Shown here in pieces: positions 1-29,744 of a stretch of 29,744 nt of DNA. The DNA lies in IMG/VR virus record IMGVR_UViG_3300033571_002403, positions 1-29,744 of that record; one strand, 5' to 3'. The notes below the pieces were generated by a model. It made no database searches. It had not been told where the DNA came from and worked only from the letters and a program-made list of their open reading frames with translations. The translations under genes were made by a program, and so were the position numbers. Origin of the DNA: a virus. Position 1 is the first letter of the stretch, and every line of letters starts with the position of its first letter.

Positions 1-120
1 ACCATCAACGATTAAACCTTTGTGGTGGATGTAGGTAAAGAACAAGCCTTCAGTAAACTTGCCATCAACCATACCATTATCACACCAGCCTAAGGCTACG
101 GTTTCATTCTTACTGTGCAT
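1..120 (-). CDS. Hypothetical protein, N-terminal 40 codons (runs off left edge)
   Basis: Forty codons are visible, beginning MHSKNETVALGWCDNGMVDG. The ATG at 120 overlaps the stop of the upstream gene (110-112), the coupling style used throughout this operon. The start lies inside the sequence GAATGCACAGTAA, so it depends on termination of the upstream gene rather than on a strong ribosome-binding site of its own. The fragment is too short for a firm family assignment. The stretch around WCDNGMVDGKFTEG recalls the N-terminus of small phage glycosyltransferase-like proteins, but that is memory, not something the sequence proves. The catalytic part would lie left of the window. Confidence 0.6.
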   Translation of the reverse strand, partial: MHSKNETVALGWCDNGMVDGKFTEGLFFTYIHHKGLIVDG

Positions 121-601
121 TCTTAAACTCTCCTATCGGGATTCTCCATCCATCAATTTCTTCATCTTTCCAGTCATCTCTAAATGCTTCGTAAGCATTG
201 TACCAGCCAAAGATTTCTACTTCTGAGTAGTATTTAGTATCTAAAACCTTTGCACCTATGATTGCTTTCTTTGCATCTTTTCTCCATACTGGCACACTAT
301 CTTTTGTGCGAACAGTACGGACTTCACCAGATAAACCAACATCTGGAATCTCTTGCCTTGCTCCGTGTAGTTCGTTTGGATACCAAGGAACATTCCAGTT
401 GATATTGTAGTGCTTAGCCACTGCCCACTCTGCAACATTGGCTCTAACATTAGCAGTTAGTTCAGGTTCTAACTTATTATTCGCTGCACCAGCAGCATAG
501 TTAGGTCTATCTGTACTGCCAAACTTAGCCAGCCAGCGTTCCACTGCAAGCAGTGTACAAACTCTAACTTCATCCTTACTAAGTTTCACTATCGTAGTCA
601 T
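110..601 (-). CDS. Hypothetical protein, possible PD-(D/E)XK-like fold
   Basis: This is a soluble protein of 163 aa with a strong ribosome-binding site (GGAGGAGGAGA directly before the ATG at 601). I do not recognise the family with certainty. A central block, PDVGLSGEVRTVRTKDSVPV, has the order Asp...Glu-x-Arg...Lys followed by alternating hydrophobic strands (EVEIFGWYNA). That is reminiscent of the beta-sheet core of restriction-endonuclease-like proteins that abound in phages. No complete catalytic D-ExK set can be confirmed by eye. Its start overlaps the end of the sigma-like gene by 23 bp, so it belongs to the same leftward transcription unit. Confidence 0.75.
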   Translation of the reverse strand: MTTIVKLSKDEVRVCTLLAVERWLAKFGSTDRPNYAAGAANNKLEPELTANVRANVAEWAVAKHYNINWNVPWYPNELHGARQEIPDVGLSGEVRTVRTKDSVPVWRKDAKKAIIGAKVLDTKYYSEVEIFGWYNAYEAFRDDWKDEEIDGWRIPIGEFKNAQ

Positions 602-1280
602 TCTCCTCCTCCTTCATTTGTTCTATGCTGTCGTTTTCATAGTGTGGCCTATGGCCACCTAGTTTATTTATTAGTGTTCTGAGTGCACGTGCAACTTTCA
701 TACGTGCAGCATCAGATGTGATGTGTAGTTGCGAGGCCAGTTCACCTGGCCCGAAGTCTTCCATATACCTTAATCGCAACAGGTTCTGCTTTTCCTCTGG
801 CAGTTCATTGAATGCTTTGCTGATATCAGAGAAGTAAGCAATCCAGTTGCCGTGCTCGGCAGGGTTAGACCCACCAGCACCAGTCAAACTTAAGTCAGAT
901 TGAATCAGGTCAAGAGTAGCAACTAAGTCTATCTCCTCACTGACTTCTGACTTAAGTAAGTATGGAAGTACTTGCTCTACGATTGTCTTATCGTAGTAGT
1001 AGTTGTCATCAGGTGAGTAGCCAAGTATCTTGGACTTTTCCTTCTGACAGAAATCGTGGGCTGCATTACGCAGCGAGCGTGCAAAGAGTTTGTCTCCTTC
1101 CTTTGCATCTAACTTAGCCCATTCGTTTGTCTTCTTAGGGTGCGTGATAAACCACATCCATAGTTCCTGCTCAATATCGTCTTTGTCAACCATCAGATAC
1201 CGCTTGTGGAATTGACCAGCGATAGTACGGACTAGGGACTTGTAGTCATCGTAGATTTTCTCTGTGATTTTTATAGGCAT
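579..1280 (-). CDS. Sigma-70-like RNA polymerase sigma factor family protein
   Basis: A 233-aa protein with the two-domain look of small sigma factors. Residues about 31-80 resemble region 2 (VDKDDIEQELWMWFI followed by basic helices). Residues about 156-208 are a clear region-4 helix-turn-helix: FNELPEEKQNLLRLRYMEDF, then GELASQLHITSDAARMKVAR. The C-terminal tail is highly acidic. If active, it would bind host RNA polymerase and redirect transcription to phage promoters, perhaps the late operon. The gene follows the phosphoesterase with no real gap. The start ATG at 1280 has only a weak ribosome-binding site, so translation is probably coupled. Region 2 is divergent, so an anti-sigma or DNA-binding role is the alternative. 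Confidence 0.8.
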   Translation of the reverse strand: MPIKITEKIYDDYKSLVRTIAGQFHKRYLMVDKDDIEQELWMWFITHPKKTNEWAKLDAKEGDKLFARSLRNAAHDFCQKEKSKILGYSPDDNYYYDKTIVEQVLPYLLKSEVSEEIDLVATLDLIQSDLSLTGAGGSNPAEHGNWIAYFSDISKAFNELPEEKQNLLRLRYMEDFGPGELASQLHITSDAARMKVARALRTLINKLGGHRPHYENDSIEQMKEEENDYDSET

Positions 1281-1281
1281 A

Positions 1282-2040
1282 TTACCACTTGTATGTCTTT
1301 CCTTCTACTGTGAATGAGCGACCTTTAACTGGTACAGGTACAGGAGTTACATTACCTCGGCGGATGTAAAGGATAACAAAGCCTTGCTGCCAATTGGCAC
1401 CACCAAACTTTAGGTAACTTGCCTGCGATAAGTCCATCATATTGCCGACTTCTACTCCAAAGAGTTGCTTTGTGTACTTGCCATTGTAGGCAGTGTGCTC
1501 GTGCTGGATGCCGAGTCTATGTGTGTGCCCACATATAATGCTAAGTCCTGTGCGTTTTGCGAGATTAAGAGCAGTTCCTCCTGCAGTTCGGATAAGGCTC
1601 CCCTCGTCTCCGTGAGCCATTGCCCACCCTGGGGCGAACTGCCATATTTTCTTATGGAATGTGATGTCAAGTTTATCGTATCCAAGCAGTGTCTCATAGT
1701 CAAGAGCGCGGAGTGAAGAAAATGCAGGTGCGTTTGAAGCGATGTAATGGTCAATTCTATCTCCGTGGTTGCTTCTCATCATATGGAAAGGCTTATCTCC
1801 AAGTACTTCTCGGAAGCCTGCCATAATTTCGGTTGTCTTGTCTAGTCCTTTTTGTAGAGTGCCAGCATATTCTCCTGCTTTACCTCTTACCCAACGGCTA
1901 GGTTCTGGTGCATCGGCTTCATCACCAACGCAATAGAGTTCATCTGGTTCATAGTCCTTAACAAAGGACTGGACATTAGTGACTAATCGGGCATCGTGAT
2001 ACGGTGCTTGGATGTCACTTAGTACGACTACTCTTTTCAT
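1282..2040 (-). CDS. Calcineurin-like metallophosphoesterase
   Basis: I place the start at 2040, giving 252 aa. That ATG overlaps the upstream stop as ATGA and has GGGAG seven bases upstream; an earlier ATG at 2052 lacks a usable site. Binuclear metal-centre motifs are visible in order: SDIQAPYHD (about 8-16, with Gln where many members have His), VGDEAD (38-43), NHGD (91-94), AHGDEG (142-147) and GHTH (171-174). The family hydrolyses phosphomono- or diesters, including nucleic-acid ends and nucleotides. In phages such genes sit in replication or nucleotide-metabolism operons, as here. The exact substrate cannot be read from the sequence. Confidence 0.88.
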   Translation of the reverse strand: MKRVVVLSDIQAPYHDARLVTNVQSFVKDYEPDELYCVGDEADAPEPSRWVRGKAGEYAGTLQKGLDKTTEIMAGFREVLGDKPFHMMRSNHGDRIDHYIASNAPAFSSLRALDYETLLGYDKLDITFHKKIWQFAPGWAMAHGDEGSLIRTAGGTALNLAKRTGLSIICGHTHRLGIQHEHTAYNGKYTKQLFGVEVGNMMDLSQASYLKFGGANWQQGFVILYIRRGNVTPVPVPVKGRSFTVEGKTYKW

Positions 2041-2357
2041 TCGTGCTCCCATTTTCGGGGGTTAGGCCACTCATCATTAAGCACCATCAGTGCAATGATA
2101 GAGTAGTTTGCTAGGTCAAGGAATGAATCGTGTAATGATTCGTTCTCTGGCTCTTTGCCAGAGTCTATTAAGTTATTGATGCGTGATATCTTATCAAAGA
2201 TACGCACGCGTAAACCATTAAGCGCACCGCCTGGAGCATTGGCTATGTTGCCTGGCCCATAATCGGTCTGCTTCTTTACAAGCACCCGATGAAGTTGACC
2301 GTAGTACTTCTCAGATACTTCGTAAAATTCACTTATCGTTGTCGGCTTGCTCATCAA
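2037..2357 (-). CDS. DUF1599 / Nmad1-like (nucleotide modification associated) protein
   Basis: A 106-aa all-helical protein. The pattern KKQTDYGPGNIANAPGGAL, then a basic DKISRI segment, then SGKEPENESLHDSFLDLANY, is characteristic of the DUF1599 / nucleotide modification associated domain 1 family, which is distantly MazG/dUTPase-like. Members are common in phage nucleotide and replication operons and are thought to act on nucleotides or modified bases, although the reaction is not firmly established. The start could be either Met of the MM pair (2357 or 2354). Both overlap the end of the upstream gene. Its stop overlaps the phosphoesterase start by 4 bp, so the two are probably co-translated. 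Confidence 0.8.
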   Translation of the reverse strand: MMSKPTTISEFYEVSEKYYGQLHRVLVKKQTDYGPGNIANAPGGALNGLRVRIFDKISRINNLIDSGKEPENESLHDSFLDLANYSIIALMVLNDEWPNPRKWEHE

Positions 2358-2667
2358 GTAACTCCTTTAGTTTCTCATCTAGGTTTTCTAATGAATCTTC
2401 TATGTACATCTCATCAACAATCTCATCAAGTGTACCCTGCGCAGCAGAGTAAAGTGTGGTGCCGATTGCATCAGTCACCATCTTAATAGTTTCATAGTCT
2501 TCATCGTGAACCATCTCATTGATAGACCTAAAGATATTCCATAAGTCCATACTGATTTCATTGGTAATGCGGACTGGTATCTGAATGTCAATCTCTTTAT
2601 GTTCTATCAACGCGAAGATACTTTCGTACTTCTCGTTGCAGTCTTCGCAGATAAAGTCTTCTCTCAT
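2329..2667 (-). CDS. Hypothetical acidic protein with N-terminal Cys pair
   Basis: A 112-aa protein that opens with MREDFICEDCNEKYESIFAL. The CxxC followed by a nearby His looks like half of a zinc-finger. The rest is acidic and helical, ending in a Leu/Glu-rich stretch that could form a coiled coil. The start is fixed by a TAATG junction with the primase TOPRIM gene (one-base overlap). No family is recognised. The position between primase and the DUF1599 gene suggests an accessory replication or regulatory role, but nothing in the sequence proves it. Confidence 0.75.
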   Translation of the reverse strand: MREDFICEDCNEKYESIFALIEHKEIDIQIPVRITNEISMDLWNIFRSINEMVHDEDYETIKMVTDAIGTTLYSAAQGTLDEIVDEMYIEDSLENLDEKLKELLDEQADNDK

Positions 2668-3284
2668 TAACTTAGTCTTTCGTCAAACCAAGCACGACCG
2701 TACTTGATGTAGGTTGAGTTAACATCTTCACCTTCAGGCATATGAATGGTTATCACATTCCCTAGTTCTTTAGTAAGGTTCTTGGCAAAGTCGTATCCTG
2801 CTTGGTCACCATCTGCAAAGATAAGTATCTTCTCAAAGTCCTGCAAGATGCGTACATAATGACGCTTCCAGTTGTTCACACCTGGCACACCAATGGCTGG
2901 ATAGTTCATCGCACTGTCTAGTGTGATGGTATCTATCTCACCCTCGCATACTGCAATCCAATCCTTCGCACGGAAGAAAGCGTTTACATTGTACAGGTGT
3001 GTGTTCGCACCTGGTAGTCCAAGGTATCTTGGTTGCTCTGCACCCATAGCCCTGAATCTTACATCAACAACACCACTTCTCGTGAGATAAGGGATGGCGA
3101 GTCTTCCAACATATTGTTCGTGCCCATTCAAGGGCTCAACAACTACGCCTAGCCTATGACGCAGGGCGTCTGCGTGAGATAATCCCCTGCCCTTGAGATA
3201 TTCTTCTGCCATTGGCAGGTTTTTTTGGTAGTGCATTACGGCTTGTTCCAGTAATTCTTTCTGCGCGTGTGATGGCCTCGCCAT
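2667..3284 (-). CDS. DNA primase, TOPRIM domain subunit
   Basis: I choose the ATG at 3284 (205 aa) because AAGGAG lies six bases upstream; a TTG at 3290 is too close to that site. Residues about 30-90 resemble the DnaG segment between zinc finger and catalytic core (GRGLSHADALRHRLGV, GRLAIPYL, VDVRFRAM). Residues 108-185 are the TOPRIM domain with CEGEIDT (catalytic Glu at 114/116) and FADGDQAG (Asp158, Asp160), which bind catalytic metal. The zinc-binding domain is encoded separately in the overlapping upstream gene. The C-terminal helicase-binding domain of bacterial DnaG is absent. It would synthesise RNA primers together with the upstream zinc-finger protein and the ATPase at 3977-4765. 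Confidence 0.88.
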   Translation of the reverse strand: MARPSHAQKELLEQAVMHYQKNLPMAEEYLKGRGLSHADALRHRLGVVVEPLNGHEQYVGRLAIPYLTRSGVVDVRFRAMGAEQPRYLGLPGANTHLYNVNAFFRAKDWIAVCEGEIDTITLDSAMNYPAIGVPGVNNWKRHYVRILQDFEKILIFADGDQAGYDFAKNLTKELGNVITIHMPEGEDVNSTYIKYGRAWFDERLS

Positions 3285-3498
3285 ATTCAACTCCTTCCTT
3301 TCTCATAATAATTTTGTATGTGTCGCCTTTGATGTCGCAGGCAAAACAGATGAATGTATTTAGTTCTTCGTTCCACGCTGCACTTGCTGTGCGGTCATCG
3401 TGAAACGGACATTTGCATTTGACCCAACCTCTACCTGGCCTAAGGCTCGCGCCATAATGCTCAAGGATGGGTCTAATTTGATGCTTCTCCTTTGCCAT
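3154..3498 (-). CDS. DNA primase, CHC2 zinc-binding domain subunit
   Basis: A 114-aa protein with the DnaG-type zinc-finger: CKCPFHDD (Cys28, Cys30, His33) and CFAC (Cys51, Cys54), with the DRTASAAW and GDTYKIIMRKEG segments typical of CHC2 domains. This module recognises template trinucleotides during primer initiation. Residues past about 85 are basic and low in structure (PKKPANGRR). That part lies in the 131-bp overlap with the TOPRIM gene, read in another frame. The start at 3498 has the site AAGGAGGAGATT. A run of seven A in the transcript at 3220-3226 sits in the overlap and would allow a frame change joining both domains. Confidence 0.88.
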   Translation of the reverse strand: MAKEKHQIRPILEHYGASLRPGRGWVKCKCPFHDDRTASAAWNEELNTFICFACDIKGDTYKIIMRKEGVEYGEAITRAERITGTSRNALPKKPANGRRISQGQGIISRRRPAS

Positions 3499-3508
3499 AA
3501 TCTCCTCC

Positions 3509-3865
3509 TTACCACGGGTAATCCTCCAGTCTAGTGACTACATATGCTTTGTCAATTGATTTACCTCTAGCCTTAATGATAACTATTGGTTGTGGTTCTG
3601 TCTTAAGACCGCGATGCTTTGCATAATTGGCGGCTTCCACCTCAGCCTCTTTAAGCCAACCACTAAGGTCAATAGAATTACCAGCCCCAGGTGCTTTGGC
3701 TTCCAATACATAATCCGCAATAGTAGCCTGTACATACACATCACCTTCATCATTCTTGCCAGTACGCGCTAGGCGTTCTGCTTTTAGTTTGCGATTGCGA
3801 AACCAATCACGAACCTCAACCTCAAAGCGTGAGCCTCGTTGCTTATGTGATTTTCTACTTGTCAT
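3509..3865 (-). CDS. Holliday junction resolvase-like PD-(D/E)XK nuclease
   Basis: A basic protein of 118 aa with the layout of small Hjc-like resolvases: an N-terminal Gly-x-x-Phe-Glu helix (RGSRFEVEVRDWFRNR), then KNDEGDVYV carrying the catalytic Asp, then VLEAKAPG carrying the Glu-x-Lys pair. Such enzymes cut branched DNA formed during replication and recombination before packaging. Its neighbours are primase and ATPase genes, which supports this role. The start overlaps the end of a 41-codon membrane-protein gene. The GTCTTAAGAC sequence found in the spacers farther right also occurs here at 3600-3609, inside the coding region, probably by chance. Confidence 0.82.
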   Translation of the reverse strand: MTSRKSHKQRGSRFEVEVRDWFRNRKLKAERLARTGKNDEGDVYVQATIADYVLEAKAPGAGNSIDLSGWLKEAEVEAANYAKHRGLKTEPQPIVIIKARGKSIDKAYVVTRLEDYPW

Positions 3866-3980
3866 ACTTACTCTTTGTAATGCGTCTGTCTCTTAGTACT
3901 CTCAATAGTTCTCTGTGCATCAGTCTGTTGCGGTACAACAGGATGCCAATGATAATAAGTAAAGTGATAGTTAACATCAT
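3855..3980 (-). CDS. Small single-pass membrane protein (41 aa)
   Basis: The product begins MMLTITLLIIIGILLYRNRL, followed by an Arg-rich tail (RELLRVLRDRR). Residues 3-16 are a hydrophobic helix followed directly by positive charge, as expected for a short inner-membrane protein with the tail in the cytoplasm. The start ATGATG overlaps the stop of the ATPase gene, and the stop overlaps the start of the resolvase gene, so the gene exactly fills the gap. AGAAAGAG precedes the start. The function is unknown; possibilities are superinfection interference or membrane anchoring of replication. Confidence 0.65.
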   Translation of the reverse strand: MMLTITLLIIIGILLYRNRLMHRELLRVLRDRRITKSKYDK

Positions 3981-4765
3981 ACTCTTTCTGGTAGGTCTGC
4001 TAGGAACATAAACTCTGGATTAAATTGTAGCCAATGTGCGGTAGCACCTGACGCATCTGCCTTGCCATACCTGTTCTTGACTGGTGCAACCGCTAAGAAA
4101 CCACGATTGTCCTGACCAACTGTACAGATAAGTGCTGGCAACTGAGCCACTTTGCCCTGTAATGCAGAGCGTGGTGGGCACGGGTCACCATTGGATGCCT
4201 CGCTGGTATGGTGCAGTATTAAGACAGAAGCATTGGTATCACGGGCTAGGTACTTCAACTCTTTAAGTGCTGAGCGTAAGCCACCCCATTCCTCTGCTCC
4301 GTCCATTGCAATGTCAATCAAGTTATCCACAACGATTAGGTGTGGGCTACCGCCCATCAGTTCTTCAAATGCAGATACTTCATCATCCAAGTCCGTGAGA
4401 CTTGGGGCTGAATCAAATGACCAGAAGATATGACCTGAGTGTTCCGATAGTTGTTCGGCTGCCCACTTAGGGTTAATCTCTAGCAGCATCTCTGCATCAT
4501 CCTGAGACTTGCCAGTAATCATTGACAGCAAACGCATAGCCATAGTGTGTGCGTTCGTATCTGCTGACACATAAAGCGTAGGAACTTTTGTCTTAAGTGC
4601 GATAGCCAAGGCGAGAGTAGACTTACCAACTCCTGGCGCACCTGCAATCATAGATACTTCTGCTCTGCGCAGAATGATTTTGTTTTTCTCAAAGGTTTGA
4701 AAGACAGCAGGCAATGGCTCACCGCCAATGTCTACTCTGCCTACTGACCTGTTAAGTGTTTTCAT
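3977..4765 (-). CDS. RecA-fold / DnaB-like replicative ATPase (helicase)
   Basis: A 262-aa P-loop protein. Walker A is GAPGVGKST (42-50), Walker B is LIVVDN (143-148), and the strand LILHHTSE (183-189) matches the His-containing motif seen in RepA/DnaB/KaiC-type ATPases. It is shorter than full DnaB because it lacks the N-terminal primase-interaction domain, which suits the split primase beside it. It probably forms a ring on single-stranded DNA and unwinds the fork. The start at 4765 has GGAGGAGTAA upstream. The last bases overlap the small membrane-protein gene. Confidence 0.85.
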   Translation of the reverse strand: MKTLNRSVGRVDIGGEPLPAVFQTFEKNKIILRRAEVSMIAGAPGVGKSTLALAIALKTKVPTLYVSADTNAHTMAMRLLSMITGKSQDDAEMLLEINPKWAAEQLSEHSGHIFWSFDSAPSLTDLDDEVSAFEELMGGSPHLIVVDNLIDIAMDGAEEWGGLRSALKELKYLARDTNASVLILHHTSEASNGDPCPPRSALQGKVAQLPALICTVGQDNRGFLAVAPVKNRYGKADASGATAHWLQFNPEFMFLADLPERV

Positions 4766-4784
4766 TTACTCCTCCAATGGTGAA

Positions 4785-4825
4785 GTGAGGGATAGTATGA
4801 ATCGCCATTCGGGACTATCCCCCAC
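4785..4825 (-). promoter_or_regulatory. Intergenic hairpin before the ATPase gene
   Basis: The leftward transcript can form a 12-bp stem (GUGGGGGAUAGU with ACUAUCCCUCAC, one G-U pair) with a 17-nt loop that itself contains GAAU/AUUC. It lies in the 70-bp gap between the zinc-finger protein gene and the ATPase gene, just ahead of the ATPase ribosome-binding site. It has no U-tract, so processing or translational control is more likely than termination. Confidence 0.55.
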
Positions 4826-4835
4826 CTCATTTGTT

Positions 4836-5255
4836 TTACTTAGGGTTAACTGGTTTGCACTGCTGAGCGCGTGGCCCTGTGCAAGCCCAGAACTTGTAAG
4901 GCTTACCAGTCTTAGATGATACGCCTTCCATCCACTTCATTGGCCCGTGTACACACACTGGTGGCTGGTCGCCAGCAGCAGCAGGTGCAGGCGGGGCAGG
5001 TGTCCAACTATCAAACGGACTTGGTGCTGCAACTGCGGTTGCTGTTGCTGCTGTTGATAGTGATGTAGTTAGTGGCGCAGCAATGCCTGCCACCTTAAGG
5101 TTGGCACTAATCTTGTTGACCAGTTCAACCACTGAGTCATCAAAGGCCATAAGATTCTTGACGAACTCGTCAATCGTCTCACCTCTGATGTTTGTCATAT
5201 CCTGTTCCTTAAAGCCACCTTTGAAAGATGACTGGAACTTCCAGTTTTCCGACAT
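4836..5255 (-). CDS. Hypothetical protein with Ala/Pro linker and C-terminal zinc-ribbon-like motif
   Basis: The start is set at 5255 (139 aa) because a TAATG junction joins it to the nuclease stop and AGAGGAG precedes it. An upstream in-frame extension has no ribosome-binding site. The N-terminal part (MSENWKFQSSFKGGFKEQDM) is probably beta-rich. The middle is an Ala/Pro/Thr linker (APAAAGDQPP). The C-terminus has CVHGPMKW ... FWACTGP ... QCKP, a Cys-His-Cys-Cys arrangement like small DNA-binding zinc ribbons. Its place between the Cas4-like nuclease and the helicase suggests a single-stranded-DNA-binding or recombination-mediator role. That role is inferred from context only. Confidence 0.75.
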   Translation of the reverse strand: MSENWKFQSSFKGGFKEQDMTNIRGETIDEFVKNLMAFDDSVVELVNKISANLKVAGIAAPLTTSLSTAATATAVAAPSPFDSWTPAPPAPAAAGDQPPVCVHGPMKWMEGVSSKTGKPYKFWACTGPRAQQCKPVNPK

Positions 5256-5902
5256 TATTTTTTCTCCTCTATGAATATCGGTATCTTCTTTGAAACATCT
5301 GCTGATGGATACCATTCGCAGAACTCTCGTGCCGAACACATATGGCAGTGTCCGTGGTTAGGCAAGAATACTCCTGACTGACGGGCTTTGTCAAAGCCTA
5401 TTATCAATTTCTCTACCTGGTGTGTCGGGTAATTATCTAAGTCGGTGATACTTTCTGTGCCCGCTTTGCGTGCCATCCAGTATGTCCCCCACTTAGGGCG
5501 TATGCCATACACTTTGTCAATGCCAGCAGCATAGACTGCTAACTGTAAGTCTGACTGAGGTGTACGTTTTCCTGTCTTAAGGTCTAAGATTACTAGGTCA
5601 CCATCAGGTCGTACGAACACACGGTCAATGCTCATCTTTACTTGAACATCACCAATCAGGATATTGAAATCCAACTCAATCGCTAGGCGATTGTCTGGTG
5701 CTCGCCATATCTGCCAGCCAACTGCTTTGCGCCAGTCAATCCAAGACTGAAGCATAACTTTGCCTTGTTCATTCCACCACTTGTAGTCCTCACCATCAGG
5801 ATTACCCTTGGTCTGACTGGATTTAGTGACACGCCATTGGCTAGGGTCTGCGCCTTGGGTTTCATCAGCCCAGGCTTTAGCCCATAACTCATCTACCACC
5901 AT
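5255..5902 (-). CDS. Cas4/RecB-like PD-(D/E)XK exonuclease, C-terminal part
   Basis: A 215-aa protein with the core of a RecB/Cas4 nuclease: MSIDRVFV (Asp93), GDLVILDLKTGK (Asp107, Lys109), and QLAVYAAG (the QxxxY motif, Gln120-Tyr124). The C-terminus has three cysteines (186, 189, 195; CHMC and FCEW) as in the Fe-S cluster of Cas4/AddB nucleases. The usual N-terminal segment with the first cysteine and the GxxxH motif is missing and is instead encoded by the gene at 6249-6443. This part has its own strong site (AAAGGAGG) ahead of the ATG at 5902. Its likely role is resection of DNA ends for recombination-dependent replication, acting as a complex with the N-terminal piece. Confidence 0.85.
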   Translation of the reverse strand: MVVDELWAKAWADETQGADPSQWRVTKSSQTKGNPDGEDYKWWNEQGKVMLQSWIDWRKAVGWQIWRAPDNRLAIELDFNILIGDVQVKMSIDRVFVRPDGDLVILDLKTGKRTPQSDLQLAVYAAGIDKVYGIRPKWGTYWMARKAGTESITDLDNYPTHQVEKLIIGFDKARQSGVFLPNHGHCHMCSAREFCEWYPSADVSKKIPIFIEEKK

Positions 5903-6252
5903 CCCTTTTTCCTCCTTTCACTGAGTGCATTACAGAAACCATCGTACCTGTGCACTGCGTATTTTATTGCTAACTCTGTTTGTTTCTTTACATTCCACTT
6001 GATTGTATCGTGCATTAACTGAAACAATCCCCAAGCACCTGATACTTTGTTGACTGCACGCTCTCGCCAACGGCTCTCTGCGTGAACAATCTCATCGGCA
6101 CAAAGTGCCTCTTCAAGTCCTCGTTCAGTGTAGATAAAGTTCAACACGCGATTGCGTGTAGTCTTTACTCGGTGTGGATACTGCTCATCATCTTCTTTAA
6201 TAGTAATTTCAAACACCGTATCAGGTGGTGGTGGAGGAGGTACGGGAATCAT
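5893..6252 (-). CDS. Lytic transglycosylase/lysozyme-like (SLT-fold) protein inserted between nuclease halves
   Basis: A 119-aa protein that starts with a polyproline run (MIPVPPPPPPDTVFE). Residues 50-80 match the SLT/lysozyme-like active-site region: EIVHAESRWRERAV with catalytic-type Glu59-Ser60, then SGAWGLFQLM. The end, KYAVHRYDGFCNALSERRKK then GWW, matches the closing helix of small actinophage transglycosylases. No signal peptide is seen. Both ends overlap the two nuclease pieces by a few bases (ATGA at 6249-6252; ATG at 5902 inside its last codons), with GGAGG before its start. Such domains cleave peptidoglycan. Finding one in the middle of a DNA-metabolism gene is unexpected. Confidence 0.78.
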   Translation of the reverse strand: MIPVPPPPPPDTVFEITIKEDDEQYPHRVKTTRNRVLNFIYTERGLEEALCADEIVHAESRWRERAVNKVSGAWGLFQLMHDTIKWNVKKQTELAIKYAVHRYDGFCNALSERRKKGWW

Positions 6253-6443
6253 TCACCCTCCACTTGCCTATCATACAACTCGGTTGCTGTATGTAATGCC
6301 TTGCCACCGAATAGCCAAGCACTTGGTTCTTCATCTACCTGCATAATTCTAGTCAGTAGATACAGATGGCCACACGACAACCAAGTCGTGAGGCTAGAAT
6401 AACTTATGTGTTTGGGCAACTCTTGCCCATTAATTGTAATCAT
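6249..6443 (-). CDS. Cas4/RecB-like exonuclease, N-terminal part
   Basis: A 64-aa protein. YSSLTTWLSCGHLYLLTRI followed by WLFGGKALHTATELYD is the standard opening of RecB/Cas4-family nucleases: a first Fe-S cysteine (Cys24) and the GxxxH motif (His51). It stops where homologous single-chain proteins would continue into the sequence found at the start of the 5255-5902 gene (DELWAKAWADE). The start at 6443 has an excellent site, AGGAGGACAT. It is short but fully formed, with no frameshift remnant, so I read it as a subunit rather than a decayed fragment. Confidence 0.78.
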   Translation of the reverse strand: MITINGQELPKHISYSSLTTWLSCGHLYLLTRIMQVDEEPSAWLFGGKALHTATELYDRQVEGE

Positions 6444-6591
6444 ATGTCCTCCTTAAGACAAGAAAAGAACTAGACTGATAGGACAAGGAGGAGGTTAATG
6501 GAGGCGCGAGAAAGGATGAAAGACCGCGCACTACCTAGGAAACCTACCAGTCTAGTTCTTAAATCTATTTATTTATTATTAATAATAATAT
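6444..6591 (-). promoter_or_regulatory. Structured leader of the nuclease operon with long inverted repeat and anti-SD tract
   Basis: The positions 6465-6482 and 6543-6560 form an 18-bp inverted repeat (17 of 18 pairs). In the leftward transcript the loop between them contains CCUCCUCCUU (complement of 6486-6494 and flanks). That tract is complementary to the AAGGAGG ribosome-binding site at 6448-6454. The layout, arm, anti-SD, arm, SD, start, resembles a translational switch. It lies directly after the terminator at 6592-6620. Whether it is active is inference. Confidence 0.5.
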
Positions 6592-6620
6592 TAATACCCC
6601 CCCTCACGGGGGGGTTATTA
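6592..6620 (-). terminator. Intrinsic-terminator-like hairpin
   Basis: Seven C (6597-6603), loop TCAC, and seven G (6608-6614) form a perfect GC stem extended by A-T pairs (with one bulge) on both sides. On the leftward strand it lies 8 bp past the stop of the 68-aa zinc-ribbon gene and is followed by a long A/T-rich run (6562-6591). It probably ends the upstream transcript, separating it from the nuclease operon. Confidence 0.7.
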
Positions 6621-6627
6621 GTTATTA

Positions 6628-6834
6628 TCATAACTCAATTGTACCACCATCGGGATGGTCTAACGGAGTTGGGGCTGTTATCGGCGTGTCGCAGGAGTAG
6701 CAGGTGGCCTCCAGCCCCCACGCTGCTACCTCATATGTGTCAGGGTCAAAGAACACTGGCACATTCATCCACATATCCCCACAGTTGGGGCATTGTGCTG
6801 TTGGTATCCCTGTTGGGTCTATGCCAGTCACCAC
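6628..6834 (-). CDS. Zinc-ribbon protein (68 aa)
   Basis: Two CxxC pairs, CPNC (15-18) and CYSC (45-48), separated by a 26-residue beta-rich segment, form a plain zinc-ribbon. The start is GTG at 6834, overlapping the WhiB stop as TAGTG, or the next GTG codon. The tail is Pro/Thr/Asp-rich. The function is unknown. Tight coupling to WhiB suggests a transcription-related partner. Confidence 0.7.
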   Translation of the reverse strand: MVTGIDPTGIPTAQCPNCGDMWMNVPVFFDPDTYEVAAWGLEATCYSCDTPITAPTPLDHPDGGTIEL

Positions 6835-7349
6835 TACCCCTCAGAAGCCTCTGTACGGGACGCTAAGGCTCGTTTCTCCTTCTGCCTCTTGTTCACCCCT
6901 GCTGTGTTGCACTGACGGCAATGAAAGTTGACTCGGTTTGAATCCCTGTGAGTTATCAGCACATCGTATTCTACCTGCAACTTGTGACCGTGTAGGCATA
7001 CACCCTTACGGCTGTCTATGTATTCCCATAACAATTGCTCGTGGTATGGGTCTTTTAATCTGCTCACATATTGGTTAAAGGATACAGGTTCTGCCTTAAT
7101 ACCTAACTTCCTGCGCAACTTCCTGCGTTCACTGTGGTACTTGCCACCCCATATGCCCTCAACATCGTGTCTTAAGGCATAATCTAAACACTCTTGTTGT
7201 ACTGGGCAAGTGCCACATATTTTTTGTATTAGTTTGTAGTTATTCCTAAGGTAGTTGTGGCTGTTCTCAGGCTCAAAGAATAACTCCGTGTCTGAGCCAG
7301 CACAATTACCATTCATTGCTAGGTGTTTAAGTAGTTGGGCATCGTTCAT
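6834..7349 (-). CDS. whiB-like: WhiB-family iron-sulfur transcriptional regulator with C-terminal zinc-binding extension
   Basis: A 171-aa protein. Residues 16-54 hold the four conserved cysteines (Cys16, Cys45, Cys48, Cys54; CGTCPVQQEC) that ligate a [4Fe-4S] cluster, followed by GIWGG (65-69) and a basic patch (SERRKLRRKLG) typical of Wbl proteins, which bind the primary sigma factor. WhiB proteins are known from Actinobacteria and their phages, so this is the main host marker. Unlike typical 80-130 aa members, it carries another domain at about 115-160 with CLHGH and FHCRQC, a probable zinc-binding module. The start overlaps a 52-codon gene (ATGA). Its likely role is to remodel host transcription. 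Confidence 0.92.
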   Translation of the reverse strand: MNDAQLLKHLAMNGNCAGSDTELFFEPENSHNYLRNNYKLIQKICGTCPVQQECLDYALRHDVEGIWGGKYHSERRKLRRKLGIKAEPVSFNQYVSRLKDPYHEQLLWEYIDSRKGVCLHGHKLQVEYDVLITHRDSNRVNFHCRQCNTAGVNKRQKEKRALASRTEASEG

Positions 7350-7504
7350 TGGTCTACTGCCTGGAATCTCTTGCCAGCAAGGTCAACAAAGTCAACATCA
7401 AACTCATCAAACCCTGCTTGTTCTAACTTCTGCACAACTGTGTGATGTGCGTCACCCTCATCTACTTCTTTAACATAGATACTTACTGAGACTCTGTACC
7501 ACAT
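7346..7504 (-). CDS. Hypothetical small acidic protein (52 aa)
   Basis: The product begins MWYRVSVSIYVKEVDEGDAH and continues with a helix, a short acidic strand and VDLAGKRFQAVDQ. The pattern of strand, helix, strand suggests a compact alpha-beta fold. AGGAGAAGGT precedes the ATG, and the stop overlaps the WhiB start as ATGA. The gene fills the gap to WhiB exactly. No family is recognised. Confidence 0.65.
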   Translation of the reverse strand: MWYRVSVSIYVKEVDEGDAHHTVVQKLEQAGFDEFDVDFVDLAGKRFQAVDQ

Positions 7505-7587
7505 ACCTTCTCCTTTTCTAATTTGTCGTAGTGTTCATCCCACTCTTTTTGAATCTTCCAGTAGTACTGCTCGTGAAACTCATCCAT
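7483..7587 (-). CDS. Hypothetical short charged protein (34 aa)
   Basis: It begins MDEFHEQYYWKIQKEWDEHY and is predicted as one amphipathic, highly charged helix. A very good ribosome-binding site (AAGGAGGAAGATA) lies before the start. The start overlaps the stop of the 80-aa gene and the end overlaps the next gene by 22 bp. Its reality rests on this spacing and the site; length alone would not support it. Confidence 0.5.
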   Translation of the reverse strand: MDEFHEQYYWKIQKEWDEHYDKLEKEKVCGTESQ

Positions 7588-7822
7588 TATCTTCCTCCTT
7601 CTGTAAGTCATCTTCAGCATCTAACATCATACCAAAGACAATTCCATCTAGTTCACGGGTCACATCTTTAAGTCCATCAACTGCGTTGGCAAGGTCGTTG
7701 ATACGCCAATCGTTCTCGTCCTTGTCCTCAAGAATGTCCCAAGTCTCCTCAAGAACATTCGTCAATCGTCTGCACGCACTGGCGAGGTCGCCAAAGTGCT
7801 TGACTAAATCTACTTCTGCCAT
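7580..7822 (-). CDS. Hypothetical acidic helical protein (80 aa)
   Basis: A Leu/Asp/Glu-rich protein, probably two or three helices (DLASACRRLTNVLEETWDIL; VDGLKDVTRELDGI), without recognisable motif. AAGGAGGATGA precedes the ATG. It is the first gene of the overlapping 7822-to-6628 cluster that leads to WhiB, after a structured spacer. The function is unknown. Confidence 0.7.
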   Translation of the reverse strand: MAEVDLVKHFGDLASACRRLTNVLEETWDILEDKDENDWRINDLANAVDGLKDVTRELDGIVFGMMLDAEDDLQKEEDNG

Positions 7823-7918
7823 TCATCCTCCTTGTTTTCTGTCTTAAGACAGCCTGTACTTATCTAGTATCAGGTGACGGCGCAAGATAGGCGAACTACC
7901 TTGCGACATCATCCGCTT
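7823..7918 (-). repeat. Spacer with GTCTTAAGAC palindrome and hairpin
   Basis: CTGTCTTAAGACAG at 7839-7852 is a perfect 14-bp palindrome with the core shared by five other spacers. At 7881-7905 the leftward transcript can form a 10-bp stem (CGCAAGGUAG with CUAUCUUGCG, one G-U pair) around a UUCGC loop. No gene is seen in this stretch. Confidence 0.7.
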
Positions 7919-8131
7919 CTAGTTAATCGGAAGGGTAGAGAATGCTTCGGCTAATGCTTCCGATAGCACCTCCTGCTGCGATGCACCAATTGGAATGTCG
8001 TTATTCTTTTCTGCATCGTACACTTCTACTGAATAAATCGTGTGCTTGCCATCGTTTTCTAGCATCTCACACGCACTCACATTAACAATCAAAGCCAGTG
8101 AGCGGTATCCTGTTAGTACTGGTAGTGCCAT
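7919..8131 (-). CDS. Hypothetical protein (70 aa)
   Basis: A small alpha-beta protein with no recognised family: MALPVLTGYRSLALIVNVSA, then a KHTIYSVEVYDAEKN strand pair and a C-terminal helix. It has no signal peptide; the N-terminal hydrophobic stretch is broken by charges. The start overlaps the upstream stop (TAATG) and GGAG precedes it, so it is translated with the 8131-8337 gene. Confidence 0.7.
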   Translation of the reverse strand: MALPVLTGYRSLALIVNVSACEMLENDGKHTIYSVEVYDAEKNNDIPIGASQQEVLSEALAEAFSTLPIN

Positions 8132-8337
8132 TAGTATTCTCCTAAGTAAGCGTGTAATTTATGACGGTCATCCTTCTGCCAAAGTGGCAAGAAAACAACT
8201 TCTTGCCCTTCCTCTGCTGCGTATTCTTTAACCTCTCGCTTGCAATCAAACATACCAATCTCACCGTTTTCATCGTTGAAAGTTTCATAATAACTTCCTT
8301 GACCATCGGCTCGGTTTAGTTCTACTGCTTCTATCAT
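8131..8337 (-). CDS. Hypothetical acidic protein (68 aa)
   Basis: Three consecutive ATG codons occur at 8343, 8340 and 8337. I choose 8337 because the AAAGG of the common leader motif then lies six bases upstream, similar to its neighbours; the longer versions are too close. The protein is charged, with FNDENGEIGMFDCKREVKEY and a C-terminal WQKDDRHKLHAYLGEY. No family is recognised. Confidence 0.7.
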   Translation of the reverse strand: MIEAVELNRADGQGSYYETFNDENGEIGMFDCKREVKEYAAEEGQEVVFLPLWQKDDRHKLHAYLGEY

Positions 8338-8343
8338 CATCAT

Positions 8344-8419
8344 CCTTTCATTTGATGCCTGCTAGTTGCAGGTGAAAGACCTCCTGTCTTAAGACCGAAG
8401 GTCAATCATCCACCTCTAA
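8344..8419 (-). repeat. Spacer with two hairpins including GTCTTAAGAC core
   Basis: CCTGC/GCAGG forms a 5-bp stem at 8358-8372. A second hairpin at 8378-8403 has outer pairs GACCT/AGGTC around the core GTCTTAAGAC (8386-8395). The leader motif ATGAAAGGATGA precedes the downstream gene. No coding sequence is seen. Confidence 0.7.
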
Positions 8420-8581
8420 CTAATCCATATTTCCTAATAACATTTGCAGAAATATTTTTGTTTTCATTAGTTCATCTCGGTAATGTGGGTAGTCATCAAT
8501 CTGCAACTCCCACAACTTAAGGTTGGCATCGTGCACAATATTAATCATTCCAGTGACATCTGCCTCGGTGTATCCCATCAT
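8420..8581 (-). CDS. Hypothetical protein (53 aa)
   Basis: It begins MMGYTEADVTGMINIVHDAN and continues as a probable helical hairpin ending KIFLQMLLGNMD. AGGAGGTAAATA gives a strong translation start. The start codons overlap the stop of the 31-codon gene upstream (TAATGATG). The function is unknown. Confidence 0.65.
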   Translation of the reverse strand: MMGYTEADVTGMINIVHDANLKLWELQIDDYPHYRDELMKTKIFLQMLLGNMD

Positions 8582-8676
8582 TATTTACCTCCTCGTAGTG
8601 CTTGTATCCCAATCCACGCAGCGTATCCGATGAAAGCCCACGCCGTCAACAGCCACGCATTTGCTAGTAGTTGCAT
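8581..8676 (-). CDS. Tiny membrane protein (31 aa)
   Basis: MQLLANAWLLTAWAFIGYAA is a Trp/Ala-rich hydrophobic helix, followed by a short basic tail (ALRGGK). It would span the membrane once. AAAGGGG lies before the ATG, and both ends overlap adjacent genes by one to three bases. The function is unknown; small membrane peptides of this type sometimes act in lysis or exclusion. Confidence 0.55.
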   Translation of the reverse strand: MQLLANAWLLTAWAFIGYAAWIGIQALRGGK

Positions 8677-8813
8677 CACTCTGCCCCTTTCATTGCTAGG
8701 TAAACTGGTGCAGCATCGCAATACCTGCAAGACTGCTCTGCTCCAAACTCTGACCAATAAGCGATGTCATTTGTGCCACATTCAAGGCACTCCACTTTCA
8801 TAGCCATTAACAT
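8676..8813 (-). CDS. Zinc-ribbon protein (45 aa)
   Basis: A minimal ribbon with CLEC (9-12) and CRYC (29-32). The start at 8813 overlaps the upstream stop (TAATG) with GGAGCA before it; internal Met codons could also serve. It resembles the C-terminal ribbon of the gene just upstream (8813-9085), which suggests duplication of a zinc-binding module. The function is unknown. Confidence 0.6.
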   Translation of the reverse strand: MLMAMKVECLECGTNDIAYWSEFGAEQSCRYCDAAPVYLAMKGAE

Positions 8814-9085
8814 TATTCTGCTCCATCCTTCTCGCAATCCCTGCAATACTTCAGGCCTGCGGCTACTGTTTCACCAACAATTACGCCAAACTCACCGCAC
8901 CAATCGCATCGCTCCACTTCGTTGCCGTCACTAATCGCCATCGCTAGGGCTGCGATGTCTGCGTCTAGTACATACATTTCAGCCATCATCGCCGCGACAC
9001 GGTCTAGTGTTGGCTTGTCTAGTATCTCCGACAACTCGGTTAGCAAACTAACCTGGTCATCTTGTGAGATTCCTGTGTAGTTCAT
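8813..9085 (-). CDS. Hypothetical protein with C-terminal zinc-ribbon (90 aa)
   Basis: The first 55 residues are helical (QVSLLTELSEILDKPTLDRV and an Ala/Met-rich helix). The C-terminus has CDWC (60-63) and CRDC (81-84). GAAAGGATGAACA precedes the start, matching the common leader motif of this region. No specific family is recognised. A nucleic-acid or protein-binding ribbon is the likely fold. Confidence 0.7.
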   Translation of the reverse strand: MNYTGISQDDQVSLLTELSEILDKPTLDRVAAMMAEMYVLDADIAALAMAISDGNEVERCDWCGEFGVIVGETVAAGLKYCRDCEKDGAE

Positions 9086-9170
9086 TGTTCATCCTTTCGT
9101 TGCTGTCTTAAGACAGGGGTTAAGTTAACCCACACCAACCACCGCAGAGCGGTGGATGATGCACGCCATC
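9086..9170 (-). repeat. Spacer with three palindromic elements
   Basis: CTGTCTTAAGACAG at 9103-9116 is identical to the palindrome at 7839-7852. It is followed immediately by GGGTTAAGTTAACCC (9117-9131) and a perfect 7-bp stem CCACCGC/GCGGTGG with a 3-nt loop (9139-9155). No gene is visible. Confidence 0.75.
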
Positions 9171-9353
9171 TTAACGCTTGCGCCCTGCAAATCCACGGGC
9201 TTGTCTAATCTTAATCGCTGTGAATCTGAAGGCAAGTACCGCCACCACAATTACCAACAATTTAACTAGATTAATCTCAACATAGAAAAACCCGTCAATA
9301 TTTAGCAGCAGGTAGAAATTGTCTAATAGTTCTATCTTTGCTAGTGCGTTCAT
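9171..9353 (-). CDS. Small membrane protein (60 aa)
   Basis: One transmembrane helix is visible at about residues 28-46 (NLVKLLVIVVAVLAFRFTA), followed by a strongly basic cytoplasmic-type tail (KIRQARGFAGRKR). The N-terminal half is aromatic and amphipathic. The start at 9353 carries the leader motif AATGAAAGGATGAAAG. The function is unknown. Confidence 0.65.
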   Translation of the reverse strand: MNALAKIELLDNFYLLLNIDGFFYVEINLVKLLVIVVAVLAFRFTAIKIRQARGFAGRKR

Positions 9354-9428
9354 CTTTCATCCTTTCATTGTCTGACCTCGTCAGGCACCGCCTTACGGTG
9401 CGACCCTCTTGCGAGGGTTTCGGTCTAA
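9354..9428 (-). promoter_or_regulatory. Spacer with three tandem hairpins
   Basis: Three stems lie in a row: CTGAC/GTCAG (9372-9384), GCACCG/CGGTGC with a 5-nt loop (9385-9401), and ACCCTC/GAGGGT with a 4-nt loop (9403-9418). Unlike the other spacers, it has no GTCTTAAGAC core, but it shares the AATGAAAGGATGA leader motif. Confidence 0.7.
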
Positions 9429-9743
9429 TTAATCGCGTGCTAGAAATACGCGCTTGGCAATGTCGTGGAATGGGTCAATTCCGTACCCAATAAGCATTTG
9501 CCTAATCAGCAACTGCATAATGCCATCTTGTAATTCGTAGGTGGCTTCCATAACTGAATCCTCCCATTCATTCTTTAAGCGTTCGGCTAATAAGTAAACG
9601 GGGGTGAGATTAATTTTTGTTGCTGTTTGCTCGGCTTCGTCTGCGTAATCCTGCAGCGTAGTCCACGCATCGGCATCATTTTCAACGACTAAGAGATAAT
9701 CCTCAATGAATTGCTCTCGTGCTGTTGGTGTTGTTGTTTGCAT
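9429..9743 (-). CDS. Hypothetical helical protein (104 aa)
   Basis: An acidic helical protein. REQFIEDYLLVVENDADAW near the start and GYGIDPFHDIAKRVFLARD near the end look like conserved phage/actinobacterial small-protein signatures, but I cannot name a domain. AAAGGATAAACA precedes the start. It is flanked on both sides by hairpin spacers, like a separate cassette. Confidence 0.7.
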   Translation of the reverse strand: MQTTTPTAREQFIEDYLLVVENDADAWTTLQDYADEAEQTATKINLTPVYLLAERLKNEWEDSVMEATYELQDGIMQLLIRQMLIGYGIDPFHDIAKRVFLARD

Positions 9744-9825
9744 TGTTTATCCTTTCATTTCCTGCCTAGTTGCAGGAGGATGGGCACCCTGTCTTAAGAC
9801 ACGATGCCCAACCTTCCGCCTCTAA
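9744..9825 (-). repeat. Spacer with two hairpins including GTCTTAAGAC core
   Basis: CCTGC/GCAGG (9761-9776) and a long hairpin at 9782-9809 with GGGCA/TGCCC outer pairs around the core GTCTTAAGAC (9791-9800). The order of hairpins is the same as at 8344-8419 and 10778-10856, but the outer stem sequence differs while remaining paired. Confidence 0.75.
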
Positions 9826-10083
9826 TTAAAGCATATTCCACAACACTTGGGAATCAAAACTCTTGGCGCACTCGCTGCCAACTGCCCAAAATCCTTGGCT
9901 TTCTTGTTCGCCTTCTTTGTCCTCGTAATCGGCGGCCAATATCTTGCCACTTGTTGAAACTTGAACCCATCGGGCTGTCTTGCCCGTCTTTCGGCCACAC
10001 TGGATGCAATAGTTGTCGCTTGCGTTCACATTTGGTTTTGGCTCTGCCCAATTAATCGCATCGCCTACCGTCAACTTTTCCAT
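9826..10083 (-). CDS. Hypothetical cysteine-containing protein (85 aa)
   Basis: CIQC at 26-29 and a lone EC at 71-72 could make part of a metal site. The middle (RWVQVSTSGKILAADYEDKE) is beta-rich. AAAGGATGAACAG precedes the start. Open frames exist on the opposite strand here but have no ribosome-binding sites. No family is recognised. Confidence 0.65.
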   Translation of the reverse strand: MEKLTVGDAINWAEPKPNVNASDNYCIQCGRKTGKTARWVQVSTSGKILAADYEDKEGEQESQGFWAVGSECAKSFDSQVLWNML

Positions 10084-10165
10084 CTGTTCATCCTTTCAGT
10101 TTTCTTCAGTCTTAAGACCGAAGAAGAAAGAGCAGGGGCGAACCCCTGCCCAATCTCCCTCCCTC
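10084..10165 (-). repeat. Spacer with two strong hairpins including GTCTTAAGAC core
   Basis: TTCTTC/GAAGAA flank the core GTCTTAAGAC (10109-10118) in a hairpin at 10102-10125. Next to it is GCAGGGG/CCCCTGC around CGAA at 10132-10149, a very stable hairpin (UUCG loop on the transcribed strand). The latter lies 16 bp past the stop of the SprT-like gene and could halt or trim that transcript. Confidence 0.75.
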
Positions 10166-10777
10166 TTAGTTGGTTGCTTGGTAATTCCACTCACATTCTG
10201 CGCAAATCACGCCCGTGTCTAGTACCTTCTGACTTAGGCGGATGATGTTGCCGCATTTGCAGGTGGCTTTGATGTTGTTTTTGTTGCGTGCTTTCGGCTT
10301 TTCTTTGCCTTCACTTGTGAGGGCTGCCGCGAACTTGATGCCATCTTCAATAAGTGCGAAGGCCTCAGCCCATCGGGTCACGCATTCATCTGGAACTTCA
10401 GTGTGTGAGTAGCCGTGAGCCTTGTTTTGCTGCGTGATTTCTAGGCCGAAGGCCTCGGCCTGCGCTTTGAAGGTTTGATTATGCCTGCCGTTGGTATCCG
10501 TACCCTTCACGCCGTCAGCGTGATTTTTGGCGTGTGCTGCCTCGTGGAGCAATGTTCCAAGTACAGCACGCGCACCGCGTGCCAGATTCTCACCGCTAAT
10601 CATTATCTCGTGAGCGTGAGTCTCACCATCTGACCAAGTCTGAGCGGGGGTGAAATGCCCCCAAGCCTTGGCGTCTCGCTTTACTACGATGACCGCCGCA
10701 GGCAAGCCCTCGGCCTCTGAAATCAGGCCGTAAGCCCTGCTAAGGGCGTCTACAGTTGGCGCAAGTGTTGCTTTCAT
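10166..10777 (-). CDS. SprT-like zinc metalloprotease-fold protein
   Basis: A 203-aa protein. LGTLLHEAAHAKNHADGVKG has the HExxH zinc site (HEAAH, 78-82), with a third ligand candidate His99 in the NGRHNQTFK segment, as in the SprT/Spartan family. The C-terminus carries a zinc-ribbon: CKC (173-175) and CAEC (192-195), also typical of the family. Family members act on DNA-bound proteins such as DNA-protein crosslinks, so a role in clearing blocks to phage replication is plausible. GAAAGGATGAGAAACT precedes the start. Confidence 0.85.
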   Translation of the reverse strand: MKATLAPTVDALSRAYGLISEAEGLPAAVIVVKRDAKAWGHFTPAQTWSDGETHAHEIMISGENLARGARAVLGTLLHEAAHAKNHADGVKGTDTNGRHNQTFKAQAEAFGLEITQQNKAHGYSHTEVPDECVTRWAEAFALIEDGIKFAAALTSEGKEKPKARNKNNIKATCKCGNIIRLSQKVLDTGVICAECEWNYQATN

Positions 10778-10856
10778 AGTTTCTCATCCTTTCATTTCCT
10801 GCTACTAATTGCAGGTGGAGGGTTTCAGTCTTAAGACCGAAACCTACCATCCGCCT
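10778..10856 (-). repeat. Spacer with two hairpins including GTCTTAAGAC core
   Basis: CCTGC/GCAGG (10798-10815) and GGTTTC/GAAACC around the core GTCTTAAGAC (10828-10837; whole hairpin 10821-10844). The leader motif AATGAAAGGATGA lies before the SprT-like gene. No gene is seen. Confidence 0.75.
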
Positions 10857-11081
10857 TCAGTTTTTGTACGCCCACGCTAGGCGGGTCTTAATTTCATTTC
10901 GGCAACTGCTGCACTTGAGTGAGTCAATTTCCACGCGCTTATTGTTCACGTACAGAACAGGAGCGCCGTCCAAAATGAAGAAATGTGGCAAACCGCCAAA
11001 CCGCATTTGAGCGCAGATTTCGCGCTCCTCGCGGGTTTGGGTTTTCATAAAATCGATAATTGGTTGAAGACTTGTGGCCAT
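10857..11081 (-). CDS. Hypothetical protein with CxxC motif (74 aa), first gene of the left arm
   Basis: A basic alpha-beta protein with CSSC at 57-60 and the strand pair HFFILDGAPVLYVNNKRVEI. The AATGAAAGGATGA motif lies upstream, as in the neighbouring cassettes. It is the gene closest to the central noncoding region, so it should be the first and earliest transcribed of the leftward genes. That makes a role in host takeover plausible but unproven. Confidence 0.7.
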   Translation of the reverse strand: MATSLQPIIDFMKTQTREEREICAQMRFGGLPHFFILDGAPVLYVNNKRVEIDSLKCSSCRNEIKTRLAWAYKN

Positions 11082-11101
11082 TTTGGGTCATCCTTTCATT
11101 A

Positions 11102-11157
11102 CTTACCGCCTCGGAAGGATTCCGAAACAGTAAGCAACGCAGGGGCTCGCGCCCCTG
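11102..11157 (-). promoter_or_regulatory. Two GC-rich hairpins upstream of the first leftward gene
   Basis: The inner palindrome TCGGAAGGATTCCGA is enclosed by CTTAC/GTAAG (11102-11134). It is followed by a 7-bp stem CAGGGGC/GCCCCTG with loop TCGC (11140-11157). In leftward transcripts they form the 5' leader of the 74-aa gene. The position mirrors the hairpins in the other spacers of this arm. Confidence 0.6.
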
Positions 11158-11386
11158 AATTGCTCGGATGTTTTTCCACTGTTGAGTTCCGTACGCCAGC
11201 GATGAGGCTGCTGGTAAAACTTGCCCATTTGTACGGCGGGCTCTGGGTCATGCGGGTGGCTGCGTGCGGGGGGCTAACCCCGCCTTCGTGTTCACTCCCG
11301 TGATGTTGAGGCCCAAGGTAGTGGATGGCATTGGGTAAGTCAAGTCTAAAAACCCCTAAACTCGGCGTGTCGTAAAAATTGGTCAA

Positions 11387-11421
11387 ATGTGCAGATGTTG
11401 AACAGATGTGCAGATGCACAT
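11387..11421. repeat. Iteron-like direct repeats with hairpin
   Basis: ATGTGCAGATG occurs at 11387-11397 and again at 11406-11416, starting 19 bp apart. The second copy continues into ATGTGC-AGAT-GCACAT (11406-11421), a 6-bp stem. Two copies are few, but such spacing (about two helical turns) suits binding of a protein to one DNA face near an origin or promoter. Confidence 0.5.
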
Positions 11422-11514
11422 ATTTAAACATTAGTCAACTTAAAACGCCGTTGTTTACCAAATTGTTATCAAATAATTAAGCCCCCCAAATAGGGCTAGG
11501 AGATAGACAGCATC

Positions 11515-11528
11515 CGAACAAGTGTTCG
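11515..11528. promoter_or_regulatory. Actinobacterial LexA (SOS) box
   Basis: CGAACAAGTGTTCG matches the actinobacterial/Gram-positive LexA operator consensus CGAACrnryGTTyG at every position. It sits next to a possible leftward -10 element (CATAAT, complement of 11535-11540), where bound LexA could cover the start point. A T-run follows on the plus strand, so a weak rightward terminator is the alternative, though no rightward gene lies upstream. Confidence 0.6.
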
Positions 11529-11534
11529 TTTTTA

Positions 11535-11540
11535 ATTATG
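11535..11540 (-). promoter_or_regulatory. Possible leftward early promoter -10 element
   Basis: Read leftward, the sequence is CATAAT in an A/T-rich setting, with a transcription start expected near the SOS box at about 11528. No good -35 hexamer lies 17 bp upstream, so the call is weak. TTGACT and TTGACC on the same strand (complements of 11433-11438 and 11381-11386) are other promoter candidates nearer the first gene. Confidence 0.3.
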
Positions 11541-11605
11541 CAAATCAAAACTTGTTTAATTAGTTGCAGAAAACTAGAATAAAAGTCTAATAAAATGTGT
11601 AATAA

Positions 11606-11647
11606 CTATCCACAAGATACACACAGGTGTGGATAACCTGTGGAAAA
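11606..11647. other. Cluster of DnaA-box-like 9-mers, putative replication origin
   Basis: TGTGGATAA at 11628-11636 is a perfect DnaA box (reverse of TTATCCACA). CTATCCACA (11606-11614) and TGTGGAAAA (11639-11647) each differ from the consensus by one base. Three such sites within 42 bp beside a long A/T-rich stretch (11440-11600) resemble a compact origin that recruits host DnaA. No phage-encoded initiator was recognised in the window. Confidence 0.5.
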
Positions 11648-11822
11648 CAAGACCCCCCTATGTTAAAATCAACATACCCCCCCATACCCCCTCTCTCACC
11701 CCAGAAATTTTTTCCAGTTATTTCCCCCCTAGGTAGTGGGTTTTCTAGTCATTAAGAAAATTCTCAGAAACTAAAGCGTTCGGTACCCGTTTTAGACGGG
11801 GTTAATATATATAGGGGGTAAT

Positions 11823-11828
11823 TATAAT
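11823..11828 (+). promoter_or_regulatory. Candidate rightward late promoter (-10 TATAAT)
   Basis: A perfect TATAAT lies about 108 bp before the terminase gene in a sequence otherwise rich in TATA. The -35 region 17 bp upstream (near 11800) has no TTGACA match, which would suit activation by a phage factor such as the sigma-like protein or WhiB. The expected start point would be just inside the first of the three tandem hairpins. Confidence 0.4.
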
Positions 11829-11829
11829 A

Positions 11830-11906
11830 GCGAGCCCTTGAGGCTCGCGTATTAAGCCAGGCTTGGTGCCTGGCAAATAATCAATACGAGCCGCTTAGCG
11901 CGGCTC
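11830..11906 (+). promoter_or_regulatory. Three tandem hairpins in the terminase leader
   Basis: GCGAGCC/GGCTCGC (11830-11848), GCCAGGC/GCCTGGC (11856-11874) and GAGCCGC/GCGGCTC (11888-11906) all have a perfect 7-bp stem and a 5-nt loop, are separated by short A/T linkers, and differ in sequence. The common architecture with different stems indicates a selected RNA structure. Candidates are mRNA stabilisation, protein binding, or a packaging (pac/cos-proximal) signal beside the terminase gene. Confidence 0.65.
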
Positions 11907-11936
11907 TATTAATATATAGATTAGGATTTTGACGAT

Positions 11937-13817
11937 ATGGCAGCAGGTAAAGGTGATGGTCATCACTTTGCGCAGAAGCAGCAGAAGAATCAAGAGGCCT
12001 ATCTAGCCCTAGTCAGGACTGGTGTAGCCCTCAGAGATGCTGCTGTCGCAGCAGGGGTCAAACCCCAAACGGTCTACACTTGGCGAACAAAAGATAAAGT
12101 ATTCGCCGACAAAGAACGAGATGCTCGGGCTGAGTATGAGCGACTTCGTGAGAAGGGTGCCCACTCAACCGCCACCATCCAGTTTGAGGAGTTCTCCGAG
12201 GAGTTCCTCAATATGAAGGTTTACCCTCACCAGCGCAACTGGATTGACGTGCTGGAGGATAAGGAGCCAACCTGGCTCCATCCTGGTATGACCTACAACA
12301 AAGCCAGCAAGAACAGACTTCTGATTAACGTGCCCCCTGAGCACGCCAAGTCAACCACGGTCACAATCAACTATTGCGTCTATCGCATTTGCAAAGACCC
12401 AAACGTCCGAATTATGATTGTGTCCAAAACCCAGAACTCCGCTGCTAAGTTTCTCTACTCTATCAAGCAGCGACTATCTCACCCACGATGGGCTAAGTTA
12501 CAGGCTACCTTTGGCCCGTCTGGTGGCTGGAAGCAAGATGCTGACCAGTGGAAAGCCAATAGCATCTACCTAGGTACCGAAGCCCGTGACTCGGACCAAA
12601 AGGACCCAACAGTTGAGGCCATCGGTATAGGTGGACAAATCTATGGTGCCCGTGCGGATTTAATAATCCTAGATGACGTAGTTGTAACCAGCAACGCCCA
12701 CGAGTGGGCTAAGCAACTGGAATGGCTCCAAAAAGAAGTGATTACCCGTCTTGGTAAGAATGGTAAACTTCTCATCGTAGGTACGCGCATTTCATCAAAT
12801 GACTTATATCGCGAAATCCGCCAGCCAGAACATTGGCAAGGTGGGCAGTCCCCGTTTACATACCTGGCGATGCCAGCAGTTTTAGAGTTTGCAGATAAAC
12901 CCGAAGACTGGGTAACTCTCTGGCCAAAGTCTGACCGTCCTTGGGATGGTGAGCCAGATGCAGAACCAGATGAAAATGGGGACTTCCCCAAATGGGATGG
13001 GCCAGCGTTGTTCCAACGCAGGTCTGAAGTAACCCCCAATACTTGGGCAATGGTTTACCAACAGCAAGATGTAGAGACTGATGCTATCTTCTCCTTAGCA
13101 GCAGTTAACGGTTCTATTAACCGTATGCGTAAGATTGGGCCATTAGACCCGAACAAGGCTGGTCATCCAACTGAAGGACAGTTCTACACCATTATGGGCC
13201 TAGACCCTGCGATGACTGGTAGGACTGCTGCGGTGATGTATTCCATTGACCGCAACTCTGGCAAGCGTTTTATCTTGGATGCTTTCAATATGAAAGACCC
13301 AACCCCTGGCAAGATTCGCGACTTGATTAGTCGCTGGATTGATATGTACCAGCCAGCAGAGTTACGCATTGAAACCAATGCGCACCAGAAGGCTTACCAG
13401 TTAGACGAAGACTTCCGCCAATACCTAGCAGGTAGGGGAGTGAAGTTCTCTGGCCAGTTCACAGGCAACAACAAGTGGGACACTGGCTTCGGTGTGGCTT
13501 CTATGTCAGACCTGTTTGGCACCGTACACCAGGGCAAGCATCAAAAAAATAATTTGATTGAACTGCCCTCCATTGATAACGAGCACCTAAAGGCTCTAGT
13601 CAATCAGTTAATTACCTGGTCAGCCGATACCAAAGGGCCTACTGACTTGGTGATGGCATTGTGGTTCTGCGAGATACGTGCCAAAGAAATTCTAAAAAAG
13701 AACAAGCAACGGACTTACCACGCTGGTGACCGTTGGAGTACAAGGCGAGCATACGAGTCTCAAGAGGTAGTAAGCCTCAATGAGATTCAGTATCAGCCCA
13801 ACGTCATCTATATGTAA
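11937..13817 (+). CDS. terL: Terminase large subunit with N-terminal HTH
   Basis: A 626-aa packaging motor. Residues 20-60 form a helix-turn-helix resembling terminase small subunits (GVALRDAAVAAGVKPQTVYT). The ATPase has the Walker A-like PPEHAKST (133-140) and Walker B DLIILDDVVV (241-250). The C-terminal RNase-H-like nuclease has GLDPAMTGRTAAV (Asp423), LRIETNAHQ (Glu479) and an Asp at DLVMALW. The enzyme cuts concatemeric DNA and pumps it into the prohead through the portal encoded just downstream. No separate small terminase gene is seen in the window, so the N-terminal HTH may take its DNA-recognition role. The start has only a weak ribosome-binding site (TAGGA well upstream). Confidence 0.93.
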   Translation: MAAGKGDGHHFAQKQQKNQEAYLALVRTGVALRDAAVAAGVKPQTVYTWRTKDKVFADKERDARAEYERLREKGAHSTATIQFEEFSEEFLNMKVYPHQRNWIDVLEDKEPTWLHPGMTYNKASKNRLLINVPPEHAKSTTVTINYCVYRICKDPNVRIMIVSKTQNSAAKFLYSIKQRLSHPRWAKLQATFGPSGGWKQDADQWKANSIYLGTEARDSDQKDPTVEAIGIGGQIYGARADLIILDDVVVTSNAHEWAKQLEWLQKEVITRLGKNGKLLIVGTRISSNDLYREIRQPEHWQGGQSPFTYLAMPAVLEFADKPEDWVTLWPKSDRPWDGEPDAEPDENGDFPKWDGPALFQRRSEVTPNTWAMVYQQQDVETDAIFSLAAVNGSINRMRKIGPLDPNKAGHPTEGQFYTIMGLDPAMTGRTAAVMYSIDRNSGKRFILDAFNMKDPTPGKIRDLISRWIDMYQPAELRIETNAHQKAYQLDEDFRQYLAGRGVKFSGQFTGNNKWDTGFGVASMSDLFGTVHQGKHQKNNLIELPSIDNEHLKALVNQLITWSADTKGPTDLVMALWFCEIRAKEILKKNKQRTYHAGDRWSTRRAYESQEVVSLNEIQYQPNVIYM

Positions 13818-13826
13818 AGGTTGAAA

Positions 13827-15569
13827 ATGGCTTTAAGTGTTCAAGAGATAGCGAGTAAGGTAGATAACCTTAAGAGACGCTATGCTGCACGCGATGCCCG
13901 TATGGGTGATGTACTAGCCGTACGCCGTGGCGAAATGACTGCCATCTTCTCGGATTACTTCCCAGAAGGTATGTCCAAGCCAATGGTGGCTAACTTCATT
14001 GATATCGCGGCGCGTGATGTTGCTGAGGTACTAGCCCCACTACCATCGTTTAACTGCGTTCCAAGCAATACCACATCAGACCGTGCTCGCACGTTTGCTG
14101 ATAAGAAGACGATGATTGTTAACAACATCGTAGAGAATTCCCGTCTACAGACTCAAATGTATACGGGTGCTGATTGGTACATAACATACGGCTTCCTGCC
14201 AATTGTTGTGGAGCCAGATTATGAAGAACGTTTGCCACGTATTCGCGTAGAAAACCCACTGGGTGCTTACCCTGAATTTGACCGCTACGGAAGATGCGTT
14301 GCTTACGCTAAGCGATATATGAAGACAATCGCAGAACTTGCTCTGGAGTTCCCAGAGTACGAGACGCAGATTGTTGGTCGCAATCCTGATATGGTGGATT
14401 ACAACTCCTTGATGGAGATGATTCGCTATGAGGACAAAGACCAGATTGTATTGTTCTTGCCAACCCGAAAGAACCTAGTTCTTCGCCGTACCAAGAACCC
14501 TATGGGTGAATTGATGGTACGTATTGCGAGACGACCAGGTATTGACGATGAACCGCGTGGACAGTTTGATGATGTTCTCTGGGTGCAACTAGCCCGTGCA
14601 CAGTTCGCCACTCTTGCAGTGCAAGCAGCAGAGCGCAGTGTACAGGCACCTCTGGCTTTGCCAGATGATGTTGACGAGTTTGCCTTTGGCCCAGATGCAA
14701 TCATTCGTTCACAGCGACCTGACCTTATTAGGCGTGTAGGATTAGATTTACCAACTGCTGCATTTACTGAGCAAACAATTTTAGAGCGCGAGATTCGTCT
14801 TGGCTCACGCTTCCCAGAAGGCCGTACAGGTAACATTGATGCAAGCATCATTACTGGCCAAGGTGTGCAAGCACTTATGGGAGGCTTTGATACACAGATT
14901 AAGACTGGACAGACTGTTCTAGCAGACGCATTCCAAGATGTCTTAGGTGTTGCACTTAAGATGGATGAGGTGCTGTTTGATGATGAGAAGACTGTTCGTG
15001 GTACCCACCAGGGTGCACCGTACGAGATTACGTACAAACCAGGTAAAGACATCAAAGGTGACTATCACGTACAGGTACGTTATGGTCTTATGTCAGGACT
15101 TGACCCATCTCGTGCATTAATATTCTCACTGCAAGCATTACAGGCTGGTCTGGTTTCACGCGACTTTGTAATGCGCGAACTTCCTTGGTCAATGAACGTT
15201 GGACTAGAAACCCAACAAGTTGACGTAGAGCGTCTACGAGATAATCTCAATGGCGCAATCAGTGCAATGACACAAGCAATACCTGCTATGGCTACACAGG
15301 GTCAAGACCCATCAATGTTAGTAGAGCAGATTGCTAAGGTGATTGATGCACGCAAGAAGGGCACACCAATTGAAGATGCTGTACTTGATATCTTCAGAAA
15401 GCCCGAACCTGAAGTTTCCCCTGCGGTAGAGCCAGGTGCCCCTGTAGAGCAAGCCCCAGTACAAGAAGAAATGATGATGGGTGCTCCAGGTGAGGCGGCT
15501 CCTGCAGGGGAACCCCCTCAAGCACCACCTCCAGATATCGCAGCAATACTCGCACAACTAGGCGGATAA
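13827..15569 (+). CDS. Portal protein
   Basis: A 580-aa protein directly after the terminase. I start at ATG 13827 with AAAGG six bases upstream; TTG at 13821 is too close. It is recognised from size, position and the portal-like pattern of an N-terminal helical region (IASKVDNLKRRYAARDARMG), a mixed wing/clip region (WYITYGFLPIVVEPDYEERL; ENPLGAYPEFDRYGR), a central helical part (QTILEREIRLGSRFPEGR) and a long disordered Pro/Glu/Met tail (EEMMMGAPGEAAPAGEPP). The portal forms the dodecameric ring at one capsid vertex through which DNA passes. No exact subfamily can be named by eye. Confidence 0.85.
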   Translation: MALSVQEIASKVDNLKRRYAARDARMGDVLAVRRGEMTAIFSDYFPEGMSKPMVANFIDIAARDVAEVLAPLPSFNCVPSNTTSDRARTFADKKTMIVNNIVENSRLQTQMYTGADWYITYGFLPIVVEPDYEERLPRIRVENPLGAYPEFDRYGRCVAYAKRYMKTIAELALEFPEYETQIVGRNPDMVDYNSLMEMIRYEDKDQIVLFLPTRKNLVLRRTKNPMGELMVRIARRPGIDDEPRGQFDDVLWVQLARAQFATLAVQAAERSVQAPLALPDDVDEFAFGPDAIIRSQRPDLIRRVGLDLPTAAFTEQTILEREIRLGSRFPEGRTGNIDASIITGQGVQALMGGFDTQIKTGQTVLADAFQDVLGVALKMDEVLFDDEKTVRGTHQGAPYEITYKPGKDIKGDYHVQVRYGLMSGLDPSRALIFSLQALQAGLVSRDFVMRELPWSMNVGLETQQVDVERLRDNLNGAISAMTQAIPAMATQGQDPSMLVEQIAKVIDARKKGTPIEDAVLDIFRKPEPEVSPAVEPGAPVEQAPVQEEMMMGAPGEAAPAGEPPQAPPPDIAAILAQLGG

Positions 15570-15570
15570 T

Positions 15571-16107
15571 ATGACAACTATCGTTGCAGTACAGGGTGGC
15601 ACTGTTGCAACAATAGGTGCAGAGTCATACACAACCTATGGCGATAGACCGTTCTTCCACAAGGATGTAAAGAAAATCATCCGTAGTGGTAAATGGCTAC
15701 TTGCTGCAGCAGGCGATGCAAACGCCTGTGACTTAATCACAAACGCATGGAAGCCCCCTACCCCAAGGGGTGGCAAGAATCTATACGACTTTGTAGCCAC
15801 AAACGTAATTAAAAGCCTACGCAAAATGTTTGCTGATAATAACTACACTCAGCAACCTAAAGATGATGGCTTTGACTTGCTACTAGCAATCAATGGTGAA
15901 GTATTCCAAATCACCAATGACTACACATTGCTTAAAACCAGCACTGGTATCTATGGCATAGGCTCAGGTGCTGACTACGCAATAGGCGCACTGATGGCTG
16001 GTGCTACTGTAGAAGAAGCAATCAAGATAGCAGTCAAGTTGGACATCAATAGCGGTGGGCCAATTCAAATAGAATTATCGGAAAGGACAAGCAATGGCAC
16101 CAAGTAA
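15571..16107 (+). CDS. HslV/proteasome-beta-like Ntn hydrolase, candidate prohead protease
   Basis: A 178-aa protein with an N-terminus like HslV: MTTIVAVQGGTVATIGAESY. After Met removal, Thr1 would be the nucleophile. A lysine falls exactly at mature position 33 (KDVKKI), and Glu occupies position 17, where HslV has Asp. Later, GIYGIGSGADYAIGALMAG matches the IGSGxxYAxxAA helix of HslV/proteasome beta subunits, and LDINSGG fits the following strand. The family hydrolyses peptide bonds in ring assemblies. Between portal and scaffold/capsid genes, such an enzyme is well placed to process scaffold or head proteins. An HslU partner is not seen. Only weak AGGCGGA lies before the start, so coupling to the portal is likely. 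Confidence 0.85.
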   Translation: MTTIVAVQGGTVATIGAESYTTYGDRPFFHKDVKKIIRSGKWLLAAAGDANACDLITNAWKPPTPRGGKNLYDFVATNVIKSLRKMFADNNYTQQPKDDGFDLLLAINGEVFQITNDYTLLKTSTGIYGIGSGADYAIGALMAGATVEEAIKIAVKLDINSGGPIQIELSERTSNGTK

Positions 16108-16540
16108 GGGCAAGCCAGTATCAGGCCCAGGCCGTTTGTCTGCTCGTACAGACTTAAGCCCATCCAATCCAAAGAACCGTAAGATTCAAGGTGCTAAGGA
16201 AATTCCTAGCAGTGAGTATGGCGAAGGTGTTGAATTGCAAGCATTGCAAACTGCTGCACCTATGAAGGGTAATCCAGCACCTGTACCTAACGTACCTATT
16301 GCTCCACTAAGTGGCCCATCACTACGACCAGATGAACCTGCAGAAGCAGGTATGCCATTTGGTGCAGGCCCTGGCCCAGAAGCATTAGCACTTCCTCCAG
16401 TTAAACCAGTTATCCCACAGGAATTAACAACTGTTGCTAAGTATTATGATTCTTTAGAAAATATGGCTCGCAATCCAGAAGCACCAGAATCATTTAAATT
16501 ATTTGTACAGGCAATTCGTTCACAAATAGGTAGACAATGA
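16094..16540 (+). CDS. Proline-rich hypothetical protein (148 aa)
   Basis: The N-terminal 110 residues are low complexity and rich in Pro, Ala, Gly and Ser (GPGRLSARTDLSPSNPKNRK; APVPNVPIAPLSGPSLRPDE). The last 40 residues form one or two helices (ELTTVAKYYDSLENMA...SFKLFVQAIRSQIG). GGAAAGGACAAGC precedes the ATG, and the start overlaps the Ntn hydrolase by 14 bp. The disordered-plus-helix layout suits a virion linker or a substrate of the adjacent protease. The function is not known. Confidence 0.75.
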   Translation: MAPSKGKPVSGPGRLSARTDLSPSNPKNRKIQGAKEIPSSEYGEGVELQALQTAAPMKGNPAPVPNVPIAPLSGPSLRPDEPAEAGMPFGAGPGPEALALPPVKPVIPQELTTVAKYYDSLENMARNPEAPESFKLFVQAIRSQIGRQ

Positions 16541-16695
16541 GATTAGCCAATAACATTGCAGCATTTGTTAATGTTCTTGGTCTTGACTACCCAGGTGCAG
16601 TATTTGAGTTAGCCAATATGCCTTGGGAATCTGACCAAGAAAGAGATAAGTTTATCTATGAAATTGCTACGCTTGGACAAGGCGGTCAGCAGTGA
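16537..16695 (+). CDS. Small hypothetical protein (52 aa)
   Basis: It begins MRLANNIAAFVNVLGLDYPG and continues AVFELANMPWESDQERDKFI, probably a small helical protein. Its ATG overlaps the previous stop as ATGA, and its stop overlaps the GTG start of the giant protein gene. It is a plausible head-assembly accessory, but there is no motif to support a specific function. Confidence 0.65.
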   Translation: MRLANNIAAFVNVLGLDYPGAVFELANMPWESDQERDKFIYEIATLGQGGQQ

Positions 16696-19600
16696 GTTTT
16701 TGGGATGACCTAAAAGATAATTTATTAAAACCAATTAAGGCAATTGGCGAAGGATTAGGTGCAGCCTTTGGCGCACCTGGTGCTGCTGTAGGTGGCGTAG
16801 TTCAATCACAGGCTGCTAGAGCAGGCGTGCCAAGTAATCTTGCTGCTCGTGCTGGACAACAAGCAAAAGTAGATGTTGCAACTAAAGGTATTGGCGCAGT
16901 AGCGGAACTTGCTACACCTTACCGTGAATTTGTTGCAGAGCCATTTGTTGCTGCAGAGTTTGAAGGTTGGGCTGCAGGTGGTCGTGAGTTTCTTGAAGGT
17001 CTACCTGGTCAATCACGTTTTCAAGAATCTGAAATTGCTCAGTATGTTTCTCCTGGCCAAACCATTGTTCGTGGCTTTGGTCAGTTTTCTCCTTGGGAAG
17101 AAGCAGTTGACAAAGTTGACTTTACAGACCGTAAGCAAGTACAAGATTTCTTTAGCAAAGGTGCACCAAAGTTTTGGTCTGGTACAGCCGACTTTGCTTT
17201 CACTATTGGTGCAGACCCATTCTTAATTGCAGGTAAAGGTATAAGCACTGCACGCACTAGCCTACTTGTACAACCAATTAGGTCAGCAGAAGATGTTGCT
17301 CTACAAGCGGGCAAGATTGATGCTGCTGTTGCAAATCAGGCTTCGCCTTGGCGACCTATCATTGATGACATTATGAGTGATAGAGTGCAAACTGAAGCAG
17401 ATATTATTTCTAGTGGTTTATTTGGTTACGCAACAAAGCCAGTAGATTTAGCAGCATCTTTACTTAAAGCAAAGCAACTAGGCCGAGAGGCTGTAGGTGA
17501 TGTATTTAAAGTTGCTATTGGTGATGCTAATGCTTTGGCTAAAGTTAAAGCACAATCAGAAGTAGCACGTAAAACACTTATTGATGCAGAGAAGATTCCT
17601 TCTTGGATTAAGACACAAATAGAAAAGCCTATTGTTGGTGACCCAGATTTGTTTGGGCCATTCATTACACCAACAGAAGCAGACAGACTTGCACGTGAGG
17701 CTGCTGAACAGATTAAAAGATATGAGCAAGTTGATGAAGGCTTGTCACGTATTCTTAAAGGTGACTTTGAAGCAGGCACTGAGTATGATGGTTTGTTTGG
17801 TACTATCCGTAACAAAACCACTTCACGTTATGAGTTCTTAGAGCGAGCACGTGTAAAGAATGCTGGTCGTGCTTCTGAATCCTACTGGGTTGTAAATGAC
17901 TATTCTACTCCAGATGGATACACTGCTAAAATACTTTCGTGGTTAAACCGTGGTAATTTACAGAACGAAGTTCCTGCTGGATATATTATCACAAATGAAA
18001 GTGCTAGTCAATCAGCATTTCGTGAAGTTGCTGCTAACGCTCGTTTCATTGCAAAGAAGACTGGACAGTCTCCTGCTTGGGCTAAACAAAAACTATCTGA
18101 TTGGTCTAAGTTAACAACCAAGGTAGAGCGTAACCAGTTTATCAAAGACTTTGAAGACGAAGCAGCCTATCTAATTATTAAAAATTTAGTACCTGGCACA
18201 GAAGATATGACTGTTGCTCAGTTAGATTTGCTTAAAGTATTAGTTAAAGAAATTACAAAAGGCTACAAGCAAGCACGTTACAAAGAATTAGTTAAGACTA
18301 TAGATAGCGGTTTTCATACAATTGATGGTACTGGTACACCAGTATACGTTAAAGGTTTAGAAGATTTGCTAAAAGGTCTTGGTGAAGATGTACCAGGCTA
18401 TCGTGCCAAACTTGTAAAAGAGTTAGAGAACTCTCCACTATTTGAATCAGACATTGCTGCTGTTTTGCAGATAATGGATTTTGATGCTTTTGAAACTGTA
18501 GTCAAAACAAGTCCTGAACGACTTGCTATATTAGTTGATAAGATTAAAAATAGTGGTCTTGATGAGCGTGGTTTGCGCAGCCAGATTAGAACAATTGCCA
18601 GCAAGAATGTTGGAACAACTAAGACTGGTGCAGAGCAATCAACTAAAACTATTGCTGCTCAGTTAGTAGAATATGCAACTACAACTGCTGACACATTTAA
18701 CGCTATTTGGAAACCAATTACTTTGATGCGTTTAGGTTATCCTATTCGTAACGTAGCAGAAGGTGGCTTGCGCCTACCAGTTGCTATCGCAGCACTAAGT
18801 GAAGAACTAGGCTACAGCAAGTGGGCACTTGCCAAAGGTTTAACCCCATCAATTCAATCTACAAAAACAGCAATTAATAACATTCTTGAGTTTAAGAAAA
18901 CACGTGTTGGTAAATATAAACTTAAGCAACAAGAACTTGATATTGTTTCTGATATAGATGCAACTGATAATCTTATCCGTCAGTATACTAGAGGTGTAAG
19001 CGATTCAATTCGTGAAGCAAATAGATATGTACGTGAAATTAAATCAATCCGAAATACACGTTTAGATGATATTGACAATCTATTTAAAATAGCAATTACT
19101 AAGTTTCCTCCAGCAAAGCAAAAAGAATATGCTCGCTTGATGGATAAGTTTATTGATGATACTATTACTGATGCTGAACAAGATAAAGTCATTGAACTAT
19201 TTGTAACTAAATTACAAAATGAAAAAGATGTGGCTGAGTTTGCTTCATTCTTTAAGTTCTTAAATGAAGCATTACAGAATAATCTTGATGAAGTTGCTAC
19301 GCTATTAGAACGTGGCGCACGCGGTAAAGCAGCAGCAAAGGCACGCAATATTGGTAGATATCCAATTAGCCCTATTGAAATTGACTTGCTTGATAGATTG
19401 CGTTCTGTTTACGAAGATATGATTTTTAAGAATCAAGCACTTGCAGACCAGCAACTAAAGCGCAATTTTTATTTAGATGAGTTTGATACTCTAGTAAATG
19501 GTGCTACACCAAGTTACAAAAGATTAAACGAAGGCGTATACGAAGCATTTGATGGTTTGTTTGTTAGTGATGCTTTTGCTGGTACCCTAGGTGCATTTGC

Positions 19601-21899
19601 AAGAAAAGATATTTCTGCTTTAAGCACTACACAAACTGTAGTAGGTTCTAACGTTCGCGATTCTCTTATCGCTAACTTTGGTCGCAAATCAACTGCTATT
19701 GAGATAACTCCTGATATGCCAGAGTGGGCAGACCAGTATGCTAGATACTTCAATGCAAAACTTCACAATGATGACGTTGCTGTTCGCGTTGCTAAAGGTG
19801 AATCAGATGCACAGATTTTAGCATATCTACGCGACAAAGAATCGCGTCAGTATCGTAAGAATGTTTCTCAAGCAATTCAAGACTGGGGAGGCGGAAGCCT
19901 AACTAGGTTTGTGCAGGCAGTACGTGTTATGACTGAGCGTAACTTACCAGACTTAACAGATGCTGGTTTAGATTTGCGCAAAGCATTAATTGAGGGTAAC
20001 CTAACTCCACAGCAAGCACTGCGTATCCCTCCAGACTTGCGTGTAACCATTAAAGGTTTTGAATTAATGCCTAGTGCAAACGTTACTGTTAGTGGTGCAT
20101 ATCAAAAGTTTGTAAACCTTTTCTTTAAGTATGTTGGTTCTATGCCAGAAGATTTCTTCTTGCGCCACCCACTATATCGCACTGTATACCAAAGCGAAAT
20201 TCAATCTTTGGGTAATTTAATTAAGGCTCAAGGTAAAGAACTAACTCCTGAGATACTGCAGTCACTAGGTCGTCAAGCGCATTTCCGTGCTAATAAAACT
20301 GTTGTTGAGACTTTGTACACAGTTAACCGTCTAAGTGACCCTGCACAGTTCTTTAGATTTGCTTCACCATTCTGGATGGCTCAGCAAAACTCTAGCAAGT
20401 TCTGGCTAGGTGAGTCAATTAAGAATCCACGTATTCCATATCTTGGTATTATGGCTTGGAATGCAGTGAATAAGCCAATGGATGTGCGAGATGTTGATGA
20501 GTACAATCAACGTGCTGGTACCGCTGGATTGCCTATTAATACTGGTGAACAAGTATGGATTACGATGCCAAAGGGTATGGCTAAGTTCTTTGGTGTAGAA
20601 GATTTACGAGAACTAAAGTTCTCTAAAGATTCTGCTAACTTAATCTTACAAGGCGCAATTCCATTTATCCCATCTTTAGGTGTACCTATTCAGGTACCTG
20701 CTGGTATGTTAATGAAGCGTCTTGTTGGTGAAAAGTTTGACCCTAACAAAGAACTAGAAGAACTAGGTTTTGTTGGTAAAACCATTCAAGAGTTCTTGGT
20801 AGGCCCACAGGTTCGTGGCCCAGAAGGTTTGCTTCCAGCAACTGCTTGGATGCGAAATCTTTATGACTGGGTAAATTATGAGCAAAGCCCAAGATACTGG
20901 TCACGTGTTGAGTTGATTCTTGAAAAGAAAATGCTTGAAGTAAACGAATCTGGTGAACCAATTACAACCAAGATTGCATCAGAAATATTTAAAGATGCTA
21001 CTCGTCAAGCACGCAACTCGCTACGCAATGGTGTCATCTTTGGATTTACTAGCCCAGTATCAGTACAACCTGGTTCAAAGTGGGAACTATTTAAATCTGA
21101 GTACAGACTTTACGTAAGTGAATATGGCTTTGAAGATGGCAGTGTAAGGTTTGAAGAAGAATATGGGCCTGTAATTACAACTTATGCTAGAGCATCATTG
21201 TCTTCTAATCCTGCTAGTTTGTTAGCAACCAATGCAACTCTTAGAAACATTAACGAACACAGAGACTTGTTTAATGAAATCTTTATGCGTAACAAGGCAG
21301 TTGCTGGTGCTTTGGTTAATGCTGGTACTGTAGATGAGTACAGTGCAGTAGCAGACCAAAAACTTAGAGATGTTAGAGTTGATGGTCAAACCCTAAAAGG
21401 TTTAAAACAAAATGTTGTTGAGACAGAACAGCAACGTCAAGAGAACCTTGGTTGGGATAGATACATCAAGGCATCAGAACAGATTGATGCTATCTATGCT
21501 AATGAGTCTGCTGAATTTAGAACACGTGCAAAGCAAATAGCACGTGAGCGTATTGCAGTAGATTATCCTATCTGGTTTGAACGTTATGGTCAGGAAGTAA
21601 ATACAAACAAAACTCCTGTAGTTCAGTCTATCATTACTGTATTAAACAATGATAAGTTTGCTAATTCAGTTCAAGGCCAAAGTTCATTGTGGCAAGGACT
21701 TCGCAGATGGGCAGTTGCTAGAGAGCAACTTGCCAGTGAAGTAACAGCATCTGGCAGACAGCAGGCTGACGAACTTACGTTGCTTCGCTACGAAGAAGCA
21801 GCACGCAGAATCTCACTAGACCACCCAGAGTTTAGAGGATTCTTTGAGCGTTATCTTGCTGGAGACAAACTTAACAAAGTTCAGATAAGGTTGAAATAA
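16692..21899 (+). CDS. Giant virion-associated protein (1735 aa), function unknown
   Basis: The largest gene in the window, about 5.2 kb, between portal/protease and scaffold/capsid. The start is GTG at 16692 (SFWDDLKDNLLKPIKAIG), with a Gly/Ala-rich segment at about 20-45 that could be membrane-active. Most of the chain is helical and charged. Around residues 1215-1235 there is an aromatic stretch (FFRFASPFWMAQQNSSKFW). No catalytic motif for lysozyme, protease or polymerase is visible. The size, helicity and place suggest an internal or ejected virion protein, or a giant MuF-like head protein. It is not a typical tape measure because it precedes the capsid gene. By eye it looks more A/T-rich than the capsid gene. 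Confidence 0.85.
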   Translation: MSFWDDLKDNLLKPIKAIGEGLGAAFGAPGAAVGGVVQSQAARAGVPSNLAARAGQQAKVDVATKGIGAVAELATPYREFVAEPFVAAEFEGWAAGGREFLEGLPGQSRFQESEIAQYVSPGQTIVRGFGQFSPWEEAVDKVDFTDRKQVQDFFSKGAPKFWSGTADFAFTIGADPFLIAGKGISTARTSLLVQPIRSAEDVALQAGKIDAAVANQASPWRPIIDDIMSDRVQTEADIISSGLFGYATKPVDLAASLLKAKQLGREAVGDVFKVAIGDANALAKVKAQSEVARKTLIDAEKIPSWIKTQIEKPIVGDPDLFGPFITPTEADRLAREAAEQIKRYEQVDEGLSRILKGDFEAGTEYDGLFGTIRNKTTSRYEFLERARVKNAGRASESYWVVNDYSTPDGYTAKILSWLNRGNLQNEVPAGYIITNESASQSAFREVAANARFIAKKTGQSPAWAKQKLSDWSKLTTKVERNQFIKDFEDEAAYLIIKNLVPGTEDMTVAQLDLLKVLVKEITKGYKQARYKELVKTIDSGFHTIDGTGTPVYVKGLEDLLKGLGEDVPGYRAKLVKELENSPLFESDIAAVLQIMDFDAFETVVKTSPERLAILVDKIKNSGLDERGLRSQIRTIASKNVGTTKTGAEQSTKTIAAQLVEYATTTADTFNAIWKPITLMRLGYPIRNVAEGGLRLPVAIAALSEELGYSKWALAKGLTPSIQSTKTAINNILEFKKTRVGKYKLKQQELDIVSDIDATDNLIRQYTRGVSDSIREANRYVREIKSIRNTRLDDIDNLFKIAITKFPPAKQKEYARLMDKFIDDTITDAEQDKVIELFVTKLQNEKDVAEFASFFKFLNEALQNNLDEVATLLERGARGKAAAKARNIGRYPISPIEIDLLDRLRSVYEDMIFKNQALADQQLKRNFYLDEFDTLVNGATPSYKRLNEGVYEAFDGLFVSDAFAGTLGAFARKDISALSTTQTVVGSNVRDSLIANFGRKSTAIEITPDMPEWADQYARYFNAKLHNDDVAVRVAKGESDAQILAYLRDKESRQYRKNVSQAIQDWGGGSLTRFVQAVRVMTERNLPDLTDAGLDLRKALIEGNLTPQQALRIPPDLRVTIKGFELMPSANVTVSGAYQKFVNLFFKYVGSMPEDFFLRHPLYRTVYQSEIQSLGNLIKAQGKELTPEILQSLGRQAHFRANKTVVETLYTVNRLSDPAQFFRFASPFWMAQQNSSKFWLGESIKNPRIPYLGIMAWNAVNKPMDVRDVDEYNQRAGTAGLPINTGEQVWITMPKGMAKFFGVEDLRELKFSKDSANLILQGAIPFIPSLGVPIQVPAGMLMKRLVGEKFDPNKELEELGFVGKTIQEFLVGPQVRGPEGLLPATAWMRNLYDWVNYEQSPRYWSRVELILEKKMLEVNESGEPITTKIASEIFKDATRQARNSLRNGVIFGFTSPVSVQPGSKWELFKSEYRLYVSEYGFEDGSVRFEEEYGPVITTYARASLSSNPASLLATNATLRNINEHRDLFNEIFMRNKAVAGALVNAGTVDEYSAVADQKLRDVRVDGQTLKGLKQNVVETEQQRQENLGWDRYIKASEQIDAIYANESAEFRTRAKQIARERIAVDYPIWFERYGQEVNTNKTPVVQSIITVLNNDKFANSVQGQSSLWQGLRRWAVAREQLASEVTASGRQQADELTLLRYEEAARRISLDHPEFRGFFERYLAGDKLNKVQIRLK

Positions 21900-23084
21900 A
21901 TGATTGTTGGCAGAGATACAAGAGATACAGATAAAGATAAAAATAAGCCAAAGCCAGATAAAACAAAAACAAATAAACCTAGTTCAGATGTTCCTACAGC
22001 AGAAGAAATGGGTATTACAGGCGGTTCTACTGGCGGCACTGGCAAAGTTAAAATTAGAAGCACTAGCACGTCTGTTGGTGCTGGTCGTGGTGCAGAAACA
22101 ACTTTTGAATATACTACTGTTGATGAAGCCAAAAATCTAATTCAAAAGTATCTAGCAACTAATGATGCTAAAGGATACAATGAGATTATTCGGGCTATTG
22201 GCCCTGGCTACACAAAGCGTCAGTATGAATCTATTTGGCGTGAAGCAGTTGACTGGGCAGTATTAAATAATACTACTCCATTCCAAGCAATCAAAAGCCC
22301 TAACTTTGATTTTGGAGTCTTGCAAGATTATAAGAAATCAGGCGGTGCTGGCACATACACACCTACTGCATCTGTCCGTCAGTTTACTCCAACTCAGGCA
22401 AAGAATACAGCAACAGAAGTCTTCCGTGCTTTCCTGCAACGTAACCCTACTAAGCAAGAATTAGATGAATTTACTGCAGATTTAAATGCTGCTGCTGCTC
22501 GTAATCCTGTTACAACAGTTAGCAAAGTAGTTGATGGTAAAGTGGTTACCACTACAAGTGGTGAGTTTGATGTTGCATCCTGGGCACGTGGTTATGTTAG
22601 TGCTCGGTTCAAGGGTGAAACTGATAGCCTAGCCACACGTAGCCGTGAGGAATTACTAAGTACTGCTAAGTCTTATGGTGTCAATATGGGAGATGCCTGG
22701 TATCAGCGTGCAGGCAATCAGATTATGAAGGGTCAAGACCCTGAGAAATACATTGATGACATTCGTAAAACTGCTGCTAGTCGTTATGTTGCATTTGCAG
22801 ACCGTATTCTTGCAGGTGATACCTTACAAGAGATTGCATCTCCATACATTAATGCCTATGCAAGCGTGCTAGAACTTAATCCATTTGACATTGATGTAAT
22901 GGATACAACTATCCAACAGGCTTTGCTTAACACGGATGATGCTGGTCAGAACAAGCCAATCAATCTATTCCAATTTGAGCAGAACCTAAAGAAAGACCCA
23001 CGTTGGCAGCAGACTAGAAATGCTCAGCAGACATACAGTGGTTTGGCTACAAAAATTCTTCAAGACTTTGGATTGATGGGATAG
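21900..23084 (+). CDS. Probable virion-associated protein (394 aa)
   Basis: The N-terminal 70 residues are a lysine/threonine-rich disordered segment (DTDKDKNKPKPDKTKTNKPS). The rest is helical with RAFLQRNPTKQELDEFTADL and ASWARGYVSARFKGET; this Phe-x(3)-Arg-Asn/Gly-Pro followed by a helix and an S/T-rich strand also occurs in the 437-aa protein downstream. That suggests a shared domain. The ATG directly follows the TAA of the giant gene with AAGG upstream. It is probably a component co-assembled with the giant protein; the function is unknown. Confidence 0.78.
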   Translation: MIVGRDTRDTDKDKNKPKPDKTKTNKPSSDVPTAEEMGITGGSTGGTGKVKIRSTSTSVGAGRGAETTFEYTTVDEAKNLIQKYLATNDAKGYNEIIRAIGPGYTKRQYESIWREAVDWAVLNNTTPFQAIKSPNFDFGVLQDYKKSGGAGTYTPTASVRQFTPTQAKNTATEVFRAFLQRNPTKQELDEFTADLNAAAARNPVTTVSKVVDGKVVTTTSGEFDVASWARGYVSARFKGETDSLATRSREELLSTAKSYGVNMGDAWYQRAGNQIMKGQDPEKYIDDIRKTAASRYVAFADRILAGDTLQEIASPYINAYASVLELNPFDIDVMDTTIQQALLNTDDAGQNKPINLFQFEQNLKKDPRWQQTRNAQQTYSGLATKILQDFGLMG

Positions 23085-23086
23085 TA

Positions 23087-23854
23087 ATGACTGAATCTTT
23101 TAACTGGTCAAAGGAAGCAGAGCGTAAAGCAGCACTAGATGAAGTGACTGCACTACGCCGTGAACTTAAGACAGAAACTGCTGCAGGTGCAAAGGCTGCT
23201 AAATCAGACCCTAAGTTTATTGCTGCTCAACAAAGACTAGATGCTGCTAAGTCTGCTGTTGGTATGCGTACATCCGCTCAAGATTTGGCTGCTCTTAACA
23301 GAATAGCAACACGAGATGTGGCTACGGCTGATATGACACCTGCTGAACGCAGAGAAGAACGTCAAGGTCTTAATCAACCATCACGCCAGTACTTTAATCA
23401 AGTTAAAGAAGCATATAAAAATCCTGATGTAGTGCCTGGCATAAAAGTGCCAAAACAGATTACGCCAGAATTAATTAAAGAATATGCTCAGTATGGCACA
23501 GATGCTAGTAAAGCCAGATTTGATTGGGTATGGACAGAAGACCCTAAGACTGGTAAAGGTCGTTGGGGTATGGGTCTTGTTGGCTTACTAAAAGAAAAGC
23601 CTGTTAACCTTGAGAATGCTGACCAACTAGATATTTTCTATTCTGATTCTGCACCAATTGCACAGGCTAGAAAAAGACCATCTTGGAATGCTGCATTCAA
23701 TAATGTTAATTTAGATGAACTAGAACAAGCACTACCTAATATTAGTTTCTCACAGTTGCAAGAGATTTACTATCAGTTAACCCTAGAGCGTGATACTGAT
23801 ATTACGATTGAAGATATCTTAGATAAGTACGATAATATGTTTGGGGAAGGTTAA
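23087..23854 (+). CDS. Probable virion-associated protein (255 aa)
   Basis: The N-terminal 75 residues are charged helix, likely coiled coil (AALDEVTALRRELKTETAAG; FIAAQQRLDAAKSAVG). The C-terminal half has aromatic and acidic motifs (FDWVWTEDPKTGKGRWGMGL; LEQALPNISFSQLQEIYYQL). No family is recognised. It lies between two proteins that seem related to each other, two bases after one stop and two bases before the next start, so co-expression is clear. Confidence 0.76.
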   Translation: MTESFNWSKEAERKAALDEVTALRRELKTETAAGAKAAKSDPKFIAAQQRLDAAKSAVGMRTSAQDLAALNRIATRDVATADMTPAERREERQGLNQPSRQYFNQVKEAYKNPDVVPGIKVPKQITPELIKEYAQYGTDASKARFDWVWTEDPKTGKGRWGMGLVGLLKEKPVNLENADQLDIFYSDSAPIAQARKRPSWNAAFNNVNLDELEQALPNISFSQLQEIYYQLTLERDTDITIEDILDKYDNMFGEG

Positions 23855-23856
23855 GA

Positions 23857-25170
23857 ATGGCACTTCCGTTTTGGACTCCAGTAATGGAAATGTTACCAGA
23901 TGGTGGCATCTATGACCCAGACTCAGGCTTGTCATTTACTGGTGCTCCACCTATTCCTGTTCAAACAACACCTTTAGCAACAAAAGTTGCAGCAGATACT
24001 GCAGACATTGATGCTCAAATTGCTGCTGCTAAAGCAGAGCGTAATAAGATTAGAACTGCTGCTAACCAGTCAGGCCTTGGCCCTAAGGCATTAGCCAATC
24101 GTCAGGCAAATCTTAAGAAAGCAGAAGATACCCTTAAGGGATTACAGACTCAGAAGAAAGATATTCTTTCTACTAAGCCAACAGATAAGATTCCTCCTGA
24201 CAAGATTCCTCCTGACAAGATTCCTCCTGACAAGATTCCAGGCAGTGACGAAGGTGATTTGTTTGATGCTCAGTATCAAGCAGGCTTAGCACGCGAAGCA
24301 GTTAATGCTAGAGCCATATTTTCTAATATCTTTAAGCAATACTTCAATCGCCCTGGCGATGATAGATTCGTAACAGACTTAACTAAGTTTGTAGAAGATT
24401 CAATCAGCAAAGGCTACACTGCAGAAACTATCAGTGCTTTGCTACCACAGACTGAAGCATATAAAACTCGCTTTAAAGGTAATGAAGGTAGACTTGCAGC
24501 AGGACTTGCTGCTTATTCTCCAGCAGAATACCTACAGGCAGAAGATACCTATGCTGAGATTCTTAACCGATTTAATCTTGGTGCTTTAGCCACACGTGAC
24601 CAATTTGCAGATTTAATCTCTAATCGTAAGTCAGCATCAGAAGTTGCTGACCTAGTACAGAATGTGTACTTCCGTATTCAGAATGCAGACCCTGCTTTAA
24701 GAGAGCAACTAAACACTCTTAAGATTGGTGCTGGTCTAACAGATGCTGATTTGGCTCAGGCTTTACTATCTGGTAGAGAAGGAGCGCAAACTCTTAAGCA
24801 GAAGATTGCTGGTGCTGAAGTTGGTGCAGAGGCTGCAACTCGTGGACTATCTGCAATTCGTGCACAGGAACTTGCTAACCTTGGTGTCACTCGTGAACAG
24901 GCTCGTACTGGCTTTGAGGCTATTAGGCAAACTCAGCCAACGTTTGAGAAGTTAAGTGATATCTACAACCGCCCTGCTGCACCTGCAACCAAAGAAGCAG
25001 CAGCAATACGAAGTGGGCAATTCCAACAGGAACTAGAAAAAGAACAGTTCCAAGGATTGCGTTCTGAAGAACGAGCACGGCTCGCTCAACAAGAGCAGGC
25101 AGCCTTTATGGGCAGTGCAGGTACAGAAGGCATAGGCCTTCGCAGACGGTCGCAACGCGGCCTCATATAG
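23857..25170 (+). CDS. Probable virion-associated protein with PPDKI repeats (437 aa)
   Basis: After a coiled-coil-like region (IDAQIAAAKAERNKIRTAAN), residues about 110-128 contain a DKIPP pentapeptide repeated nearly four times, followed by a helical domain. FSNIFKQYFNRPGDDRFVTD, then SALLPQTEAYKTRFKGNEGR, SPAEYLQAEDTYAEI and LREQLNTLKIGAGLTDADLA form a conserved-looking block, which I associate with an unnamed structural family of tailed phages. The C-terminus is rich in Gln, Glu and Arg. It may bridge portal and internal proteins. No enzymatic motif is visible. Confidence 0.78.
   Translation: MALPFWTPVMEMLPDGGIYDPDSGLSFTGAPPIPVQTTPLATKVAADTADIDAQIAAAKAERNKIRTAANQSGLGPKALANRQANLKKAEDTLKGLQTQKKDILSTKPTDKIPPDKIPPDKIPPDKIPGSDEGDLFDAQYQAGLAREAVNARAIFSNIFKQYFNRPGDDRFVTDLTKFVEDSISKGYTAETISALLPQTEAYKTRFKGNEGRLAAGLAAYSPAEYLQAEDTYAEILNRFNLGALATRDQFADLISNRKSASEVADLVQNVYFRIQNADPALREQLNTLKIGAGLTDADLAQALLSGREGAQTLKQKIAGAEVGAEAATRGLSAIRAQELANLGVTREQARTGFEAIRQTQPTFEKLSDIYNRPAAPATKEAAAIRSGQFQQELEKEQFQGLRSEERARLAQQEQAAFMGSAGTEGIGLRRRSQRGLI
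24184..24240 (+). repeat. 15-bp in-frame tandem repeat (about 3.8 copies)
   Basis: The unit GACAAGATTCCTCCT repeats; the first copy has GAT for GAC and the last is cut short (GACAAGATTCCA). It encodes a DKIPP spacer in the 437-aa protein. Near-identity of the copies points to recent slippage expansion. Confidence 0.9.
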
Positions 25171-25290
25171 AACCTAGGTGAATCGGTCGGCCTCACCAGT
25201 GTAAAAGTCCGATAGTAGCATCCAATGCAAATTCCCCGATTGTATTGTGCGCTGCGAACTAAACAACAAACAGAATGGGAGATGGTTGCT
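25171..25290 (+). promoter_or_regulatory. Noncoding leader before scaffold and capsid genes
   Basis: This is a 120-bp gap in an otherwise overlapping operon. GGTGA (25177-25181) can pair with TCACC (25193-25197), and AATCGG pairs with CCGATT farther downstream, so a structured 5' leader or internal promoter region is likely. No TATAAT or TTGACA was found. High expression of scaffold and capsid would justify separate control. Confidence 0.45.
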
Positions 25291-25749
25291 ATGAGCAACA
25301 ATGAATGGCTAGACGATGACAATGACTTTGAGGATGAGGGTACCAGTTACTCTGATTCCGATTTAGTCAAGAAACTTCGTAGAGCAGCAAGGGTAAATGA
25401 AAAGCGCGCTAAAGAATTAGAAGCGGAACTAACTACCCTACGCACGGAACAACGAAAAACAGTCGTCAAGTCCGTTCTAGAATCCAAAGGCGTTCGGCCC
25501 TCAATTGCTAAGTACATCCCAGATGATGTGTCTACTGCAGAAGGCATTGATGCTTGGCTTGCAGATAATGCCGAGGACTTTGGAATCACGTTAGGTCAGC
25601 CAAAGCAAGAAGCGGATTTGGCTACACTACGTCAAATTGATGCAGTTACAACTAATGCCGTTTCACCTGCTGGTTATGACGATTTGATGTTACGTCTTAA
25701 TCAGGCTGAATCTGCCGAAGAAATTGAAAAATTAATCTTCGGTAGTTAA
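25291..25749 (+). CDS. Capsid scaffolding protein (putative)
   Basis: The start is placed at ATG 25291 (152 aa) with GGGAG nine bases upstream. Earlier in-frame ATGs extend into the leader and have no site. It has an acidic N-terminus (NNEWLDDDNDFEDEG), then a long charged coiled coil (LVKKLRRAARVNEKRAKELE), then a small C-terminal region (PSIAKYIPDDVSTAEGIDAW). Composition, size and position 30 bp before the capsid gene are those of scaffolds, which shape the prohead and are then removed. It is a candidate substrate for the Ntn hydrolase. Confidence 0.8.
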   Translation: MSNNEWLDDDNDFEDEGTSYSDSDLVKKLRRAARVNEKRAKELEAELTTLRTEQRKTVVKSVLESKGVRPSIAKYIPDDVSTAEGIDAWLADNAEDFGITLGQPKQEADLATLRQIDAVTTNAVSPAGYDDLMLRLNQAESAEEIEKLIFGS

Positions 25750-25779
25750 TTCATAACTACTATCACAAAAGGAAACTAA

Positions 25780-26787
25780 ATGTCAGTTTATACGGGCCTC
25801 TCAGGCGGCGTACAATCTACAAATGGTGGCCTTGGTGGTGGTCAATACTCTGCTACAAGCAACGTTGGAACGTTCACACCTTCCAATGCTGCTGGTCTTG
25901 TACAGAAGGCATATGACCGCCTTGTTGAGTTCGCACTACGCTCTCAGCCATTGCTTCGCTCTGTTGCTGACAAGCGACCAGCGCAGCAAGCAATGCCAGG
26001 CTCATCAGTCGTTCTACAAATCTACACCGATTTATCACAGGCAACAACCGCTCTATCTGAGCAGGTTGACCCAAATGCCGTTGGTATCGGTACACCTTCA
26101 CAGGTAACCGTAACTCTAAACGAGTACGGAAATGCTGCACTTGTAACACGCAAGTTGCAACTATTCAGCCTTGCTGATGTTGACCCTGCAATCGCAGACA
26201 TCATCGCATTCAATATGGCTGACAGCATTGACGAAGTTGCACAGACTGCACTACGTGCAGGCACCAACGTATTCTACGGTGGTAACGCAACTTCAACTGC
26301 AACCGTAACCTCAGGTATGACCCTAACCTCAGCCCTAGTTCGCAAGACTGTTGCGAAACTACGTGCAGGTAAGGCAGTACCTCGCAAGGGTTCACTATAC
26401 TGGGCTGCAGTGCACCCAGAAGTTTCACACGACCTTCGTGCTGAGACTGGTGCCGCTGCTTGGCGTGACCCACACAACTACCAGGCTGGCGATGCTATCT
26501 GGGCTGGCGAGATTGGTGAGTACGAAGGTGCTTACTTCATTGAGTCACCACGTCTATTCAACGCTACAGATGGTGCAACCTCTGCACGAGTATTCCGCTC
26601 ATACTTTGCTGGAAAGCAAGCATTGGCAGAAGCAGTTGCAGAAGAGCCACACGTAGTAATCGGCCCTGTCACAGATAAGTTAATGCGTTTCCGACCAATC
26701 GGTTGGTACGGCGTACTTGGCTTCTCAATCTACCGACAGGAAGCATTGTACCGAATTGAAACAGGTTCAAGCATTAACCCAACCTAA
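25780..26787 (+). CDS. Major capsid protein, N4-gp56 family
   Basis: A 335-aa protein with AAAGGAAACTAA before its ATG. It fits the N4-gp56 capsid family: a flexible Gly/Ser N-terminus (GGVQSTNGGLGGGQYSATSN), then YDRLVEFALRSQPLLRSVAD (E-loop/N-arm region), a spine helix (DEVAQTALRAGTNVFYGG), a conserved WAAVHPEVSHDLRAE segment, and the closing KLMRFRPIGWYGVLGFSIYR strand. It forms HK97-fold hexamers and pentamers of the head. By eye the gene is richer in C-ending codons than the upstream virion genes, consistent with selection for high expression. Confidence 0.9.
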   Translation: MSVYTGLSGGVQSTNGGLGGGQYSATSNVGTFTPSNAAGLVQKAYDRLVEFALRSQPLLRSVADKRPAQQAMPGSSVVLQIYTDLSQATTALSEQVDPNAVGIGTPSQVTVTLNEYGNAALVTRKLQLFSLADVDPAIADIIAFNMADSIDEVAQTALRAGTNVFYGGNATSTATVTSGMTLTSALVRKTVAKLRAGKAVPRKGSLYWAAVHPEVSHDLRAETGAAAWRDPHNYQAGDAIWAGEIGEYEGAYFIESPRLFNATDGATSARVFRSYFAGKQALAEAVAEEPHVVIGPVTDKLMRFRPIGWYGVLGFSIYRQEALYRIETGSSINPT

Positions 26788-26803
26788 TCGTTGGTTTAAG
26801 TTT

Positions 26804-26825
26804 GGTGGGGGCTTCGGCCCCTACC
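26804..26825 (+). terminator. Stable UUCG-capped hairpin after the capsid gene
   Basis: A 9-bp stem (GGTGGGGGC with GCCCCTACC, one G-U pair) is capped by TTCG, a highly stable tetraloop. It lies 17 bp after the capsid stop, but only ATTCTT follows, not a T-run. It may be a partial terminator or an RNA-stability element that raises capsid mRNA relative to downstream genes. Confidence 0.65.
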
Positions 26826-26850
26826 ATTCTTAGGTTCACGAAAGGAAACA

Positions 26851-27102
26851 ATGGCTAAGGTATTTATTCCACCAACCTTCTACGAAGGCCCTATTGGTGG
26901 TGCTCGTCTATTCCAATTTTATGAAATGCTAAAAAGTATTAGCGTTCTTAAAATTGATGGACAGTATGTAGAAATCCGTGAACCATCCCAAGATGAAGAA
27001 GCATTGGCTACTGAGTTTTATCTTGGTGGTCACGAGTATCCAGTATCGGACGAGGTGGCTGCAGAACTAATTGCTGCAGGATATGAGGTAATTGACGTAT
27101 GA
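26851..27102 (+). CDS. Hypothetical head-region protein (83 aa)
   Basis: A small acidic protein (KVFIPPTFYEGPIGGARLFQ near the start; SVLKIDGQYVEIREPSQDEE) with mixed beta and helical character. GAAAGGAAACA lies before the ATG, almost identical to the site of the capsid gene, so it is probably also highly expressed. Placed just after the capsid gene, it could be a decoration or head-completion protein; no motif is decisive. Confidence 0.75.
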   Translation: MAKVFIPPTFYEGPIGGARLFQFYEMLKSISVLKIDGQYVEIREPSQDEEALATEFYLGGHEYPVSDEVAAELIAAGYEVIDV

Positions 27103-27425
27103 GTTTACATAGAAGAACTACACACCCTGAGTTTGTAGAAGGTTGCTTTGGTTGTAAGGTCAGCACCTTGCAGATGAATCCAGGAGATGCTGCACATACT
27201 AAACCAGTTAGTAACAAGAAGTGGGATGCGGAACTTAACGCATACGCTAACGCTCGTGCCCAAGGCATTCAGCCTGACGGCACGTCTATGGTAAAGATTC
27301 AGGCTGCTCTTAAAGCGTCTGACAATATGGGTAAGGCTTATGATGGTGGTAACGCCATAGCGTCTTCCCGAAGGCTACAAGACAAGAAGACGGTTAAAGC
27401 CCTAAAAGAAACTGGAGTACTATAA
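27099..27425 (+). CDS. Conserved-type phage protein with CFGCK motif (108 aa)
   Basis: RRTTHPEFVEGCFGCKVSTL near the start carries a CxxC within a signature I have seen in actinophage proteins of unknown function. A helical, basic remainder follows (KWDAELNAYANARAQGIQPD). Its start overlaps the 83-aa gene by 4 bp. It may bind metal or DNA. The next gene begins on its last base. Confidence 0.75.
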   Translation: MSLHRRTTHPEFVEGCFGCKVSTLQMNPGDAAHTKPVSNKKWDAELNAYANARAQGIQPDGTSMVKIQAALKASDNMGKAYDGGNAIASSRRLQDKKTVKALKETGVL

Positions 27426-27568
27426 TGTGCGCAACCTGTGGATGTAAACACATCAACTACAAGCATCGCAATGGCGAGATGATTGCTGACCCAACTGGCA
27501 ACAAGCCATTCACCAGCGGTGGATACAAAGTTCCACCAATGCCTAGGACAACTAAGCGTGGCAAGTAA
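27425..27568 (+). CDS. Small cysteine-rich protein (47 aa)
   Basis: MCATCGCKHINYKHRNGEMI begins with three cysteines in a row of motifs (C-x2-C-x-C) plus nearby histidines, a likely metal site. The tail is basic (PRTTKRGK). The start is at a TAATG junction (27423-27427). It is the first of a run of short basic genes. The function is unknown. Confidence 0.7.
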   Translation: MCATCGCKHINYKHRNGEMIADPTGNKPFTSGGYKVPPMPRTTKRGK

Positions 27569-27824
27569 GAAAGACCCTCGCTTAGAGCGAGCAGGTGTTG
27601 CTGGCTTTAACAAGCCAAAGCGTACACCTAATCACCCTACCAAGTCACACGTAGTTGTGGCTAAAGAAGGTAGCAAAGTAAAAACCATAAGGTTCGGACA
27701 ACAAGGCGTAACTGGAGATAAGAAACCTACAGCACGTCAGCGTTCGTTCAAGGCTCGTCACAGAGCCAACATTGCAAAAGGTAAAATGAGTGCCGCATAC
27801 TGGGCAGATAAGGTGAAGTGGTAA
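27558..27824 (+). CDS. Basic protein resembling DUF6321-type phage proteins (88 aa)
   Basis: I choose GTG at 27558 (product begins MASKKDPRLERAGVAGFNKP), 11 bp inside the previous gene. A longer frame from 27483 would overlap that gene by 86 bp with no conserved character. The block KTIRFGQQGVTGDKKP then RSFKARHRANIAKGKMSAAY and WADKVKW is a recognisable small-phage-protein signature with many Arg/Lys, so nucleic-acid binding is plausible. Confidence 0.72.
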   Translation: MASKKDPRLERAGVAGFNKPKRTPNHPTKSHVVVAKEGSKVKTIRFGQQGVTGDKKPTARQRSFKARHRANIAKGKMSAAYWADKVKW

Positions 27825-27826
27825 AT

Positions 27827-27925
27827 ATGTACGGAAAGAAAATGGCTAAAGGCAAGATGATGGACAAGATGGCAAAGGGCAAAGCACCTAAGGCCAAGCC
27901 AAAGGCTAAGGCCAAGAAGAAGTAA
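27827..27925 (+). CDS. Very short lysine-rich protein (32 aa)
   Basis: MYGKKMAKGKMMDKMAKGKA is followed by KAK repeats (PKAKPKAKAKKK), so roughly half of the residues are lysine. It is histone-tail-like and surely unstructured. The stop TAA overlaps the next ATG. Such peptides may neutralise packaged DNA; the small size makes this a moderate-confidence gene supported by its place in an unbroken series. Confidence 0.55.
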   Translation: MYGKKMAKGKMMDKMAKGKAPKAKPKAKAKKK

Positions 27926-28083
27926 TGAAAAAGAAAGCATTTTGGGATAAGAAGAATCCTTCTAAAAAATCTAAGAAGTTAACTCCATCCCAAATTGCTG
28001 CGGCCAAGAAACGGGCTAAGGCTGCTGGTCGGCCTTACCCTAACTTGGTTGATAATGCAGCAGTTAGCAGAAAGAAGAAATAA
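27925..28083 (+). CDS. Lysine-rich small protein (52 aa)
   Basis: MKKKAFWDKKNPSKKSKKLT, then PSQIAAAKKRAKAAGRPYPN and an RKKK end. The IAAAKKRAKAAGRPYPNLVD segment looks like a short DNA-binding or head-associated helix seen in other phage small proteins. It overlaps its neighbours by one base on each side (TAATG). The exact function is unknown. Confidence 0.68.
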   Translation: MKKKAFWDKKNPSKKSKKLTPSQIAAAKKRAKAAGRPYPNLVDNAAVSRKKK

Positions 28084-28271
28084 TGCCAGCGAAAAAAAGA
28101 ACACAGGCTCGCAACGGCAAGGGTGGCACAAAGGTCACTGTTACTGTTGAGATGAAAAAGAAAAAAAAATCTCCAGCAGAAATGCGCAAGGAGAAAGCAG
28201 AAGAAAAGCGTGAAATGATGCTAGAGAAAAGAACTCTTGCAGCATTGAATAAGATTGCTAGGAAAAAGTAA
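28083..28271 (+). CDS. Lysine/glutamate-rich small protein (62 aa)
   Basis: MPAKKRTQARNGKGGTKVTV leads into a run of five lysines and a long charged helix (EMRKEKAEEKREMMLEKRTL). It is probably a single helix with a basic N-terminal tail. The A-rich stretch encoding KKKKK (28154-28169) is a potential slippage site. It is joined to both neighbours by TAATG junctions. Confidence 0.7.
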   Translation: MPAKKRTQARNGKGGTKVTVTVEMKKKKKSPAEMRKEKAEEKREMMLEKRTLAALNKIARKK

Positions 28272-28456
28272 TGGCTCAGTCAAAGAAGCAGTCAGCCAAA
28301 GTTTCAAAGGTTATGCGAGAGTACAAGGCTGGCAAACTACACGCAGGCAAAGACCCTAAAGGGCCTAAGAAGGCACCTATCGTTAAGAGCCGTAAGCAAG
28401 CAATTGCTATTGCTCTTAGCCAGGCTGGCGTATCAAAGAAATCTAAGAAGAAGTAG
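28271..28456 (+). CDS. DUF6496-like basic protein (61 aa)
   Basis: VMREYKAGKLHAGKDPKGPK followed by VKSRKQAIAIALSQAGV is the recognisable core of DUF6496-type proteins, found in many phages and some bacteria. It ends in KKSKKK. Its highly basic character suggests nucleic-acid contact; the function is not established. Confidence 0.78.
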   Translation: MAQSKKQSAKVSKVMREYKAGKLHAGKDPKGPKKAPIVKSRKQAIAIALSQAGVSKKSKKK

Positions 28457-28461
28457 GACAA

Positions 28462-28728
28462 ATGGCAACGGGACAACCAGGCAGTGAATTAGTAGGTGAA
28501 CTAAATCGCCTTGCAGGCATTACTGATATTAAACAATTTCAGGATGAAGATGGCGCAGCCAATGTATGGGCAGGTACAACTGGTCTAGCACTACTTGGTG
28601 CCCTGAACCAGAAAGCATCTCCTGGTCGTTCACCTAAAGACTACAAAGGATTAAACGCAGTCTGTAATGAGATTGCTGGCACAACAGGATTAGAGGCTAT
28701 TCCAGCCCTTAGGAGCATAGACGTATGA
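28462..28728 (+). CDS. Hypothetical structural-operon protein (88 aa)
   Basis: A neutral helical protein (GSELVGELNRLAGITDIKQF; NVWAGTTGLALLGALNQKAS) without Cys or catalytic motif. It follows the basic-protein run and overlaps the next gene by 4 bp. Similar small proteins are common beside head-tail joining genes, but I cannot assign a role. Confidence 0.75.
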   Translation: MATGQPGSELVGELNRLAGITDIKQFQDEDGAANVWAGTTGLALLGALNQKASPGRSPKDYKGLNAVCNEIAGTTGLEAIPALRSIDV

Positions 28729-29621
28729 CAACATTCAATGATATGGTTGACGAGGTTCTACTAAACCTTGCTGGCTATACGATGCGACAGGATAGGCTAA
28801 CTTACTTAACCTCTGCTATGACCAGCACCTCTGGTCTATCAGTTGGTATTGCATCTGTGGATAACGTAGCCCGTGGCTTGGTTGAGATTGATGAGGAGTT
28901 GTTATTTGTTGACTCAGTTAACCGACCAGCATCTAGCCTAGTCATTGCTCCATTCGGTCGTGGCTACCAAGGAACCACTCCTGCTACCCACGCTCTTAAC
29001 TCCAAAGTGACCATTGCTCCTACCTTCCCACGCATCGCTGTTAAGCGTGCCATTAACGACACCATTAAAGCCGTCTATCCGCAATTGTGGGGCACTGGAA
29101 GTACCACCTTCACATATTCCCCTGCTCAAATTACTTACGCGCTTCCTGCTATCGCTGAGGGCATTCTAGCGGTATCCTATCAGACCGTAGGCGCAAGCAA
29201 GGAATGGTTGCCAATCAGGTCGTGGAGGCACGACCCTATGGCTAACACCACTGCCTTCACCAGTGGCAATACTATCTCCATCTACTCAGGAGTAGACCCA
29301 GGCAAGACCATTCAGGTTACCTACACCAAGGAAGCCTCACCCCTAGTTAATAATTCAGATGACTTTGTCACTGTATCTGGTCTACCAATCTCTACCAAGG
29401 ATGTCATCATCTACGGTGCAGCATACCGACTAATCTCGTTCGTAGACCCATCAAGACTTACATTCACTTCTGCCGAGGCAGACGAAGCAGACCGTACCAA
29501 GCCAATCGGCTCTGGCTCAAATGCTGCACGATTTATCTTCTCACTCTATCAGCAACGACTACAAGAAGAAGCAGGTCGCCTCAAAGGTAAGTTCCCTGTT
29601 CGTCTTCACTACACCCGATAG
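28725..29621 (+). CDS. Putative head-tail connector / tail structural protein (298 aa)
   Basis: The N-terminus (MTTFNDMVDEVLLNLAGYTM) resembles adaptor proteins. The middle is beta-rich with a RGYQGTTPATHAL motif typical of phage virion beta-domains. The C-terminal helical part (DVIIYGAAYRLISFVDPSRL; FIFSLYQQRLQEEAGRLKGK) resembles tail-completion or connector proteins. Its position after the capsid and before another beta-rich protein supports this. The precise class cannot be fixed without comparison. Confidence 0.75.
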   Translation: MTTFNDMVDEVLLNLAGYTMRQDRLTYLTSAMTSTSGLSVGIASVDNVARGLVEIDEELLFVDSVNRPASSLVIAPFGRGYQGTTPATHALNSKVTIAPTFPRIAVKRAINDTIKAVYPQLWGTGSTTFTYSPAQITYALPAIAEGILAVSYQTVGASKEWLPIRSWRHDPMANTTAFTSGNTISIYSGVDPGKTIQVTYTKEASPLVNNSDDFVTVSGLPISTKDVIIYGAAYRLISFVDPSRLTFTSAEADEADRTKPIGSGSNAARFIFSLYQQRLQEEAGRLKGKFPVRLHYTR

Positions 29622-29628
29622 GAAATAA

Positions 29629-29744
29629 ATGGCACGTCAATATTCCAGTATCTCTCAGGAGACAACACTTACCGCAGATTTATCTGCGAGCACCAGTGCT
29701 GTTACCGTTAACGTACAGTCTGCTACTAATCTTATGGGTGGTAT
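29629..29744 (+). CDS. Probable virion protein, N-terminal 38 codons (runs off right edge)
   Basis: It begins MARQYSSISQETTLTADLSA and is Ser/Thr/Ala/Val-rich, as in phage tail beta-proteins. GATAGGAAATAA precedes the ATG seven bases after the previous stop. It continues past the window, so family and length are unknown. Confidence 0.65.
   Translation, partial: MARQYSSISQETTLTADLSASTSAVTVNVQSATNLMGG

Follow-up and report, generated by a model that had tools for sequence, protein, structure and literature searches.

In this actinobacterial phage, RNA structures probably separate the messages of the small early genes, since a structure that can fold in two competing ways recurs in the spacers of these genes where a relative carries a predicted self-cutting ribozyme. 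Within the window, that is the whole 29,744-nucleotide stretch of viral DNA analysed here, we assign these spacers to a family of cis-acting intercistronic RNAs that would punctuate a polycistronic early mRNA, with a rod or a hammerhead as the predicted cut site (probability about 0.5). The best reading of the repeats is that of bistable punctuation or processing elements for the early mRNA, of which the 10-bp palindrome GTCTTAAGAC is a lineage-specific cap. The computation reveals structure, covariation, an embedded stop codon, a dual complementarity and an exchange with hammerheads. If correct, this reading explains why a group of actinophages has structured spacers and defines an RNA structure family that is new and has no entry in Rfam.

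Architecture of the intercistronic elements

The original prediction placed copies of GTCTTAAGAC in six spacers, at 7841, 8386, 9105, 9791, 10109 and 10828. All six are found there, together with the arms GACCT/AGGTC, GGGCA/TGCCC, TTCTTC/GAAGAA and GGTTTC/GAAACC, the two identical copies of CTGTCTTAAGACAG, the three neighbouring CCTGC/GCAGG hairpins and, after five of the six cores, the GAAAGGATGA-type ribosome-binding motif. The whole window holds seven exact matches to GTCTTAAGAC, against 0.02 expected from shuffles; the one beyond the spacer copies, missed originally, is intragenic, at 3600. The spacer genes are read from the minus strand, and the order on the transcript is therefore upstream stop codon, structure, ribosome-binding site and ATG. 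On this strand, the core hairpins at 8386, 9791 and 10828 each join the CCTGC hairpin in a single composite element of about 65 nt, capped by GTCTTAAGAC, which extends from the stop codon of the upstream gene as far as a small hairpin, P3, immediately before the ribosome-binding site. The features are as follows:

3600–3609, minus strand: seventh GTCTTAAGAC, inside gene 3509–3865 (minus strand), without complementary arms.
7839–7852, minus strand: separate small hairpin, CTGTCTTAAGACAG, immediately preceding AAGGAGG, the ribosome-binding site of gene 7580–7822.
7853–7924, minus strand: composite rod/P3 element with another cap, CGCAAGGUAG..CCUAUCUUGCG, and no GTCTTAAGAC; R1 score 29.1 bits, whole-spacer fold z = −3.45.
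8356–8421, minus strand: composite rod/P3 element with GTCTTAAGAC cap at 8386–8395, upstream of gene 8131–8343; R1 score 71.7 bits, predicted fold, TAG stop just 5′.
9103–9116, minus strand: separate small hairpin, again CTGTCTTAAGACAG, immediately preceding the GAAAGGATGA that belongs to gene 8813–9085; the spacer has two more hairpins upstream.
9759–9827, minus strand: composite rod/P3 element with GTCTTAAGAC cap at 9791–9800, upstream of gene 9429–9743; R1 score 71.5 bits, the minimum free energy (MFE) fold being the full rod.
10084–10165, minus strand: spacer containing two hairpins, the terminator-like GCAGGGGTTCGCCCCTGC and another that bears GTCTTAAGAC (10109–10118) beside the ribosome-binding site.
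10798–10862, minus strand: composite rod/P3 element with GTCTTAAGAC cap at 10828–10837, upstream of the SprT-like gene 10166–10777; R1 score 56.5 bits.

The spacer at 7841 thus carries, besides its core, a further copy of the composite element. The spacer 10084–10165 probably belongs, by inspection, to a class B with the core in the P3 position, like L024:8183–8247 and L021:9042–9106 in related contigs (designated L).

The rod is composed of helix a, which contains the stop codon, an internal loop, helices b and c and the capped 10-bp hairpin, and folds into some 19–24 bp. Its 3′ strand has two conserved partners, one upstream, including the stop codon, and one downstream, with which it forms P3, and the two pairings are mutually exclusive. 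In folding calculations the rod is the MFE structure of most spacers, and P3 often forms once the stop region is blocked. Neither rods nor P3 are hairpins directly followed by a U run, as expected of intrinsic terminators: a purine-rich ribosome-binding sequence follows instead, and among the spacers discussed only 10130–10151 shows the terminator arrangement.

When the rod element was compared with the 4227 Rfam models, none matched at the gathering threshold and only weak, inconsistent matches appeared at E ≤ 5. This result, the conserved unpaired positions of the rod and its occurrence in the place of hammerheads (see below) might point to an undescribed class of self-cleaving ribozymes. 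Such a class is very improbable, as the rod consists largely of a long helix broken by small internal loops and has no evident conserved catalytic core.

Covariation and the embedded stop codon

The covariance model R1 recovers the element in 13–14 of 50 records (the terL family and connected contigs), 2 of the 14 on single weak matches; about 13 related contigs share it. The spacers of these relatives keep their pairing even with changed arms and core, as in L010:8222–8288, and arms and cap also vary between copies while pairing stays. In the pairing test, 88.8% of the cells are paired, against 72.6% in shuffles and 37–47% with the partners slid, and across 19 aligned elements double changes occur at 15 of the 24 pairs, a count that related sequences inflate. 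Pairing is imperfect at some positions: 10-57 fails in 4 of the 19 elements and 16-51 in 6. These data strongly support the selected structure originally proposed as an RNA hairpin with a UUAA loop; the conserved unit is nevertheless larger, consisting of the rod and its competing hairpin, and the cap is optional, being absent from L010:8222, L078:854, the window element at 7857 and Streptomyces phage Manuel, the one cultured phage checked for it.

We considered whether GTCTTAAGAC is a DNA operator or a stoperator-like site for a phage regulator, merely framed by hairpins. The core is perfectly palindromic and occurs far more often than chance predicts; some copies are intragenic, and the copies at L018:8075 and L069:1381, which have no arms, lie just after TTGACA, within a likely promoter that precedes the first early gene. 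This explanation is nonetheless unlikely: the orthologous or sister elements L010:8222, L082:8013 and L078:854 lose the palindrome and retain RNA pairing, Manuel has no core, and neither has the presumed promoter region of the window (11431–11937). Moreover, single-base variants mostly retain a wobble pair in the RNA (GTCTTAAGGC on the transcribed strand), with one counterexample, L069:26, and intragenic copies can be a codon coincidence, as in ct2KA10. In cluster A mycobacteriophages, the stoperators are 13-mers that lack symmetry and depend on orientation (PMC9283540). The window resembles them in its many short repeated sites within the short intergenic spaces of an actinophage, but its core is a 10-bp perfect palindrome, not an asymmetric 13-mer, and other hairpin caps can replace it.

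The upstream stop codon occupies a fixed position of the element in 29 of 34 copies, and 23 of these 29 stops are TAG, compared with about 21% TAG among the genes of the window. The P3 loop tracks the changes of the stop codon (UAG/CUA, UAA/UUA and UGA/UUAG); in the element 10798–10862, the embedded TGA of gene 10857–11081 pairs with the P3 loop UUAG. P3 itself is stronger than what is obtained when its 3′ strand is shuffled (median fraction, 0.009). A pseudoknot between the stop codon and an intact P3 loop is possible for some copies, but elsewhere CUAA is located within the P3 stem (L018:9669 and 9426) and several loops are too short; we therefore favor the rod/P3 exchange, which fits all copies. 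Stop-codon readthrough was rejected, the frames past the stop being mostly closed within 8 codons.

Exchange between rods and hammerheads

One spacer without the core, 9354–9428, is located between genes 9429–9743 and 9171–9353 and contains a predicted ribozyme:

9366–9425, minus strand: type II hammerhead ribozyme; RF02276 31.7 bits, E = 2.6e-5 on the stretch.

A type II hammerhead is characterized by three stems, of which stem II is open, and between them the conserved CUGANGA and GAAA segments and a site for cleavage after UH. The core at 9366–9425 is complete (CUGACGA, GAAAC and GUC, with stems I, II and III). Further hammerheads were found in L010 and L013, and stem I carries a compensatory change from CACCG/CGGUG in the window to CACUG/CAGUG in L010. 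The scores, 31.7 bits in the window and 31.3 and 30.7 bits in the relatives, lie under the Rfam gathering cut-off of 37. By inspection, loop I has no convincing 4-bp match to the 3′ tail, a pseudoknot that is common in type II hammerheads and not universal.

Hammerheads and rods occupy equivalent places. The spacer orthologous to 9354–9428 of the window carries a rod in L021 (9048–9127). The reverse exchange is seen upstream of the orthologous SprT-like genes, with a hammerhead in L013 (2572–2626) and a rod in the window (10798–10862). For tandem hammerheads of phages, a role in dividing long phage transcripts into mRNAs of gene length has been proposed (PMC3088659). The consensus hammerhead in 9354–9428 and those of L010 and L013 resemble the intergenic type II hammerheads of phages and prophages described there, whereas here most spacers bear a non-hammerhead rod at the position; the passages of that paper considered here describe no hammerhead/rod exchange within one orthologous spacer. 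If true, this replacement of a ribozyme by a non-ribozyme structure, and the reverse, would be direct evidence bearing on the role of phage hammerheads.

Possible punctuation of the early mRNA

We infer cleavage, its enzyme and an effect on expression, according to the following scheme. The element starts at the stop codon of the upstream gene and finishes beside the downstream ribosome-binding site, with the long rod as one state and, as the other, the 3′ strand of the rod folded onto the downstream sequence as P3. The message may be cut at the rod, for example by RNase III, or at the hammerhead in some spacers. The upstream product would then keep a hairpin after its stop codon, and the downstream message would have its 5′ end protected by P3. 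With a ribosome at the stop codon, the rod would be blocked and P3 favored, so that cutting or accessibility could depend on translation.

The early mRNA of phage T7 has intercistronic RNase III processing signals, which are irregular hairpins between early genes. The rods resemble them as irregular intercistronic hairpins whose length is about 20 base pairs or greater (about two helical turns). They differ from these signals in enclosing the stop codon of the upstream gene within the helix and in having a 3′ strand with an alternative partner that competes for it, and their cleavage is putative.

The stop codon within helix a and the conservation of two mutually exclusive pairings would also suit a switch without cutting, in which the terminating ribosome opens the rod, and P3 and the neighbouring pyrimidines alter access to the downstream ribosome-binding site, coupling the output of each gene to translation of the preceding one. 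Blocking the stop region indeed lowers the mean predicted accessibility of the ribosome-binding site from 0.78 to 0.55. However, a shuffled strand from the P2 hairpin to the ribosome-binding site gives a nearly equal drop (occupied, 0.52 versus 0.59 shuffled; free, 0.76 versus 0.73) and the exchange with hammerheads is left unexplained, which makes such a switch somewhat unlikely. Sequestration of the ribosome-binding site was rejected, its predicted effect being no better than that of shuffles.

PeSL cassettes of T4-type phages are stem-loop-bearing spacers tied to gene gain and loss. The window spacers could likewise serve mainly as homology for shuffling small genes: the SprT-like gene between two of them is missing from L010, and non-equivalent spacers of the window and L010 align at 76–77%. 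We find this quite improbable, since the arms diverge with pairing kept, which homology alone does not need, and a spacer and its neighbour genes are often both orthologous. Unlike PeSL cassettes, the window spacers are without an evident promoter and have the stop codon embedded.

In cluster K mycobacteriophages, the inverted-repeat SAS/ESAS elements lie directly before the starts of non-structural genes, and some SAS have the stop codon of the preceding gene within the repeat (PMC3203893). The window elements are similar in both respects. The authors of that study found little support for ESAS repeats as mRNA hairpins, whereas the pairing of the window elements clearly covaries. The 13-bp SAS GGGATAGGAGCCC, a motif located near starts, has no match with up to 2 mismatches allowed, and paired 17-bp ESAS-type repeats of one consensus are absent near start codons: the arms differ and are conserved only in pairing.

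A pattern scan of bacterial genomes found no element, and a terL search of bacterial genomes retrieved a single contig, assigned by binning to a betaproteobacterium, which lacks the element. A nucleotide search of named phages with the cassette had no match. Several other pattern-scan matches, L102, L105, L106, L108, L111, L113 and L114, are due to chance and lack the element.

More tentatively, the bistable element may extend from uncultured contigs to cultured Streptomyces phages, its stop codon pairing with the P3 loop and the terminating ribosome selecting either a rod that can be cut or a hairpin that protects the 5′ end, with hammerheads as an interchangeable version. In Streptomyces, the permutation test of stop–loop matching did not reach significance in two cruder versions, one based on a crude window and the other on a P3 caller that selected P2. 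The later, loop-based test did not reach significance in the freshwater set, whose loops and stops are mostly alike. In the Streptomyces phages, this loop-based test, to be weighed together with the two cruder versions that preceded it, indicates that P3 loops correspond to the stop region of their own element (7 of 20,000 permutations). Among the early spacers of Streptomyces Beephvirinae, 28 of 30 fold with z < −2; as these cultured phages share the architecture, it can be tested on ordinary laboratory hosts.

A capped rod in the early spacers

The window genes between 110 and 11431 lie nearly all on the minus strand, and the spacers were therefore read on that strand, where they run from stop codon through structure and GAAAGGATGA-type ribosome-binding site to start codon. 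The 10-bp palindrome GTCTTAAGAC occurs seven times in the window, against 0.02 expected, and the six copies that the original prediction had placed in spacers between 7841 and 10828 are all present; relatives also carry it, in the early region adjoining terminase. The hairpin predicted around this core is borne out, but alignment of 19 copies shows that at 8386, 9791 and 10828 it caps a longer element, which RNAalifold folds as one rod. Its conserved features are, from 5′ to 3′, UUAG, a two-base gap, nCGG, A, three paired bases, a capped 10-bp hairpin, three paired bases, CUGn, a two-base gap, and CUAR. Full-rod cells are paired in 88.8% of cases, against 72.6% in shuffles and 37–47% when partners are slid, and double changes are found at 15 of the 24 pairs. 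The expected preservation of pairing in related spacers holds in the virus contig L010, whose element at 8222 pairs throughout although both arms and the cap differ from those of window 10798, with which it shares the upstream gene end.

The cap itself is optional: it is GUC-UCAC-GGC in L010:8222, GUC-UUAG-GAC in L082:8013, a larger loop in L078:854, and of UUCG type at window 7857. Since Streptomyces phage Manuel has no GTCTTAAGAC, this sequence looks like a cap peculiar to the window's lineage and inessential to the element itself. The palindrome might serve as a DNA site as well, since in two relatives it stands beside TTGACA in a likely early promoter; gene-internal copies weigh less here, because the compared contig ct2KA10 (L129) has four (1025, 1868, 11343, and 20392) in apparent coding sequence with no structure. 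These seemingly derive from SLKT/GLKT-type codons and show that the core is able to recur for coding reasons.

A search of 50 records with a covariance model of the composite element located it in 13–14 of them and in no other terminase relative. The rod matches no Rfam family, and the papers retrieved contain no description of it. Identification as SAS/ESAS or as a stoperator fails on the defining features tested. The rod is best called a new member of a known group, the structured elements between the cistrons of phage early mRNAs.

The embedded stop codon and a competing hairpin

The stop codon of the upstream frame occupies element positions 4–6 in 29 of 34 copies, a set that includes near-identical ones and two copies off by one base; these two belong to the class with the core in the position of P3, the competing short hairpin (a class exemplified by L024:8183–8247 and L021:9042–9106). 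These 29 stops comprise 23 TAG, 4 TAA, and 2 TGA, whereas TAG accounts for about 21% of stops among window genes. The other copies use an earlier stop, and UUAG or AUAG is nonetheless kept.

The 3′ strand of the rod (CCUGn...CUAR) also pairs with the sequence that follows, and the resulting hairpin, P3, lies next to the ribosome-binding site. Its stability greatly exceeds that of versions with a shuffled 3′ strand (median fraction 0.009, n = 16 copies), and its stem changes are compensated (CCUGC/GCAGG, CCUAC/GUAGG, UCUGG/CCAGA, CCUAGG/CCUAGG, CCUGAG/CUCAGG, and CCUGG/CCAGG). The predicted best fold is the full rod in most spacers; with the first 21 bases blocked, mimicking a ribosome that occupies the stop codon, P3 is predicted to form in many. 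The P3 loop also matches stops other than TAG, with UUAA facing UUAA in L021:9296 and CUGA facing UUAG in window 10798 and UUUAG in L010:8222; L024:7043, with an A–C mismatch, is the exception. When a copy's stop region is paired with the 3′ strand of the same copy, the duplex is stronger than in pairings across copies (5/20000 permutations).

Exchange with a hammerhead ribozyme and proposed function

Spacer 9354–9428, without a GTCTTAAGAC core, contains a type II hammerhead in which all the catalytic core nucleotides are present; its score is 31.7 bits, under the gathering score of 37. L010 carries the same hammerhead with a compensatory change in stem I, and the related contig L013 carries another. 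L021 has a rod in place of the hammerhead in the corresponding spacer, whose two flanking genes are orthologous to those in the window (56% and 52% identity). In L013, the hammerhead precedes an ortholog (41% identity) of the SprT-like gene that follows rod 10798 in the window. Because these orthologous spacers hold the opposite kind to the window, rod and hammerhead are, by sequence comparison, interchangeable parts. According to a proposal in PMC3088659, phage hammerheads cleave long transcripts to yield gene-length mRNAs, which makes this exchange the best clue to function.

Two further observations concern these spacers:
9366–9425 (minus strand): the 3′ segment of the hammerhead (CUGACGAGGUCAG) is able to form, instead, a P3-like hairpin beside the ribosome-binding site, and this hairpin would compete with the active ribozyme.
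10166–10777 (minus strand): the SprT-like gene and its spacer are missing from L010 (8222–8288); a cassette has been gained or lost cleanly at an element boundary.

The elements are probably mRNA punctuation: the polycistronic early transcript would be cut in the spacer, each product retaining an end hairpin. This reading fits the layout of the spacers, in which the stop codon is followed by a hairpin, a junction, a second hairpin, and the ribosome-binding site; it also fits the replacement of the rod by a self-cutting ribozyme in some spacers. A rod of ~20 bp with internal loops is the type of substrate cleaved by RNase III. The Streptomyces enzyme cuts mRNA (PMC2936110), and RNase III would be a candidate cutter of the rod. 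A pure translational switch acting via the ribosome-binding site is less likely, since its predicted effect there is no larger than in shuffles.

Streptomyces phages and the genomic setting

The window is a contig from an uncultured virus. A WhiB-like gene (6834–7349), an L5/D29 gp49-like gene, and a terminase and capsid whose nearest named phages are an uncultured Caudovirales record and Streptomyces phages point to an actinobacterial host. The Beephvirinae phages Manuel, WRightOn, Abafar, Immanuel3, and FlowerPower, which infect Streptomyces, resemble the window in genome plan, with early cassettes running leftward. Folds with z < −2 occur in 28 of 30 early spacers of these phages, and many show the same architecture. 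At Manuel 40187–40258, for example, UGCUAGG pairs with CCUAGCA at the stop codon and also forms the tip of the hairpin CCCCU-GCU-AGGGG. When P3 is called as the best hairpin downstream of the main stem, its loop in the Streptomyces spacers matches the stop region of the same spacer better than the stop regions of other spacers (4.30 versus 3.62; 7/20000 permutations); two cruder versions of the test were not significant.

Other features of the window are as follows:
579–1280 (minus strand): sigma-70 region 4 domain (Pfam PF08281, E = 2.5e-7) encoded by a gene adjoining a metallophosphoesterase; in the Streptomyces relatives, an annotated sigma-K factor gene likewise lies beside a metallophosphoesterase.
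6596–6615: perfect ACCCCCCC/GGGGGGGT hairpin, terminator-like in both strand directions.
11600–11660: divergent region with TTATCCACA-like (DnaA-box-like) clusters, also seen in the relative L018 (~8840–8900); a replication origin is possible there.
11099–11163 (minus strand): strongest fold among the spacers examined (z = −6.8), with a 20-bp hairpin and a second hairpin, then GAAAGGATGA; the overlapping 110-aa frame (11099–11431) may be no gene.
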